A DNA stretch of 48,685 bases from an uncultured Alloprevotella sp. (GTDB lineage: Bacteria > Bacteroidota > Bacteroidia > Bacteroidales > Bacteroidaceae): NCBI GenBank assembly GCA_944320745.1, contig CALUIN010000009.1, positions 1-48,685 of the forward strand. The letters run 5' to 3'. Position 1 is the stretch's first letter. Every line of letters starts with the position of its first letter. Shown here piece after piece: positions 1 through 48,685 of the stretch. The notes beneath the pieces were generated by a model. It did no database searches and had not been told where the DNA came from. It saw only the letters and a list, made by a program, of their open reading frames with translations. The translations under genes and the position numbers were made by a program.

Positions 1-600
1 CTCGCAGTGGCCACACCGGCCGGAGCCTTCGGTTTCGACTGGGGTATCACGGGCGGTCTCAACCTGACGAAACTCCGCCTGGGCGACGGCCTGACCAACC
101 TCAAGAGCGACAATCAGGCCGGCTGGTTCATCGGCCCGAAGGTGAACCTCAGCCTCGTGGCCGGACTCGGCCTCGACGCCTCGCTCCAGTACTCGCAGCG
201 CAAGCTGCAGGTCTACAGCGAGTGGGCTGACCAGTCCAGCTACAAGACCTTCCGCAGCATCGAGATTCCCATCAACCTGAAGTACAGCTTCGGCGTGGGC
301 CGCGTGGCCTCCGTCTACGTGGCCACCGGCCCGCAGTTCGGCTTCAACGTGGGCAGCCGCTCCTGGCGCATCTTCAGCAACGACGGCGAGGGCCTCTTCC
401 GCAACGAGAACATGACGACCACGTGGAACATCGGCGCGGGCGTCAAAGTGCTGGGCCACCTGGACATCGGCGTAGGCTACAACTTCGGACTCGGAAAGGT
501 GGGCGAGACGCTCCTGAGCAATATCAACGACAACCTCGTCGGCCACGACGACGACTACAAGGCCAACACCTTCCAAGTGCAGGCCACCTACTACTTCTAA
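1..600 (+). CDS. Outer-membrane beta-barrel protein, 5'-truncated by window edge
   Basis: The frame is open from base 1 and ends at TAA 600. Its first residues (LAVATPAGA) look like the end of a signal peptide, so the true start lies upstream of the window; the GTG at 7 is not credible as a start. The roughly 190 mature residues alternate polar and hydrophobic positions in about eight amphipathic strands and end in an aromatic residue (QVQATYYF), the usual C-terminal signature of an outer-membrane barrel. Length and pattern fit the PorT/OmpA-like barrels (outer membrane protein beta-barrel domain) common in Bacteroidota. Substrate and role cannot be read from the sequence. Confidence 0.75.
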   Translation, partial: LAVATPAGAFGFDWGITGGLNLTKLRLGDGLTNLKSDNQAGWFIGPKVNLSLVAGLGLDASLQYSQRKLQVYSEWADQSSYKTFRSIEIPINLKYSFGVGRVASVYVATGPQFGFNVGSRSWRIFSNDGEGLFRNENMTTTWNIGAGVKVLGHLDIGVGYNFGLGKVGETLLSNINDNLVGHDDDYKANTFQVQATYYF

Positions 601-637
601 ACCCGCCCCGGAAAGGGCACACAAAACCTTACTGCAC

Positions 638-922
638 ATGATCCGACTGAACTGTTTCTTCAAGGCTGACGAGGGCTGCTACGACGAAGCCCTCGAGGCC
701 GCAATGACCCTCACCGCCTACTCGCGCCAGGACGAGGGCAACGTGGCCTACGACACGTTCGAGAGCGCCACGAACCCCGACGTGTTCATGATCTGCGAGA
801 CGTGGACCGACGCCGACGCGCTGGCCCGCCACTCCGCCGCCGACCACTTCAAGCGCTACGTGGGCCGGCTCGAGGAGCTGGGACAGCTGAAGATCGAGCA
901 ATTCGACTTCCCCGAAAAATGA
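638..922 (+). CDS. Antibiotic biosynthesis monooxygenase (ABM/YgiN-like) domain protein
   Basis: A 94-residue single-domain protein starting at ATG 638, 37 bp after the barrel gene and possibly cotranscribed with it. It has the ABM dimeric ferredoxin-like layout: an opening beta strand (IRLNCFFKA), a helix, the strand-turn VFMICETWTDADAL, then the helix HSAADHFKRYV and a closing strand. The ICETWTD...H...H pattern is typical of YgiN-like quinol monooxygenases and of small heme- or cofactor-independent ABM proteins. The physiological substrate is unknown. A strong hairpin terminator follows. Confidence 0.8.
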   Translation: MIRLNCFFKADEGCYDEALEAAMTLTAYSRQDEGNVAYDTFESATNPDVFMICETWTDADALARHSAADHFKRYVGRLEELGQLKIEQFDFPEK

Positions 923-965
923 CCCGTCCCGCCCCCGGCCCATGCCGGGGGCGGACGCCCTGCGC

Positions 966-1005
966 AGCGGGCGGAGCGCCTTAACCCACCGGCGCTCCGC
1001 CCGCT
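966..1005 (+). terminator. Rho-independent terminator after the ABM gene
   Basis: Perfect 15-bp inverted repeat, AGCGGGCGGAGCGCC (966-980) against 991-1005, with a 10-base loop, followed by CTCTTTTTG on the plus strand. It closes the 1-922 transcription unit. Confidence 0.8.
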
Positions 1006-1062
1006 CTCTTTTTGCCCCGCCCTTGCCGCGCCCCGACATGCCCGCCACCTCCCTTTTATCCC

Positions 1063-1130
1063 GCCACGCGCCCTATCCCCGTCGCCACGCGCCTTAGCCC
1101 CGCAAGGACTGGCCTTAGCCCCGTCGGCGG
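1063..1130. repeat. Cluster of TTAGCCCCGT/CTATCCCCGT intergenic repeats
   Basis: Two adjacent 21-base units (GCCACGCGCCCTATCCCCGT at 1063-1082, then GCCACGCGCCTTAGCCCCGC from 1084) are followed by a third copy, GGCCTTAGCCCCGT, at 1111-1124. The same core recurs at 9072-9143, 14164-14189, 24863-24900, 32501-32520 and 41101-41134. It fills the gap between the ABM terminator and the end of the GH16 gene. Confidence 0.7.
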
Positions 1131-1147
1131 GACGGGCGGACACGGAA

Positions 1148-1182
1148 ACGGGCGGAGCCTGCGCCCGGCAGGTCCCGCCCGT
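1148..1182 (-). terminator. Hairpin at the 3' end of the GH16 gene
   Basis: Inverted repeat ACGGGCGG (1148-1155) against CCGCCCGT (1175-1182), with an inner GCCTGC/GGCAGG stem. It lies about 30 bp beyond the stop codon of the minus-strand GH16 gene. The T-run on the minus strand is weak (GTTTCC), so termination is only probable. Confidence 0.5.
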
Positions 1183-1211
1183 TGATGGGGGAAAAGGAAC
1201 GGGCTGAGCCG

Positions 1212-4061
1212 TCAGGGAACGGCCACCTTCTGCCCGTTGACCACGTAGATGCCCTGCGGGACGGCTATCCGCTCCGCGCCCTCCACCTGGTCGGCGAAGA
1301 GGCAGCGGCCGGCAAGGTCGTACACGCGCACCATGACGGCGCGGGGCGAGCTGACCTCGATGGCACCGCGCGCGGCCGACACTTTCAGGCGGTCGGCGCC
1401 GGCTGCCGGACGGACGGCGTCGATCTGCGAGTCGAGCTGATACACGCGCACCCAGTCGAAGCGCGTCTCATACGTGTGGTTCACGTCGGCGTTGGCGGCC
1501 CAGGAGCCGTTGCCCACGGACTGGTTCAGGATGATGTAGAACGCCTTGTCGAAAGGCCACTGGCCCTGCGCCAGGGCGTTGCTGTCGGCCGACTTGGCAT
1601 AGGAGGCCACCTGGCGGCCGTCCACGTACCAGCGGAGCTCCTGCTCCGTCCACTCAAAGCCGTACGTGTGGTAGCGGTCCATCTGCACCGTCTCGTTGAA
1701 GGACGAGCGCGGGTTGCCCGTGTTGTGCAGGTCGTAGGTCCAGTGGGAGTGTACGGTGTGGTAGGCCGTGTTCTGGCTGTCAATCTGTTCCCAGATGTCT
1801 ATCTCGCCACAGGAGGGCCATCCGGCGGACTGGTCCTGGGGCATGAGCCAGAAGGCGGGGAAGTTGCCCGTATAGGGATTGGTGAGCACACGCGCCTCGA
1901 TCTTGCCATACTTGAAGCTGAACTTGCCGCTGGACTGCACGCCGCCGGTGATCATGGGCACGGGGTCGGCCTCCTGGTCGGGGTTGGGGATGGCGCGCGC
2001 CACGAGCTGGCCGCCCTCCTGGTAGATGACTTCCTCGCTGTCGGAGAGCCAGCGGTTCCACGTGGACGACTGGCGCGGGGAGCGGGACCACCATTCGGAA
2101 GCGGGCTGCGTGCCGTCCGGGGCGTTGAACTCGTCGCTGAATACCAGGCGGTACTCGGCTTCGGCCGTGGGCTCGAAGTCGACGGTGATGTGCACGTCGC
2201 CGTCGATGCTGTCCTTGGGTATGGTGACGGAGGACGCGGTACGCGTGAAGGAGCTCCACTGGCGGTTGCCGTGGACGTACTGCGGGCCGTCCAGGTTGTG
2301 GCCGTGGCGCACAGTCATGACCGCAGCCTCATAGCCTTCGGCCACCGGGGTGGGCACGACGGAGAGCGACCTGAAGCAGCTGACCTCGAGCGGCAGGCCG
2401 ATGTTGCCGGGCCCGTTCACGCTGCCGTTGGTCGTCTCGACGGTGAGCGGCTGCGTGAGGCCGTGGACGTTGAGCAGCAGGTCGACGACGCGGCCGCCTG
2501 CGGCCAGGAGCTGCGGCGAACCGGCGGCGTCGGCGGCGTCGGCATCAAGTTTGAGGCGGGCGCGGTAGACACCGCGGGGCAGATTCTCGGGGACGGTCCA
2601 GGCCGGCAGCGCGTCGGCGGCAGCGGCGCCGGCTTCGACGGCCTCGCCCAGACTGTTGCGGCCCTGGTAGTAATTATAGGAGACGAGCTCGCCGGAAAGG
2701 GTGGGGCGGCCGGAAGCGTCGAGCGTGGCGGCAAACTGCCCGTCCTGGTTCAGGTCGACGTAGAAATAGGCGTGAAGTTCCGGGGCGAGGCTCTGCGAGA
2801 GGGTGAAGTCAAGCCGGTCGCCGGGGACCACGGAGATCTGCTTGGGGCGCAGATCGACGTAGGCGGCGGGGCTGTCCGTGGGCACGTTGACGGCGGTCAT
2901 GCCGCCCTGGGTGGCGTTGACGCGCAGGCGGAACGAGGCGTCGTCGGGGACGGGCAAGCCGCTCTCGGCGTCGCGGTCGAAAGCGAGGGGATAGTCCTCG
3001 CCGGCCGGAGTCTGCCCGGCAGCGGGCACGAAGAAAGCCTCCACGCGCACCTCGCCGTCCATGCAGCCGGCGGGCAGCTGCAGGCGGCCGTCCTGCACGA
3101 GATAGGCGGGCAGCGTCTCGTCGACGTACTGCGGCGTGCCGTGGACGAGGCTGTCGCCGTCGAGCCCGTAGCCGTGGCGCACGACGAGGCCGTCGAGCGC
3201 ATAGCCTTCGGCCGGCGTCACGAGGAGCTCGAGGGGCTGGCCGAAGGGGAAGGAACGGCCGTCGACGGGCGTGCCGTCGGCCGCGGTCACAGTGCCGCCG
3301 CCTTCGGAGCGGACCGTGACGGCGCAGTTGTCGCCGTGTACGTTGAGCCGCACATCGACTATCTCGCCGCCGTTGTTCTTGATGAGCTGCGTGGGATCGG
3401 TGTTGCCGCCCGGGTCCACGCTGCCCCAGTCCACCTTGAAGCGCATGCGGTAGTAGCCGGGCTCGAGGTCGGCGGGGACGGTGAAGGGCGGCGGGTTGAG
3501 CACGTTGGTGGCGTTGCCCGTGAGCGGCGTGCCGTCGCTGGCATAGCCGCCGCTGCCGTCCTCGGCCATGACGTAGGCATAGGTCATGAGGTCGCTGCCG
3601 GCGGGGATGGTGTAGTCATCGTTGAGCGCGTAGGAGAACTGGCCGTCGCTGCCGCGGTCCAAGTAGACGTAGCCGTTCATCCAGGTACCGCTGAAGCCGA
3701 AGACGGGCGTGAGGCGCTCGCCGGCCCGGGCGGTGAAGACTTGCCCGAGCAGGGGGCGATAGAGGAGCATGGGGGCGTCGTGGGGCACGGCTATGGTCTG
3801 TGCCCCGTCGGCCGAGCCTGTCAGCGTGAGGCTGGTCAGGTAGCGGTTGACGTTCCCGGACGTTTCGCCCGGGGCGAAGTTGACGGGATAATCGGCGGCG
3901 GCCTGGTCGTCGTCGGCCGTGAGTGCGGGCAGGCCGGAGAGGCCGGGCACGGCGGCGGCCTGCGCGGCGGGCCAGGCCCACACCGTGCCGGCGGCGGCAC
4001 CGGCGCACAAGGGCAGGCCGGAGAGGACCAGCGCGCACTTCATCAGTGTAGCATGTTTCAT
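1212..4061 (-). CDS. Secreted GH16 family glycoside hydrolase with T9SS-like C-terminal tail
   Basis: 949 residues when started at MKHATLMKCALVLSG, where a signal peptide begins; the frame upstream is Pro/Arg-rich and lacks protein-like character. Residues of about 50-650 form repeated beta-rich modules with a recurring GEVED-like pattern (DRGSDGQFSYAL..., then YYRMRFKVDWG). The GH16 catalytic domain covers roughly 660-905, with the signature GEIDIWE placing nucleophile E753, D755 and acid/base E758. Family members cut beta-1,3 or mixed-linkage glucans and related galactans; the exact substrate is not predictable. The last 75 residues (VYDLAGR...GIYVVNGQK) resemble a type A sorting domain, so the enzyme is probably on the surface or released through T9SS. 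Confidence 0.9.
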   Translation of the reverse strand: MKHATLMKCALVLSGLPLCAGAAAGTVWAWPAAQAAAVPGLSGLPALTADDDQAAADYPVNFAPGETSGNVNRYLTSLTLTGSADGAQTIAVPHDAPMLLYRPLLGQVFTARAGERLTPVFGFSGTWMNGYVYLDRGSDGQFSYALNDDYTIPAGSDLMTYAYVMAEDGSGGYASDGTPLTGNATNVLNPPPFTVPADLEPGYYRMRFKVDWGSVDPGGNTDPTQLIKNNGGEIVDVRLNVHGDNCAVTVRSEGGGTVTAADGTPVDGRSFPFGQPLELLVTPAEGYALDGLVVRHGYGLDGDSLVHGTPQYVDETLPAYLVQDGRLQLPAGCMDGEVRVEAFFVPAAGQTPAGEDYPLAFDRDAESGLPVPDDASFRLRVNATQGGMTAVNVPTDSPAAYVDLRPKQISVVPGDRLDFTLSQSLAPELHAYFYVDLNQDGQFAATLDASGRPTLSGELVSYNYYQGRNSLGEAVEAGAAAADALPAWTVPENLPRGVYRARLKLDADAADAAGSPQLLAAGGRVVDLLLNVHGLTQPLTVETTNGSVNGPGNIGLPLEVSCFRSLSVVPTPVAEGYEAAVMTVRHGHNLDGPQYVHGNRQWSSFTRTASSVTIPKDSIDGDVHITVDFEPTAEAEYRLVFSDEFNAPDGTQPASEWWSRSPRQSSTWNRWLSDSEEVIYQEGGQLVARAIPNPDQEADPVPMITGGVQSSGKFSFKYGKIEARVLTNPYTGNFPAFWLMPQDQSAGWPSCGEIDIWEQIDSQNTAYHTVHSHWTYDLHNTGNPRSSFNETVQMDRYHTYGFEWTEQELRWYVDGRQVASYAKSADSNALAQGQWPFDKAFYIILNQSVGNGSWAANADVNHTYETRFDWVRVYQLDSQIDAVRPAAGADRLKVSAARGAIEVSSPRAVMVRVYDLAGRCLFADQVEGAERIAVPQGIYVVNGQKVAVP

Positions 4062-4163
4062 AAGTTTATCCGGTTTATGTCCGGCCGGGTGCTGGCCCTG
4101 CCGGAGCGGTGATTCGTTCGCGGAGTGCGGGGGCGGGCCGTCCGGCCGCCCTGCGCCCGGGTT

Positions 4164-4171
4164 GCAAGTTA
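4164..4171 (-). promoter_or_regulatory. Possible -7 box for the GH16 gene
   Basis: On the minus strand this reads TAACTTGC, one substitution from TAnnTTTG, about 105 bp upstream of the chosen start. No clear -33 element is seen. Confidence 0.35.
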
Positions 4172-4275
4172 GAAAAAAACTGCCACGCGGCCAAGGCTCC
4201 TGCGCGAAAGGGCTGAAAAAAGGTTTTTTCCGGGCGGCGCGGGGCGCGGAGGGCGCAGCGGCCGGCGGCAGCACA

Positions 4276-4314
4276 CAAAAAGGGCGGCGCGCCCGCTTAG
4301 GGGTCGCGCCGCCC
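4276..4314 (-). terminator. Terminator of the papain-like protein gene
   Basis: A 10-bp stem, GGGCGGCGCG (4282-4291) against CGCGCCGCCC (4305-4314), is followed on the minus strand by TTTTTGTG. It lies about 40 bp past the TAA stop at 4354. The rest of 4062-4353 holds no gene. Confidence 0.7.
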
Positions 4315-4353
4315 GGAAGGGTGGGAGCGGACGGGCGCGGGGCGCCCTGCCGC

Positions 4354-7300
4354 TTAGGGCTGGATAAACTTACGCCCATCGACGATGTAGACGCCGGCCG
4401 GCAGACTGAGCGTCACGCTGCTGCTGACCTGGCTGTCGAAGACGAGCTGGCCGGCCACGTTGTAGACGCTGACGCGGCGCGGCGCGGCGACGGTGAGGAC
4501 GGTCTTGCCGCCTGCTACGCTGATCGTCAGGCCTTCGTCCGGCGTGGTCTGTGCCTGTCCGATGCCGGTCGTTTCGCCCTGGGCGTTGACCTGGCGATAG
4601 TTGAGACGCTCCAGGCGCAGGTGGTCGATCGTGAGGCAGCTGAGGCCGCTCATGTTGATGAGCAGACCGAGGGATACTTCCTTGTCCTTGTCCACTACGA
4701 AGTACATCTCCTTGTCGGCCATGGGCGCGTAGCCGAGGGCTTGGGCGTCGAGGTCGGCCGTGAGGGGCAGCCCGTTGCCTTCGGCGGCTACGAGGTAGGA
4801 GCCGGCGGAGGCGAACTCGGAGTAGTCCTCAACGGAGAAGCGGTAGAAGCCGGCCGGGAGGGTGACGGCCTGGAAGGCGGCGTGGTCAGAGAGCGACGAG
4901 CTGAAGTTGTCCCACTGCGTGGTGACGGTGAGCGCGTTGCCCTTGCTGCCGTCCACGTGGAAGCCGGTCACGATGCCGTTCTCCTCGACGGTGTTGGTGA
5001 GCTGCCAGGTCGAGGTGGGATCGTTCTGCAAGAGGCTGCGGAAGCGCGAGGCGTTGGTCGAGTTGACGGACTCCTCGCCCTTGAGGAACGGGCAGCTGTA
5101 GTTTGTCAGGTAGTTGGCGGTCACGTCCTCGCCGCTCTCGAAGTCGAGGGCGAAGATGCCGAGCGAGGAGCTCCAGGCATCGCCCTCGGGGCCGAAGCCC
5201 TGGCGGAGACCGGTGCGCTCGTAGGAGGTGGCGTCGGCGACGTTGCCGGAGCTCTGGTTGAACTGGTAGTAGAGGGCCAGGCCGTCCTCTGCCTCAGCGG
5301 CGGCCACGTCGGCGATGGGCTGGTTGCAGTAGGAGCGGAGCTTCTCCTGCGTCAGTGTGGTATTCCATACGCGGAACTCGTCGATGACGGCGTTCATCGG
5401 CGCGGCGGTGCCGCCGATGCCCCACGTGTCGGGGAGTTTCGGGCAGCGCGGGCGTACTACGGAGCCGCTGGTCACTTCGACGCCGTCCTTGTACATCTTC
5501 ACGGTGCCGCGCGAGAAGGTCACGGCATAGTGGTGCCATTCGGAGAGGCTGACGAAGTGGGCGGGCGTGGTGACGGTGCGGTTGTTCATGACGAAGCTCA
5601 TGCTGCCGTCGGCGTGGGTGCGGATGAGGATGCCGTCCTCGCCGCTGCCTATCTGGTCGGCGTTCTCGCCGTAGGCCTTGGCGTACATCCACCAGTCGAT
5701 GGTGAAGTTGGTGGCGTTCTCTTCAATAGGATTGGCGAACTCTACGCTTTCGCCCGTGCCGTAGAAGTTGAGGCCGTTCTCGCCGTCAGCGTTGCAGACG
5801 GTCAGGGCGCGGTTGCGCACGAGGCGGTCGGTGCCCATCTCGTTGCTGACCTTGAGGGCGACGTTGTAGACGCCCGGGCGGTCCATCGTGACTTCGAAGT
5901 TGGGGTCGAGGGACATGACGCAGTCGGCCGTGTTGTAGACTTCCCACATCCAGGACGTGGGCTGGAACTTGCTCTGGCTGGTGAAGCGTACCTTCTGCCC
6001 CTTGACGATGGCGGCGGGGGAGAGCGAGAAGTCGGCTACGGGAGCCGCGGCGGTGACGACGACGGTGTGCGTGGCCGTGGAGGTGCCTTGCGGGCTGCTG
6101 ACGGTGAGGGTCACCTCATACTCGCCCGGAGCAGGATAGGAGGCGCCGGCATTGGTCAGGCCGCTGGTCTCGACATCGGCGCCCGGCATGTTCCAGCTGT
6201 AGCTGCAGCCCGTCGCGTTGGCCGTGGTGTTGATGAAGCTGACGCGCTCGCCGGCACGGACGGTGGCGGGGTAGACCTTGAAGGAGGCTACGGGGGCCTG
6301 GGCGGCGGCTACGTTGACCGTCTGCTCGGCCTTCACCTCGTTGCCGTCGGCGTCGTAGGCGGTAAGGGTGACGGTCTGCTCGCCGGGCTGGCTGAACGTG
6401 ATCTGCGGGTGCTCGACGGCGAGGTCCTGCACGTCGCTGTTGGTGGCGTTCCAGAGCCAGCGGACGGACTTGGCGGACGACGTGTTCGTCACTTCGCCAG
6501 GGACGCCCACCGTGAAGCCTTCCGCGGGAAGGGCGAAGCTGGCTGCGAGCTCGCTGTTGTCCACGAGCAGGCCGCTCTGCGAGAGGCGCGACTGCGTGCC
6601 GTAGTAGGTCACGGTGTGTCCGCCGGCCACGTCGGTCAGGTCAGCGTCGGCCTCGTCGGACATGGGGAGGTCCACCAAGAGGCCGGGCATCGTGGCGGGG
6701 TCGGAGATCTCGGCGTACATGTAGCGCTGTATCTCGGTCTGCGTACGGGCAGTGCGCCAGATGCGGAACTCGTCCAGGGCGGCGCTGACGCTGCCGTTGG
6801 CGCGGTCGGGGAGGCCTACGTTGAGGTTGCCGAAGCCGCCCAGTCCGGAGTAGGAGGAGGAGAGGGTTCCGGCCTTCTCGCCGTTGAGGTAGACGGTGAG
6901 GTTGCTGCCGTCCACGACGACGGCCACGTGGGTCCACCGGTTCTTCACGAGCGAGCCGGCGGCCGTCGTGATGCGGTTGCTCGTGTCCCATCCGGCTACG
7001 AGCTCGCCGGCGTTGGTGGTGTGGATCATGAACTTGCCCCAGGCCGGGCCGATCTGCTGGTTCCAGCTGACGACGCTCGTCGGGCGGATCCAGTACTCGA
7101 TGGTGGCCTGGTCATAGGTGGTGTCGAACACGTCGGCCACCTCGAAGCCCGAGCTGTTGAACATGCGGACGTAGTTCTCCTCGGGGTGCACGCCGCGGTA
7201 GGGCATGGGGGAGGCGGTGCTGCGTGCTGATTCCACTACGGAGTCGGCGTAGGTGTAGAGGGCGCTGACCTGGTAGGAGCTGCGCGCGTCGTCCACGTCG

Positions 7301-8892
7301 TACTGCAGCGACGTGGCGGGCGCGGCGGCCAGGAGGGTGTCGGCGCGGTAGATGCGGTAGCCGCTCACCTGGTAGGAGCCGGCCATGGGCGCCGTCCAGT
7401 GCAGGGTGCTGCCCTCGAGGGTGAGGTTGCGCGGGGCGTTGAAGGACTCGCCGGGCACTACGACGGAGATCACCGTGCGCTGGCCCTGGTTGGCTATCTG
7501 CACGCCGCTGGCGCCCAGCTCGGCGGGGATTTCGATGCCGGCGCGGTCGAACTCGTAGTCGATGACGGAGAGTCCGTGCACGGTGCCTTCGCCCGTGGCG
7601 CCTTCCTTGGTCTCGATGATGAAGAAGTACTTGAGCGGCTTGCGCACGTCGAACGTGTTGGAGAGGTCGGTCATGTCGTAGCCGAACTCCATGGGCTCGT
7701 AGTGCATGCCGTCGGCCCAGCGTCCGAGCATGGGGGTTTCGGCGTCGACGCCGTCGCCGTCGCCGTCGCCGGCAAACTTGAAGTGCTCGAAGTAGACGGA
7801 CTTGTCGGGCTCGGTGGCGGTCAGGTCGGTCGAGATGCCGCCGCTCAGGCGCAGCTCGCTACGCTTGGAGTAGTCCATCGTGATCTTGAACGTGCGGTAG
7901 GGGCGGTAGTCCTTGCGGATCATGTAGACTTCGGGCGTGTAGTAGTTGCCATTGTTGCCGGCGGTGACGGCGTTCTTGTAGGGGCAGTAGATGAAGCCGT
8001 TGTTGCACCATCCGTCGCCCCAGGAGTTGACGACGATCCATGCGCCCACTTCGTCCTTGTCCTTCTCGCCGGCCACGCCGTTGCCGTCAAGGTCGAACTC
8101 GATGCGGTCGTCGTAGCCCACGACGGTCAGCGCGTGGTCCACCTGCGCGCCCCAGGCCTTGACGTACTTCTTGCCGGTCACGCCGATGGCGTCGTTCGTG
8201 TCCGTGGAGGGGATGTCCACCCACGTGCCGCCGCTGGCCACGCCGAAGCCCCAGATGCCGCCGGCCTTGAAGCTGGTGTCGCCGTTGTGGTTCCAGAGCC
8301 AGTTCTTGGCCATCTCGCGGCCTTCCTCCGTGCCCACGTTGGCCGGGAGGCCGGGGTTCTGCTCGAGGCGGTTGAACATGGCGGAGTACCATTTGTCATA
8401 GCCCTGCATCCAGCCGAAGTCGGGCGAGGCGGTGTCCTGGTTGCCGAAGAGGGCGGAGTAGGTGCGCCCGCCGTAGGTGGTCACGTTGGGCACGCCGTTG
8501 GCCTTGGCCATGCCGTCCTTGCTTGAGTTGGAGTTGGTCAGCAGCCACGTGAAGTGCGTGGGATACTGGTTCTCCTCGAGCGAGCCGTCCAGGCCGCGGT
8601 AGGCGTTGATCTCGTAGTTGAACATGTAGGCAATGCGCGAGGCCGAGCCGCACGAGCCGCCGTCCTGGTTGAACACGGGCGGGAAGTAGATGGTCTCGGC
8701 ATTGTTCACATGGTCTGGCCGCTGCTTGGCGACGTCGGCCTTCGGCTGCAGCAGGGCGGCCGTGCGGGCATCGGGGCGCGCGGGCGGGGCGTAGTCGGGA
8801 TACTTCGAGTAGTCCACGGGCACCTGCGCCGCCGCGCCGCCGGCCAGCAGGGCCAGCGCGCAGGAGAGGCAAAGGGTCTTCCTGTTCTTCAT
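4354..8892 (-). CDS. Secreted papain-like (C1-type) protein with LamG and PKD-like modules and T9SS-like tail
   Basis: 1512 residues started at MKNRKTLCLSC, which gives a clean signal peptide; eleven in-frame codons upstream are probably leader. Residues 70-310 resemble a papain fold: Q76 and CGS (81-83), H253 in VDHALTVVGYDD, N289 in WIVVNSWGDGW. If CGS is aligned with papain CGSC, the nucleophile position falls on A84, so activity is uncertain. Two LamG/concanavalin-like modules (about 585-755 and 1050-1220) and two or three PKD-like Ig folds lie between, then a binding module and a T9SS type A-like tail (VYNVAGQLVFD...LPAGVYIVDGRK). It is likely a surface or released adhesin-peptidase; the substrate is unknown. 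Confidence 0.82.
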   Translation of the reverse strand: MKNRKTLCLSCALALLAGGAAAQVPVDYSKYPDYAPPARPDARTAALLQPKADVAKQRPDHVNNAETIYFPPVFNQDGGSCGSASRIAYMFNYEINAYRGLDGSLEENQYPTHFTWLLTNSNSSKDGMAKANGVPNVTTYGGRTYSALFGNQDTASPDFGWMQGYDKWYSAMFNRLEQNPGLPANVGTEEGREMAKNWLWNHNGDTSFKAGGIWGFGVASGGTWVDIPSTDTNDAIGVTGKKYVKAWGAQVDHALTVVGYDDRIEFDLDGNGVAGEKDKDEVGAWIVVNSWGDGWCNNGFIYCPYKNAVTAGNNGNYYTPEVYMIRKDYRPYRTFKITMDYSKRSELRLSGGISTDLTATEPDKSVYFEHFKFAGDGDGDGVDAETPMLGRWADGMHYEPMEFGYDMTDLSNTFDVRKPLKYFFIIETKEGATGEGTVHGLSVIDYEFDRAGIEIPAELGASGVQIANQGQRTVISVVVPGESFNAPRNLTLEGSTLHWTAPMAGSYQVSGYRIYRADTLLAAAPATSLQYDVDDARSSYQVSALYTYADSVVESARSTASPMPYRGVHPEENYVRMFNSSGFEVADVFDTTYDQATIEYWIRPTSVVSWNQQIGPAWGKFMIHTTNAGELVAGWDTSNRITTAAGSLVKNRWTHVAVVVDGSNLTVYLNGEKAGTLSSSYSGLGGFGNLNVGLPDRANGSVSAALDEFRIWRTARTQTEIQRYMYAEISDPATMPGLLVDLPMSDEADADLTDVAGGHTVTYYGTQSRLSQSGLLVDNSELAASFALPAEGFTVGVPGEVTNTSSAKSVRWLWNATNSDVQDLAVEHPQITFSQPGEQTVTLTAYDADGNEVKAEQTVNVAAAQAPVASFKVYPATVRAGERVSFINTTANATGCSYSWNMPGADVETSGLTNAGASYPAPGEYEVTLTVSSPQGTSTATHTVVVTAAAPVADFSLSPAAIVKGQKVRFTSQSKFQPTSWMWEVYNTADCVMSLDPNFEVTMDRPGVYNVALKVSNEMGTDRLVRNRALTVCNADGENGLNFYGTGESVEFANPIEENATNFTIDWWMYAKAYGENADQIGSGEDGILIRTHADGSMSFVMNNRTVTTPAHFVSLSEWHHYAVTFSRGTVKMYKDGVEVTSGSVVRPRCPKLPDTWGIGGTAAPMNAVIDEFRVWNTTLTQEKLRSYCNQPIADVAAAEAEDGLALYYQFNQSSGNVADATSYERTGLRQGFGPEGDAWSSSLGIFALDFESGEDVTANYLTNYSCPFLKGEESVNSTNASRFRSLLQNDPTSTWQLTNTVEENGIVTGFHVDGSKGNALTVTTQWDNFSSSLSDHAAFQAVTLPAGFYRFSVEDYSEFASAGSYLVAAEGNGLPLTADLDAQALGYAPMADKEMYFVVDKDKEVSLGLLINMSGLSCLTIDHLRLERLNYRQVNAQGETTGIGQAQTTPDEGLTISVAGGKTVLTVAAPRRVSVYNVAGQLVFDSQVSSSVTLSLPAGVYIVDGRKFIQP

Positions 8893-8979
8893 GATTTTCA
8901 CTGAAAAGATAAGTTTGTTGTTCACACTATGTCAGATTCCATACCGAGGGCGGAGCCGAAGCCCGCGCCCTCTACCCGG

Positions 8980-8987
8980 CAAAGTTA
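8980..8987 (-). promoter_or_regulatory. -7 box (TAACTTTG) for the papain-like gene
   Basis: A perfect Bacteroidota -7 consensus on the minus strand, about 90 bp upstream of the start codon at 8892. The -33 element is not obvious. Confidence 0.55.
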
Positions 8988-9071
8988 CAGATTTTCAGCC
9001 GGACGCGGTCCATGCCCCGGGGCATTTTTTCGTCCCTCTGTCATTTTTTCCGGTTCGTCCTGCTGCGGCCG

Positions 9072-9143
9072 CGCGCGCCCTATCCCCGCGGCCGCCCGCC
9101 TTAGCCCCGTGGCGACGGGCCTTAGCCCCGTGGCGACGGGCGG
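9072..9143. repeat. Tandem TTAGCCCCGT repeats
   Basis: CCTTAGCCCCGTGGCGACGG plus one G (21 bp) occurs twice in exact tandem at 9099-9119 and 9120-9140, preceded by the related CCCTATCCCCGCGG at 9078-9091. This divergent intergenic region (8893-9270) otherwise holds only the two promoters. Confidence 0.75.
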
Positions 9144-9228
9144 GGCGCGGGGAGCGGCGGTGCAGGGCGCGGAGCGCGGTTTTTGTATTTTTTCACCACA
9201 GGAAACTTCCGATTTGCGCAAAAAACCG

Positions 9229-9236
9229 TACCTTTG
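9229..9236 (+). promoter_or_regulatory. -7 box (TACCTTTG) for the Lrp/AsnC gene
   Basis: This matches TAnnTTTG and lies 34 bp upstream of ATG 9271. The region between it and the start is AT-rich (AACTAAAAAATTAAAG), as is usual for leaders in this phylum. Confidence 0.6.
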
Positions 9237-9270
9237 TCGTCAACTAAAAAATTAAAGCATACAACCGTTT

Positions 9271-9864
9271 ATGAAGAAAGTAGACTTGCTCGACCTGAAG
9301 ATTCTGCAAATCATCTCGGTCGACGCCCGTGTCCCCTTCAAGGAGGTGGCCGAAGTATGCGGCGTGTCGCGCGCCGCCATCCATCAGCGCGTCCAGCGGC
9401 TCACAGAGGCAGGCATCATCACCGGCTCGGGCTACAACGTATATCCCAAGCACATCGGCTACAGCACCTGCACCTTCGTAGGCATCAAGCTCGAGCGCGG
9501 CTCCATGTACAAGGAGGTGGCCGATGAGCTTGTCAAGATTCCCGAAATCGTGGAGTGCCACTTCACCACCGGCCCCTACACCATGCTTATCAAGCTCTAC
9601 TCGCGCGACAACGAGCACCTCATGGAGCTGCTCAACAACCGCATCCAGGAAATCCCGGGCGTCATCTCCACCGAGACACTCATCTCCCTGGAGCAGAGCT
9701 TCACGCGCCAGGTGCCCATCCTCGTGCCGCCCGAGGTGGCCGAGAACGCCGGCATGCAGGCCGTGCGCGAGTACGCCCGCACCCTGCGCGAGGCCAAGCC
9801 CTCGGCCGACGACCCCGACCACGACGCACCCCGCCGCCGCGGCTCGCGCCACGCCGCCCACTAA
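9271..9864 (+). CDS. Lrp/AsnC family transcriptional regulator
   Basis: 197 residues. An N-terminal winged helix-turn-helix (about 4-55; LDLKILQIIS...VSRAAIHQRVQRLTEAGII) is the DNA-binding part. Residues 65-145 form the RAM/AsnC ligand-binding domain, with the conserved glycine turn in ECHFTTGPYTMLIKL. Proteins of this family assemble as octamers and respond to amino acids. The C-terminal 35 residues are a charged tail absent from E. coli Lrp. The gene heads a plus-strand cluster with DUF4491, a dipeptidase fusion, an M28 enzyme and sufE, so control of peptide or amino-acid use is plausible but inferred. Confidence 0.92.
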   Translation: MKKVDLLDLKILQIISVDARVPFKEVAEVCGVSRAAIHQRVQRLTEAGIITGSGYNVYPKHIGYSTCTFVGIKLERGSMYKEVADELVKIPEIVECHFTTGPYTMLIKLYSRDNEHLMELLNNRIQEIPGVISTETLISLEQSFTRQVPILVPPEVAENAGMQAVREYARTLREAKPSADDPDHDAPRRRGSRHAAH

Positions 9865-9876
9865 CCGGCCCGCCGC

Positions 9877-10173
9877 ATGGAATTACAGTTTGAAGGCCTC
9901 CTGCTGGGCGCGTGCACATTCCTGACCATCGGCATCTTCCACCCCATCGTCGTCAAGACGGAGTACTACTTCGGGACGCGGCCCTGGTGGCTCTTCCTCC
10001 TGCTCGGGCTCGCCGGCGCCGCCGGCGCCCTCTTCGTCGAGGACCTCTTCTGGAGCGCGCTCTGCGGCATCGTGGGCTTCTCCTCGCTCTGGACCGTCAA
10101 GGAACTCTTCGAACAGAAGGAGCGCGTCCGCAAAGGGTGGTTCCCCCGAAACCCCAAACGAAAAGACTACTGA
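9877..10173 (+). CDS. DUF4491 family small membrane protein
   Basis: 98 residues starting 12 bp after the Lrp/AsnC gene, so almost surely cotranscribed. It has three hydrophobic segments (about 6-22, 34-52 and 57-72) and the family's typical blocks: LLLGACTFLTIGIFHPIVVK, EYYFGTRPWW, and a basic tail (GWFPRNPKRK). This matches the DUF4491 family seen widely in Bacteroidales; its biochemical role is not known. Confidence 0.88.
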   Translation: MELQFEGLLLGACTFLTIGIFHPIVVKTEYYFGTRPWWLFLLLGLAGAAGALFVEDLFWSALCGIVGFSSLWTVKELFEQKERVRKGWFPRNPKRKDY

Positions 10174-10186
10174 ACCCGACGGACAG

Positions 10187-10217
10187 GAGAGCCGGCGCGT
10201 GGCCCGCGCCGGCTCTC
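10187..10217 (+). terminator. Hairpin after the DUF4491 gene
   Basis: A 13-bp perfect stem, GAGAGCCGGCGCG against CGCGCCGGCTCTC (10205-10217), with a 5-base loop. The following T-run is only CGTTTGG, so this may be an attenuator or processing site rather than a full terminator. Confidence 0.55.
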
Positions 10218-10262
10218 GCCCGTTTGGCCGGTACGCAAACCCATACCCACACCTTTTTATAT

Positions 10263-12035
10263 ATGCACTGCAACACATTCGACATAGCCGGCGAATACCG
10301 CACGCTGACCGACCACTACCCCAACCACGGACAGCGGCCCCTGATCGGCATCACCGGAAACTTCGGCGAGCACGGCTGCGAACTGGCCCGCGCCTACTAC
10401 CGCAGCATCGAGCTCGGCGGCGGCATCCCCGTAGTCGTCCCCCCGACGGAAAACGCCGTGATGCTCGTCAGCCTGCTCGACCATCTCGACGGCCTGCTCC
10501 TCTCCGGCGGCGGCGACCTCAACCCGCTCTTCCTCGGACAGGACCCGCTGCCCGGACTGCGCGCCGTCTGCCCCGAGCGCGACGGCGGCGAGCTGCTCCT
10601 GGCCCGCCTGGCCAGCGACCGCAACATCCCCATGCTCGGCATCTGCCGCGGCGCACAGGTGCTGGCGGCCGCCCTCGGCGGCGACCTTTACCAGGACCTG
10701 ACCACCTGCCTGCCGCCCGGGACGCGCCTGCTCAAGCACAGCCAGGACGCCCCGCGCCACGTGGCCACCCACCGCGTCCACGCCGAGAAAGGCTCCGTCG
10801 TGGCCGCACTGCTGGGAAGCGACTTCGCCGTCAACTCCTTCCACCACCAGGCCATTTCCGACCCCGGACCCCACCTGCGCGTCACCGCCCGCTCCGCCGA
10901 CGGCATCATCGAAGCCGTAGAAAGCTGCGAGCAGCGGCCCGTCATGGGCGTGCAGTGGCACCCGGAGAGCTTCACCGACACGGCGGACCGCTCCATGATC
11001 CCACTGTTCCGCTACTTCGTGGAACAGGCCGCCACCTTCCGCAACGCCCGCTCCATCCACCACACCGTGCTCACGCTCGACTCCCACGTGGACACGCCCC
11101 AGCTCCTGGACAAGGGCGCCCGCCTGGACCAGCGCTCCGAGAACGGACTCGTCGACCTGCACCGCCTCACCGAGGGCGGCATCGACGCCGTCGTCATGGC
11201 CGCCTACCTGCCCCAGGGCGGACGCTCGGCGGACGAGCTCGAAGCCGCCACTCACCGCGCCTACGAGCTGGTCGAGACCATCAAGCAGTCCGTCTACCAT
11301 ACGCAGGGCGCCACGCTCGCCGTATCGCCCAAGACCGTGTTCCAGGCCAAGACCGTCGGCAAGAAAGCCGTGCTCATCGGCATCGAGAACGGCTACGCCC
11401 TGGGCCGCGACCTGGCCAACGTGGAACGCTTCCGCCGCGAAGGCATCGTCTACATCACGCTCTGCCACAACGGCGACAACGACCTCTGCGACTCCGCCCG
11501 CGACTCCCGCCGCGAGCACGGCGGACTGAGCGACTTCGGCCGCGAAGTCATCGCCGAGATGAACCGCACGGGCCTGATAGTCGACCTCTCACATGCCTCC
11601 GAGGAGACCTTCTATGCCACCCTCGCCGCCAGCACGACGCCGCCCGTGTGCTCCCACTCCTCGGCCCGCGCCCTCTGCAACAATCCCCGCAACCTCACGG
11701 ACGACCAGCTGCGCGCCCTGGCCGCGGCCGGCGGCGTGGCGCAAGTCACCTTCTATGACGCCTTCCTGCGCGACGGCGGCGGCGCCACCATCGACGACGC
11801 CGTGCGCCACATCCTCCATATGATCGACGTGGCCGGCATCGACCACGTCGGCATCGGCTCGGACTTCGACGGCGACGGCGGCGTGCCCGGACTGGCCTCC
11901 GAGGCCGACATGACGCTCCTCACGTGCAAGCTCCTGGCCGAGGGACTCAACGCCAAGAACCTGCGGAAAATCTGGGGCGGAAACTTCATCCGCGTCATGA
12001 GCCAGGTGCAGTACAAAGGCTGCGTGCAGCTCTGA
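10263..12035 (+). CDS. Gamma-Glu-GABA hydrolase-like amidotransferase fused to M19 membrane dipeptidase
   Basis: 590 residues; ATG 10263 follows an AT-rich leader. Residues 20-255 are a class I glutamine amidotransferase of the peptidase C26 type: oxyanion region SGGGDLNP, nucleophile C128 in GICRGAQ, then FHHQAI and GVQWHPES with the catalytic His and Glu. Residues 268-590 are a renal dipeptidase-type M19 domain with the zinc ligands expected in DSHVDTP, IENGYAL, LSHAS and CSHSSAR, and GIGSDFDGDG near the end. One polypeptide could therefore cleave gamma-glutamyl bonds and dipeptides, fitting use of glutathione-like or cell-wall peptides. No signal peptide is seen. Confidence 0.9.
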   Translation: MHCNTFDIAGEYRTLTDHYPNHGQRPLIGITGNFGEHGCELARAYYRSIELGGGIPVVVPPTENAVMLVSLLDHLDGLLLSGGGDLNPLFLGQDPLPGLRAVCPERDGGELLLARLASDRNIPMLGICRGAQVLAAALGGDLYQDLTTCLPPGTRLLKHSQDAPRHVATHRVHAEKGSVVAALLGSDFAVNSFHHQAISDPGPHLRVTARSADGIIEAVESCEQRPVMGVQWHPESFTDTADRSMIPLFRYFVEQAATFRNARSIHHTVLTLDSHVDTPQLLDKGARLDQRSENGLVDLHRLTEGGIDAVVMAAYLPQGGRSADELEAATHRAYELVETIKQSVYHTQGATLAVSPKTVFQAKTVGKKAVLIGIENGYALGRDLANVERFRREGIVYITLCHNGDNDLCDSARDSRREHGGLSDFGREVIAEMNRTGLIVDLSHASEETFYATLAASTTPPVCSHSSARALCNNPRNLTDDQLRALAAAGGVAQVTFYDAFLRDGGGATIDDAVRHILHMIDVAGIDHVGIGSDFDGDGGVPGLASEADMTLLTCKLLAEGLNAKNLRKIWGGNFIRVMSQVQYKGCVQL

Positions 12036-12074
12036 GGCCTGCCCCGCCACACACCGAACTTTAGGCAACGCATC

Positions 12075-13079
12075 ATGAAATACTCCCTTCTCCGCGCAGC
12101 CGCCGCCTGCCTCATCGGCCTGGCGGCCCTCGCCTCCTGCAAAAACAGGAGCGCCGCTCCGGACCAGTCCGGGGCGGACAGCACCGTGCTCACCGCCGTG
12201 CAGTTCAACGCCGACTCGGCCCTGGCCTACGTCCGGGCCCAATGCGACTTCGGCCCCCGCGTGCCCAACTCCGAGGCCCACCGCGCCTGCGGCGAGTGGA
12301 TCGCCGCCAAGTTCCGCGCCTTCGGCCTGGAAGTGGCCGAGCAGGAGGCCGTCTTTACCGGCTGGGACGGGAAGAAGCTGGAAGGCCGCAACATCGTGGC
12401 CTCCTACCGCCCCGACGCGCAGGAGCGCGTTGTCCTGGCGGCCCACTGGGACTGCCGCCCCTGGGCCGACGCCGACCCCGACTCCTCGCGCCACCGCCAG
12501 CCCGTCATGGGCGCCAACGACGGAGCCAGCGGCGTGGCCGTGCTGCTCGAACTGGCCCGCCAGGCGGACAGCCTGGCCCCGCAGGTGGGCATCGACTTCG
12601 TCTGCTTCGACGCCGAGGACTACGGCGCCCCCTACTGGGGCACCCCCGACCCCGACGGCAAGGACTGGTGCCTGGGCTCGCAGCTCTGGGCCCGCCAGGC
12701 GGCACAGCGCGGCTACCGCGCCCGCTACGGCGTGCTGCTCGACATGGTCGGCGGCCGCGACGCCCGCTTCTGCTACGAAGGCTTCTCCCGCCGCTACGCC
12801 GAGCAGCTCATGCTCCGCATCTGGGACACGGCCGAGGACGTAGGTGCCGGGCAGCTCTTCCTCAAGCAGGACGGCTCCTGGGCCACGGACGACCACCTGC
12901 CCATGAACGAAGTGGCCGGCATACCGACCGTCGACATCGTGCCCTTCACGGGGCCGGAAGGCGGATTCGGCGCCACGTGGCACACCGTCAGCGACACGCC
13001 AGAAAACATATCGAAAGAGACGCTGCGCCTCGTAGGGCAGACCCTCATGCAGCTCCTTTCCGAAGAACAAGCCAACTGA
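12075..13079 (+). CDS. M28 family zinc peptidase / glutaminyl-peptide cyclotransferase-like lipoprotein
   Basis: 334 residues with a lipoprotein signal (LIGLAALASCKN, acylated Cys at 22). The zinc-binding blocks of family M28 are present: AHWDCRPWAD, GANDGASGVAVLLELAR, CFDAEDYG and WHTVSDTPENI. The short length, with no protease-associated domain, and the WDCRPW block resemble bacterial glutaminyl cyclases, which make N-terminal pyroglutamate, more than aminopeptidases. It lies 39 bp after the dipeptidase fusion, suggesting one operon. Confidence 0.87.
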   Translation: MKYSLLRAAAACLIGLAALASCKNRSAAPDQSGADSTVLTAVQFNADSALAYVRAQCDFGPRVPNSEAHRACGEWIAAKFRAFGLEVAEQEAVFTGWDGKKLEGRNIVASYRPDAQERVVLAAHWDCRPWADADPDSSRHRQPVMGANDGASGVAVLLELARQADSLAPQVGIDFVCFDAEDYGAPYWGTPDPDGKDWCLGSQLWARQAAQRGYRARYGVLLDMVGGRDARFCYEGFSRRYAEQLMLRIWDTAEDVGAGQLFLKQDGSWATDDHLPMNEVAGIPTVDIVPFTGPEGGFGATWHTVSDTPENISKETLRLVGQTLMQLLSEEQAN

Positions 13080-13084
13080 GACGC

Positions 13085-13120
13085 GCGCCCGGCCTCCGCA
13101 CAAAGCCGGAGGCCGGGCGC
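13085..13120 (+). terminator. GC-rich hairpin between the M28 gene and sufE
   Basis: A 14-bp perfect stem, GCGCCCGGCCTCCG against 13107-13120, with an 8-base loop. Only CGAAACTTTC follows, so it may attenuate rather than end transcription into sufE, which starts 17 bp later. Confidence 0.5.
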
Positions 13121-13137
13121 CCGAAACTTTCAAAACC

Positions 13138-13563
13138 ATGACCATCAACGAAGCACAAGACGAGATCATCGAAGAGTTCTCCGAGCTGGACGACTGGATG
13201 GACCGCTACCAGCTGCTCATAGACCTGGGCGAGGGGCAGGAGCCTCTGCCCGAGGCCGACCGCACGGACGACAACCTCATCGACGGCTGCCAGAGCCGCG
13301 TGTGGCTCGTCTGCGAGCCGCGCGACGGCCGCCTCTTCTTCCGCGCCGAGAGCGACGCCCTCATCGTCAAGGGCATCGTCGGCCTCCTGCTGCGCGTGCT
13401 GAGCGGACACACGCCGCAGGAAATCCTCGACGCCGACCTTTACTTCATCCGCGAGACCGGACTGACGGAACACCTCTCGCCCACACGCAGCAACGGCCTG
13501 CTGGCCATGATCCGCCAGATCCACGCCTACGCCCTGGCCTACAAGGCAAAGTTTGCCGAATAG
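13138..13563 (+). CDS. sufE: SufE family cysteine desulfuration protein
   Basis: 141 residues, the normal length of the SufE/CsdE family. The persulfide-accepting cysteine is C51 in DGCQSRVWLV. It takes sulfur from the SufS cysteine desulfurase and passes it to the SufBCD scaffold for Fe-S cluster assembly in the cytoplasm. Other family blocks are present: the opening helix EIIEEFSELDDWMDRYQLLI and the late LSPTRSNGLLAMI. No other suf gene is in the window; isolated sufE copies occur in other Bacteroidales. Confidence 0.92.
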   Translation: MTINEAQDEIIEEFSELDDWMDRYQLLIDLGEGQEPLPEADRTDDNLIDGCQSRVWLVCEPRDGRLFFRAESDALIVKGIVGLLLRVLSGHTPQEILDADLYFIRETGLTEHLSPTRSNGLLAMIRQIHAYALAYKAKFAE

Positions 13564-13578
13564 GCCGCCGGCGGCCGC

Positions 13579-14109
13579 TCAGCCGCGCAACTGGCGGAAG
13601 AACTCCCACACGACGATGCCCGCCGAGACCGAGACGTTGAGCGAATGCTTCGTCCCGAACTGCGGTATCTCCACGGCCCCGTCGGAGGCGTCGACCACGT
13701 CCTGGCGCACGCCCTTCACCTCGTTGCCCAGCACGAGGGCGTAGCGGCCCGCGGGGTCGAGGCGCAGGCGGTCCAGCATCCGGCTGCCCTCCACCTGCTC
13801 CACGGCCAGCACGGCATAGCCCGCCCCGCGCAGCCAGGCCACGGCCTCGAGCGTGTCGGCAAAGTAGCGCCACTCCACGCTGTCCTCCGCCCCGAGCGCC
13901 GTCTTGTGGATTTCGGCCGAAGGGGGGCAGGCCGTGATGCCGCACAGGCACAGACCGGCCAGGCGGAACGCATCCGCCGTGCGGAAGACGGAGCCCACGT
14001 TGTGCAGGCTGCGGACATTGTCGAGGACCACGACCACGGGCAGTTTCTCCGCCCGCCTGAACTCCGCCACGTCCATGCGGCAGAGTTCCTCCACGGTGAG
14101 TTTTCTCAT
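13579..14109 (-). CDS. SpoU/TrmH family RNA methyltransferase
   Basis: 176 residues started at MRKLTVEELCRMD. The longer frame upstream is low-complexity and crosses the promoter. The SPOUT knot-fold motifs are present in order: motif 1 VLDNVRSLHNVGSVFRTADA, motif 2 YALVLGNEVKGV, motif 3 IPQFGTKHSLNVSVSAGIV. Members 2'-O-methylate tRNA or rRNA with S-adenosylmethionine; the short length without an N-terminal substrate-binding domain fits TrmH/TrmL-like enzymes, but the target base cannot be assigned. It is convergent with sufE, with a 15-bp gap. Confidence 0.9.
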   Translation of the reverse strand: MRKLTVEELCRMDVAEFRRAEKLPVVVVLDNVRSLHNVGSVFRTADAFRLAGLCLCGITACPPSAEIHKTALGAEDSVEWRYFADTLEAVAWLRGAGYAVLAVEQVEGSRMLDRLRLDPAGRYALVLGNEVKGVRQDVVDASDGAVEIPQFGTKHSLNVSVSAGIVVWEFFRQLRG

Positions 14110-14163
14110 TTCTTCTTCCTTATAATTATCATCGCGGCGGGGCCTGTCCCCGCATTTTCTGGC

Positions 14164-14189
14164 CCTATCCCCGTCCGCACGGGGATAGG
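14164..14189. repeat. Palindromic CTATCCCCGT repeat in the SpoU leader
   Basis: CCTATCCCCGT (14164-14174) pairs perfectly with ACGGGGATAGG (14179-14189) across a 4-base loop. It belongs to the dispersed repeat family and lies in the inferred 5' untranslated region of the SpoU gene. Confidence 0.7.
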
Positions 14190-14227
14190 CGGCGTGCGGC
14201 GGCAGGAACGGCCGGTGCATACGGCGG

Positions 14228-14235
14228 CAAATGTA
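14228..14235 (-). promoter_or_regulatory. -7 box (TACATTTG) for the SpoU gene
   Basis: Minus-strand match to TAnnTTTG about 120 bp upstream of the start at 14109, so the palindromic repeat 14164-14189 would be transcribed in the leader. Confidence 0.5.
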
Positions 14236-14357
14236 CGAAAAAAATGCGTAACCCCGGGCCCGCCCTCCCGGCGCCGCCCATGAGGCCGGCCGGGCCGCCT
14301 TCCGCGAGAGCGGCAGACATTTTTTCACATCTGTTTTTATATTTCCGGAAAAATAAA

Positions 14358-14365
14358 TAACTTTG
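14358..14365 (+). promoter_or_regulatory. -7 box (TAACTTTG) driving the structured leader or ncRNA
   Basis: A perfect consensus with a T-rich stretch (14334-14339) about 20 bp upstream as a candidate -33 element. It is nearly 380 bp from the next start codon (14744), which implies either a long leader or a separate RNA gene. Confidence 0.6.
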
Positions 14366-14620
14366 CCGCGCAAACTTGCCGCAGGAGCCCAGGCTTCGTG
14401 CCGGCAAGCGGGAGAGATAACATTACCTCGGCAATTCGGCACGGCCTTCTGGCCCGCTGAAAGTAATGGGACGGCTCTTCTCTCCCCGGCACTCCGCCAC
14501 GGCGCGGAGGCCCAACCTTTCACGCTGTCTGCGTCCCGTCTTTGCAGAATGAATCCGGTGCGGCCCGACTGGGGCCACCGCCGAAATACATTCCCGATGA
14601 CGCGACGCATTGTTTTTTCT
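14366..14620 (+). ncRNA. Candidate structured RNA with its own promoter and terminator
   Basis: No convincing protein is encoded here, yet the segment is full of nested complementary pairs. CTTGCCG 14375-14381 pairs with 14402-14408. GGGAGAGA 14410-14417 pairs with TCTCTCCC 14479-14486 and encloses CATTAC 14421-14426 with GTAATG 14463-14468. A 3' domain is closed by TGCGTC 14530-14535 with GACGCA 14604-14609 and encloses GAATG 14547-14551 with CATTC 14589-14593 and a GGCCC-GACT-GGGGCC hairpin. TGTTTTTTCT follows at once, like an intrinsic terminator. It could be a 6S-type RNA (Rfam family Bacteroidales-1 should be tested) or a regulatory leader of the WG-repeat gene. Confidence 0.45.
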
Positions 14621-14743
14621 CCTTTCACCCTTCCGCTTACTTTTCCGGCAAGAGGTCTGCGCCCCGCGGCACAGGCCTTTGGCGGCATGTGCCGTCCCGC
14701 CGGCCGGTCCCTGTGCTTTCGCTTTATCCAAATACTTCACGTT

Positions 14744-16665
14744 ATGACAAACAAGACAACTGGTTTGAGGCAGGCCCTGCTGTGGCTTGCGCTCATGGTG
14801 GCCTCCGTGGCCACGGTCTGGGCCGACGGTCTGACACCCAGACAGGATGACAAGAAAGGGAAATGGGGCTTCGTGGACAACGCGGGCAACTGGGCGATAG
14901 AGCCTAAGTTCGACAGCGTCACGACGTTCCGTCCCGGCCGCTTCTACTCGTTCGAGAAGGTGGACGGAAAGTACGACTACGTCTACGTGGACGGGGAGTA
15001 CGCCATTGCCTCGCAGAAGGGCAAATTCGGCTATCTGAAACCGACGGCAAGTGGTGGGTCAAGGCCCGCTATCTCGACGCCCGCCCGCAGTTTATGGCCA
15101 TGACGAAGAGCGGCAAGGGGGCCTTCTGCATGCTGGTGCGCGAGGATGAGGGCTGGACCATCATCAACACGCGCGGGCAAAAGCTCATCGACGACTACTG
15201 CGAGGCCGTGAAGGACAGCGTCTACTCCGTAGGCCAGCGCACATACATCGGCATCCGCATGAAGGGCAAGTGGGGCTTCTACTGCACCACGGCGGACAAT
15301 GTGCCCTTCGTCTACGACGACATATCCGAGCCCGTCGGCGGCGTGGTGTGCGTGGTGCGCGACGGCCAGACCGGCTTCATCAACCTGAACAACGGCGGCG
15401 CCGAAATGGCGGCGCAAGCCTTGGGCAACGGCCACATGCTCACCCTCGGCAGCAACGGGGAGTTCTGCATCATGAAGGCCGACGGCACCTTCCTCCTGGA
15501 CCCCCGCATCCCCTTCAACAAGTGCCACAAAATGGGCGACAAGTTCCTGTTCGACGGCTCCGGCATCGCCGTCCTGGCGGACCAGGACCTGAATGCGGTC
15601 AAGTACTTCTCGTCGTGCGATGTGAAGGAAAGCGGCTCCGCCGTGGTCTACATCGATGCGAAGACCGAGGACGGCAGCAGCGAGCTGATGAACGGACTCG
15701 TGGACAAGAACGGCAAGATCGTCATTCCCTGCGAATACGCGGACGTGGCCGACTTCAACGAGAAAGGCCTTGCCTTCGCCGAAGAGAAAGTCACGGAGAA
15801 CGGGAAGACCATGTACCGCCTCATCGCCTTCAACCGTAACGGCGAGGAGGCGGGCCGCTCCCCGCTGGCCACCAGCATTGCCGTAACCAGGGACGGCCAG
15901 CTTGCTCCGGTCATCCTCACCAACAACGACACGGGCGAGCAAGGCGTGATGGGCGCCGACAGCAAGATGCTGGTGCCCATGGGCAAATACGACGCGCTGA
16001 CTACGCAGCAAACGGGCGGACAGTACGTATTTACGGTGAAGGCCGGCGGCACGACTACGCGCTACGGCGAGAACGGCAAGCTGAGCTCCGCGGACTATGA
16101 CATCCGGGGCCTCGTGGCCAAGAAGAATGGCAAGACGGCCTTCGTGGACCAGGCGACGGGCAAGGTGGTCAGCCCGTGGTACGACGCCGTCATCTGCTTC
16201 CGCGACCCGGCCGACACCCAGCTGTCCGACAGCTACGGCTTCTTCAACGAAGGCCCCGTGTTCATCGTCAAGTCGGGCGGCAAGTACGGCATCTACGACG
16301 TCACGAAGCGGAAACTCGTCGCGCCCTGCATCTACGACGGCATAGGGCAATACCTGGCCGAGTGGCGTGCCGTCGTGCAGAAAGGCAAGCTCTGCGGCGC
16401 CGTCGACGTGAAGACGGGCCGCGTGGTCATCGCCCCGAAGTACATCGGCCTCACCGCGTTCACCCTCAGCCTGGGCTACGCCAAGGCTACGGTCAGCCGC
16501 TACTCCACGCACTTCTACAACACGGTCTACGTGAACACGGACGGCAGCATCGTCAAGGGCACGCAGGACGTGGAAAAGGCCAGCTCTTGCAACCTCGGGG
16601 GGTACGACCGGGCCATGCCGGACAAGTCGGAAAAACGCTACCAGTCCGCCATGGGCGTGCTTTGA
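14744..16665 (+). CDS. Exported WG-repeat protein, interrupted by an apparent 1-base deletion
   Basis: A signal peptide (MTNKTTGLRQALLWLALM...TVWA) opens the frame at 14744, which then stops prematurely at 15103. Reading continues in the next frame if one C is restored at 15041-15042: KFGYLKP is then followed by DGKWWVKARYLDARPQ and joins the long frame ending at 16665, giving 640 residues. At least six WG-type repeats are visible (KGKWGFVDNAGNW, KGKFGYLKP, KGKWGFYC, NGKTAFVD, GGKYGIYD, KGKLCGAVD). WG repeats are beta-rich and thought to mediate binding; function is otherwise unknown. Either a sequencing error in a C-run or a true null allele. Confidence 0.78.
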
Positions 16666-16717
16666 GACCAAGCTGAGACATCGGACCCGGGCCTGAGCGC
16701 CCGGACGGAAAACTACG

Positions 16718-16781
16718 GGAGGCGGCCGCTCCGCGGGGAAAACTCTTTTCCCTCGGCGGAGCGGCCGCCTCCATTTTCTTT
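16718..16781. terminator. Strong bidirectional terminator between convergent genes
   Basis: A 17-bp perfect stem, GGAGGCGGCCGCTCCGC (16718-16734) against 16756-16772, encloses a second GGGAAAA/TTTTCCC stem. ATTTTCTTTTT follows on the plus strand. It separates the WG-repeat gene from the minus-strand DUF3472 gene. Confidence 0.85.
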
Positions 16782-16807
16782 TTACCGGACCGGACTGGAG
16801 CGGCGGC

Positions 16808-19258
16808 TCAGCGGCCCATAATCATCTTCGCAACCACCGACGCGGCCCCGTCGGGCTCGAAACAGACGGCATAGGTCCCCGCCGGCAGAGCGGAAAGCGA
16901 GAGGGTAAGCGTCTCGCCCGTCGCGACGTCCGTGAAGGCGGACGTCGCGATGCGGGTCCCGTCGGCCGAGTAGACGCTGACGCGGGCCTGCGTCGCGCCG
17001 CTGGGCGCCGCGACGTCCAGGCGGCCGTCAGTGTAACTCACTTCAAACCGCCCGCCGTCCGCCGCCACGCGGTCCAGGCCCGCTGACTCCAGCGGCGGGA
17101 CGATGTCCACCTCGTTGACGCGCACATGGTCGCCGTCCGTGGCGCGGCCGTCGGTGATGCGCAGGCGGAAGAAGCGCGCCTGGACCGGTGCCTCGAGCAG
17201 CACGCGGAAGGAGGCCTCGTTCGGCGCGTCGTCGTCGGCGTAGAAGGTGGTCCACGTCGTGCCGTCCGTGCTGCCCTGCATCTCGTAGGACTTGATGTAG
17301 CGGTTGCTGCCGCCGCTCATGGTCACCTGGAAGCCGCCGATGAGCAGCTCCTCCTTCATGTCCACGACAATCCAGTGCGGGTAGCTCGACGAACCGCTCA
17401 GCCAGGCCGAGTGCCAGTAGGTCTGCTCGTCGCCGTCGATGATGAGGGCGGCGCGGCCGTTGCTGCCTTCACCGCTCGTCTCCTGGCTCGAGAAGGCCGT
17501 CACCTCCCAGCGCGACTTGTCGTAACGGCTGGAGAGGAACTCCTCTTCCTCGGCCAGGCGCTCCTGTTCGTTGGCCACGGCCAAGTCCACGCGGGCCTCG
17601 AGCGCATCGAGGTCCACGGTGTCCACGGGCGTGTTGTCCGTGCGGAGCGCCAGGGCGTTGCCGCGCATGTCGGTGGGCAGATAGCCGCCCGTCGTCATGA
17701 AGAAGGCGCCCGGCATGTCGTCCGTCACGCCCTGTCCCCAGTCGTTGCGCACGCCGGGAGCCGTCCCGCCGTCCGTATGGCCGAAGTCTACGCGGTTGAA
17801 ATGGAACCAGCGGCCGTTGATGCGGGAGCGGGCATAGCCGTTGCGGTAGTATCCGCGGCGCAGGGCCTGCCCGGTCGGGGCGTTATAATTCTCCAGGAAG
17901 GAGTACCAGGAGTCGAAGTAGCGGTTGTTGTTGGGCAGGCGCAGGGTGGACATGTACTGCCAGCCCTTGCCGTCGCCGGCGTTGAACCATGCGGAGACAA
18001 GCATGTTATGCTGTATGCGCGTCACGGTGCGCCCGTCCACCTCCTCCGTGTAGCGCTGCGTCTCGGGGCGGCAGTTTGTGATGAACTGCACCCACCGGCC
18101 GGCCTCCCAGTGGTGGCCGCGGTAGTAGGTCTGCATGCCCGTGCCCTCGCCGCCGAAGCGGTTGACGGTGGCCTTCGGGTCGGAGTCGACGACGGAGGCG
18201 CGGCGGTTGGCCGGCAGATTGGGATCCTCGTCCGTCGAGCCGTCGTCCCACATGGAGAAGAGCACCTCGTGGAGCGTCTGCCCGTTGGCCGTGCCGTTGT
18301 TCTGTATGCCCATGTAGCCGTCGAGCACGCCGAGCGACATGACGTAGGTGCCCACGATGTCGCTCTCTGGGGGCATCATCACTTCCTGGTAGCACCAGTC
18401 GTAGGAAGCCCCCGTCGGGGCGCCGGCCGCCGTGGACCGCCAGTTGCTCAGGTGGACGGAAGGCGAACTCAGGTAGGCCGGTTTCCAGCTGGCCTCGGCC
18501 GAGGCGGAGCTCACGGCGAAGCGGTCCACGTTGACCACGTCGGCCCATCCCTCGAGGCATTCCAGCTGGTAGCGGAAGTAGTCCGCGCGGGGCGCCACGA
18601 AGCCCACGAGGGGCAGCGTCTGCGCCGCGCCCGTCCCGCGGAGGGCCAGGTACTGCTCGGCCAGTGGAGCGGAGAGGTCGCGCGGGTCCCAGACGGTGAC
18701 GCGCAGGCGGACGAGGCGGCCGGAGCGGGCGGTAAGCGTCGTCTGCACGTCGACGGTGTCGGCCGGGTGGTGCACGTAGTAGACGGCCATGGCGTCGCCG
18801 TCCGTCCAGTTCGTCAGCTGCTTCTCGGCGGCGGGCAGGCCGTCCACGCGCGCTTCTTCGGGAATGCTGATGCCGGAAGCGCCGGGCTGCCCGGCGCGCG
18901 TCTCCACGTAGCCGTGGGCGGCGGAGAGGACGGTGGGTTCCCCGGCGTAGCGCACGGGCTTCATCTCGACGCGCACCGTGTCGAGGAGGACGGTTTCGCC
19001 GTCGGCGTCGGTCGCCACGGCGCGGTAGCTGGCCGCGGCATAGGGCCGCAGCGTCCACTCGCGGGCCGTCGCGCCGGGCCAGTCGGCAAAGGCGCGCCCG
19101 TCCGTAGACACCTGCCAGCGGTAGGCGGCATAGCCTTCGGCGGCTGTGAGCGTCACGCTGCCGCCGCGCTCGGCCGTCAGGATGCTCTCCTGCGCGGCGG
19201 CTGGAGCGCAGCACAGCAGCATCCCGAGAACTGTCATAGCTTGCAATCTGTGTTTCAT
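16808..19258 (-). CDS. Secreted DUF5077/DUF3472 protein with F5/8 type C (discoidin) domain and sorting tail
   Basis: 816 residues started at MKHRLQAMTVLGMLLC, a signal peptide; 17 in-frame codons upstream look like leader. After an Ig-like segment (25-100), residues of about 110-220 resemble DUF5077 and 225-530 resemble DUF3472 (DIVGTYVMSLGVLDGYMGIQ, MWDDGS, FGGEGTG). Residues of about 575-720 form a discoidin-type carbohydrate-binding module (SRWEVTAFSSQET, YPHWIVVDM, RFFRLRITDG). The C-terminal 80 residues (VSVYSADGTRI...LPAGTYAVCF) resemble a T9SS sorting domain. Family context suggests glycan binding or processing on the cell surface; no catalytic activity can be assigned. Confidence 0.85.
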   Translation of the reverse strand: MKHRLQAMTVLGMLLCCAPAAAQESILTAERGGSVTLTAAEGYAAYRWQVSTDGRAFADWPGATAREWTLRPYAAASYRAVATDADGETVLLDTVRVEMKPVRYAGEPTVLSAAHGYVETRAGQPGASGISIPEEARVDGLPAAEKQLTNWTDGDAMAVYYVHHPADTVDVQTTLTARSGRLVRLRVTVWDPRDLSAPLAEQYLALRGTGAAQTLPLVGFVAPRADYFRYQLECLEGWADVVNVDRFAVSSASAEASWKPAYLSSPSVHLSNWRSTAAGAPTGASYDWCYQEVMMPPESDIVGTYVMSLGVLDGYMGIQNNGTANGQTLHEVLFSMWDDGSTDEDPNLPANRRASVVDSDPKATVNRFGGEGTGMQTYYRGHHWEAGRWVQFITNCRPETQRYTEEVDGRTVTRIQHNMLVSAWFNAGDGKGWQYMSTLRLPNNNRYFDSWYSFLENYNAPTGQALRRGYYRNGYARSRINGRWFHFNRVDFGHTDGGTAPGVRNDWGQGVTDDMPGAFFMTTGGYLPTDMRGNALALRTDNTPVDTVDLDALEARVDLAVANEQERLAEEEEFLSSRYDKSRWEVTAFSSQETSGEGSNGRAALIIDGDEQTYWHSAWLSGSSSYPHWIVVDMKEELLIGGFQVTMSGGSNRYIKSYEMQGSTDGTTWTTFYADDDAPNEASFRVLLEAPVQARFFRLRITDGRATDGDHVRVNEVDIVPPLESAGLDRVAADGGRFEVSYTDGRLDVAAPSGATQARVSVYSADGTRIATSAFTDVATGETLTLSLSALPAGTYAVCFEPDGAASVVAKMIMGR

Positions 19259-19474
19259 ATTCGCGTTCTGTTGTAGGGAAAGAAAAATTCTGACCTGCAA
19301 TTTAGCCATTTCAAAGCATACAGCCGGAAGACGGCTCCGCTTTTTTTATTTCTTAACAGCCCGGGCGGCCGGAGGCCTCCGGCCGCCCGGCGCGCCGCTT
19401 GTCCTATCCGGCATTCTGCCGGGAAAAGCAGTACCGTATCGGAAGGCGGGGGAGCGAAAGCGCGGGAAAACCGC

Positions 19475-19482
19475 TACATTTG
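19475..19482 (+). promoter_or_regulatory. -7 box (TACATTTG) for the GH2 gene
   Basis: This matches TAnnTTTG and lies 54 bp upstream of ATG 19537. The stretch 19259-19474, between divergent genes, shows nothing else apart from a short GC-rich inverted repeat near 19370-19390. Confidence 0.55.
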
Positions 19483-19536
19483 CAGGCGGGGCAGTCCGCA
19501 GGACGGGCCGCCCGGAAACCGGAAAACTTTCTGCTT

Positions 19537-22500
19537 ATGAACAGACACGCTACATGGACTCCCGCTTGGTTCCTGGCCGCGCTGCTCGCGGCAGGCCCGC
19601 TGCGGGCACAGACCGGCGGGCTGCACGTCGTGGCCGAGGACGACTGCGGCGCGGCGGACCGCCAGCCCCACCTGGTCCAGGGAGACGACTATACCTTCGC
19701 CGCCACGGCGGGAGCCGACAGCGCGGCGCTGACGTGCAATTTCGGGCCCCGCGTGGTCTATGCCTTCGACCGCCTGAACAAGGAGGCGGACTACGAGCTG
19801 GAGCTTACCTTCCACTCCGACGGCGACCGCCTCGTGGAAGTGCAGGCCGACGGCAACGCCGTGTGCGACCCCGTGCGCCTTTCCGCCGGGCAGACCGTGA
19901 CGCGGCGCGTCCGCCTGCCGCGCAAGGCCTATGCCTACGGCCAGCTGGTGCTGGTCTTTGAATGCGCCGGCGGGCCGAATGCCGTCGTGTCGGGCATCCG
20001 CCTGCTCTCGACCGACGCCGCCCCGCTGGCGCCCTTCGCCAAGGAGGCCCGCGACGAGTTGCGGCGCATGCCGGCCTTCACCGTGGACACCGCCGTCAAC
20101 GCCGAGGCCTTCCTGCCCCACTATGTCCCCGTCCCGGCCCGCATCAGCGCGGCTTACAGCGCCTCGCTCTCCCTCAACGGCACGTGGCAGTTTGCCGAAC
20201 GGGAGGATGTGGAAGAGTGGCGCGACATCGTCGTGCCCGGCGAATGGCGCATGCAGCGCTTCCGCGTCGACTCGGCCGCCTGGGGCCGCTACCGGCGCAC
20301 GTTCCGCGTACCGGCGGACTGGAGCGGCCAGCGCGTCAGGCTGCGCTTCGACGGCGTGCACAGCGAGTACGAGGTCTTCGTCAACGGCCGCAAAGCCGGC
20401 TACCACCTGGGCGGCATGACGCCCTACGAGACCGACGTGACCGACGCCCTGCGGCCGGGCGAGAACGAACTGACCCTACGCGTCAGGAGCGAGTCGGAGG
20501 CCGACATGCTGGGCAGCCTCACGCAGTACGCCGCCCACCAGCTCGGCGGCATCCTGCGCAAGGTGACCCTCTTCGCCGTCCCGCCCCTCCACGTGGCGGA
20601 CCTGCGCCTCGTCACCGATCTCGACAGCCTCTACCGCGACGCCCGGCTCCGCGTCTTCGTCCGCGTGGCCAACGCCTCGGGCCGCCCCATTTCCGGCGCC
20701 GCGCTCCAGGTGGACATTGCGGGCCACGGCGCCTCGGCGCGCGCCTCGCTGCCCCGCATCGAAGCAGACAGCATCTGGCAGGGATGGATCACGGTGCCCG
20801 TCGCCGCGCCCAAGCTATGGGACAACGAGCATCCGAACCTCTACACCGTCGCCCTGCGGCTCAGCGCCGGCGGACGGCCGCTCGAACTGGTGCGCCGCCG
20901 CATCGGCTTCCGCGAAGTGGAGGTGCGGGGCAACCGCCTGCTGGTCAACGGCCGCGCGGTGAAGCTGCGCGGCGTGTGCCGCCACGAAACGCACCCGCTG
21001 CTGGGCCGCGCCCTCACCGATGAGTACTGGCGACGCGACGCCGAGCTCTACCGCGCCGCCAACTGCAACTTCGTGCGCACCTCCCACTATCCGCCGGCCG
21101 AGGAGTTCATCGAGCGCTGCGACGAGCTGGGGCTCTTCGTCGAGCTCGAGGCGCCCGTCTGCTGGGTGGGCCACGGGACGAACGAGAACTGGCGCCGCCT
21201 GAACTACCGCGACCCGCACTACTATGAATACATCCGCCAGGCCAACCTCGAGGCCGTACACTTCTACCGCAACCACCCCTCCATCCTCTTCTGGTCCCTG
21301 GCCAACGAGTCCTACTGGAACAAGGGCTTCGCCCAAGTGGCGGAGTACGTGCGCCGCGCCGACCCCACGCGGCCCTACGCCTTCCACGACCAGGCCTACG
21401 GCGGCTTCAACAACCAGGGGAGCAACGCTCCCATCGCCAACATCCACTACCCCGGGCCCGGCGGATGCGAGGCCGCCGCGCGCGACGGGCGCCCCATGAC
21501 CTTCGGCGAGTTCTGCCACCTGAACGCCTACAACCGCAGCGAACTCGTGACGGACCCCGGCGTGCGCAGCGACTGGGTGCTGGCCTTCGCCCCGATGTGG
21601 GAGCGCATGTACCGTGAGCCCGCCGTCCTGGGCGGCAGCGTATGGTCCGGCATCGACGACGTGTTCCAGCTGCCCGAGGGACAGGCCGTAGGCTATGGCC
21701 AGTGGGGGCCCATCGACGGCTGGCGCAGGCCCAAGCCGGAGTATTGGGACATGAAGAAGACGTACAGCCCCGTCCGCGTGCTCACGGACAGCCTCGCGGC
21801 GGGCCAGACGCCGGAGCTGGCGGTGGAGAACCGCCAGACCTTCTCCGACCTGTGCGAGCTGCAGGCCCACTGGAGCCTCGGCGGCCGCTCGGGCACGGCG
21901 ACCGCCGCCGCCCCGCCGGGCGCTACGGGCCGGCTGCGCATCCCCGCCGAAGCCGCTCCGGGCGACACGCTCCGCCTCTCCTTCACCGACCGCGCGGGCT
22001 TCACCGTCGACGCCTACGCCCTGCCCGTCGGCGCGCCGCGCCCCGCCGGGCCGGCACAGCCCGCCCCGGCGGCGACCAGGCTGCGCGAGCGCCGCGACCG
22101 CTTCGTTGCCTCGGGCCGCGGCTTCACGTTCGAGGTGGACAAGGCCACCGGCCGCCTGCGCGCCACCGCCCCCGACGGGACCACCGTCCTCGAGGGCGGA
22201 CCGCTGCTCATGGCCCTGCCGCTCACAGGCGGCGGCTGCCTGCCCGACCACAACGCGCACACGCCGCCCTCGACCGCAGTCTGCGCCGGCTGGGAGGCCA
22301 CGTCCGTCACGGCGCGGCGCGAGGGCGACGACGTGACGGTCAGCGTCCGCGGCCGCTACGACGGCTTCGAGGGCGGCTACATCCTGCGGCTCAACGCCGC
22401 CGGGACCGTCCGCGCCGACTACGCATTCCGCGCCCTTCGCGACGTGAACCCGCGGCAATGGGGGCTCGTATTCGAGGCCCCGGCCGCCCTTGCCCGCACC

Positions 22501-22914
22501 TTCTGGCGCCGCGAAGGGCAGTGGAGCGTCTATCCCGCTGACCACATAGCCCGCTCCGCCGGCGAGGCACCGGCTTTCTACCCCGCCGTCCCCCGCGACG
22601 CAGCCGGGCGCACCGAGCCTACGTGGAGCTGGAGCATGGACGCCAACGAATTGGGAAGCAACGACTTCCGCTCCACCCGCCGCAACATTTACTACGCCGG
22701 ACTGCGCGACTCCTCCGGCCACGCTGTCACGGCCCTGGGCGGCGAGCGGCAGCACTGGCGCGCGTGGGTCGACGGCCGGCGTGTGCGCTTCCTCGTGGCG
22801 GACTTCACCACGCCGGGCGACGAGATGTTCCTCGGCAGCTACTTCGCGCCGCTCCGCCGCCCGCTGAAGCCGGGCGACCGCATCGGCGGAACCGTCGTCC
22901 TGCTCCTTAAATAA
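19537..22914 (+). CDS. Secreted GH2 family glycoside hydrolase (beta-galactosidase-like)
   Basis: 1125 residues starting at MNRHATWTPAWFLAALL, a signal peptide ending near AQT. Residues 30-165 form an N-terminal carbohydrate-binding-like module. The GH2 jelly-roll (about 205-350; LSLNGTWQFAE, GVHSEYEVFVNGRKAGY), an Ig-like domain, then the TIM barrel from about 455 (RHETHPLLGR) follow. Acid/base E591 is in FWSLANESYW and nucleophile E658 in MTFGEFCHLN. The last 300 residues resemble the beta-sandwich domains of LacZ-type enzymes. It most likely hydrolyses terminal beta-linked galactose in the periplasm. No SusC/SusD genes adjoin it. Confidence 0.92.
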   Translation: MNRHATWTPAWFLAALLAAGPLRAQTGGLHVVAEDDCGAADRQPHLVQGDDYTFAATAGADSAALTCNFGPRVVYAFDRLNKEADYELELTFHSDGDRLVEVQADGNAVCDPVRLSAGQTVTRRVRLPRKAYAYGQLVLVFECAGGPNAVVSGIRLLSTDAAPLAPFAKEARDELRRMPAFTVDTAVNAEAFLPHYVPVPARISAAYSASLSLNGTWQFAEREDVEEWRDIVVPGEWRMQRFRVDSAAWGRYRRTFRVPADWSGQRVRLRFDGVHSEYEVFVNGRKAGYHLGGMTPYETDVTDALRPGENELTLRVRSESEADMLGSLTQYAAHQLGGILRKVTLFAVPPLHVADLRLVTDLDSLYRDARLRVFVRVANASGRPISGAALQVDIAGHGASARASLPRIEADSIWQGWITVPVAAPKLWDNEHPNLYTVALRLSAGGRPLELVRRRIGFREVEVRGNRLLVNGRAVKLRGVCRHETHPLLGRALTDEYWRRDAELYRAANCNFVRTSHYPPAEEFIERCDELGLFVELEAPVCWVGHGTNENWRRLNYRDPHYYEYIRQANLEAVHFYRNHPSILFWSLANESYWNKGFAQVAEYVRRADPTRPYAFHDQAYGGFNNQGSNAPIANIHYPGPGGCEAAARDGRPMTFGEFCHLNAYNRSELVTDPGVRSDWVLAFAPMWERMYREPAVLGGSVWSGIDDVFQLPEGQAVGYGQWGPIDGWRRPKPEYWDMKKTYSPVRVLTDSLAAGQTPELAVENRQTFSDLCELQAHWSLGGRSGTATAAAPPGATGRLRIPAEAAPGDTLRLSFTDRAGFTVDAYALPVGAPRPAGPAQPAPAATRLRERRDRFVASGRGFTFEVDKATGRLRATAPDGTTVLEGGPLLMALPLTGGGCLPDHNAHTPPSTAVCAGWEATSVTARREGDDVTVSVRGRYDGFEGGYILRLNAAGTVRADYAFRALRDVNPRQWGLVFEAPAALARTFWRREGQWSVYPADHIARSAGEAPAFYPAVPRDAAGRTEPTWSWSMDANELGSNDFRSTRRNIYYAGLRDSSGHAVTALGGERQHWRAWVDGRRVRFLVADFTTPGDEMFLGSYFAPLRRPLKPGDRIGGTVVLLLK

Positions 22915-22943
22915 GGGGGAAAACCAGGAAAGTACGGACGCAG

Positions 22944-22979
22944 ACAGGCGCGCCGGGAACGAATCCCCGGCGCGCCTGT
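22944..22979. terminator. Hairpin between convergent GH2 and EEP genes
   Basis: A 14-bp perfect stem, ACAGGCGCGCCGGG (22944-22957) against 22966-22979. Flanking T-runs are short on both strands, so termination is probable but not certain. Confidence 0.6.
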
Positions 22980-23011
22980 GCCGTTCTGCCCCGCCGCGAC
23001 GGCGGGCCTCC

Positions 23012-23770
23012 TCACTCGGCGGGCACCTCGCCGTCGAGCATCACCTCCACCACGACGGGCCGGTGGTCCGACGCCACGCGCTCGTCCGGCACGCGGGCCG
23101 ACACCACGCGCACCGCGCCGGCCGGCCTCAGGGCCGCCACGTAGTCAATCGTCTGCACCGGGGCGGGGGAGGGGAACGTGTGCTGCGCCGTGTCCGAAAG
23201 CAGGCGGAAGCGCTCCGCAAGCGCCTGCATGAAGGGGCTGTCCGGCGTATCGTTCCAGTCGCCGGCCAGGAATACGGGCTTGTCCGTTCCCGCCAGCGCG
23301 TCCAGGATGAGCGGCAGCGAGGCCATGCGATCCTCGGCCGTCAGCGACAGGTGGGCGCAGCAGAACACGTAGTCGCGAAACTCCGCCACCAAGAGCACGC
23401 GCGCCTCCTCGCGGCCCGGCAGGGGCACGCTGAACGCGCGCAGCGGCTCCTCGCGCGAGAGGATGCCGATGCCGTACTTCCCGCCCGCGTAGGGGATGGC
23501 CGGAGCATACGTGGCGTGCAGCTTCGTGATGCGCGCCAGTTCGCCCAGGACATAGTCGCCCTGGCTGCGGCTCGTGGCGCTGTCCAGTTCCTGAAGGGCC
23601 ACCACGTCCGGCACCACGCGGGCCAGCACGCCGGCCACGCGCCAGTAATTGCGCCGGCCGTCCATGCCGACGGCGTTTTTCACATTGTACGTCATGATGC
23701 GCAGCGTGTCCTGCGCCGCGGCGCAGACGGGCAGGAGCAGGAGCAGCAGACAGGTGTAGAAATTCTTCAT
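23012..23770 (-). CDS. Secreted endonuclease/exonuclease/phosphatase family protein
   Basis: 252 residues from MKNFYTCLLLLLLPVCAAAQ, a signal peptide. The fold's metal-dependent blocks are in order: MTYNVKN (Asn), VVALQELDSAT (Glu), FVCCAHL-like strand with His, FLAGDWNDTPDS (Asp/Asn), and ASDHRPVVVE (Asp-His). The family includes nucleases, inositol-phosphate and sphingomyelin phosphodiesterases; secreted copies near glycan genes in Bacteroidota are common, but their substrates are unknown. The gene is divergent from the GH16 at 24032. Confidence 0.9.
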   Translation of the reverse strand: MKNFYTCLLLLLLPVCAAAQDTLRIMTYNVKNAVGMDGRRNYWRVAGVLARVVPDVVALQELDSATSRSQGDYVLGELARITKLHATYAPAIPYAGGKYGIGILSREEPLRAFSVPLPGREEARVLLVAEFRDYVFCCAHLSLTAEDRMASLPLILDALAGTDKPVFLAGDWNDTPDSPFMQALAERFRLLSDTAQHTFPSPAPVQTIDYVAALRPAGAVRVVSARVPDERVASDHRPVVVEVMLDGEVPAE

Positions 23771-23847
23771 AAGGTCAAGGATATGCTGAATCTGAGTTTC
23801 GGGACTACCGCCGTAGGGCCATCCGCCAGCAGGCAGGGCCGGGGCTT

Positions 23848-23855
23848 CAAAGTTA
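23848..23855 (-). promoter_or_regulatory. -7 box (TAACTTTG) for the EEP-family gene
   Basis: A perfect match on the minus strand about 78 bp upstream of the start, with a TTG (23877-23879) spaced about 21 bp upstream as a likely -33 element. Confidence 0.6.
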
Positions 23856-23960
23856 CGCATTTCCGGAGAAACGGGACAATCGGCCGGAAAAAAATGCCAC
23901 ATCCGCGCCCGTCCGGCCGCCGCGGGGCCGGACGGGCTTTCCGCATTGGGCGGAATTGGC

Positions 23961-23968
23961 TAACTTCG
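23961..23968 (+). promoter_or_regulatory. -7 box (TAACTTCG) for the second GH16 gene
   Basis: One mismatch to TAnnTTTG, with TTT at 23938-23940 about 20 bp upstream as a -33 candidate. It lies 63 bp before ATG 24032. Confidence 0.5.
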
Positions 23969-24031
23969 CGTCGTGGTGCGCGCCGCCCGCCAGCGGCCGC
24001 GCCCCGGCGCCGCAACCTCAATCCAAGCTAT

Positions 24032-24817
24032 ATGAAAAAGTACAGCAGACTGTCATGCCTCCTGGGCATCTTCCTGCTCGCCCTGGCCGCGCAGGCCGGC
24101 GGGCCCCGCTACCGGCTGATGTGGAAGGACAACTTCCGCGGCCGGACGTTCAACGAGAAATACTGGAGCAAGATTCCCCGCGGCGGCTCGGACTGGAACC
24201 GCCACATGTCCGCCGAGGCCTCGCTCTACGACGTGCGCCGCGGCCGCCTGGTGCTCCGCGGCGTGGCCAACGACGGCCGCTGCCCCAACGACACCGCGCC
24301 CTTCCTCACCGGCGGGCTCTACACCCGGGGAAAGGTCAACGTGCGCTACGGCAAGGTGGAGATCAGGGCCCGCCTCCACGGCGCACAGGGGGCCTGGCCC
24401 GCCTTCTGGCTGCTGCCCGAGGAGGGCGAATGGCCCCGCGCCGGCGAGATTGACATCATGGAGCGGCTCAACCACGACTCCATCGCCTACCAGACGGTGC
24501 ACACGTACTACACCTACGTCCTGGGCCACGACCGGAATCCGCCCCACGGCGCCACGGGGCCCATCCGCCCGGACCGCTTCAACGTCTACGCCGTCGAGAT
24601 TCTGCCGGACAGCCTCGTCTTCTCCATCAACGGGCGCCGCACCTTCGCCTACCCGCGCCTGCCGGCCGCCGAGGCGGGGCAGTATCCCTTCGGGACGCCC
24701 TTCTACCTGCTCATCGACATGCAGCTGGGCGGCCAGTGGGTGGGGCGCGTGGACCCGCGCCAACTTCCCGCGGAGCTCGAAGTGGACTGGGTAAAAATGT
24801 ATGAATGGGTGCCCTGA
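24032..24817 (+). CDS. Small secreted GH16 family glycoside hydrolase
   Basis: 261 residues starting at MKKYSRLSCLLGIFLLAL, a signal peptide ending near AQAGG. Nearly the whole mature protein is one GH16 beta-jelly-roll: the opening LMWKDNFRGRTFNEKYW, the glycine-rich core GGLYTRGKVNVRYGKVEIRA, and the catalytic GEIDIMERL with E139, D141 and E144. The HTYYTYVLGHD and closing VDWVKMYEWV strands are typical. It has no sorting tail, unlike the 1212-4061 GH16, and shares little with it outside the catalytic core, so the two are different subfamilies rather than a recent duplication. Substrate probably a beta-glucan or galactan. Confidence 0.92.
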   Translation: MKKYSRLSCLLGIFLLALAAQAGGPRYRLMWKDNFRGRTFNEKYWSKIPRGGSDWNRHMSAEASLYDVRRGRLVLRGVANDGRCPNDTAPFLTGGLYTRGKVNVRYGKVEIRARLHGAQGAWPAFWLLPEEGEWPRAGEIDIMERLNHDSIAYQTVHTYYTYVLGHDRNPPHGATGPIRPDRFNVYAVEILPDSLVFSINGRRTFAYPRLPAAEAGQYPFGTPFYLLIDMQLGGQWVGRVDPRQLPAELEVDWVKMYEWVP

Positions 24818-24862
24818 CGCCGCCGCTTCCGCCGCCGCGCCACGCGCCTAAGCCTACGTCCT

Positions 24863-24900
24863 CCGCCCCCTATCCCCGTGGCCACGGGAATAGGGGGCGG
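24863..24900. repeat. Palindromic CTATCCCCGT repeat
   Basis: CCGCCCCCTATCCCCGTGG (24863-24881) pairs with 24882-24900 except at one position. It is a loop-less version of the dispersed family, 45 bp past the GH16 stop, and could also serve as its terminator stem. Confidence 0.7.
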
Positions 24901-24969
24901 CCCGTCTCCGGCGCGGCCGGGGCGGACGCGGCCTGAATAACGGCCGGGGCGGCCGGGAGGCCCGGGCAC

Positions 24970-25055
24970 AAAAAAGCGGACATCCCGCCGCCGGGCCGGC
25001 CGTAGGGATGTCCGCTATACCCGCGCCCCTTCCGCCCGGGCGGAAGGGGCGCGGG
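24970..25055 (-). terminator. Double-hairpin terminator of the kinase/FHA operon
   Basis: Reading on the minus strand, an 18+18 base perfect palindrome (25020-25055) comes first. A 12-bp stem follows, AGCGGACATCCC (24975-24986) against 25005-25016, then TTTTTT at 24975-24970. It lies directly beyond the last gene of the 25060-38484 operon. Confidence 0.88.
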
Positions 25056-25059
25056 CGGG

Positions 25060-25698
25060 CTATATGATGATGAATTTCTTGTACTTCTCCTGGATGATGG
25101 TCAGCACGGCGAAGGCGTTGCCGCACTGCACCTTGAGGCTGGCCGAACGCTCCTCCTTCGTCGAGGGGTTCTTCTCCACCTCGATGACGAGCTCGCCGTC
25201 GTCGTTGCGCGAGTAGCTCACCCACTTGGGGGCCTCCACGACCTTCCAGTCCGTGCGGTTGCAGTTGACCTTGACTTTCTTGAAATCGCCTCCTTTTCCC
25301 TTAAACTTCAGGTAGTTGGCCGAGAGGGTGAGCGTCACCTTCCGGTCGCCGCTGCGGGCGGTGTCGCGCGCCGTGGTGTCGGCCGGAGCGTGCTGCGGCG
25401 ACTGGCGGCGGGCAGGCTCCTGCACGGGCTTCTTCCGGCTGCTGCGGAGCTGGGCGATGATATTGCGGCAGGCCTTGATCTGCTGGTCGCAAAGGTTCTT
25501 CTTGGCCTGTGAGTCGTAGCACGCCTTTGCCTTCTGGAACTGCGCGATGGCATTGTTCTGCGAAGCAATAGTCATGGTCTGCTGAAACTTCACGCCTTTG
25601 GCGAAAAGCTGGTCGCACGACGTCTGTGCGGCGGCACGCCCCGTGGAGAGCAGGGCGCAGAGGAGTGCAACGATGAGAATGCTGATTTTCCTGTTCAT
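25060..25698 (-). CDS. Secreted BACON-like protein, last gene of the kinase/FHA operon
   Basis: 212 residues with a signal peptide (MNRKISILIVALLCALLSTG...AAAQ). Residues 26-85 are a helical segment rich in Gln, Lys and Cys (CDQLFAKGVKFQQ, CRNIIAQL), perhaps a TPR-like pair. After a Pro/Thr linker, residues of about 118-205 match the BACON beta-sandwich pattern (LTLSANYLKFKGKGGDFKKV, WKVVEAPKWVSYS, ASLKVQCGNAFAVLTIIQ). BACON domains are thought to bind glycans or mucin; here it may bind a ligand for the operon's receptor kinases, which is inference. Its ATG overlaps the kinase stop codon by four bases (ATGA), so the two are translationally coupled. Confidence 0.82.
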   Translation of the reverse strand: MNRKISILIVALLCALLSTGRAAAQTSCDQLFAKGVKFQQTMTIASQNNAIAQFQKAKACYDSQAKKNLCDQQIKACRNIIAQLRSSRKKPVQEPARRQSPQHAPADTTARDTARSGDRKVTLTLSANYLKFKGKGGDFKKVKVNCNRTDWKVVEAPKWVSYSRNDDGELVIEVEKNPSTKEERSASLKVQCGNAFAVLTIIQEKYKKFIII

Positions 25699-27071
25699 GA
25701 TTGCGGTTTGGATGGTTCTGTTTTCTTTCTTTCGCCATCTGAGGCTGCCGGAGCGGTGCGCCGCAACCGCTCTCTGACGGCGGCGGCGCGGCTCTGGAAC
25801 TCGCCGGAGACGGCCGCGTCGTCGGCAAAGAGGGCGGCCTTCTCGCTGAAGGCGGCGGCGGCGGCGCTCATCTTCGCGCGGAGCGAGTCGAGGCTGGCGC
25901 CGAGGCCGGCGAGCGGGGCGGGCAGGGCGGCGCGGGCGGCGGAGTCCATGCGGGCCACGGCGGACAGGGCCAGGCCGTAGGCGTCGTAGGCCTCGAGGTA
26001 GGCGCGCTCGTAGTATTCGTCGTGGCGGTCGCCCTCGGCCGTCAGGCGGCGGGCCTGCGCGGCCTGCAGGCGGGCTACGCCGAGGAGGGAGTCGTTGAAC
26101 TGGCGGCGCTGCTCGGCCTGCTGGCTAAGGAGGCGCTCCTGGCGGATGCGGTGGCCGTTGTAGGCCAGTCCGGCCACGGCGCACACCAGGATGACCAGTG
26201 CGGCCAGGAGCGGCCAGCGGTAGCGCTGCAGGAAGGACTTCTCGCCGGCAAAGCGGATGGTGCCGCCGGCGAGTGCCGTGCGGGCGTACTGCTCAAGCTG
26301 GGCGGCCGTGGGGCGCTCCCAGGGGTTGGCGCTGAGGCAGAGGGCTACGGTCTTCTTGAGCTGGGCGGACCATTCGCCGCGCAGTTCGGGGACTTCGGCG
26401 CCTTTCTTCTGGAGCAGGCCGCCGTCGCTGCCGAAGGGGACGTCGGCCGTGAGCATCTCGAAGACGGTGGCGCCGAGGGAGTAGATGTCGCTGGCCATGA
26501 TGGGGGTGTTGTCCTTGCCGAAGCGTTCGGGCGCCATGTAGGCCGTGGTGCCGGCGGAGACGAAGGCGGAGCTGAGGCTCTTGCGCAGGGCGGACTTCAG
26601 GTGGGTGCTGACGCCGAAGTCGGTGATGAGGAACTCCCCGTTGTCCGCCACCATGATGTTGTCGGGCTTGATGTCCTGGTGGATGAGGGGCGGATTCATG
26701 GCATGGAGCCAGGCCAGCCCGGTCGCCACGTCGCGCAGCAGGCGCCAGGCCTCGGGCTCGCTGAAGTTGCCCACGCGGCGGGCCAAGCTGCCCTGGCGGC
26801 AGTAGGGGAGGACGAGGTAGGGGCGGCGGTCGCAGGTGTCGTAGTGGAGCGGCCGAAGGAGGTTCTCGTGGTTGGCGCCCACGACGATGGAGAACTCGCG
26901 GGCGAAGACATCGAGCCCGTGGTCGTCGAGGCCGGTGGCGGGGGCGTAGATTTTCAGGGCCACCTCGACGTCGGTCTTGGTGTCCTTGGCCTGCCACACT
27001 TCGGCGAAGCTGCCGCGGCCGAGGAGCCGCTCCAGGAAATAACGGTCGTGAAAAAGTTTCTTTTCTTCCAT
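25695..27071 (-). CDS. Membrane serine/threonine protein kinase (non-RD type)
   Basis: 458 residues. The cytoplasmic kinase domain (about 10-265) has a glycine loop GRGSFAEVW (18-26), the ATP-anchoring lysine K40 in VALK, catalytic loop HQDIKPDN (131-138), DFG 151-153 and APE-like MAPER 179-183. The Arg before the catalytic Asp is Gln, making it a non-RD kinase. A transmembrane helix follows at about 286-305. The exported C-terminal 150 residues are Arg/Gln/Ala-rich helices, probably coiled coil, with no recognised domain. Substrates are likely the FHA proteins and the other kinases of this operon. Confidence 0.93.
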   Translation of the reverse strand: MEEKKLFHDRYFLERLLGRGSFAEVWQAKDTKTDVEVALKIYAPATGLDDHGLDVFAREFSIVVGANHENLLRPLHYDTCDRRPYLVLPYCRQGSLARRVGNFSEPEAWRLLRDVATGLAWLHAMNPPLIHQDIKPDNIMVADNGEFLITDFGVSTHLKSALRKSLSSAFVSAGTTAYMAPERFGKDNTPIMASDIYSLGATVFEMLTADVPFGSDGGLLQKKGAEVPELRGEWSAQLKKTVALCLSANPWERPTAAQLEQYARTALAGGTIRFAGEKSFLQRYRWPLLAALVILVCAVAGLAYNGHRIRQERLLSQQAEQRRQFNDSLLGVARLQAAQARRLTAEGDRHDEYYERAYLEAYDAYGLALSAVARMDSAARAALPAPLAGLGASLDSLRAKMSAAAAAFSEKAALFADDAAVSGEFQSRAAAVRERLRRTAPAASDGERKKTEPSKPQS

Positions 27072-27153
27072 AAGATGGTGCCGGCTTTCCGGCAGGACGG
27101 CCCCTGCCGCCGCGGGGGCGGCACGGGCCGTGCCGAAGGCGCGCCGACGGCGC

Positions 27154-27621
27154 TTACTTGTGCTCGTTGAAGTAGTCGACTACGGTCTCGTAGGCCGCGT
27201 CGAGGCAGCTCATGAAGTCGTAGAAGGTGTACTTGAAGTCCTCCACGGAGTGGCTGTAAATCTCAACGGCGAAGGACATGGTGGAGGAGTTGACGATGGC
27301 CTTGGCGCAGCGGGTGGTGCGGTTGCTCTCGTTGGCCGCCAGGGTGAGCAGGGCGCGCTGCTCGTCCTTGAAGCTGAAGCCGGCGCGGTGGAACTCCAGG
27401 TAGACGCCGGAGTTGCCGGAGAAGGAGAACCAGTAGAGCTCGCCCTCCTTCTTGAACACGAGATCGTCCTCCTCGTCGATGGAGGGGGAGTAGCCCTCTT
27501 CGCTGAGGAACTGCATGAGGGCCGCGCGGTAGCGCTGCTGTTCGGGCGTGAGGTCGTCGGCCCGGAGGCTGGTGGCCAGCAGCATGGCCAATGCCAGCAC
27601 GATGTACTTGAGTTTTTCCAT
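27154..27621 (-). CDS. Small secreted protein of unknown function (possible YbjN-like fold)
   Basis: 155 residues from ATG 27621 (MEKLKYIVLALAMLLATS), a signal peptide cleaved near RAD. A TTG three codons upstream is the only longer in-frame choice. The mature part has the strand order and spacing of YbjN or type III chaperone-like folds: a helix (YRAALMQFLSEEGY), strands DLVFKKEGELYWFSFSG and VYLEFHRAGFSF, then a long helix ending in CLDAAYETVVDYFNEHK. This fold guess rests on pattern only. It lies 19 bp downstream of the YD-repeat kinase and is probably its periplasmic partner or regulator. Confidence 0.7.
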   Translation of the reverse strand: MEKLKYIVLALAMLLATSLRADDLTPEQQRYRAALMQFLSEEGYSPSIDEEDDLVFKKEGELYWFSFSGNSGVYLEFHRAGFSFKDEQRALLTLAANESNRTTRCAKAIVNSSTMSFAVEIYSHSVEDFKYTFYDFMSCLDAAYETVVDYFNEHK

Positions 27622-27640
27622 ATTTCTCAAACATTTAGGA

Positions 27641-30600
27641 CTAAAGGGTGCAGATCAGGCGGTTGGCCCGGTCGGTCATGCGGATGATGAGGGAGACGTT
27701 GGCCGGCAGGCTGAGGGCTTGGCGCAGTCCGGGGCGGACGTTTTGCCGGATGCGATCGCAGAGCTGGGAGAACTTCTCCTCGTCGAGGTTGTACTTGGAG
27801 GCCTCGGCCAGCTGGATGGTCATGACGACGCGGCTGCCGTCGGTCGTGACGGACTGCACGTAGAGCCCGTCCATCACCTGCGAGGGGCACTCGCTGTTGG
27901 CCTGGGCCACGAGGCTGCGCCAGTTGGACTGCGAGGGCTGCGCGGCGGGCTGGACGGAGGGCGCGCTCCGGCCGGCCTGCTGCATCTCGCCCCACTGGGC
28001 GCTGGCCTTGTCGTAATTCTGGTAGGCGAGCTGGCGGCCGGCGGCGTCGTAGAACTTGCGCACGACGGGCGTGCCGCTCTCGTCGTAGCTGACGGTGAGG
28101 CTCTGGAAGCCGGCCTGGCAGTCGGCGGGCCGCCCGGCGGCATCGTAGAAGGAGGTGCGCGTACAGAGCTTCAGGCCGTTGTACTCGTACTTCTCCTGGT
28201 GCACGCCGTAGCTGGTGGCGGGCTTGCCGTCGGTGGCGTAGTAGCGCTTGTTGACGAGGTTGCCGCGCTGGTCGTACTCGAAGGTCTGCTTGTGGAAGCC
28301 GTCGCGGCAGTTCATGGGGCGGTCGTGCTGGTCGAAGGCGGCCTCCATGACCATCTGGGAGCGGCCGTTGTACTCGCGGCGGATAATGGCCACGCCGGAC
28401 TGCGGATTGATGACGTAGTTGCCGTTGCCGTCCTGGGAAGCGTGCAGAATGAGGTTGTTGAGGCGGTCGTAGCGATAGATGAACACGGGGACCCGCTCGG
28501 AGGCCGGGGTGGGCCGCCCGTCGGTGCCGAAGAATCCCTGCCGGACGATGTTGCCCATGGCGTCGTACTCGAAGGTGGTCGAAGCCCAGCCTTCCTTGCA
28601 GGCTATGGGGCGGCTGTCCGTGCCGAAGTTGGAGCACTTGACGCGGTTGCCCTTGGCGTCGTACTCGTTGCGCACGATGGCCACGCCCTCCTCGGCGGTG
28701 AGCACGAGGTGGCCGCCCGTGCCGTAGTAGCAGGTCTCGACGAGCTGGTTGGCGGCGTTGTAGCGACTGGTCTCCTTGCAGACGCCGTTGTAGTTGTCGT
28801 CGGGGCGGCCGGCGGCGTTGTAGAAGCTGGTCTCGGTGCAGTTGTCGAACTGGTCATACCTGTAGCGCGTCTCGAGCCGGTTGGGGGCCAGCCGGCCGTC
28901 GGTCCCGATGGGGCGGTTGATGACGACGTTGCCGCGCTCGTCGCAGGTGTAGTCCGTCCCGGCCCGTCCGTCGACCATCATGGGCTGTCCGTGCAGGCCG
29001 TAGTAGCGCTCGGCCTTGAGGAATCCGCGGCTGTCGTAGGCGTAGGTCACTTTGGCGTAGCCCACGTTGTTGAGGCAGAGCTCGTTGGCGGCGTTGAAGA
29101 ATACGCGCTGGGTTTCGTTTCCGCGGTTGTCGTATTGGATGGTCCATCCGGCCACGTCCTCGTTGCTGTGTACGAGCTGCTCGCCGGCGGGGTCGAAGAA
29201 GGCGAGCTTCGTGACGACGCCGCGCGTGTTGTACTGGTAGCGCATGCGGCAGACGTGGTTGTTGTCGTAGGCTGGCTTGAGGCTGAGGCCGAGGTTGATG
29301 ATTTCGACAAGCATGTCGCGGTCGTTGTAGACGTAGCGCTGGCCTGCCACGCCGTCCTCGTCGAGGCAGGGCTTCCGGTCCGTGCCGTAGTAGACGGCTT
29401 CGACGAGGTTGCCGCGCTCGTCGTATCGGCTGACGATGCCGGCGCAGGGTCCGTTGGTGGGGTAGAGCTTGCCGTCGAGGCCGTAGGACCAGCTCTCGAG
29501 CACGTTGCCGCGGTCGTCGGTCTTGAGTACGAGGCGGCTGCCGTGGTCGGAGGATTCGCAGGGCTTGCCGTCGGCGTCGAAGAAGGTCTGCTCCGTGCAG
29601 AATCCGTTCTCGTCGTTTTTGGCCTCATAGCCGGCGCATCCGGCCGAGGGCACGTAGAAGGGCTGGCTGTCCACGCCCAGGTAGGTGGCGCGGGTGATGA
29701 ATCCGCGGTCGTCGTAGGCGTAGCGGATGCCGGCCACGCCGTTTTTCTTGGGCAGCATGAGCTTGTGGTCGGGGCCTTTGTGATAGGCTTCGGCGATGTT
29801 GCCGTGCTCGTCGTAGACCATTTCATATACGCTCACGCCGTCGTGGTCGTCGTAGGAGGGTTTGCCCTCTACGGTGAAATACTCGGCGCGTATCCAGTTG
29901 TCCTGGTCGTCGTAGAAGAATTTCTTCACGCCCAGTCCCCACTTGGTGGCTTTCGGCTTGCCGTCCTGGCCGATGTATCGGATTTCGGCCACGCGGCCTT
30001 TCTCGTCGTAGGTCATGAGGCGGCCGTAGATGTTGCTCTCGTCGCCCACGGGCGAGTTGCCCACGGTGGCGTAGCGTATGGAGGTGGCGCGTCCCTCGTC
30101 GTCGTAGTCCACGAGCCAGCGGGTGATGCTGCCTTTCTGCGCGAAGTTGTCCTCGATGACGCGGCCGTAGCCCACGGTCTGGTTGGGCAGCACGCGCTCG
30201 GTGTTGTTGCGGTCGTCGTACTGGAAGGTGATGGCGCTGAGGTTCTCGTTGTAGCTCTTCACGTAGAGCACGCGGTCGTTGTGGTCCATCACCTTGATGC
30301 GGCTCACGCGGCCGTCGGAGGTGTACTGTATGGTCTGGTTGATGGGCCGCTCGCTGCGTTCGGACTCGCCGTCGGTGATGACTTTGCCGCGGCTGTTGAC
30401 GTGGGCCACGCGGCGCACCTTTCCGCGGACGAACTCGAAGCGGTAGAGGCGGTGCATGTGGCGGGCGTCCCAGGCCTGCACGCGGCCCACGCCCTGGGGC
30501 ACGCCCCAGCATTCGGTGTAGTCCTTGTAGTAGCGCACCTTCGTGCGGTTATAGTCCCAGAGGAAGATGCCCAGGCACATGAGCACGGAGGCCACGGCAG

Positions 30601-31441
30601 TGGCCACTATGGCGATGAGGTTGCGGTTGGAGCGGCGCTCCCAGGCGCCGGTTTCCCAGTAGAGCTCTATCTTCTGGCGTATCTGTCCGGCGGTGATGCG
30701 CCGGGCGGGATCCTGCTCCAGGCAGGAGAGGATGAGGGCCTTCACCTCGGGCTGAAGGCTGGCGGGCAGTTCGGGCAGGGGTTCGCCCTCGGCCTGTAGC
30801 AGGCCGCCGTGCTCGCCGTAGGGCGGGTTGCCCGTGAGCAGTTCGACGGCCGTGGCGCCGAGCGACCACACGTCGCTGGCGCTCTCGGTGACGCCCTGGA
30901 AGCGTTCGGGCGCCATGTAGGCCCGCGTCCCGCCCGAGGCGGCGCCGGCCTCGGCCGTGTCCGTGCTGGCCACGCTGATGCCGAAGTCCGTCACCAGGAA
31001 GTTGCAGTTGTCGTCGAGCAGGATGTTGTCGGGCTTGATGTCCTGATGGATGATGTGGTGTTCGTGCAGGTATTCCAGGCCGGCGGCCACGTCGTGCAGG
31101 AACTTGAGCACGTCCTGCTCGTCGGCGCGGCCCGCCATGGAGCTGCACGAGCCGTTCTCGCAGTACTGCATCACCAGGTAGGGCCGTCCCTCGAAGATGT
31201 CGTAGCCCGTCGGGGGGAGCAGGTTGGAGTGCTTCATGTTGTACACGGTCGTGAACTCCCGCTCGAAGTTCTGCAGGCCGTAGGAGTCCATCGTGGCGTG
31301 CTGGGAGAAGATTTTCAGCGCCACCACCAGGCGGTTGGCTTTCGTATCGAGTGCCTTCCACACTTCGGCGGACGCGCCGCAGCCCAGCAGTTCGACCAGC
31401 TGGTAGCGGCCGTGGAAGAGGAATCCTTTTTGCAAGTCCAT
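27641..31441 (-). CDS. Receptor-like serine/threonine kinase with about 24 exported YD/RHS-like repeats
   Basis: 1266 residues. Kinase domain about 10-262: glycine loop GCGASAEVW (20-28), K43, HQDIKPDN (132-139, non-RD), DFG 152-154, YMAPER 175-180. Transmembrane helix about 274-295. The remaining exported part is built of about 24 repeats averaging 36-40 residues with a YDxRGN turn followed by a TDGKP-like loop (YDERGNLVEAVYYGTDRKP is one), running from about 345 to 1150. These resemble RHS/YD repeats, which fold as a beta spiral. The final 100 residues after a Gln/Ser/Ala linker may be a separate small domain. It is likely the ligand-sensing kinase of the operon. Confidence 0.9.
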   Translation of the reverse strand: MDLQKGFLFHGRYQLVELLGCGASAEVWKALDTKANRLVVALKIFSQHATMDSYGLQNFEREFTTVYNMKHSNLLPPTGYDIFEGRPYLVMQYCENGSCSSMAGRADEQDVLKFLHDVAAGLEYLHEHHIIHQDIKPDNILLDDNCNFLVTDFGISVASTDTAEAGAASGGTRAYMAPERFQGVTESASDVWSLGATAVELLTGNPPYGEHGGLLQAEGEPLPELPASLQPEVKALILSCLEQDPARRITAGQIRQKIELYWETGAWERRSNRNLIAIVATAVASVLMCLGIFLWDYNRTKVRYYKDYTECWGVPQGVGRVQAWDARHMHRLYRFEFVRGKVRRVAHVNSRGKVITDGESERSERPINQTIQYTSDGRVSRIKVMDHNDRVLYVKSYNENLSAITFQYDDRNNTERVLPNQTVGYGRVIEDNFAQKGSITRWLVDYDDEGRATSIRYATVGNSPVGDESNIYGRLMTYDEKGRVAEIRYIGQDGKPKATKWGLGVKKFFYDDQDNWIRAEYFTVEGKPSYDDHDGVSVYEMVYDEHGNIAEAYHKGPDHKLMLPKKNGVAGIRYAYDDRGFITRATYLGVDSQPFYVPSAGCAGYEAKNDENGFCTEQTFFDADGKPCESSDHGSRLVLKTDDRGNVLESWSYGLDGKLYPTNGPCAGIVSRYDERGNLVEAVYYGTDRKPCLDEDGVAGQRYVYNDRDMLVEIINLGLSLKPAYDNNHVCRMRYQYNTRGVVTKLAFFDPAGEQLVHSNEDVAGWTIQYDNRGNETQRVFFNAANELCLNNVGYAKVTYAYDSRGFLKAERYYGLHGQPMMVDGRAGTDYTCDERGNVVINRPIGTDGRLAPNRLETRYRYDQFDNCTETSFYNAAGRPDDNYNGVCKETSRYNAANQLVETCYYGTGGHLVLTAEEGVAIVRNEYDAKGNRVKCSNFGTDSRPIACKEGWASTTFEYDAMGNIVRQGFFGTDGRPTPASERVPVFIYRYDRLNNLILHASQDGNGNYVINPQSGVAIIRREYNGRSQMVMEAAFDQHDRPMNCRDGFHKQTFEYDQRGNLVNKRYYATDGKPATSYGVHQEKYEYNGLKLCTRTSFYDAAGRPADCQAGFQSLTVSYDESGTPVVRKFYDAAGRQLAYQNYDKASAQWGEMQQAGRSAPSVQPAAQPSQSNWRSLVAQANSECPSQVMDGLYVQSVTTDGSRVVMTIQLAEASKYNLDEEKFSQLCDRIRQNVRPGLRQALSLPANVSLIIRMTDRANRLICTL

Positions 31442-31453
31442 ACGTTTCTCGTT

Positions 31454-32245
31454 TTAGAACATCGACAATATAAAGTAGAGGGACAGGCCCATGACGGCGA
31501 GACCTGCCGCGAAGACTACGATGCCCACGATGGTCCATACGCGCCGGGCTCGCCGGAAGTGGTCGAAGTCGCGGTATTTCCCGCAGTTCCAGGCTATGCG
31601 CGAGCCGTTCATGCCCAGGTAGACGCGCAGCACGAGGTCGCACACCTGGCCCACGTAGGGCACGAGGCCGCAGAGCAGGATGAAGAGGGGCCAATACGTG
31701 CGGTGGCACACGGCCCAGATCCACGAGCAGAAGAAGGCGCCCCAGTTCCAGCGGCGCGTGGCGGCCTCCACCTCGGCGGGGGTGTAGCCTCCGCCGGACG
31801 GGGACACGGGCTTGGGGGGAACAGCCGCCGCTTCCGCCGCTCCGGCGGCGGGCGGCACGTAGCGGTCCGTGGGGCGGCTGCGGCCGGGTTCAGCCGCGCC
31901 GCCGGCCAGGGGGTTGGTCTTGTGGGCCGTGGGGCGGTGGTCAGCCAGGCCGGCCCGGGCGGCTACCGTGGGGCGGCCCACGGTGGGAAAGAAGGCGCGG
32001 ACGCGGTCCCAGGGCAACTCGCAGGTGCCGGCCAGCAGGATGCGGTCGCCGGGGAACACGGTGACGTGGCCGTTGTGCAGGCGCTGGCCGTTGATGAGCG
32101 TCCCGTTGGAACTGTGGTCGAAGAAGAGCAGCGCGCCGTCGCGCAACTCCATGTCGGCGTGCTCGTTGCTCACCGTGTCCCAGCGCGCGTCGACCTGGAT
32201 GTCGCAGCGCGGATCGCGCCCGATGGTGATGATGTTCTTGCTCAT
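31454..32245 (-). CDS. FHA-domain membrane protein
   Basis: 263 residues. An N-terminal FHA domain (1-80) has all the phosphothreonine-binding marks: GR at 9-10, S26-x-x-H29, and SSNGTLING with N47. A Pro/Ala/Thr-rich cytoplasmic linker (85-160) contains several candidate phosphothreonines (VGRPTVAA, HKTNPLAGG). Two or three hydrophobic helices follow (about 168-205 and 237-262), with an amphipathic stretch YWPLFILLCGLVPYVGQ resembling DUF2628-type membrane proteins. It is a plausible membrane scaffold that recruits phosphorylated partners. The downstream kinase starts 12 bp later. Confidence 0.88.
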   Translation of the reverse strand: MSKNIITIGRDPRCDIQVDARWDTVSNEHADMELRDGALLFFDHSSNGTLINGQRLHNGHVTVFPGDRILLAGTCELPWDRVRAFFPTVGRPTVAARAGLADHRPTAHKTNPLAGGAAEPGRSRPTDRYVPPAAGAAEAAAVPPKPVSPSGGGYTPAEVEAATRRWNWGAFFCSWIWAVCHRTYWPLFILLCGLVPYVGQVCDLVLRVYLGMNGSRIAWNCGKYRDFDHFRRARRVWTIVGIVVFAAGLAVMGLSLYFILSMF

Positions 32246-32329
32246 GTGGTGTCGGTTATTGATGTTCGGATGGGATTGTCGGTCCTCCCTTATGACGGGG
32301 TGGGGGGTGGGGGAAAGGGCGGGGCGGCA

Positions 32330-33853
32330 TCAGGCGAAGTTTCCTCCGCCGCTTTGTTCCAGCTCCTTGCTGGACGGGGCGGATTCCGGATTGTTTTCCC
32401 CGCCTTTGTCCTTTTTATCCTCCGGCTTTTTCGCGTTGCCGTCGTTTGCCTTTCCCGCCCCGCCGTTCTGGCCGCCGCCGTTCTGGCCGGCAGGGGGATT
32501 AGCCCCGTCCTGACGGGGCTTATTGCCGTTGCCCGCGGGATTAGTCCCGCCGGGCTTTGCTCCGCCGGCGGGCTGGCCGGGCTGTTTTGCCGGGGCCTTG
32601 GCCTGGTCACCGTCCGCGGGCCGGGAGCCGCCGAACACGTCCTCGAGCACGCCGCCTTTGCCGCCGCCGGCCGGCCGGCCGGGTGCGGCGGCAGGAGCGG
32701 ATGTGCCTGGCTCCGTCGGGGCGGACGGCATGCCCGGTTCGGGAGGCAGCGGTGCGGCGGGCACGCTGTCCCTGCGGCTGGCGACGGAGTCCTTCGCCGC
32801 CGGCTCCTCGCCCGTGGGCCGGAGGAAGAAGTAGTAGCCCGCGCCGCCGGCGCAGAGCAGGACGAAGAGGACGGCCGCCAGGAGCACGGCCAGCAGCCTG
32901 CGGCGGCTGTTGCGGCCGTCGGCGCCGCCGCGCTGTGCGGGCGGCTGCGGGCCGCCGGGGCCGGCGGGCTGCGGTCCGTTCAGGCGGGCCTCGGTCTCGA
33001 TGAAGGCTTCAGGGCGGGGCGCTCCGCCGCCCTGGAGCACCTGGCAGAGGCAGACGGTAACGTTGTCGGCGCCGGCGGCCGCGCAGGCGGCGCCGATGAG
33101 GGCGTCGGCACAGGCGGTCATGTCGTGCTCGTTCTGGCGGAGCACCTGCTCCATCTCGTGGTCACGGATCATGCCGCTCAGTCCGTCGGTGCAGAGCAGG
33201 ATGATGTCGCCGTCGCACACGTCGTAGGGCTTGAGCAGGGATTCGGGCTTGGCCTTCGGTCCGGCGTCGCAGAGGGAGCGGGTGATGATGTTGCTCTCGG
33301 GATAGTCGAAGGCGTCCTCGCGGGTGATGACGCCCTTGTCGACCAGCGTCTGCACGTAGGAGTGGTCCTTCGTAATCTGATGCAGGCCGGTGGCCGGGTT
33401 GTAGATGTAGGCCCGGCTGTCGCCGCACCAGGAGACGTAAAGGCGGCTGCCCAGCACCCATCCCACGACGATGGTGGTCCCCATGCCGCGCGATTCGGGA
33501 TGGGCCTTGGCTTCCTGCTTGATGCGGGCGTCGGCGGCCACGATGGCCTCGTTCATGAATTTCTCGATAGTGTAGCGCGTCTTCATCACCTCGGGCGTGA
33601 GGCGGGCGGCCTGGAACCGCTCCTTGATGGTCTCGATGGCCAGGGCGGAAGCCACCTCGCCGGCGTTCATGCCGCCCATGCCGTCGGCCACGACGAGCAG
33701 GGCGCCCTTTTCGCCGAGCGAGCAGATTTCATTGTTCACCCAGTGCATGTAGGGCAGGGACAGGTCGGAGGCCACCTGGAAGTTGTCCTCGTTGTTCGTG
33801 CGCACCAGTCCGACGTCCGTCTTGGCAGCGACTCTGAATTTTATCGTATTCAT
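32330..33853 (-). CDS. PP2C-type serine/threonine phosphatase with membrane anchor and exported Pro/Gly/Asn-rich tail
   Basis: 507 residues. The PPM/PP2C domain (about 5-270) keeps its metal-binding blocks: RTNNEDNF (18-25), VVADGMGGM (54-62), WCGDSRAYI, LLCTDGLSG and AGADNVTVCL, so it should be active. A Pro/Gly/Arg linker leads to a transmembrane helix (about 320-342; LLAVLLAAVLFVLLCAGG). The exported 165-residue tail is low-complexity and ends in a Lys/Asp/Asn-rich stretch. It probably reverses phosphorylation by the three operon kinases. The start codon overlaps the upstream gene's stop by four bases (ATGA). Confidence 0.93.
   Translation of the reverse strand: MNTIKFRVAAKTDVGLVRTNNEDNFQVASDLSLPYMHWVNNEICSLGEKGALLVVADGMGGMNAGEVASALAIETIKERFQAARLTPEVMKTRYTIEKFMNEAIVAADARIKQEAKAHPESRGMGTTIVVGWVLGSRLYVSWCGDSRAYIYNPATGLHQITKDHSYVQTLVDKGVITREDAFDYPESNIITRSLCDAGPKAKPESLLKPYDVCDGDIILLCTDGLSGMIRDHEMEQVLRQNEHDMTACADALIGAACAAAGADNVTVCLCQVLQGGGAPRPEAFIETEARLNGPQPAGPGGPQPPAQRGGADGRNSRRRLLAVLLAAVLFVLLCAGGAGYYFFLRPTGEEPAAKDSVASRRDSVPAAPLPPEPGMPSAPTEPGTSAPAAAPGRPAGGGKGGVLEDVFGGSRPADGDQAKAPAKQPGQPAGGAKPGGTNPAGNGNKPRQDGANPPAGQNGGGQNGGAGKANDGNAKKPEDKKDKGGENNPESAPSSKELEQSGGGNFA
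32501..32550. repeat. Two small palindromes of the TTAGCCCCGT family inside the PP2C coding tail
   Basis: AGCCCCGTC (32501-32509) pairs with GACGGGGCT (32512-32520), and GCGGGA pairs with TCCCGC around TTAG (32535-32550). Both carry the TTAGCCCCGT or TTAGTCCCGC core seen in intergenic copies. Here they encode part of the low-complexity tail (GTNPAGNGNKPRQDGANP). Confidence 0.5.
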
Positions 33854-34719
33854 GCTTTCTCTTTCTTCTTTCTTTTTTTCTTGTCAGGCTTTGTGGCCGG
33901 GCTGTCCTTGCCGCCGACGGGGGTCAGCGCCCCGCTGGCGGGCGCGCCGGGCGGGTCCTCCGCGGCAAAGGGGCAGCACAGGCTCCACCCGCCGCCGGGG
34001 ACGGGGACCACGATGCCGCACAGGCGGAACTCCACCGTCCCGACACGGGCCACTACGGGCACTACGAACACGCCGCCCAGTACCTGCCGGCCGCCTACGA
34101 GTGCGGGCGGACGCAGGGCGAAGGCGGCCGTGTCCGGGCTCAGGCGGAGCGCGTGACGGTAGGCCACGAAGTCGGCCGCCACGCCTGGGCCGGGCCGGCC
34201 CTCCGTGACGGCCCAGACGAGCCAGCCCTGCTTCTCCCCATAGTAGGGGTCGGCCGGGAAGGCGGAGTCGGGGCTGACGGCTGCGGGGTAGTGGTAGAGC
34301 GCGTCGCCGCAAAGGGGCTGGCGCCCGGCGCCGTCGGGCCGGGCGGGGCTGAACTCCAGGGCGGCCGTGAGGGGGGCAAAGGCGGCCGCGGCGGCCACGG
34401 GCTCGTAGTCCGCGGCGTAGCCTTCGGCCTCGGCGTCGAAGTCCCAGGGCCGCACGGCCGGGGCGGCCAGGCAGTAGCCGCCGGCGACGCGCACGCCCAG
34501 GGCGTAGCCGGCGCCGAACTCCTCGCGGCCGTCGCGGCCGAAGAGGCCGCCGCCCTCGCGGGCGCGGAGTTGGAAGCCCTGGCGGGCGCAGAAGAGGCCG
34601 CCGCGCACGACGGCTTCCACCTGCCGCTGTTCGGCGGACTTCACCACGCGCTGCCCGGCCGACGGGGCGGCCAGGGCGAGCAGCAGCAGGACGGAGAGGA
34701 TGCGGCGCAGGGGATTCAT
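33850..34719 (-). CDS. Secreted protein of unknown function with Lys-rich C-terminus
   Basis: 289 residues with a signal peptide (MNPLRRILSVLLLLALAAPSAG). I recognise no domain. The mature part has repeated short strands rich in Gly, Ala and Val (GAGYALGVRVAGGYCLAAPAV) and the aromatic-rich segment YYGEKQGWLVWAV. It ends in a strongly basic tail (KPDKKKRKKKEKA). Four cysteines are present in the mature protein. It lies between the FHA-protease (26 bp upstream) and PP2C (ATGA overlap), so it is firmly part of the operon and could be a periplasmic partner or substrate of the protease. Confidence 0.75.
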   Translation of the reverse strand: MNPLRRILSVLLLLALAAPSAGQRVVKSAEQRQVEAVVRGGLFCARQGFQLRAREGGGLFGRDGREEFGAGYALGVRVAGGYCLAAPAVRPWDFDAEAEGYAADYEPVAAAAAFAPLTAALEFSPARPDGAGRQPLCGDALYHYPAAVSPDSAFPADPYYGEKQGWLVWAVTEGRPGPGVAADFVAYRHALRLSPDTAAFALRPPALVGGRQVLGGVFVVPVVARVGTVEFRLCGIVVPVPGGGWSLCCPFAAEDPPGAPASGALTPVGGKDSPATKPDKKKRKKKEKA

Positions 34720-34745
34720 GGGAAAAATGATTTATATTTTGGCAA

Positions 34746-36353
34746 TCATGGAATTACGGCGATGGGCACGAAACTGCTCTTCTGATACATGCCGCCGGAG
34801 ACGATGGCCACTACGACCCAGCGGCCGTCCTTCTGCGCGAAGACGGGGCCGCCGGAGTTGCCGCCCTCGGTGTTGTCGTTGGACACCATGATGGTGTTGC
34901 CCAGCTCCGTGCTCAGTCCGTTTTGCGAACAGAGCGCGGTGGAGAGGATGGGATTACCCTGCCCCCAGCCGTGGGGATAGCCCACGATGCTCAGCTGCGT
35001 GCCCTGCTTCAGGTTGACGGAGAGCTCGCGGTCGGCTTCCAGGCCGCCGCTGAAGTTGGTCTCGGCATAGGCATAGTCCGTATAGTCCAGCGAGCCGCAG
35101 ACCAGCTGCGTGCCGGCGGGTATCTGCGCCAGCACTTCTTTTTTCTCGTTCATCACGACGTAGTCTCCCGGAAGGGTGACGATTTCGTCATGGCTGCCGT
35201 CCGAGACGACGGGCGAGTCCTGGTAGGTGCAGGCGAAGGTGAACGAGTCGCTGACGGACGTGCATTTGAAGATAATCTTGGCTTTGCCCTGCACGTAGAG
35301 TATGTTGGCCTGCATCTCGCGGTAGATGGCCAGCGGGTTGGCGCCGTCGGCTGTCACGAGCTGCCCGTCGATAAAGCGGTAGGAATTGGAATAGTAGGGC
35401 GTGAGGACGTGGCGGGCGGAGACGAACTTGCCGTCGGAAAGGAGGAATCCCGTGCCGGTCCATCCGCTGATGGGCTCGTTGTTTTCCAGGGAAACGACCT
35501 GGGCCTGGATGAAGTAGATGTGGGGATGATAGGCCGTGAAGTCCAGGCCCGCCGCGCCGGCGGCCGGCGCGCTGCCGCCCCCTGCCGGCGCGGCGGGAGC
35601 GCCGCCCCCTGCGCCGCCGCGGGAGGGGGGCGTCAGGGGCATAGTGGCCTCGGCGGGTATGCTGCCCTGCAGGCTGTCGAGCAGGCCGCCTTGGTTGTCG
35701 ATAATCTTCTGCTGCTCGGCTATGAGCTTGGCGTTCTTCTCGTTGGCGGCGCGGGCCTCGGCCAGGAGCTTGCTGTTGTCCTGTATCTGCCGGTGCTGGC
35801 GGAAGATGACGAAGCCGCCGGCGCCGGCGCATATCAGCAGGACGGCGGCCAGGGCGGCGATGGCCGTCTTGTAGGGCCGGAGGGCCTGCTGGCGGAAGAG
35901 GCTCAGGCGGCGCGTCAGACCGATGGACCCCACGGTGGCCTTGCGCCCGGTGGGGACGATGAAGCCCAGCTTGGGGCCGTTGACGGAGAGCTGTATCTCG
36001 TCGCCGCTCTGCAGGTACCACTCCGTCTTCACGGGGCGGCCGTTGAGCAGGGTGGTGTTGGTCTGGGAGAGCTGCACGAGCTTCCAGCCGTCGCCGTCGC
36101 GCACGATGGCGGCATGGCGGCGGGAGACGGTCTTGAAACTCTCGTCGAAGCGCACCTGGCAGCGGGCGTCGCGGCCCAGCTCGATGTTGTCCACGATGAT
36201 TTCCTGCGACTCGCCGGCGCGGTGGTACTTGCTGCTCACCTTGTGCTCCAGGATGTAGTACTTGCGGCTGCCGGGGCGGAAGAGCGAGCCCATTCCCGCG
36301 CCGACGGAGCCGGAGAGGGTGCGGCGGTATGGATTGGAGGTTTGGTCGGTCAT
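34746..36353 (-). CDS. FHA-transmembrane-coiled coil-trypsin-like serine protease
   Basis: 535 residues in four parts. The cytoplasmic FHA domain (about 32-132) has GR at 60-61, S77-x-x-H80 and NTTLLNGRPV. A transmembrane helix spans about 163-184, with Arg/Lys on its N-terminal side, which places the N-terminus inside. A coiled coil (about 187-230) and an Ala/Gly/Pro linker follow. The exported chymotrypsin-fold domain (270-535) has H315 in VSARHVL and S500 in EGGNSGGPVF; the Asp is probably D426 in LDYTDYAYA. A phosphopeptide signal in the cytoplasm could thus be coupled to proteolysis in the periplasm. Few described proteases combine FHA and S1 in this order. Confidence 0.9.
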   Translation of the reverse strand: MTDQTSNPYRRTLSGSVGAGMGSLFRPGSRKYYILEHKVSSKYHRAGESQEIIVDNIELGRDARCQVRFDESFKTVSRRHAAIVRDGDGWKLVQLSQTNTTLLNGRPVKTEWYLQSGDEIQLSVNGPKLGFIVPTGRKATVGSIGLTRRLSLFRQQALRPYKTAIAALAAVLLICAGAGGFVIFRQHRQIQDNSKLLAEARAANEKNAKLIAEQQKIIDNQGGLLDSLQGSIPAEATMPLTPPSRGGAGGGAPAAPAGGGSAPAAGAAGLDFTAYHPHIYFIQAQVVSLENNEPISGWTGTGFLLSDGKFVSARHVLTPYYSNSYRFIDGQLVTADGANPLAIYREMQANILYVQGKAKIIFKCTSVSDSFTFACTYQDSPVVSDGSHDEIVTLPGDYVVMNEKKEVLAQIPAGTQLVCGSLDYTDYAYAETNFSGGLEADRELSVNLKQGTQLSIVGYPHGWGQGNPILSTALCSQNGLSTELGNTIMVSNDNTEGGNSGGPVFAQKDGRWVVVAIVSGGMYQKSSFVPIAVIP

Positions 36354-36389
36354 GGTGTCGGATAGATTTGAGGGTGAAAGGGGAGGGGG

Positions 36390-37730
36390 TCAATAGCCTT
36401 CGGCGCGCAGTTTCGCGTCGCCTATGGAGATGATGTCGCCGGGTGCGAAGGGGAGGCCGTCCGGCCCCACCTCGCGGGAGTTGACGAACGTGCCGTTGGT
36501 GGAGCGCCGCCAGCCGCCCGTGCCGTAGCGGTCCCACTGTCCGTCGCGGATGATCCAGGTGCCGCGGTCATAGTCGAGCTCGAGCGTGCAGTGCTTGCGG
36601 GAGATGTAGCAGCTCTCCTCCTCGGTGATGGCGATGTCGTTGTCCGCGGTGCTGTCGCGGCGGCCCATGCGGAGGATGGCGCTGTTGCCTCTGAGGAGGC
36701 TGTCCAGGTAGTAGACGCGGCCGTAGTCCTCGCCCTGCATGACGCGCAGCAGGACGCCGTTGACGATGCGCGTCTGGAAGTCGCGGTGCTCCTCGGCGGG
36801 CGGCTCGTGGCGCTGGGCGTGGGGCACGAGCCGGAGCACGTCGTCGGCCGTCTGGAGCCGCTCCTGGAAGCGGGGGACGAGGCAGCCCTCGATGATCGGC
36901 GCCCACTCGCGTCCGCCCTCAGTCTGGAACAGGCTGCGGCGGTCCCAGTCGCCGGCCTTCCCGCGGCGGATGTAGGGGACGAGGTCGCCCTCCGAATCCA
37001 GCGGGCCGAAGGGCAGGCTGCCCGTCACCATCTGGTACATCATGACGCCGAAGGAGAAGATGTCCGTCGTGGGCAGCACGGTGGCGTCGCGCTGGGGGTT
37101 GAGCTGCTCGGGCGGCATGTAGGCGTAGGTGCCGAATATCTGTTTCGGCTTGCCGCGGAAGTTGCGCTCGGTCATGCGCTTGTTGCGGTCGCCGGAGATG
37201 CCGAAGTCCGTCAGCGCGTAGTCGCCGTTCTCCTTCACGAGGACGTTTTCGGGCTTCAGGTCGCGGTGGACCTTGCCGCGCTGGTGGAGGGCCTTGAGGC
37301 CGAGCAGCACGTGCGTGGCCATCTTGGAGAGATCCAGGTCGCGGCGGCCCACGGCCTGGAGCAGGTCGCCCCCCGGGCAGAACTCCATGACGATGTAGGG
37401 GTTGCCCGCCGTCTGGCCGTGGGTCACGGCCCTGACCAGGTAGGGGCTGTCGATGCGGCCCGTCTCGAACTCCATGTCGAAGCGCGCCATGAGCGCGCCG
37501 CGGATGTCGGCCGGCACCTCCCAGAGCTTCAGCAGCTTCAGGGCGTAGATGTCGCCCTGGGCGTCGCGCACGGCGTAGACCACGCCGAACGAGCCCTCGC
37601 CCAGCGTCCGCTCCACGCGGTACTGGCGGTCGATGACGTCGGCCGGGGCAAACTGGCAGCGGTCCACGCCGCCCGGCGGCGGCGTGCCTGCCCCGTTTCC
37701 GCCGGCCGCGCCGGGACGGTAATTATTCAT
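36390..37730 (-). CDS. Soluble serine/threonine kinase with C-terminal FHA domain
   Basis: 446 residues started at MNNYRPGAAGG, whose codons overlap the end of the upstream gene by 8 bp; the in-frame extension upstream lies inside that gene. The kinase domain (38-305) is canonical: GEGSFGVVY 44-52, K65 in ALK, HRDLKPEN 155-162 (an RD kinase), DFG 175-177, PPE 206-208. A C-terminal FHA domain (about 330-446) shows RMGRRD, SRKHC and STNGTFVN. There is no membrane segment. Kinase plus FHA in one chain suggests autophosphorylation followed by docking on phosphorylated partners. It is the only RD-type kinase of the three. Confidence 0.94.
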   Translation of the reverse strand: MNNYRPGAAGGNGAGTPPPGGVDRCQFAPADVIDRQYRVERTLGEGSFGVVYAVRDAQGDIYALKLLKLWEVPADIRGALMARFDMEFETGRIDSPYLVRAVTHGQTAGNPYIVMEFCPGGDLLQAVGRRDLDLSKMATHVLLGLKALHQRGKVHRDLKPENVLVKENGDYALTDFGISGDRNKRMTERNFRGKPKQIFGTYAYMPPEQLNPQRDATVLPTTDIFSFGVMMYQMVTGSLPFGPLDSEGDLVPYIRRGKAGDWDRRSLFQTEGGREWAPIIEGCLVPRFQERLQTADDVLRLVPHAQRHEPPAEEHRDFQTRIVNGVLLRVMQGEDYGRVYYLDSLLRGNSAILRMGRRDSTADNDIAITEEESCYISRKHCTLELDYDRGTWIIRDGQWDRYGTGGWRRSTNGTFVNSREVGPDGLPFAPGDIISIGDAKLRAEGY

Positions 37731-38484
37731 GGAACTCAAACAAGCGGTTGCCCAACAGGATGAGGTCGCCATCGTGCAGCTCGGTGCGGCGCGCGGCCTG
37801 GACGAAGGTGGTGCGCTGCTCGCTCGTGTCCTCTATGTACCAGCGGCCGTCCACACGGCTGACCACGGCCTGCTGCCGCGACGTGATGGAGGGATTGCCT
37901 TCCTCCGTGTTGGCGCGGTTGAGCGTGACGCTCTCGCCCTCATACTCCCGCTCCTCCAGCTCGTGGCGCTCGTTCTGCCGCTTGACGGGCTTCAGCACGA
38001 AGCCGGGCTCGGAGAGCACGTCCTGCATGTAGGGATTCACCGTCCCGCCGAACTTGCCGCCACCCAAGGGGCGCGTCGGCTGGCGCGGGGCCGCGGGGCG
38101 CTCGTCGGCGAAGCGCGGCTGCCGGTATTCGGAAACGGGCTGCCCGGAGAGCTGATAGTTGCAGTGCGGACACTTCTCCACCCCGCTCCGCAGCGGATAG
38201 CCGCAGCGCGGACACTTCTGGCCCTCGCCGCCCGGAGCGGCCGCTCCGCCGCCTCCGGCCGGGCCGAACACGTCCTCCTCGCGCACCGTCTGCTGACCGC
38301 CTGCCACGGGAGGCACGGGGGGAGCGGGGGGTACGGCTCCGCCGCCCGCTCCCGGAACGGGCGGCACGACGTCCGCGGCCGGAACGGGCGGCACGACGTC
38401 CGCGGCCGCCTCGAGCGGACTGTGGCACTTCACGCAAAACTTCTCTTCCGGCTTATTGGGCCAACCACAATTCTTGCAACGCAT
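37723..38484 (-). CDS. Double zinc-ribbon FHA-domain protein, first gene of the operon
   Basis: 253 residues. Two CxxC...CxxC zinc ribbons lie at C3/C6/C17/C20 and C91/C94/C105/C108, separated by a Pro/Val-rich linker that holds an exact 27-bp tandem duplication. A conserved-looking peptide GGTVNPYMQDVL (146-157) precedes the C-terminal FHA domain (about 165-253; LNRANTEEGNPSITSRQQAVV, TSEQRTTFVQA). The FHA lacks the canonical GR near its start and the NG pair (it has EQRTTF), so phosphopeptide binding is less certain than in its neighbours. The protein is probably cytoplasmic, an adaptor and substrate for the kinase encoded next. Confidence 0.88.
   Translation of the reverse strand: MRCKNCGWPNKPEEKFCVKCHSPLEAAADVVPPVPAADVVPPVPGAGGGAVPPAPPVPPVAGGQQTVREEDVFGPAGGGGAAAPGGEGQKCPRCGYPLRSGVEKCPHCNYQLSGQPVSEYRQPRFADERPAAPRQPTRPLGGGKFGGTVNPYMQDVLSEPGFVLKPVKRQNERHELEEREYEGESVTLNRANTEEGNPSITSRQQAVVSRVDGRWYIEDTSEQRTTFVQAARRTELHDGDLILLGNRLFEFHE
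38354..38407. repeat. 27-bp tandem duplication in the zinc-ribbon FHA gene
   Basis: Two exact 27-base copies (38354-38380 and 38381-38407) encode the doubled peptide AADVVPPVP in the linker between the zinc ribbons. This points to recent slippage or unequal exchange. Confidence 0.85.
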
Positions 38485-38549
38485 AATGTTTTCCTTTTAA
38501 GAGTGAATGAAACAAGGCAAACTGTTTCCGCGAAAGCGGTTCGTACATG

Positions 38550-38557
38550 CAAAGGAA
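38550..38557 (-). promoter_or_regulatory. Weak -7 box candidate for the kinase/FHA operon
   Basis: On the minus strand it reads TTCCTTTG, one base off TAnnTTTG, about 66 bp upstream of the first start codon in the only AT-rich stretch of this gap (TTTTTTATTCCTTTG). No convincing -33 element is seen. Confidence 0.3.
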
Positions 38558-38607
38558 TAAAAAATTCGTGAAAGTCTGACGGCGATGACGATTTTTTTAT
38601 ATTTTTT

Positions 38608-38790
38608 CCGTCCCTTCGCCTTGCCGGACGGACGCGGCGAAGGGACGGCCCGTTACGGGATTTTACGAATTTCCCTCCCGCCCTTCGCCGGCAGACGGCG
38701 GACGGCGAAGGGCGTGGCGGGAAAGGGTGCACAAAACTGAAAACTACCCTTCGCCCCGTCCCCGCCGCCCGCGCGGCGAAGGGCGGCGGG
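38608..38790. repeat. Three CCCTTCGCC/GGCGAAGGG hairpins in tandem
   Basis: CCGTCCCTTCGCC (38608-38620) pairs with 38636-38648. CGCCCTTCGCCG (38679-38690) pairs with 38703-38714. CCCTTCGCC (38747-38755) pairs with 38775-38783. The third can also form a rival stem between 38761-38770 and 38781-38790. They occupy the divergent gap (38485-38908) between the kinase operon and the nitroreductase gene. Confidence 0.75.
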
Positions 38791-38836
38791 AACGCATTTT
38801 CCGCCGCCGGGGGCGACGCGTACTGCCGGAAAAGCT

Positions 38837-38844
38837 TAACTTTG
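38837..38844 (+). promoter_or_regulatory. -7 box (TAACTTTG) for the nitroreductase gene
   Basis: Perfect consensus, 64 bp upstream of ATG 38909, preceded by AAAAGCT. No clear -33 element. Confidence 0.55.
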
Positions 38845-38908
38845 CCCCGTGCCGCCGCGCCCTCCCGGCCGGCGGCCGCCTATGTTCAACCCAAACCCTT
38901 CCCACACC

Positions 38909-39550
38909 ATGAAACATCTCGCCCTGACCTTCTGCCTGCTGCTCGGCGGCACGGCGGGCGGCAGCCTCTCCGCCCAGGACGTCGTGACCCTCCCGAAGCC
39001 CCGCATGGAGCGGCCCGCCACGCTCATGCAGGCCCTCTCGTCCCGCCAGTCCACCCGCGTGTTTGCCACCAGCCCCCTCTCCGAGGCCGACCTGGCGGAC
39101 CTGCTCTGGGCCGCCAACGGCGTGAACCGCCCCGCCGACGGTGGGCGCACGGCTCCCTCCGCCCTCAACCGGCAGGACGTCGACGTCTACGTGCTCCGCG
39201 CCGACGGAGCCTTCCGCTACGACGCCACGCGCCATGCCCTGGCGCGCGTCGCCACGGCCGACCTGCTGCCCGCCGCCGGCGGGCAGGACTTCGCCGCCAC
39301 GGCCCCCGTGGTGATCGTCCTGGTGAGCGACCTCTCCAAGTTCGGCGGACCGGCCGACGAGGGCGCGCGCCGCATGGGCGCCCTGGACGCCGGCATCGTC
39401 GCGCAAAACGTGGCCCTCTTCTGCGCCGCCGCCCGTCTGGCCACCGTCCCCCGCGCCTCCATGGACACCGCCGCCCTGCGCGCCGGCCTGGGGCTCACCG
39501 ACGCCCAGGAGCCCATGCTCAACCTCCCCGTGGGCCACTTCGCGCGCTGA
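38909..39550 (+). CDS. Exported nitroreductase family protein (SagB-like)
   Basis: 213 residues from MKHLALTFCLLLGG, a signal peptide ending near LSAQD. The nitroreductase fold is clear: the FMN-binding RQSTRVF near the start (SSRQSTRVFATSPLSEADLADLLWAANGVNR), then GGRTAPSALNRQDVDVYVL, AAPVVIVLVSD, and the dimer helix MGALDAGIVAQNVALFCAA. The short form with RTAPSA resembles SagB-type oxidases and exported nitroreductases of Bacteroidota. Its substrate is unknown. Export of a flavoprotein is unusual but seen in this phylum. Confidence 0.88.
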   Translation: MKHLALTFCLLLGGTAGGSLSAQDVVTLPKPRMERPATLMQALSSRQSTRVFATSPLSEADLADLLWAANGVNRPADGGRTAPSALNRQDVDVYVLRADGAFRYDATRHALARVATADLLPAAGGQDFAATAPVVIVLVSDLSKFGGPADEGARRMGALDAGIVAQNVALFCAAARLATVPRASMDTAALRAGLGLTDAQEPMLNLPVGHFAR

Positions 39551-39605
39551 CCGCACGGAGCCGAGCCCGCCCGCACAGCCCTACCTGCGGAAATCCCGTA
39601 ACTGA

Positions 39606-39656
39606 AATGCCTCCGACATGCGTCGAAAAAAAGTTTCTGCGCATGTCGGAGGCATT
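39606..39656. terminator. Bidirectional hairpin terminator
   Basis: A perfect 17-bp inverted repeat, AATGCCTCCGACATGCG (39606-39622) against 39640-39656, with a 17-base A-rich loop. It lies midway between the convergent nitroreductase and PepSY-like genes; GTTTG follows on the plus strand. Confidence 0.8.
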
Positions 39657-39676
39657 GTTTGTCGGCGGCAGGAAGG

Positions 39677-40627
39677 TCACGTCCACTCGTCCCAGAGGTC
39701 GCCCCACCAGCTATCTTCCCAGTCTTCGGGAAACTCTTTCACGATGTTGCCGTCCTGGTCCACGATGACCAGCCAGTCGCTGTCGTAGCGCTCGGCTTCG
39801 ATGGCATAGAACGTCCCGCGGCGAGAGTCTATCACGTCGATGTCGTCATCGTCCATGTCGCGGTAGCCGCTCGACCAGAGCAGGCTCCATGTGCCGTCGG
39901 GCAGGCTGCGGCGGCCCACTTCCCACTTGCTGCCGGCCCATTCGTTGTGGAAATTGAAGTAGACTTCCTTCTCGCGGCCTTCATGGTAGATTTCTATCTC
40001 GAGGAACCCGTCGTCCCAGTCGCGGCCGGTGATGCGCGAGCCGGGATACCTGTCGGCGATGAACTCCGCAGGAGTCATCGGCTGCTCTTCGGGGATGCAG
40101 TCTATGTGGTCGTCATTTTCCGGAGCGTCGGTGAGGACCTGCACAAGACGGCCGGTCTCCGTGTAGTAGAGGTCGACGTCGGTCTCCACGCCGTTCTCGT
40201 TCTTGTCCACTTCGATGACGTAGAACGTCTCGGATCCGGCGCGTTCCAACACGTTGGCCTCGTCGTCCACCGTCCAGGGCGCGCGGGAATAGACGGTGTC
40301 GTTGAACGCCTGGATAACTGCGGCCGGCAGGCTGCCGAACGGGATTTCGCGGTCGGTCATGCCCCAGCGCTTGCTGATGCGCGAGAACCATGCCGCGCAG
40401 TTGGGCGCAGAGCCGGCGGAGCGGGTGCCGGCGTCGTAGAACCGCGCCACGTCGTAGTCCTCCACCGTAGACCAGGTGACGCCGGTCGCATTGGGATACA
40501 TTTCATAAAACGTCCTGACAATCTCTTCTGACACGCTGGGCGGAGTACCAGCGTCGTCGTCACTGCATGACGACAGCGCAAAAATGCTACACAGGGCAGC
40601 CATCAAAAAGAACTTGAACTTTTTCAT
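39677..40627 (-). CDS. PepSY-like (BLIP-fold) lipoprotein
   Basis: 316 residues from MKKFKFFLMAALCSIFALSSC, a lipoprotein signal with the acylated Cys at 21. The mature protein is acidic and holds repeated units of the putative beta-lactamase-inhibitor-like PepSY family (DUF2874 type): a helix ending YPNA followed by strands, as in IVRTFYEMYPNATGVTWSTVE, then IADRYPGSRITGRDWDDGFL. Three or four such units can be counted. These periplasmic lipoproteins are common in Bacteroidales and their role is unknown. Composition is clearly less GC-rich than neighbours, especially upstream. Confidence 0.83.
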   Translation of the reverse strand: MKKFKFFLMAALCSIFALSSCSDDDAGTPPSVSEEIVRTFYEMYPNATGVTWSTVEDYDVARFYDAGTRSAGSAPNCAAWFSRISKRWGMTDREIPFGSLPAAVIQAFNDTVYSRAPWTVDDEANVLERAGSETFYVIEVDKNENGVETDVDLYYTETGRLVQVLTDAPENDDHIDCIPEEQPMTPAEFIADRYPGSRITGRDWDDGFLEIEIYHEGREKEVYFNFHNEWAGSKWEVGRRSLPDGTWSLLWSSGYRDMDDDDIDVIDSRRGTFYAIEAERYDSDWLVIVDQDGNIVKEFPEDWEDSWWGDLWDEWT

Positions 40628-40739
40628 AAAGCGTAAAAAATATATGTGTGACTTCGCAAAGAAAGGCAATTGTTTTTAATCTGACAAACAACAGGATCGG
40701 GATATATCTTTTTTTAATGATTTTCCTGATTCTTTTACC

Positions 40740-40931
40740 TCAGAAAATTACGCTGCGGAAGTCTGCCGGATAGTTGAGAGGGTCCGCTCCGCGGGTGCGC
40801 CGTCCGCTCCGGCAGCACGCGGACGGCGCACCCGCGCCGCGGCAGAACAGCCGGCATCCCGGCAGCGCCCCGTCAAGGACGTGCTCCAGAAACCGCGCCA
40901 GCTCCTGCGGCATATCGGTTTTCGGGTTCAT
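40740..40931 (-). CDS. Doubtful small protein, 63 residues
   Basis: An ATG at 40931 opens a 63-residue frame (MNPKTDMPQELARFLEHVLD...LNYPADFRSVIF). Its ends look protein-like but the middle is Cys/Arg/Gly-rich and coincides with an 18-bp perfect hairpin (40790-40836). No homology is recognised. It lies in a 640-bp gap (40628-41268) otherwise holding an AT-rich stretch (40630-40745), one dispersed repeat and a promoter. It may be a small peptide gene or no gene at all. Confidence 0.25.
   Translation of the reverse strand: MNPKTDMPQELARFLEHVLDGALPGCRLFCRGAGAPSACCRSGRRTRGADPLNYPADFRSVIF
40790..40836. repeat. 18-bp perfect inverted repeat
   Basis: CGCGGGTGCGCCGTCCGC (40790-40807) pairs fully with 40819-40836 across an 11-base loop. 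No T-run follows on either strand, so it is not an ordinary terminator. Confidence 0.75.
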
Positions 40932-41100
40932 ACGCTTTGTGTGTGTTTGAAAGTTCACAGCCCGGCAGCCGCGGCAAAAAGCAGTCTGCAAGGCCGGGGA
41001 AATGCCATTCCGCTGCAAATCTATAAGATATTCTTTATCGGCGCCGCATTTCGCCGGTAATTTTTATTCCGTTCTCGGCCATGCCTGTCACACGGCCCGC

Positions 41101-41134
41101 GGGGCTTAGCCCCGTGGCTACAGGGCTAAGCCCC
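41101..41134. repeat. Palindromic TTAGCCC repeat
   Basis: GGGGCTTAGCCC (41101-41112) pairs with GGGCTAAGCCCC (41123-41134); the loop CGTGGCTACA keeps the CGTGGC of the 9099 copies. It lies about 75 bp upstream of the S9 peptidase promoter. Confidence 0.7.
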
Positions 41135-41209
41135 GGCCGGACGGGAACAGGCCGTCCGGAAGCGGTAATTTTTTCCCGGAAAAACGGCCGGCGGACGGGA
41201 AAAAGGGGC

Positions 41210-41217
41210 TAACTTTG
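41210..41217 (+). promoter_or_regulatory. -7 box (TAACTTTG) for the S9 peptidase gene
   Basis: Perfect consensus, 51 bp upstream of ATG 41269, followed by a C/A-rich leader (CACCTTCACATCTTCAC). Confidence 0.55.
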
Positions 41218-41268
41218 CGGACACACTTCTCTTTACTTTCCACCTATATCACACCTTCACATCTTCAC

Positions 41269-43404
41269 ATGAAACACCTTTCCCTACTCTCCCGCCAGGC
41301 GCGGCGGCTGGCAGCCGGAGCCGCGCTGGCGCTCGGCGGCCTGGGCGCGGCGGCCCAGACGGCCGGCCGTGCCGTGTTTCCCTTCGAGGAGCTGGACACG
41401 CTGGCCCGCCGGGCGGAACTGGTCTACGGCGGCGCCGTGCGGCCCGTGTGGCTCGGCAGCTCGCCCTTCTTCTACTACCGCAACCACGAGCCGGGCGGCG
41501 ACCGCTTCTACCTGGTCGACGCGACGGACGGCCGCAGCCGCTCGTGCGCCGCGCGGGACAGCCTGGCCCTGCTGCTGCCCGCCGGGGCGGACAGCCTGGC
41601 GCGCTTCCTGCGGCCGGAGGACCCCACGCACGAACCTCGCGGCGGGGAACGGCGGCGCGGCGGGCGGGGCACGCTCTCGCCGGACGGACGCTGGCGGGCC
41701 TACGTGCAGGACCACAACGTGTGGGTGGCCCCGGCCGACGGCAAGGGGCAGGCCTTCGCCCTGAGCTGCGACGGCACGGAGGGCCTCGACTACGGCAGCC
41801 TCCTCTGGTCGCCGGACTCGCGGCGGCTGGCGGCGCTCCTGACGCGCGCGGCCCCCGTGCGCCGCATCCCGCTGCTGGAGTCGGCCCCGGCGGACCAGGT
41901 GCAGCCCCGCCTGCACTGGCGGGACTACGCCAAGCCGGGCGACGTGCTGCCCGTGGCGCTGCCCGCCCTCTTCGACGTGGAAGGCCGCCGCCAGGTGCCG
42001 CTGGCCACGGACAGCTTCCGCCACCAGTTCTCGCTCCGCCTGACGGGCTGGCGGGCGGACAGCCGCGCCTTCACCTTCGAGTTCAACCAGCGCGGCCACC
42101 AGCGCTACGTCGTGGCGGAGGTGGACGCCCGCACGGGCCGCATCCGCCCGCTGGCCGACGAACGCTCGGAGACCTTCATCGACTACACGCGCCTGTGGCG
42201 CTACGACCTGGACGACGGGCGGCAGATGCTTTGGCTCTCGGAGCGCGACGGCTGGCGCCATCTCTGGCTGCTGGACTGCACGGGCCGGGCGGAGGACCGC
42301 TGCCTGACGCCGGGCCGCTGGGTGGTGCGGCAGGTGGACCGCGTGGACGAGGCCTCGGGCACGGTGTTCTTCTACGCCTCGGGCCTGCACGAGGGCGAGG
42401 ACCCCTACAACGTGCACTACTGCCGCGTGGACCTGGACGGAGGGGGACTGACGGACCTGACGCCCGAGCCGGCCAACCATGTGCTCTCCTTCAGCGCGGA
42501 CCGCAGCCGCATGGTGGACGCTTACTCGCGGCCGGACCTGCCGCCGGTGAGCGTCGTGCGCGACGGACGGACGGGCCGCGTCGTGGACACGCTCCAGGTG
42601 TGCGACGCCGGCGCGCTGCTGGCCACGGGATGGACCATGCCCGAACCCTTCCGCGCCAAGGGGCGCGACGGGCAGACGGACATCTGGGGCAACATCTACC
42701 GCCCCGCCAACTTCGCCCCCTCGCGCCGCTATCCCGTCGTCGAGGACATCTACGCCGGGCCGCACGACGCCTTCGTCAACAAGAACTTCTCCGCCCACGA
42801 ATACTACATCACGCCGCTCACGGAGCTGGGATTCATCGTGGTGAAGATTGACGGCATGGGGACGAACCACCGCTCGAAGCACTTCCACGACGTCTGCTGG
42901 AAGAACCTGGCGGACGCGGGCCTGCCGGACCGCATCGCCTGGATCAGGGCCGCCGCGGAGCGCTACCCCTACATGGACACCACGCGCGTGGGCATCTACG
43001 GATGGTCCGCCGGGGGGCAGAACGCGCTCTCGGCCCTGCTCTTCCACGGCGACTTCTACCGCGCGGCGGTGGCCTTCTGCGGATGCCACGACAACCGGAT
43101 GGACAAAATCTGGTGGAACGAGCAGTGGATGGGCTACCCCGTGGACAGCAGCTACGTGCGCTCCTCGAACGTGGCGAACGCCTGGCGCCTGCAGGGCGAC
43201 CTGCTCCTCGTCAACGGCGAACTGGACGACAACGTGGACCCCGCCTCGACGCTCCAGGTGGTCAAGGCGCTGACGGACGCGGGCAAGTACTTCGAGCAGC
43301 TCTACCTGCCGGGCCGCGACCACAACCTGGGCGGCCGCTACGAGGTAAGCCGCATGTACGACTTCTTCGTGCGCCGCCTGCGCGACCGTCCCGCCGCGCC
43401 CTGA
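41269..43404 (+). CDS. Periplasmic S9 family prolyl oligopeptidase (dipeptidyl peptidase IV-like)
   Basis: 711 residues starting at MKHLSLLSRQARRLAAGAAL, a signal peptide ending near AAAQT. Residues of about 40-470 form the beta-propeller with repeats such as LSPDGRWRAYVQDHNVWVA and LWLSERDGWRHLWLLD. Residues 480-711 are the alpha/beta-hydrolase domain with the triad S580 in YGWSAGGQ, D653 in GELDDNVDP and H685 in GRDHNLGG. DPP IV-like enzymes remove X-Pro or X-Ala dipeptides from peptide N-termini. The usual propeller Glu pair of DPP IV is not obvious, so exact specificity is left open. Confidence 0.93.
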   Translation: MKHLSLLSRQARRLAAGAALALGGLGAAAQTAGRAVFPFEELDTLARRAELVYGGAVRPVWLGSSPFFYYRNHEPGGDRFYLVDATDGRSRSCAARDSLALLLPAGADSLARFLRPEDPTHEPRGGERRRGGRGTLSPDGRWRAYVQDHNVWVAPADGKGQAFALSCDGTEGLDYGSLLWSPDSRRLAALLTRAAPVRRIPLLESAPADQVQPRLHWRDYAKPGDVLPVALPALFDVEGRRQVPLATDSFRHQFSLRLTGWRADSRAFTFEFNQRGHQRYVVAEVDARTGRIRPLADERSETFIDYTRLWRYDLDDGRQMLWLSERDGWRHLWLLDCTGRAEDRCLTPGRWVVRQVDRVDEASGTVFFYASGLHEGEDPYNVHYCRVDLDGGGLTDLTPEPANHVLSFSADRSRMVDAYSRPDLPPVSVVRDGRTGRVVDTLQVCDAGALLATGWTMPEPFRAKGRDGQTDIWGNIYRPANFAPSRRYPVVEDIYAGPHDAFVNKNFSAHEYYITPLTELGFIVVKIDGMGTNHRSKHFHDVCWKNLADAGLPDRIAWIRAAAERYPYMDTTRVGIYGWSAGGQNALSALLFHGDFYRAAVAFCGCHDNRMDKIWWNEQWMGYPVDSSYVRSSNVANAWRLQGDLLLVNGELDDNVDPASTLQVVKALTDAGKYFEQLYLPGRDHNLGGRYEVSRMYDFFVRRLRDRPAAP

Positions 43405-43477
43405 GCGCGGACCGGCGCTGCCTTGCCTTCACTCTCTAAAAACATAAAACTCATCCCCTAAAAAACTTTTACCGCTT

Positions 43478-45365
43478 ATGAAACGATTGCTGCTGGCCCT
43501 GCTGCTGCTGGCCCTGCTCCCCGCCGGCGGCGGGGAGCAGGGCGCAGAAGGCGCCCGCGTTTGAAATCAGGGACGGCCACTTCTGGCGAGACGGGAAGCC
43601 CACGCGCCTGCTCTCGGGCGAGATGCACTACGCCCGCATCCCTCACCAGTACTGGCGCCACCGCCTGCGCATGCTCAAGGCGATGGGCCTGAACGCCGTG
43701 GCCACCTACGTGTTCTGGAACCTGCACGAGCCCGAGCCGGGCCAGTGGGACTTCGAGGGCGACAAGGACCTGGCCGCCTACGTCCGCACGGCGGGCGAGG
43801 AGGGGCTCATGGTCATCCTGCGGCCCGGGCCCTACGTCTGCGCCGAATGGGAGTTCGGCGGCTACCCCTGGTGGCTGCAGAACGTGCCCGGCCTCGAGGT
43901 GCGCCGCGACAACGCCGAGTTCCTCAAGCGCACGAAGGCCTACATCGACCGCCTCTACCAGGAAGTGGGCGACCTGCTCTGCACGAAGGGCGGCCCCATC
44001 GTCATGGTGCAGTGCGAGAACGAGTTCGGCTCCTACGTGTCGCAGCGCAAGGACATCCCCCTCTCCGAGCACCAGGCCTACAACGCCAAGATCCGGCAGC
44101 AGCTGGCCGACGCCGGATTCGACGTGCCCCTCTTCACCTCGGACGGCACATGGCTCTTCGAGGGCGGACACACGGAGGGCGCGCTGCCCACGGGCAACGG
44201 CGAGAACAACGTGGCCAACCTGAAGAAGGCCGTGGACCAGTACCACGGCGGCGAGGGCCCCTACATGGTGGCGGAGTTCTACCCCGGCTGGCTCTCCCAC
44301 TGGGCCGAACCCTTCCCCCACCGCGACGCCTCGGCCATTGCCCGCCAGGCGGAGACGTACCTCAGGAACGACGTGTCGTTCAACGTCTACATGGTGCACG
44401 GTGGGACGAACTTCGGCTTCACCAGCGGGGCGAACTATGACCGCCGCCGCGACATCCAGCCCGACCTGACGAGCTACGACTACGATGCCCCCATCAGCGA
44501 GGCGGGATGGGTCACGCCCAAGTATGACTCCCTGCGCAACGTCATCCGCCGCTACGTGGACTACGACGTGCCCGAGCCGCCCGCGCCCAACCCCGTCATC
44601 GAAATTCCCTCCATCAAGCTCACCCGCGTGGCCGACGTGCTGGCCTGGGCCGAGACGCTCGAACCCGCCGTTGCCGACGCGCCGCAGACGTTCGAGCAGC
44701 TGGGACAGGGCTACGGCTACGTGCTCTACGAGCGCCACTTCAACCAGCCCATCAGCGGCACGCTCGAGGTGCCGGGACTGAGGGACTACGCCGTGGTCTA
44801 CGTGGACGGCATGAAAGTGGGCGAGCTCAACCGCAACACGCAAACCTACTCGCTCGAGGTGGAGGTGCCCTTCAACGCCACGCTGCAGATTCTCGTGGAG
44901 AACATGGGCCGCATCAACTACGGCGACGAAATCGTGCGCAACACGAAGGGCATCATCAGCCCCGTCAAGATAGCCGGACAAGAAATCACGGGCGAATGGA
45001 ACATGTACCGCCTGCCCATGGACGAGGCCCCGGACTGCGCCGCCATGGGCCGCGCCGCCAGCGACAACACGCCCGCCCGCGCCACGCGGCTCAAGGACCT
45101 GCCCGCAGTCTACGAGGGCACGTTCACCCTGGAGCAGACGGGCGACACGTTTCTCGACATGGAGCCCTTCGGCAAGGGCATCGTCTTCGTCAACGGCCAC
45201 AACCTGGGCCGCTACTGGCACGTGGGCCCGCAGCAGACGCTCTACGTGCCCGGCCCCTGGCTGAAGAAGGGCGATAACCGCATCGTGGTCTTCGAGCAGC
45301 TGAACGCCGCGCCGCAGCAGACGCTCCGCGCCGTCCGCACGCCGGAGCTGAAGAAGCTGAAGTGA
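43478..45365 (+). CDS. GH35 family beta-galactosidase, apparent 1-base frameshift in the signal peptide
   Basis: ATG 43478 begins a signal peptide (MKRLLLALLLLALLP), but its frame stops at 43564. Removing one G from the GGGG run at 43532-43535 joins it to the long frame (LPAGGGSRAQKAPAFEIRDG...), giving 628 residues. The next in-frame ATG (43623) would cut into the first barrel strand (LLSGEMHYARIP), so it is not a likely natural start. The GH35 TIM barrel has its acid/base Glu in VQCENEFGSY (codon 44022) and nucleophile Glu in MVAEFYPGW (codon 44274). Beta-sandwich domains follow from about residue 400, ending with GHNLGRYWHVGPQQTLYVPG. It should release terminal beta-galactose. Confidence 0.88.
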
Positions 45366-45387
45366 CCCCGCGCGGCCCCGCAGCCGC

Positions 45388-45443
45388 AAAAAAAAAAAAC
45401 GGAATCCGCCCCCGCAGTCATCGTCAGGCCGCGGGGGCGGATT
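45388..45443 (-). terminator. Terminator of the GH88 gene
   Basis: A 13-bp stem, AATCCGCCCCCGC (45403-45415) against 45431-45443, followed on the minus strand by a run of about twelve T (45399-45388). It also lies just past the GH35 stop on the other strand. Confidence 0.88.
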
Positions 45444-45466
45444 GCCGCATTCAGGAGCGTGTCGGC

Positions 45467-46735
45467 TCAGAAGAGCGGCTTGCCGGCGAGCAGGCGGTCA
45501 TAGCGCCAGAGGGCTTCGACGAAGTAATAGTCCGCGTAGGTCAGGGGCACGTCGATCTCCGATCCGTGGGGGATGGAGCCCACGCTGTGGCGCAGGATGA
45601 AGTTGCCGTTCTTGCCCTCCCCGGCGCGGTAGGCCGGCGAGGCCAGGCTGTGCAGGATGCGCACGGCGGCCTCGCGGTAGCGGGCGGCGCTGCCGTTCTC
45701 GGCCACAGTGCTCAGTTCAAGCAGGGCCGAAGCCGTGCAGGCGGCGGCCGAGGCGTCGCGGTAGTCCGTCACCACGCGGTTGGCGCCGGAACGCTTGCCG
45801 GGCACGAAGCCGGGGCGGTAGGCGTCGAAGTCCCAGAAGGCCACGCCGTCGGAGGGCAGGGCAGGGTGGTTCACGTAGAAGTCGGCCATGCGCTGCGCCG
45901 TCTCGAGGAAGCGCTTGTCGCCCGTCTCGCGGTAGACCATGGTGAAGCCGTAGATGCCCCAGGCCTGTCCGCGGGACCAGGTGGAGTTGTCCGCATAGCC
46001 CTGCGCCGTCTCGCCCTTGATGAAGGCGCCCGTGGCGGGGTCGTAGTAGACCACGTGGAAGCAGCTGCCGTCGGGCCGCACCTGCCAGCGCATGGTCTTC
46101 TCGGCGTGGGACACGGCCACGCGGCGGATGTCCTCGTCGCCTGTGGTGCGGGCGGCATGGAAGAGCAGCTCCAGGTTCATCATGTTGTCGATGATGACGG
46201 GGTAGGTGTACGTGGAGTCACCATGCCAGGAGCGGAAGCTGTTCCACGACTTGATGGCGCCCACCCGCTCGTCGAAGCGCTTGCAGAGGGTGCGGGCCGA
46301 GGTGGTGAGCACGTCCTCGTCGTCCCGCTGCGGACCGAAGCGCAGGGCGTTGCCGTAGCTGCAGTACATCATGAAGCCCACGTCGTGGTTTCCCGTATAG
46401 TTTTTCGTCGGCTCCATGCGCAGAGTGTAGGAGCGGGCCGAGTCGGCCAGCACGCTGTCGTCCAGATAGTCCGCCAGGTACCACAGTGTGCCGGGGAAGA
46501 AGCCCGCCGTCCAGGAGTAGACCGGCACGCGCACCAGGCGGCCCCGGGCGTCGAGGCAGTGGGGCATCACGGCCTTTCCTGCCGGTGCGTCGGCCACCAT
46601 GCGGCGGTACTGCCCGGCGGCAAACTCCATGTTCTCTTTCACAAAGGCTCGCTCGTCGGCCTGCGCCTGTGCCGCAGGTGAGAGGGCCAGCGCCGTCGCG
46701 GCGAGGGCGAGGCGCAACGTCCAGTGTTTTTTCAT
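45467..46735 (-). CDS. GH88 unsaturated glucuronyl hydrolase
   Basis: 422 residues from MKKHWTLRLALAATALALSP, a signal peptide ending near AQA. The alpha6/alpha6 barrel motifs of GH88 are present: PVYSWTAGFFPGTLWYL, catalytic-site D118 in NHDVGFMMY, D183 in IIDNMMNLELLF, and SRGQAWGIYGF. Such enzymes remove the 4,5-unsaturated uronic acid left by polysaccharide lyases, from substrates such as glycosaminoglycans, gellan, xanthan or ulvan. No lyase is in the window, so the substrate is open. It lies upstream of, and convergent with, the GH35 gene. Confidence 0.93.
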   Translation of the reverse strand: MKKHWTLRLALAATALALSPAAQAQADERAFVKENMEFAAGQYRRMVADAPAGKAVMPHCLDARGRLVRVPVYSWTAGFFPGTLWYLADYLDDSVLADSARSYTLRMEPTKNYTGNHDVGFMMYCSYGNALRFGPQRDDEDVLTTSARTLCKRFDERVGAIKSWNSFRSWHGDSTYTYPVIIDNMMNLELLFHAARTTGDEDIRRVAVSHAEKTMRWQVRPDGSCFHVVYYDPATGAFIKGETAQGYADNSTWSRGQAWGIYGFTMVYRETGDKRFLETAQRMADFYVNHPALPSDGVAFWDFDAYRPGFVPGKRSGANRVVTDYRDASAAACTASALLELSTVAENGSAARYREAAVRILHSLASPAYRAGEGKNGNFILRHSVGSIPHGSEIDVPLTYADYYFVEALWRYDRLLAGKPLF

Positions 46736-46813
46736 GATAACGGATGAAGAATAGGGTAAAGGGGGTTTGACTGCGGCGGGCCCGGCGCGCCGCGCGCGGC
46801 CCGGCCTGCCGTG

Positions 46814-46821
46814 CAAAGCTA
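46814..46821 (-). promoter_or_regulatory. -7 box (TAGCTTTG) for the GH88 gene
   Basis: Minus-strand match to TAnnTTTG about 79 bp upstream of the start codon. It lies downstream of the GH31 remnant, so GH88 can be expressed independently. Confidence 0.55.
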
Positions 46822-46873
46822 CGACTTTCCGGGCAAACGGAGCGCCCGGCGGGCGGAAAAATTGGCCGCGGCC

Positions 46874-47560
46874 TCATTCCGCTGCCGCCACCTCCACCTC
46901 GACGCCGCGGCGGATGTCCGTCCGCTTCACGCTGACGGTTATCCCGCCGGTCTCCGCGGCGGCCTCGGCCTTTGCGCGGCGGCCGTTGACGCGCACGGCG
47001 GCCCCGGCCGGCACGCCGGGCAGCTCGATGCGGTAGGCGCGGCGCTGCGGCTGCCCGTCGTAGGCTCCGCGGGTCGGCCCTATGCTGACGGTCACGCCGC
47101 TGTCCGTGCGGCGGTAGCGCAGCGGCGTCTCGGCAAAGGCGCCGCGCTCGTAGGCCGTCGTCAGGCCGTCGTCCTCGTAAAGGGTGTAAGTGTTGTCAGA
47201 GCCCACGCGGCCGGGGTAGCAGCGCACCACCAGCGTGTCGAGCGGGGCCGAGGCCATGCGTTCGCGGTAGGGCTGCATGGGCAGGGGCCAGCCGCCCTTC
47301 ACGAATACGGGCGACTCCTCCAGCGGGCAGTCCACCGCGAGCTGCTGTCCGCCCTCGTACTTCCGCCCGGTGAAGAGGCTGTACCAGTCCGCGCCGCCGG
47401 GGAACCACACCTGCTGGCGCACCACCTTGTCCTCGCCCTCGCCCGGACGGGTCACCGGCGCGCCCAGCACGAGGTCGCCGAAGAGGAACTGCCCGTCGTG
47501 GCGGTAGGCCTCCTCCGCGCCGGGGTAGGCTATGTAGAGCCCGCGCAGCAAGGGGAGCAT
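46874..47560 (-). pseudogene. C-terminal remnant of a GH31 family glycoside hydrolase
   Basis: The 228 residues begin abruptly at MLPLLRGLYIAYPG and match only the end of GH31 enzymes: the barrel's last strand and the C-terminal beta-sandwich (FLFGDLVLGAPVT, RQQVWFPGGADWYSLFTGRKY, ESPVFVKGGWPLPMQ, LYEDDGLTTAYERG). The catalytic barrel, normally 400 or more residues with both Asp residues, is missing, and the frame meets a stop codon a few codons upstream. GH31 members are alpha-glucosidases, alpha-xylosidases and relatives. The break falls exactly where composition changes and an opposite-strand protease gene begins, so an insertion, recombination or misassembly removed the 5' part. Confidence 0.85.
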
Positions 47561-47566
47561 GTCCGT

Positions 47567-48685
47567 ATGAAAAAGTTCTTATTCTTGCTCCTCATCGGGC
47601 TGTCGCTCTTTTCCTGCCAGAACAAGCGGGCGGAACAAAAGGAAATGTCGTCCGCGCAAATTGAAAAGAAGACTTCCAGCGGCGTAGTACTGGTCAAAGT
47701 GGAGTACTTCTATTCCATCACTTTCGGGCAAGGCAATCCTTTCTACTTTTCCGGGCTTGACGAAAACGGAGAAATCCAGGGACTGACGGCCAATCCGGAA
47801 GAAGCAAGCACCATGCTGGCTTTCGGCACGGGCTTCTTCGTCTCTAAGGACGGCATCATCGCGACCAACGCCCATGTGGCCTCACCGTCCATAGCTCCGC
47901 AACAAGTCCGCTCCGGCATTACCGACGCGCTCAATTTCGTAGCCAATAATTTCCAGGAACAAATCAACCAGCTCAATTCTGACATCGGAGAACTGCAATT
48001 CGCCATCAACTCCAATAACTACAGCAATACGGACGAACTCATCGAAAAATACAGACAAAAGGTTCAGGAACGCGACATGATGCAGGAGTTTGTCAACAAC
48101 GTACACTCCATCAACGCCTCAGACTACGACGTGACGCTTCACAGCAGCATCGGCATTGCGCTGAACAACACGTTCGCCACCAACACAACCGATTTCCGGC
48201 CGTGCGTACTCATAGGAAAGGACGAGGAACACGACCTGGCTCTCTTGCAACTCAAGGACAAGAAAACGCCCGAGAACTGCTACGTGTTCCGCGTACAGAA
48301 CAACAGACCGCAGGCTGCAGAAAACAAGAAAAGCCGCCCGCGCCGGGCGAGCCGCGACGAAGGCGAAAGCTACACATCCCTGACAGGAAAGAAAGTTTAC
48401 CTCGTCGGCTTCAACCTCGGTCCGACGCTGGCCCTGACCAGTGAAGGCATCAAGGCGCAAGTGACCAGCGGAGAAATCAGCCAGGACACGGACAAGGACA
48501 TCGTCATGTACACCATCCCAACGCTCCACGGCTCGAGCGGCGCACCCGTAGTCAACGCACAAGGGCGACTCATAGCCATCAACTTTGCAGGACTGGACGA
48601 GACGCAAAGTTTTAACTACGGAATCAAAGTACATCACCTCGCTAACCTGTTGGAACACACTACGGGCATACGAAACTGCCCCTTC
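47567..48685 (+). CDS. Trypsin-like serine protease lipoprotein, 3'-truncated by window end
   Basis: The frame is open from ATG 47567 to the last base (373 codons, no stop). A lipoprotein signal (MKKFLFLLLIGLSLFSCQNK) puts the acylated Cys at 17. The chymotrypsin-fold triad is visible: H103 in IIATNAHVA, D223 in EEHDLALLQLKD, S324 in LHGSSGAPVVN. A helical insert of about 75 residues (roughly 120-190, NNFQEQINQLNSDIGELQFA) follows the histidine and looks like a coiled coil. Codon use and GC are much lower than the rest of the window (many AAT, GAA, CAA, ATT). There is no room for its own promoter, because its start abuts the GH31 remnant. A further domain may follow outside the window. Confidence 0.85.
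   Translation, partial: MKKFLFLLLIGLSLFSCQNKRAEQKEMSSAQIEKKTSSGVVLVKVEYFYSITFGQGNPFYFSGLDENGEIQGLTANPEEASTMLAFGTGFFVSKDGIIATNAHVASPSIAPQQVRSGITDALNFVANNFQEQINQLNSDIGELQFAINSNNYSNTDELIEKYRQKVQERDMMQEFVNNVHSINASDYDVTLHSSIGIALNNTFATNTTDFRPCVLIGKDEEHDLALLQLKDKKTPENCYVFRVQNNRPQAAENKKSRPRRASRDEGESYTSLTGKKVYLVGFNLGPTLALTSEGIKAQVTSGEISQDTDKDIVMYTIPTLHGSSGAPVVNAQGRLIAINFAGLDETQSFNYGIKVHHLANLLEHTTGIRNCPF

Follow-up and report, generated by a model that had tools for sequence, protein, structure and literature searches.

An operon of an uncultured Alloprevotella sp. may well encode a switch, recurrent in Bacteroidales, by which threonine phosphorylation controls a protease of the envelope, with FHA domains linking the two. 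Our best reading is a T6SS-like threonine-phosphorylation switch, uncoupled from the T6SS, that would gate a periplasmic protease through FHA domains; we infer all of its causal steps. On the sequence evidence, the conserved core comprises a kinase-FHA protein, a PP2C phosphatase, a membrane FHA-protease with an intact triad, a zinc-ribbon/degenerate-FHA protein and the secreted protein S4, together with exchangeable membrane kinases whose periplasmic parts vary. No earlier description of the cluster was found in the literature searched, largely open-access papers, and within it the original prediction that no described system has a matching gene set stood. The literature covered includes PMC7159879, PMC1262709, PMC10482370, PMC10781749, PMC12088040 and PMC3482391.

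Operon layout

The window, the whole 48,685-nucleotide stretch of DNA that was analysed, carries ten tightly packed minus-strand open reading frames between positions 25060 and 38484 (Table 1), all at the coordinates given by the original prediction. The intergenic gaps measure 36, 26, 84, 12, 10 and 82 bp, and two gene pairs overlap by 4 bp each. A further overlap of 8 bp arises if KF starts at Met15 (37730), the start adopted here; its longest reading frame runs to 37772. Glycoside-hydrolase-like genes, recognised by eye, adjoin the operon.

Table 1. Genes and terminator of the operon, in order of transcription, with positions in the window.
Feature	Positions	Strand	Evidence
ZF, double zinc ribbon and degenerate FHA, cytoplasmic, first gene	37723..38484	-	Pfam Zn_Ribbon_1 1.4e-11, DZR 7.4e-8, FHA 5.8e-6
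KF, soluble Ser/Thr kinase with C-terminal FHA	36390..37730	-	Pkinase 8.1e-40, FHA 1.7e-12
FP, cytoplasmic FHA, TM helix (165-183), linker, periplasmic trypsin-like protease	34746..36353	-	FHA 1.1e-14, Trypsin_2 1.2e-8, Trypsin 4.7e-7, all above cut-off
S4, secreted, LTP motif, Lys-rich C-terminal tail	33850..34719	-	predicted PA-clan (chymotrypsin-fold) pseudoprotease
PP, PP2C phosphatase, TM helix (320-338), periplasmic tail	32330..33853	-	PP2C 6.9e-15
F6, FHA with C-terminal membrane domain	31454..32245	-	FHA 2.3e-13; helices 187-205, 242-260
KR, membrane Ser/Thr kinase, long periplasmic RHS-like repeat ectodomain	27641..31441	-	Pkinase 1.8e-44, RHS_repeat 7.2e-8; TM 275-293
YbjN-like protein, probably exported	27154..27630	-	YbjN 3e-5, above cut-off; signal peptide judged by eye
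KT, membrane Ser/Thr kinase	25695..27071	-	Pkinase 3.4e-41; TM 286-304
BACON-domain protein, secreted	25060..25698	-	BACON 6e-9
Terminator, double hairpin with T-run	24970..25057	-	folding -71.6 kcal/mol, z -6.9; terminator-like site 24989-24975

A consensus scan placed two terminator-like sites on the minus strand, one at the 3' end of the operon and one within the F6 gene. Because the whole scan returned fewer sites (8) than shuffled sequences did (10.1), the folding is the real evidence for the terminator. Reading-frame coordinates, spacing and folding thus confirmed the predicted unit of ten genes ending in a strong double hairpin with a T-run. The predicted write/read/erase set was also recovered by Pfam, with kinases in KT, KR and KF, FHA domains in F6, FP, KF and ZF, and PP2C in PP. 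All four FHA domains were found, although that of ZF lacks the usual His and Asn-Gly. Membrane helices had been expected in four products, whereas hydropathy places them in five: FP, PP, F6 and both membrane kinases. The three proposed secreted partners stood in part: the YbjN-like product has no hydropathy segment above threshold, its export being judged by eye, and S4 is a predicted pseudoprotease. Most membrane-kinase ectodomains lack any family match, and a 987-residue kinase-RHS stretch gave no significant match to PDB sequences.

Conserved core and exchangeable parts

Relatives were collected through two conserved FP peptides, yielding at least 79 loci, two each from four assemblies among them; because of this route, the set is silent on core genes that occur without FP. 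The neighbourhoods of the 79 listed loci share a four- to five-gene core of ZF, KF, FP, sometimes S4, and PP; the membrane kinases and the secreted or outer-membrane partners around it are exchangeable. A KT-type kinase is labelled in 67 of the 79, a KR-type kinase with RHS-like repeats in 8, the FHA-TM protein F6 in 19, BACON-type partners in 15 and BACON/barrel-type partners in 24; Sel1, TPR or WG proteins are the partners in other relatives. The counts for KF, KT, KR, F6 and BACON come from a greedy reading-frame picker that hides some genes, the window included, while ZF, S4, PP, TolQ, ExbD and FP were searched again in six frames at E 1e-5 with adjacency not required.

A fixed ten-gene device, as originally proposed, was therefore rejected, since parts outside the core vary among loci. 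Locus and domain evidence does support one co-inherited write/read/erase phosphosignalling unit that spans the inner membrane and carries an intact periplasmic trypsin-like protease. In a separate search S4 was found in 10 of 393 Bacteroidales genomes, all of them within the 13 that have an FHA-protease match. The predicted co-occurrence is thus borne out above chance, because the core recurs in the 79 listed loci and S4 and the FHA-protease co-occur in separate genome searches.

The distribution is patchy (3/151 genomes of the family and 13/393 of the order, counting the window's own), and no FP relatives were found in viral contigs, plasmids or phages. Two relatives came to light only in the phylum-level search; in the stretch retrieved for one of them, L133, neither ZF nor KF is seen. 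The protease form occurs in Odoribacter laneus YIT 12061, Palleniella intestinalis PINT, Barnesiella sp. An22 and Bacteroides sp. 519; in Bacteroides faecis MAJ27 the triad is lost. Several genes look split in Phocaeicola sartorii.

Properties of the core proteins

FP carries the triad H315/D426/S500 and matches PF13365 and PF00089 above cut-off, which places it among PA-clan serine proteases. Most long relatives preserve the triad (59 of 66), and the GR, SxxH and NG residues of the FHA domain are nearly invariant (76-77 of 77 ungapped rows). FP resembles the membrane-anchored proteases of DegS/HtrA type in having one TM helix and a trypsin-like protease domain in the periplasm. It differs from them in its cytoplasmic FHA domain and in that no PDZ domain was found (Pfam scan, E 0.05), the protease match ending near the C-terminus. 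The cytoplasmic FHA domain suggests inside-out control by phosphorylation.

S4 has no family match in Pfam or NCBIfam, and its profile gave no significant match to PDB sequences. AlphaFold models of two diverged members (pLDDT 85.2 and 83.4) match PA-clan proteases, DegS/HtrA structures included, and predict as a new finding that S4 is a chymotrypsin-like double barrel of PA-clan fold. Foldseek E-values were not below 0.001, with TM-scores of 0.23-0.54 and rmsd often >6 Å among the matches listed, and hhalign probability was 11-20%. Across 55 sequences no column holds a conserved His or Cys at ≥40%. Where the S4 GG was paired by eye with the protease GNSGG, Leu, Ile or Val stands in 42 of 55; elsewhere a Ser is conserved in 34 and an Asp in 48. 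S4 therefore lacks the conserved catalytic His plus Ser or Cys of an active PA-clan protease. Because its predicted fold comes without a conserved His, it looks like a pseudoprotease encoded next to a protease with an intact triad, which is likewise new. The LTP motif of S4 is enriched.

The association between S4 and the FP triad is strong by raw counts (53/1/6/6; Fisher 6.5e-5, relatedness ignored), but not once relatedness is counted: a quick tree left 3 supported independent pairs, about 2 of them concordant (sign test 0.5). In that test L014 was scored as lacking S4, which the six-frame search later found there. Five loci with an intact triad and no S4 lie inside one supported nine-row clade, and L060 has S4 with the triad lost.

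At each of the eight zinc-ribbon Cys of ZF, no more than one ungapped relative departs from Cys. The FHA domain of ZF has Gln at the His position in 56 of 64 ungapped relatives; Arg and Ser are kept and, by eye, no NG stands at the expected place. From these residues the domain appears degenerate, a new finding, with the usual phosphate-binding residues lost, and it seems unable to recognise phosphothreonine by the canonical mode. In KF, no ungapped row of 74 lacks the catalytic Lys, the HRD Asp or the DFG Asp. The five PP2C-motif Asp of PP, which have a metal role, are kept in 77, 77, 77, 75 and 75 of 77 sequences, the remainder being gaps; PP scores 217 bits against the Stp1 model, below the cut-off of 230.

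Relation to known systems and proposed mechanism

Kinase-FHA-PP2C switches control secretion machines in Proteobacteria. Like the PpkA/PppA/Fha/TagQRST pathway, in which phosphorylated Fha sets off assembly of the machine, the operon encodes a transmembrane Ser/Thr kinase, a PP2C phosphatase and an FHA protein together; some relatives add FGE-sulfatase (SUMF-type) sensor parts, TagR being of SUMF type. It differs in its FHA-membrane protease fusion, S4, the zinc-ribbon/degenerate-FHA protein and the soluble kinase-FHA, and has no link to T6SS structural genes. None of the ten proteins matches a T6SS family above cut-off, the TagH model covering only the FHA parts of F6 (43 of 120 bits) and FP. 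Pfam found no MoxR AAA+ or vWA protein among the ten, so the operon is not of MoxR-vWA type.

The prediction that T6SS-type and vWA genes are absent is true of the window; however, a sister subtype, which has the same core and lacks an intact protease, does have TssR-like vWA proteins. These occur in 8 of the 79 listed loci, in genomes where TssC was not found, which is new. The three members scanned matched TssR_VWA above cut-off (6.1e-12, 1.9e-13 and 4.6e-17), and a comparison with PDB sequences gave no significant match. This protein, which the window lacks, is what the sister subtype shares with the TssNQOPR membrane complex of T6SSiii.

We consider it unlikely that the core serves to regulate or assemble an envelope-spanning machine derived from the T6SS or resembling it, with the protease as an accessory that remodels the envelope for assembly. 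Besides the TssR-like proteins, this account draws on a MotA/ExbB-type gene in 10 of the 79 listed loci and on an ABC ATPase family (five listed loci) and an FtsX-permease family (four; one member of each scanned), both in the sister subtype, as TagTS adjoins PpkA/PppA/Fha in the H1-T6SS. Against it stand the missing T6SS families in the ten proteins and TssC (PF17541), which was found in only 2 of 19 genomes tested; the 11 genomes of the sister subtype (subtype 2) gave no match, nor did that of the window, which is 84% complete. A T6SSiii in the window's genome was rejected, TssC not being found; the 14 genomes searched as controls were likewise negative.

Anti-phage defence, in which the kinases would detect infection and the cell would be killed or arrested by the protease or by phosphorylation, is improbable. 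It would fit the patchy distribution and has a precedent in KKP (PMC11341870), a defence system with kinase-FHA and PP2C encoded together. The KKP triplet (PfpC PP2C, PfkA kinase-CSD, PfkB kinase-FHA) differs in gene order and has a cold-shock kinase, for which no domain was found in the ten proteins (Pfam, E 0.05), while the operon adds membrane kinases and a protease. The three kinases match PADLOC kinase models, FP matches RT-Protease_XI (3.9e-11) and the TolQ-like protein of relatives matches ZorA2 (6.6e-6), but these matches track generic kinase, trypsin and MotA domains. A known defence system was rejected by the PADLOC and NCBIfam scans, in which the kinases stayed far below cut-off for BREX PglW (at most 56 of 990 bits) and MADS MAD6 (at most 139 of 460). 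Nor was FP found in the phage, plasmid or viral records searched. Among the 126 of 281 flanking reading frames of 200-800 aa (449 overall) scanned without a matched control, each PADLOC family listed (25 of 32) matches one or two proteins at 1e-20.

Glycan or nutrient sensing, with BACON or outer-membrane partners binding polysaccharide and kinases tuning glycan use, is equally hard to credit, as the BACON partners here and in relatives and the adjoining glycoside-hydrolase-like genes are set against Sel1, TPR or WG partners that are just as frequent and the lack of a recurrent polysaccharide-utilisation family (25 of 139 families listed, 126 flanking proteins).

In the phosphorylation switch that we prefer, a membrane kinase would respond to a ligand or to damage in the envelope, in many cases alongside a secreted or outer-membrane partner encoded with it, and would phosphorylate threonines on core proteins together with the soluble kinase-FHA. 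FHA domains binding these marks may cluster FP at the inner membrane, which could alter periplasmic protease activity across the single TM helix and linker. S4, a predicted pseudoprotease that is secreted and shares the fold of the FP protease domain, might pair with that domain or cap it, whether as a cofactor, as an inhibitor or as an adaptor for substrates, and PP would reset the switch. In the sister subtype the same core accompanies the TssR-like envelope protein in place of an intact protease. We put forward only tentatively the wider proposal of an inside-out switch, running from cytoplasmic phosphorylation through FHA and one TM helix to a periplasmic protease with S4 as dedicated regulator, whose phospho-core plugs into a TssR-like envelope complex and drives it in other Bacteroidales without a T6SS.

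If true, kinase-FHA-PP2C logic would act in gut Bacteroidales as a portable controller, joined here to a membrane protease with its pseudoprotease partner. It would open to testing a route from cytoplasmic phosphorylation to periplasmic proteolysis. TssR-like proteins would gain a context outside the T6SS, and strains with the protease form, such as O. laneus YIT 12061, make the system experimentally reachable.

Organisation and integrity of the operon

The operon consists of ten minus-strand ORFs, separated by 10–84 bp or overlapping by 4–8 bp when Met15 (37730) is taken as the start of KF, the soluble kinase-FHA protein. This agrees with the positions and close spacing of the original prediction, and its three kinases, four FHA domains, PP2C and trypsin-like protease domain were all matched in Pfam, together with zinc ribbons, YbjN, RHS-like repeats and BACON. 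S4 is the one operon product without any Pfam family. The double hairpin and T-run at the 3′ end were likewise confirmed by folding (-71.6 kcal/mol, z -6.9). GC content is nearly equal in the operon (0.670) and the window flanks (0.674 and 0.655). The source genome, of which the window is contig C9, measures 2.15 Mb and is 84% complete. Around another FHA domain in this genome, on contig C48, no gene of the operon's family was found.

Coordinates of the features and recurrence of the encoded proteins among the 79 confirmed loci
Feature	Coordinates	Loci	Count
Operon, ten genes, minus strand	25060-38484		
ZF, zinc-ribbon/FHA protein	37723-38484	72/79	six-frame
KF, soluble kinase-FHA protein	36390-37730	72/79	ORF-based
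FP, FHA-TM-trypsin-like protease	34746-36353	79/79	anchor
S4, secreted predicted pseudoprotease	33850-34719	56/79	six-frame
S4 tail with [LIVMF]TP[ILV] motif	33850-33930		
PP, PP2C phosphatase with TM helix	32330-33853	78/79	six-frame
F6, FHA-TM protein	31454-32245	19/79	ORF-based
KR, membrane kinase, RHS-like repeats	27641-31441	8/79	ORF-based
KT, membrane kinase	25695-27071	67/79	ORF-based
TolQ-like		10/79	six-frame
ExbD-like		9/79	six-frame
Other FHA domain, contig C48	L136:8496-8720		

Key residues are widely retained. In KF, the Lys, HRD-Asp and DFG-Asp are kept in all ungapped rows of an alignment of 74, and the five PP2C Asp columns of PP are conserved in 77, 77, 77, 75 and 75 of 77 rows, the remainder being gaps. 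The FP catalytic triad, H315-D426-S500, is intact in 59/66 long relatives, and the G, R, S, H, N and G residues of its FHA domain are conserved in 76–77/77 ungapped rows. Because Gln replaces His in 56/64 ungapped relatives of ZF and NG is absent from their alignment, the ZF FHA domain is probably not a reader of phosphothreonine in the usual manner. Hydropathy placed one TM helix each in FP, PP, KR and KT, and two strong helices in F6. The motif [LIVMF]TP[ILV] occurs several-fold over shuffled expectation in the tails of S4 (window and relatives) and PP2C, and upstream of the ZF FHA domain.

Distribution and the conserved core

FP was found in 3/151 genomes of the family, 13/393 of the order and 3/395 phylum-wide (the window's own counted each time), and in 0/8 same-genus genomes listed. 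A search of GTDB species genomes for two conserved FP peptides hit 163 stretches, from which at least 79 loci were confirmed. Judged by title, all are Bacteroidales-type except L018, a near-complete operon of the window type whose contig carries the label Clostridia but may come from Bacteroidales through misbinning. No FP relatives were found in the viral contigs, plasmids or phages searched. By contig accession, four assemblies carry two separate loci each (L016/L068, L017/L044, L053/L081, L059/L083). In Phocaeicola sartorii (L064), several core genes (kinase-FHA, FHA-protease, kinases) look split into neighbouring ORFs, perhaps through decay or draft-sequence errors.

Six-frame searches used profiles built from the 79 loci. 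In the seven loci where ZF was missed, FP lies ≤1.4 kb (five) or ≤3 kb (two) from the contig start. Intra-core gaps have a median of 13 bp, and 299/333 are ≤60 bp. ZF, KF, FP and PP are clustered in 11/12 order genomes, which came from the FP search and include two on the same contigs as named loci; gene order varies (e.g. FP-S4-PP-ZF-KF), and the twelfth, G393, gave only FP-like and KT-like matches. S4 was found in 10/393 order genomes, every one among the 13 with FP (hypergeometric 1.3e-17; 7/7, 4.7e-13, without three genomes supplying rows to both alignments). The condition set for refuting the prediction, genes found together no more often than at random, is therefore not borne out for the core; the precise ten-gene combination represents a single variant.

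In L071, L055, L020, L025, L040, L120, L121, L132 and L133, the core also contains genes for a proton channel of MotA/ExbB type and for a coiled-coil, ExbD-like protein. L132 and L133 are the two relatives found at phylum level only, reading TolQ-ExbD-FP-PP-ZF-KF-KT (L132) and TolQ-ExbD-FP-PP (L133, ZF/KF not found in the stretch).

Around the core, composition varies. Pkinase matched 86/87 membrane kinases, the window's included; most have kinase families only, and others add FGE-sulfatase (7), MORN (3), YfiO (3) or WG (2). Among the families listed (25 of 52) for 67 other operon proteins, hand-picked from 140 listed, were Sel1 (5), TPR (5), WG (4), outer-membrane barrels (4) and LRR (2). These varying kinase additions and partners fit sensing modules swapped onto a fixed core.

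The sister subtype and possible functions

In the sister subtype, FP is short (317–417 aa) and lacks the triad (L075, L076, L080, L082-L086), or is long yet has lost it (L069). Eight of these loci (L069, L075, L076, L080, L082, L083, L084, L086) encode a TssR-like family, three scanned members of which match TssR_VWA (6.1e-12 to 4.6e-17); five loci contain an ABC ATPase family and four an FtsX-permease family, one member of each having been scanned. Passages of PMC10781749 describe TssR as a lipoprotein with a vWA domain in the T6SSiii membrane complex, and passages of PMC10482370 describe control of H1-T6SS assembly by PpkA, PppA and Fha together with TagQRST. We therefore take the T6SS threonine phosphorylation pathway as a working parallel, but membership of the operon fails on linkage to T6SS genes.

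A rival explanation, that the operon regulates a T6SS-like machine, draws on the same TssR-like vWA proteins, whose operons also encode kinases, FHA proteins and PP2C. A search for TssC, the sheath protein of T6SSiii, was positive in 0/11 sister-subtype genomes (eight of them carrying the TssR-like family; completeness not given) and in 2/19 overall, both with the protease form. Defence and glycan sensing are further rivals. The flanking proteins (126/449 scanned, no matched control) gave no clear defence or mobile theme among the matches listed.

The sequences establish the gene set, intact catalytic residues, topology by hydropathy and co-inheritance; the phosphorylation switch that we favour is inferred in all its causal steps. 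The membrane kinases would sense the envelope, KF and KT would phosphorylate proteins of the core, and FHA domains would cluster FP, whose periplasmic protease, paired with S4, would shift in activity; PP would reset the switch. No earlier description of the gene set was found in the literature searched, and we see in the operon a novel form of kinase-FHA-PP2C signalling whose output is unusual.
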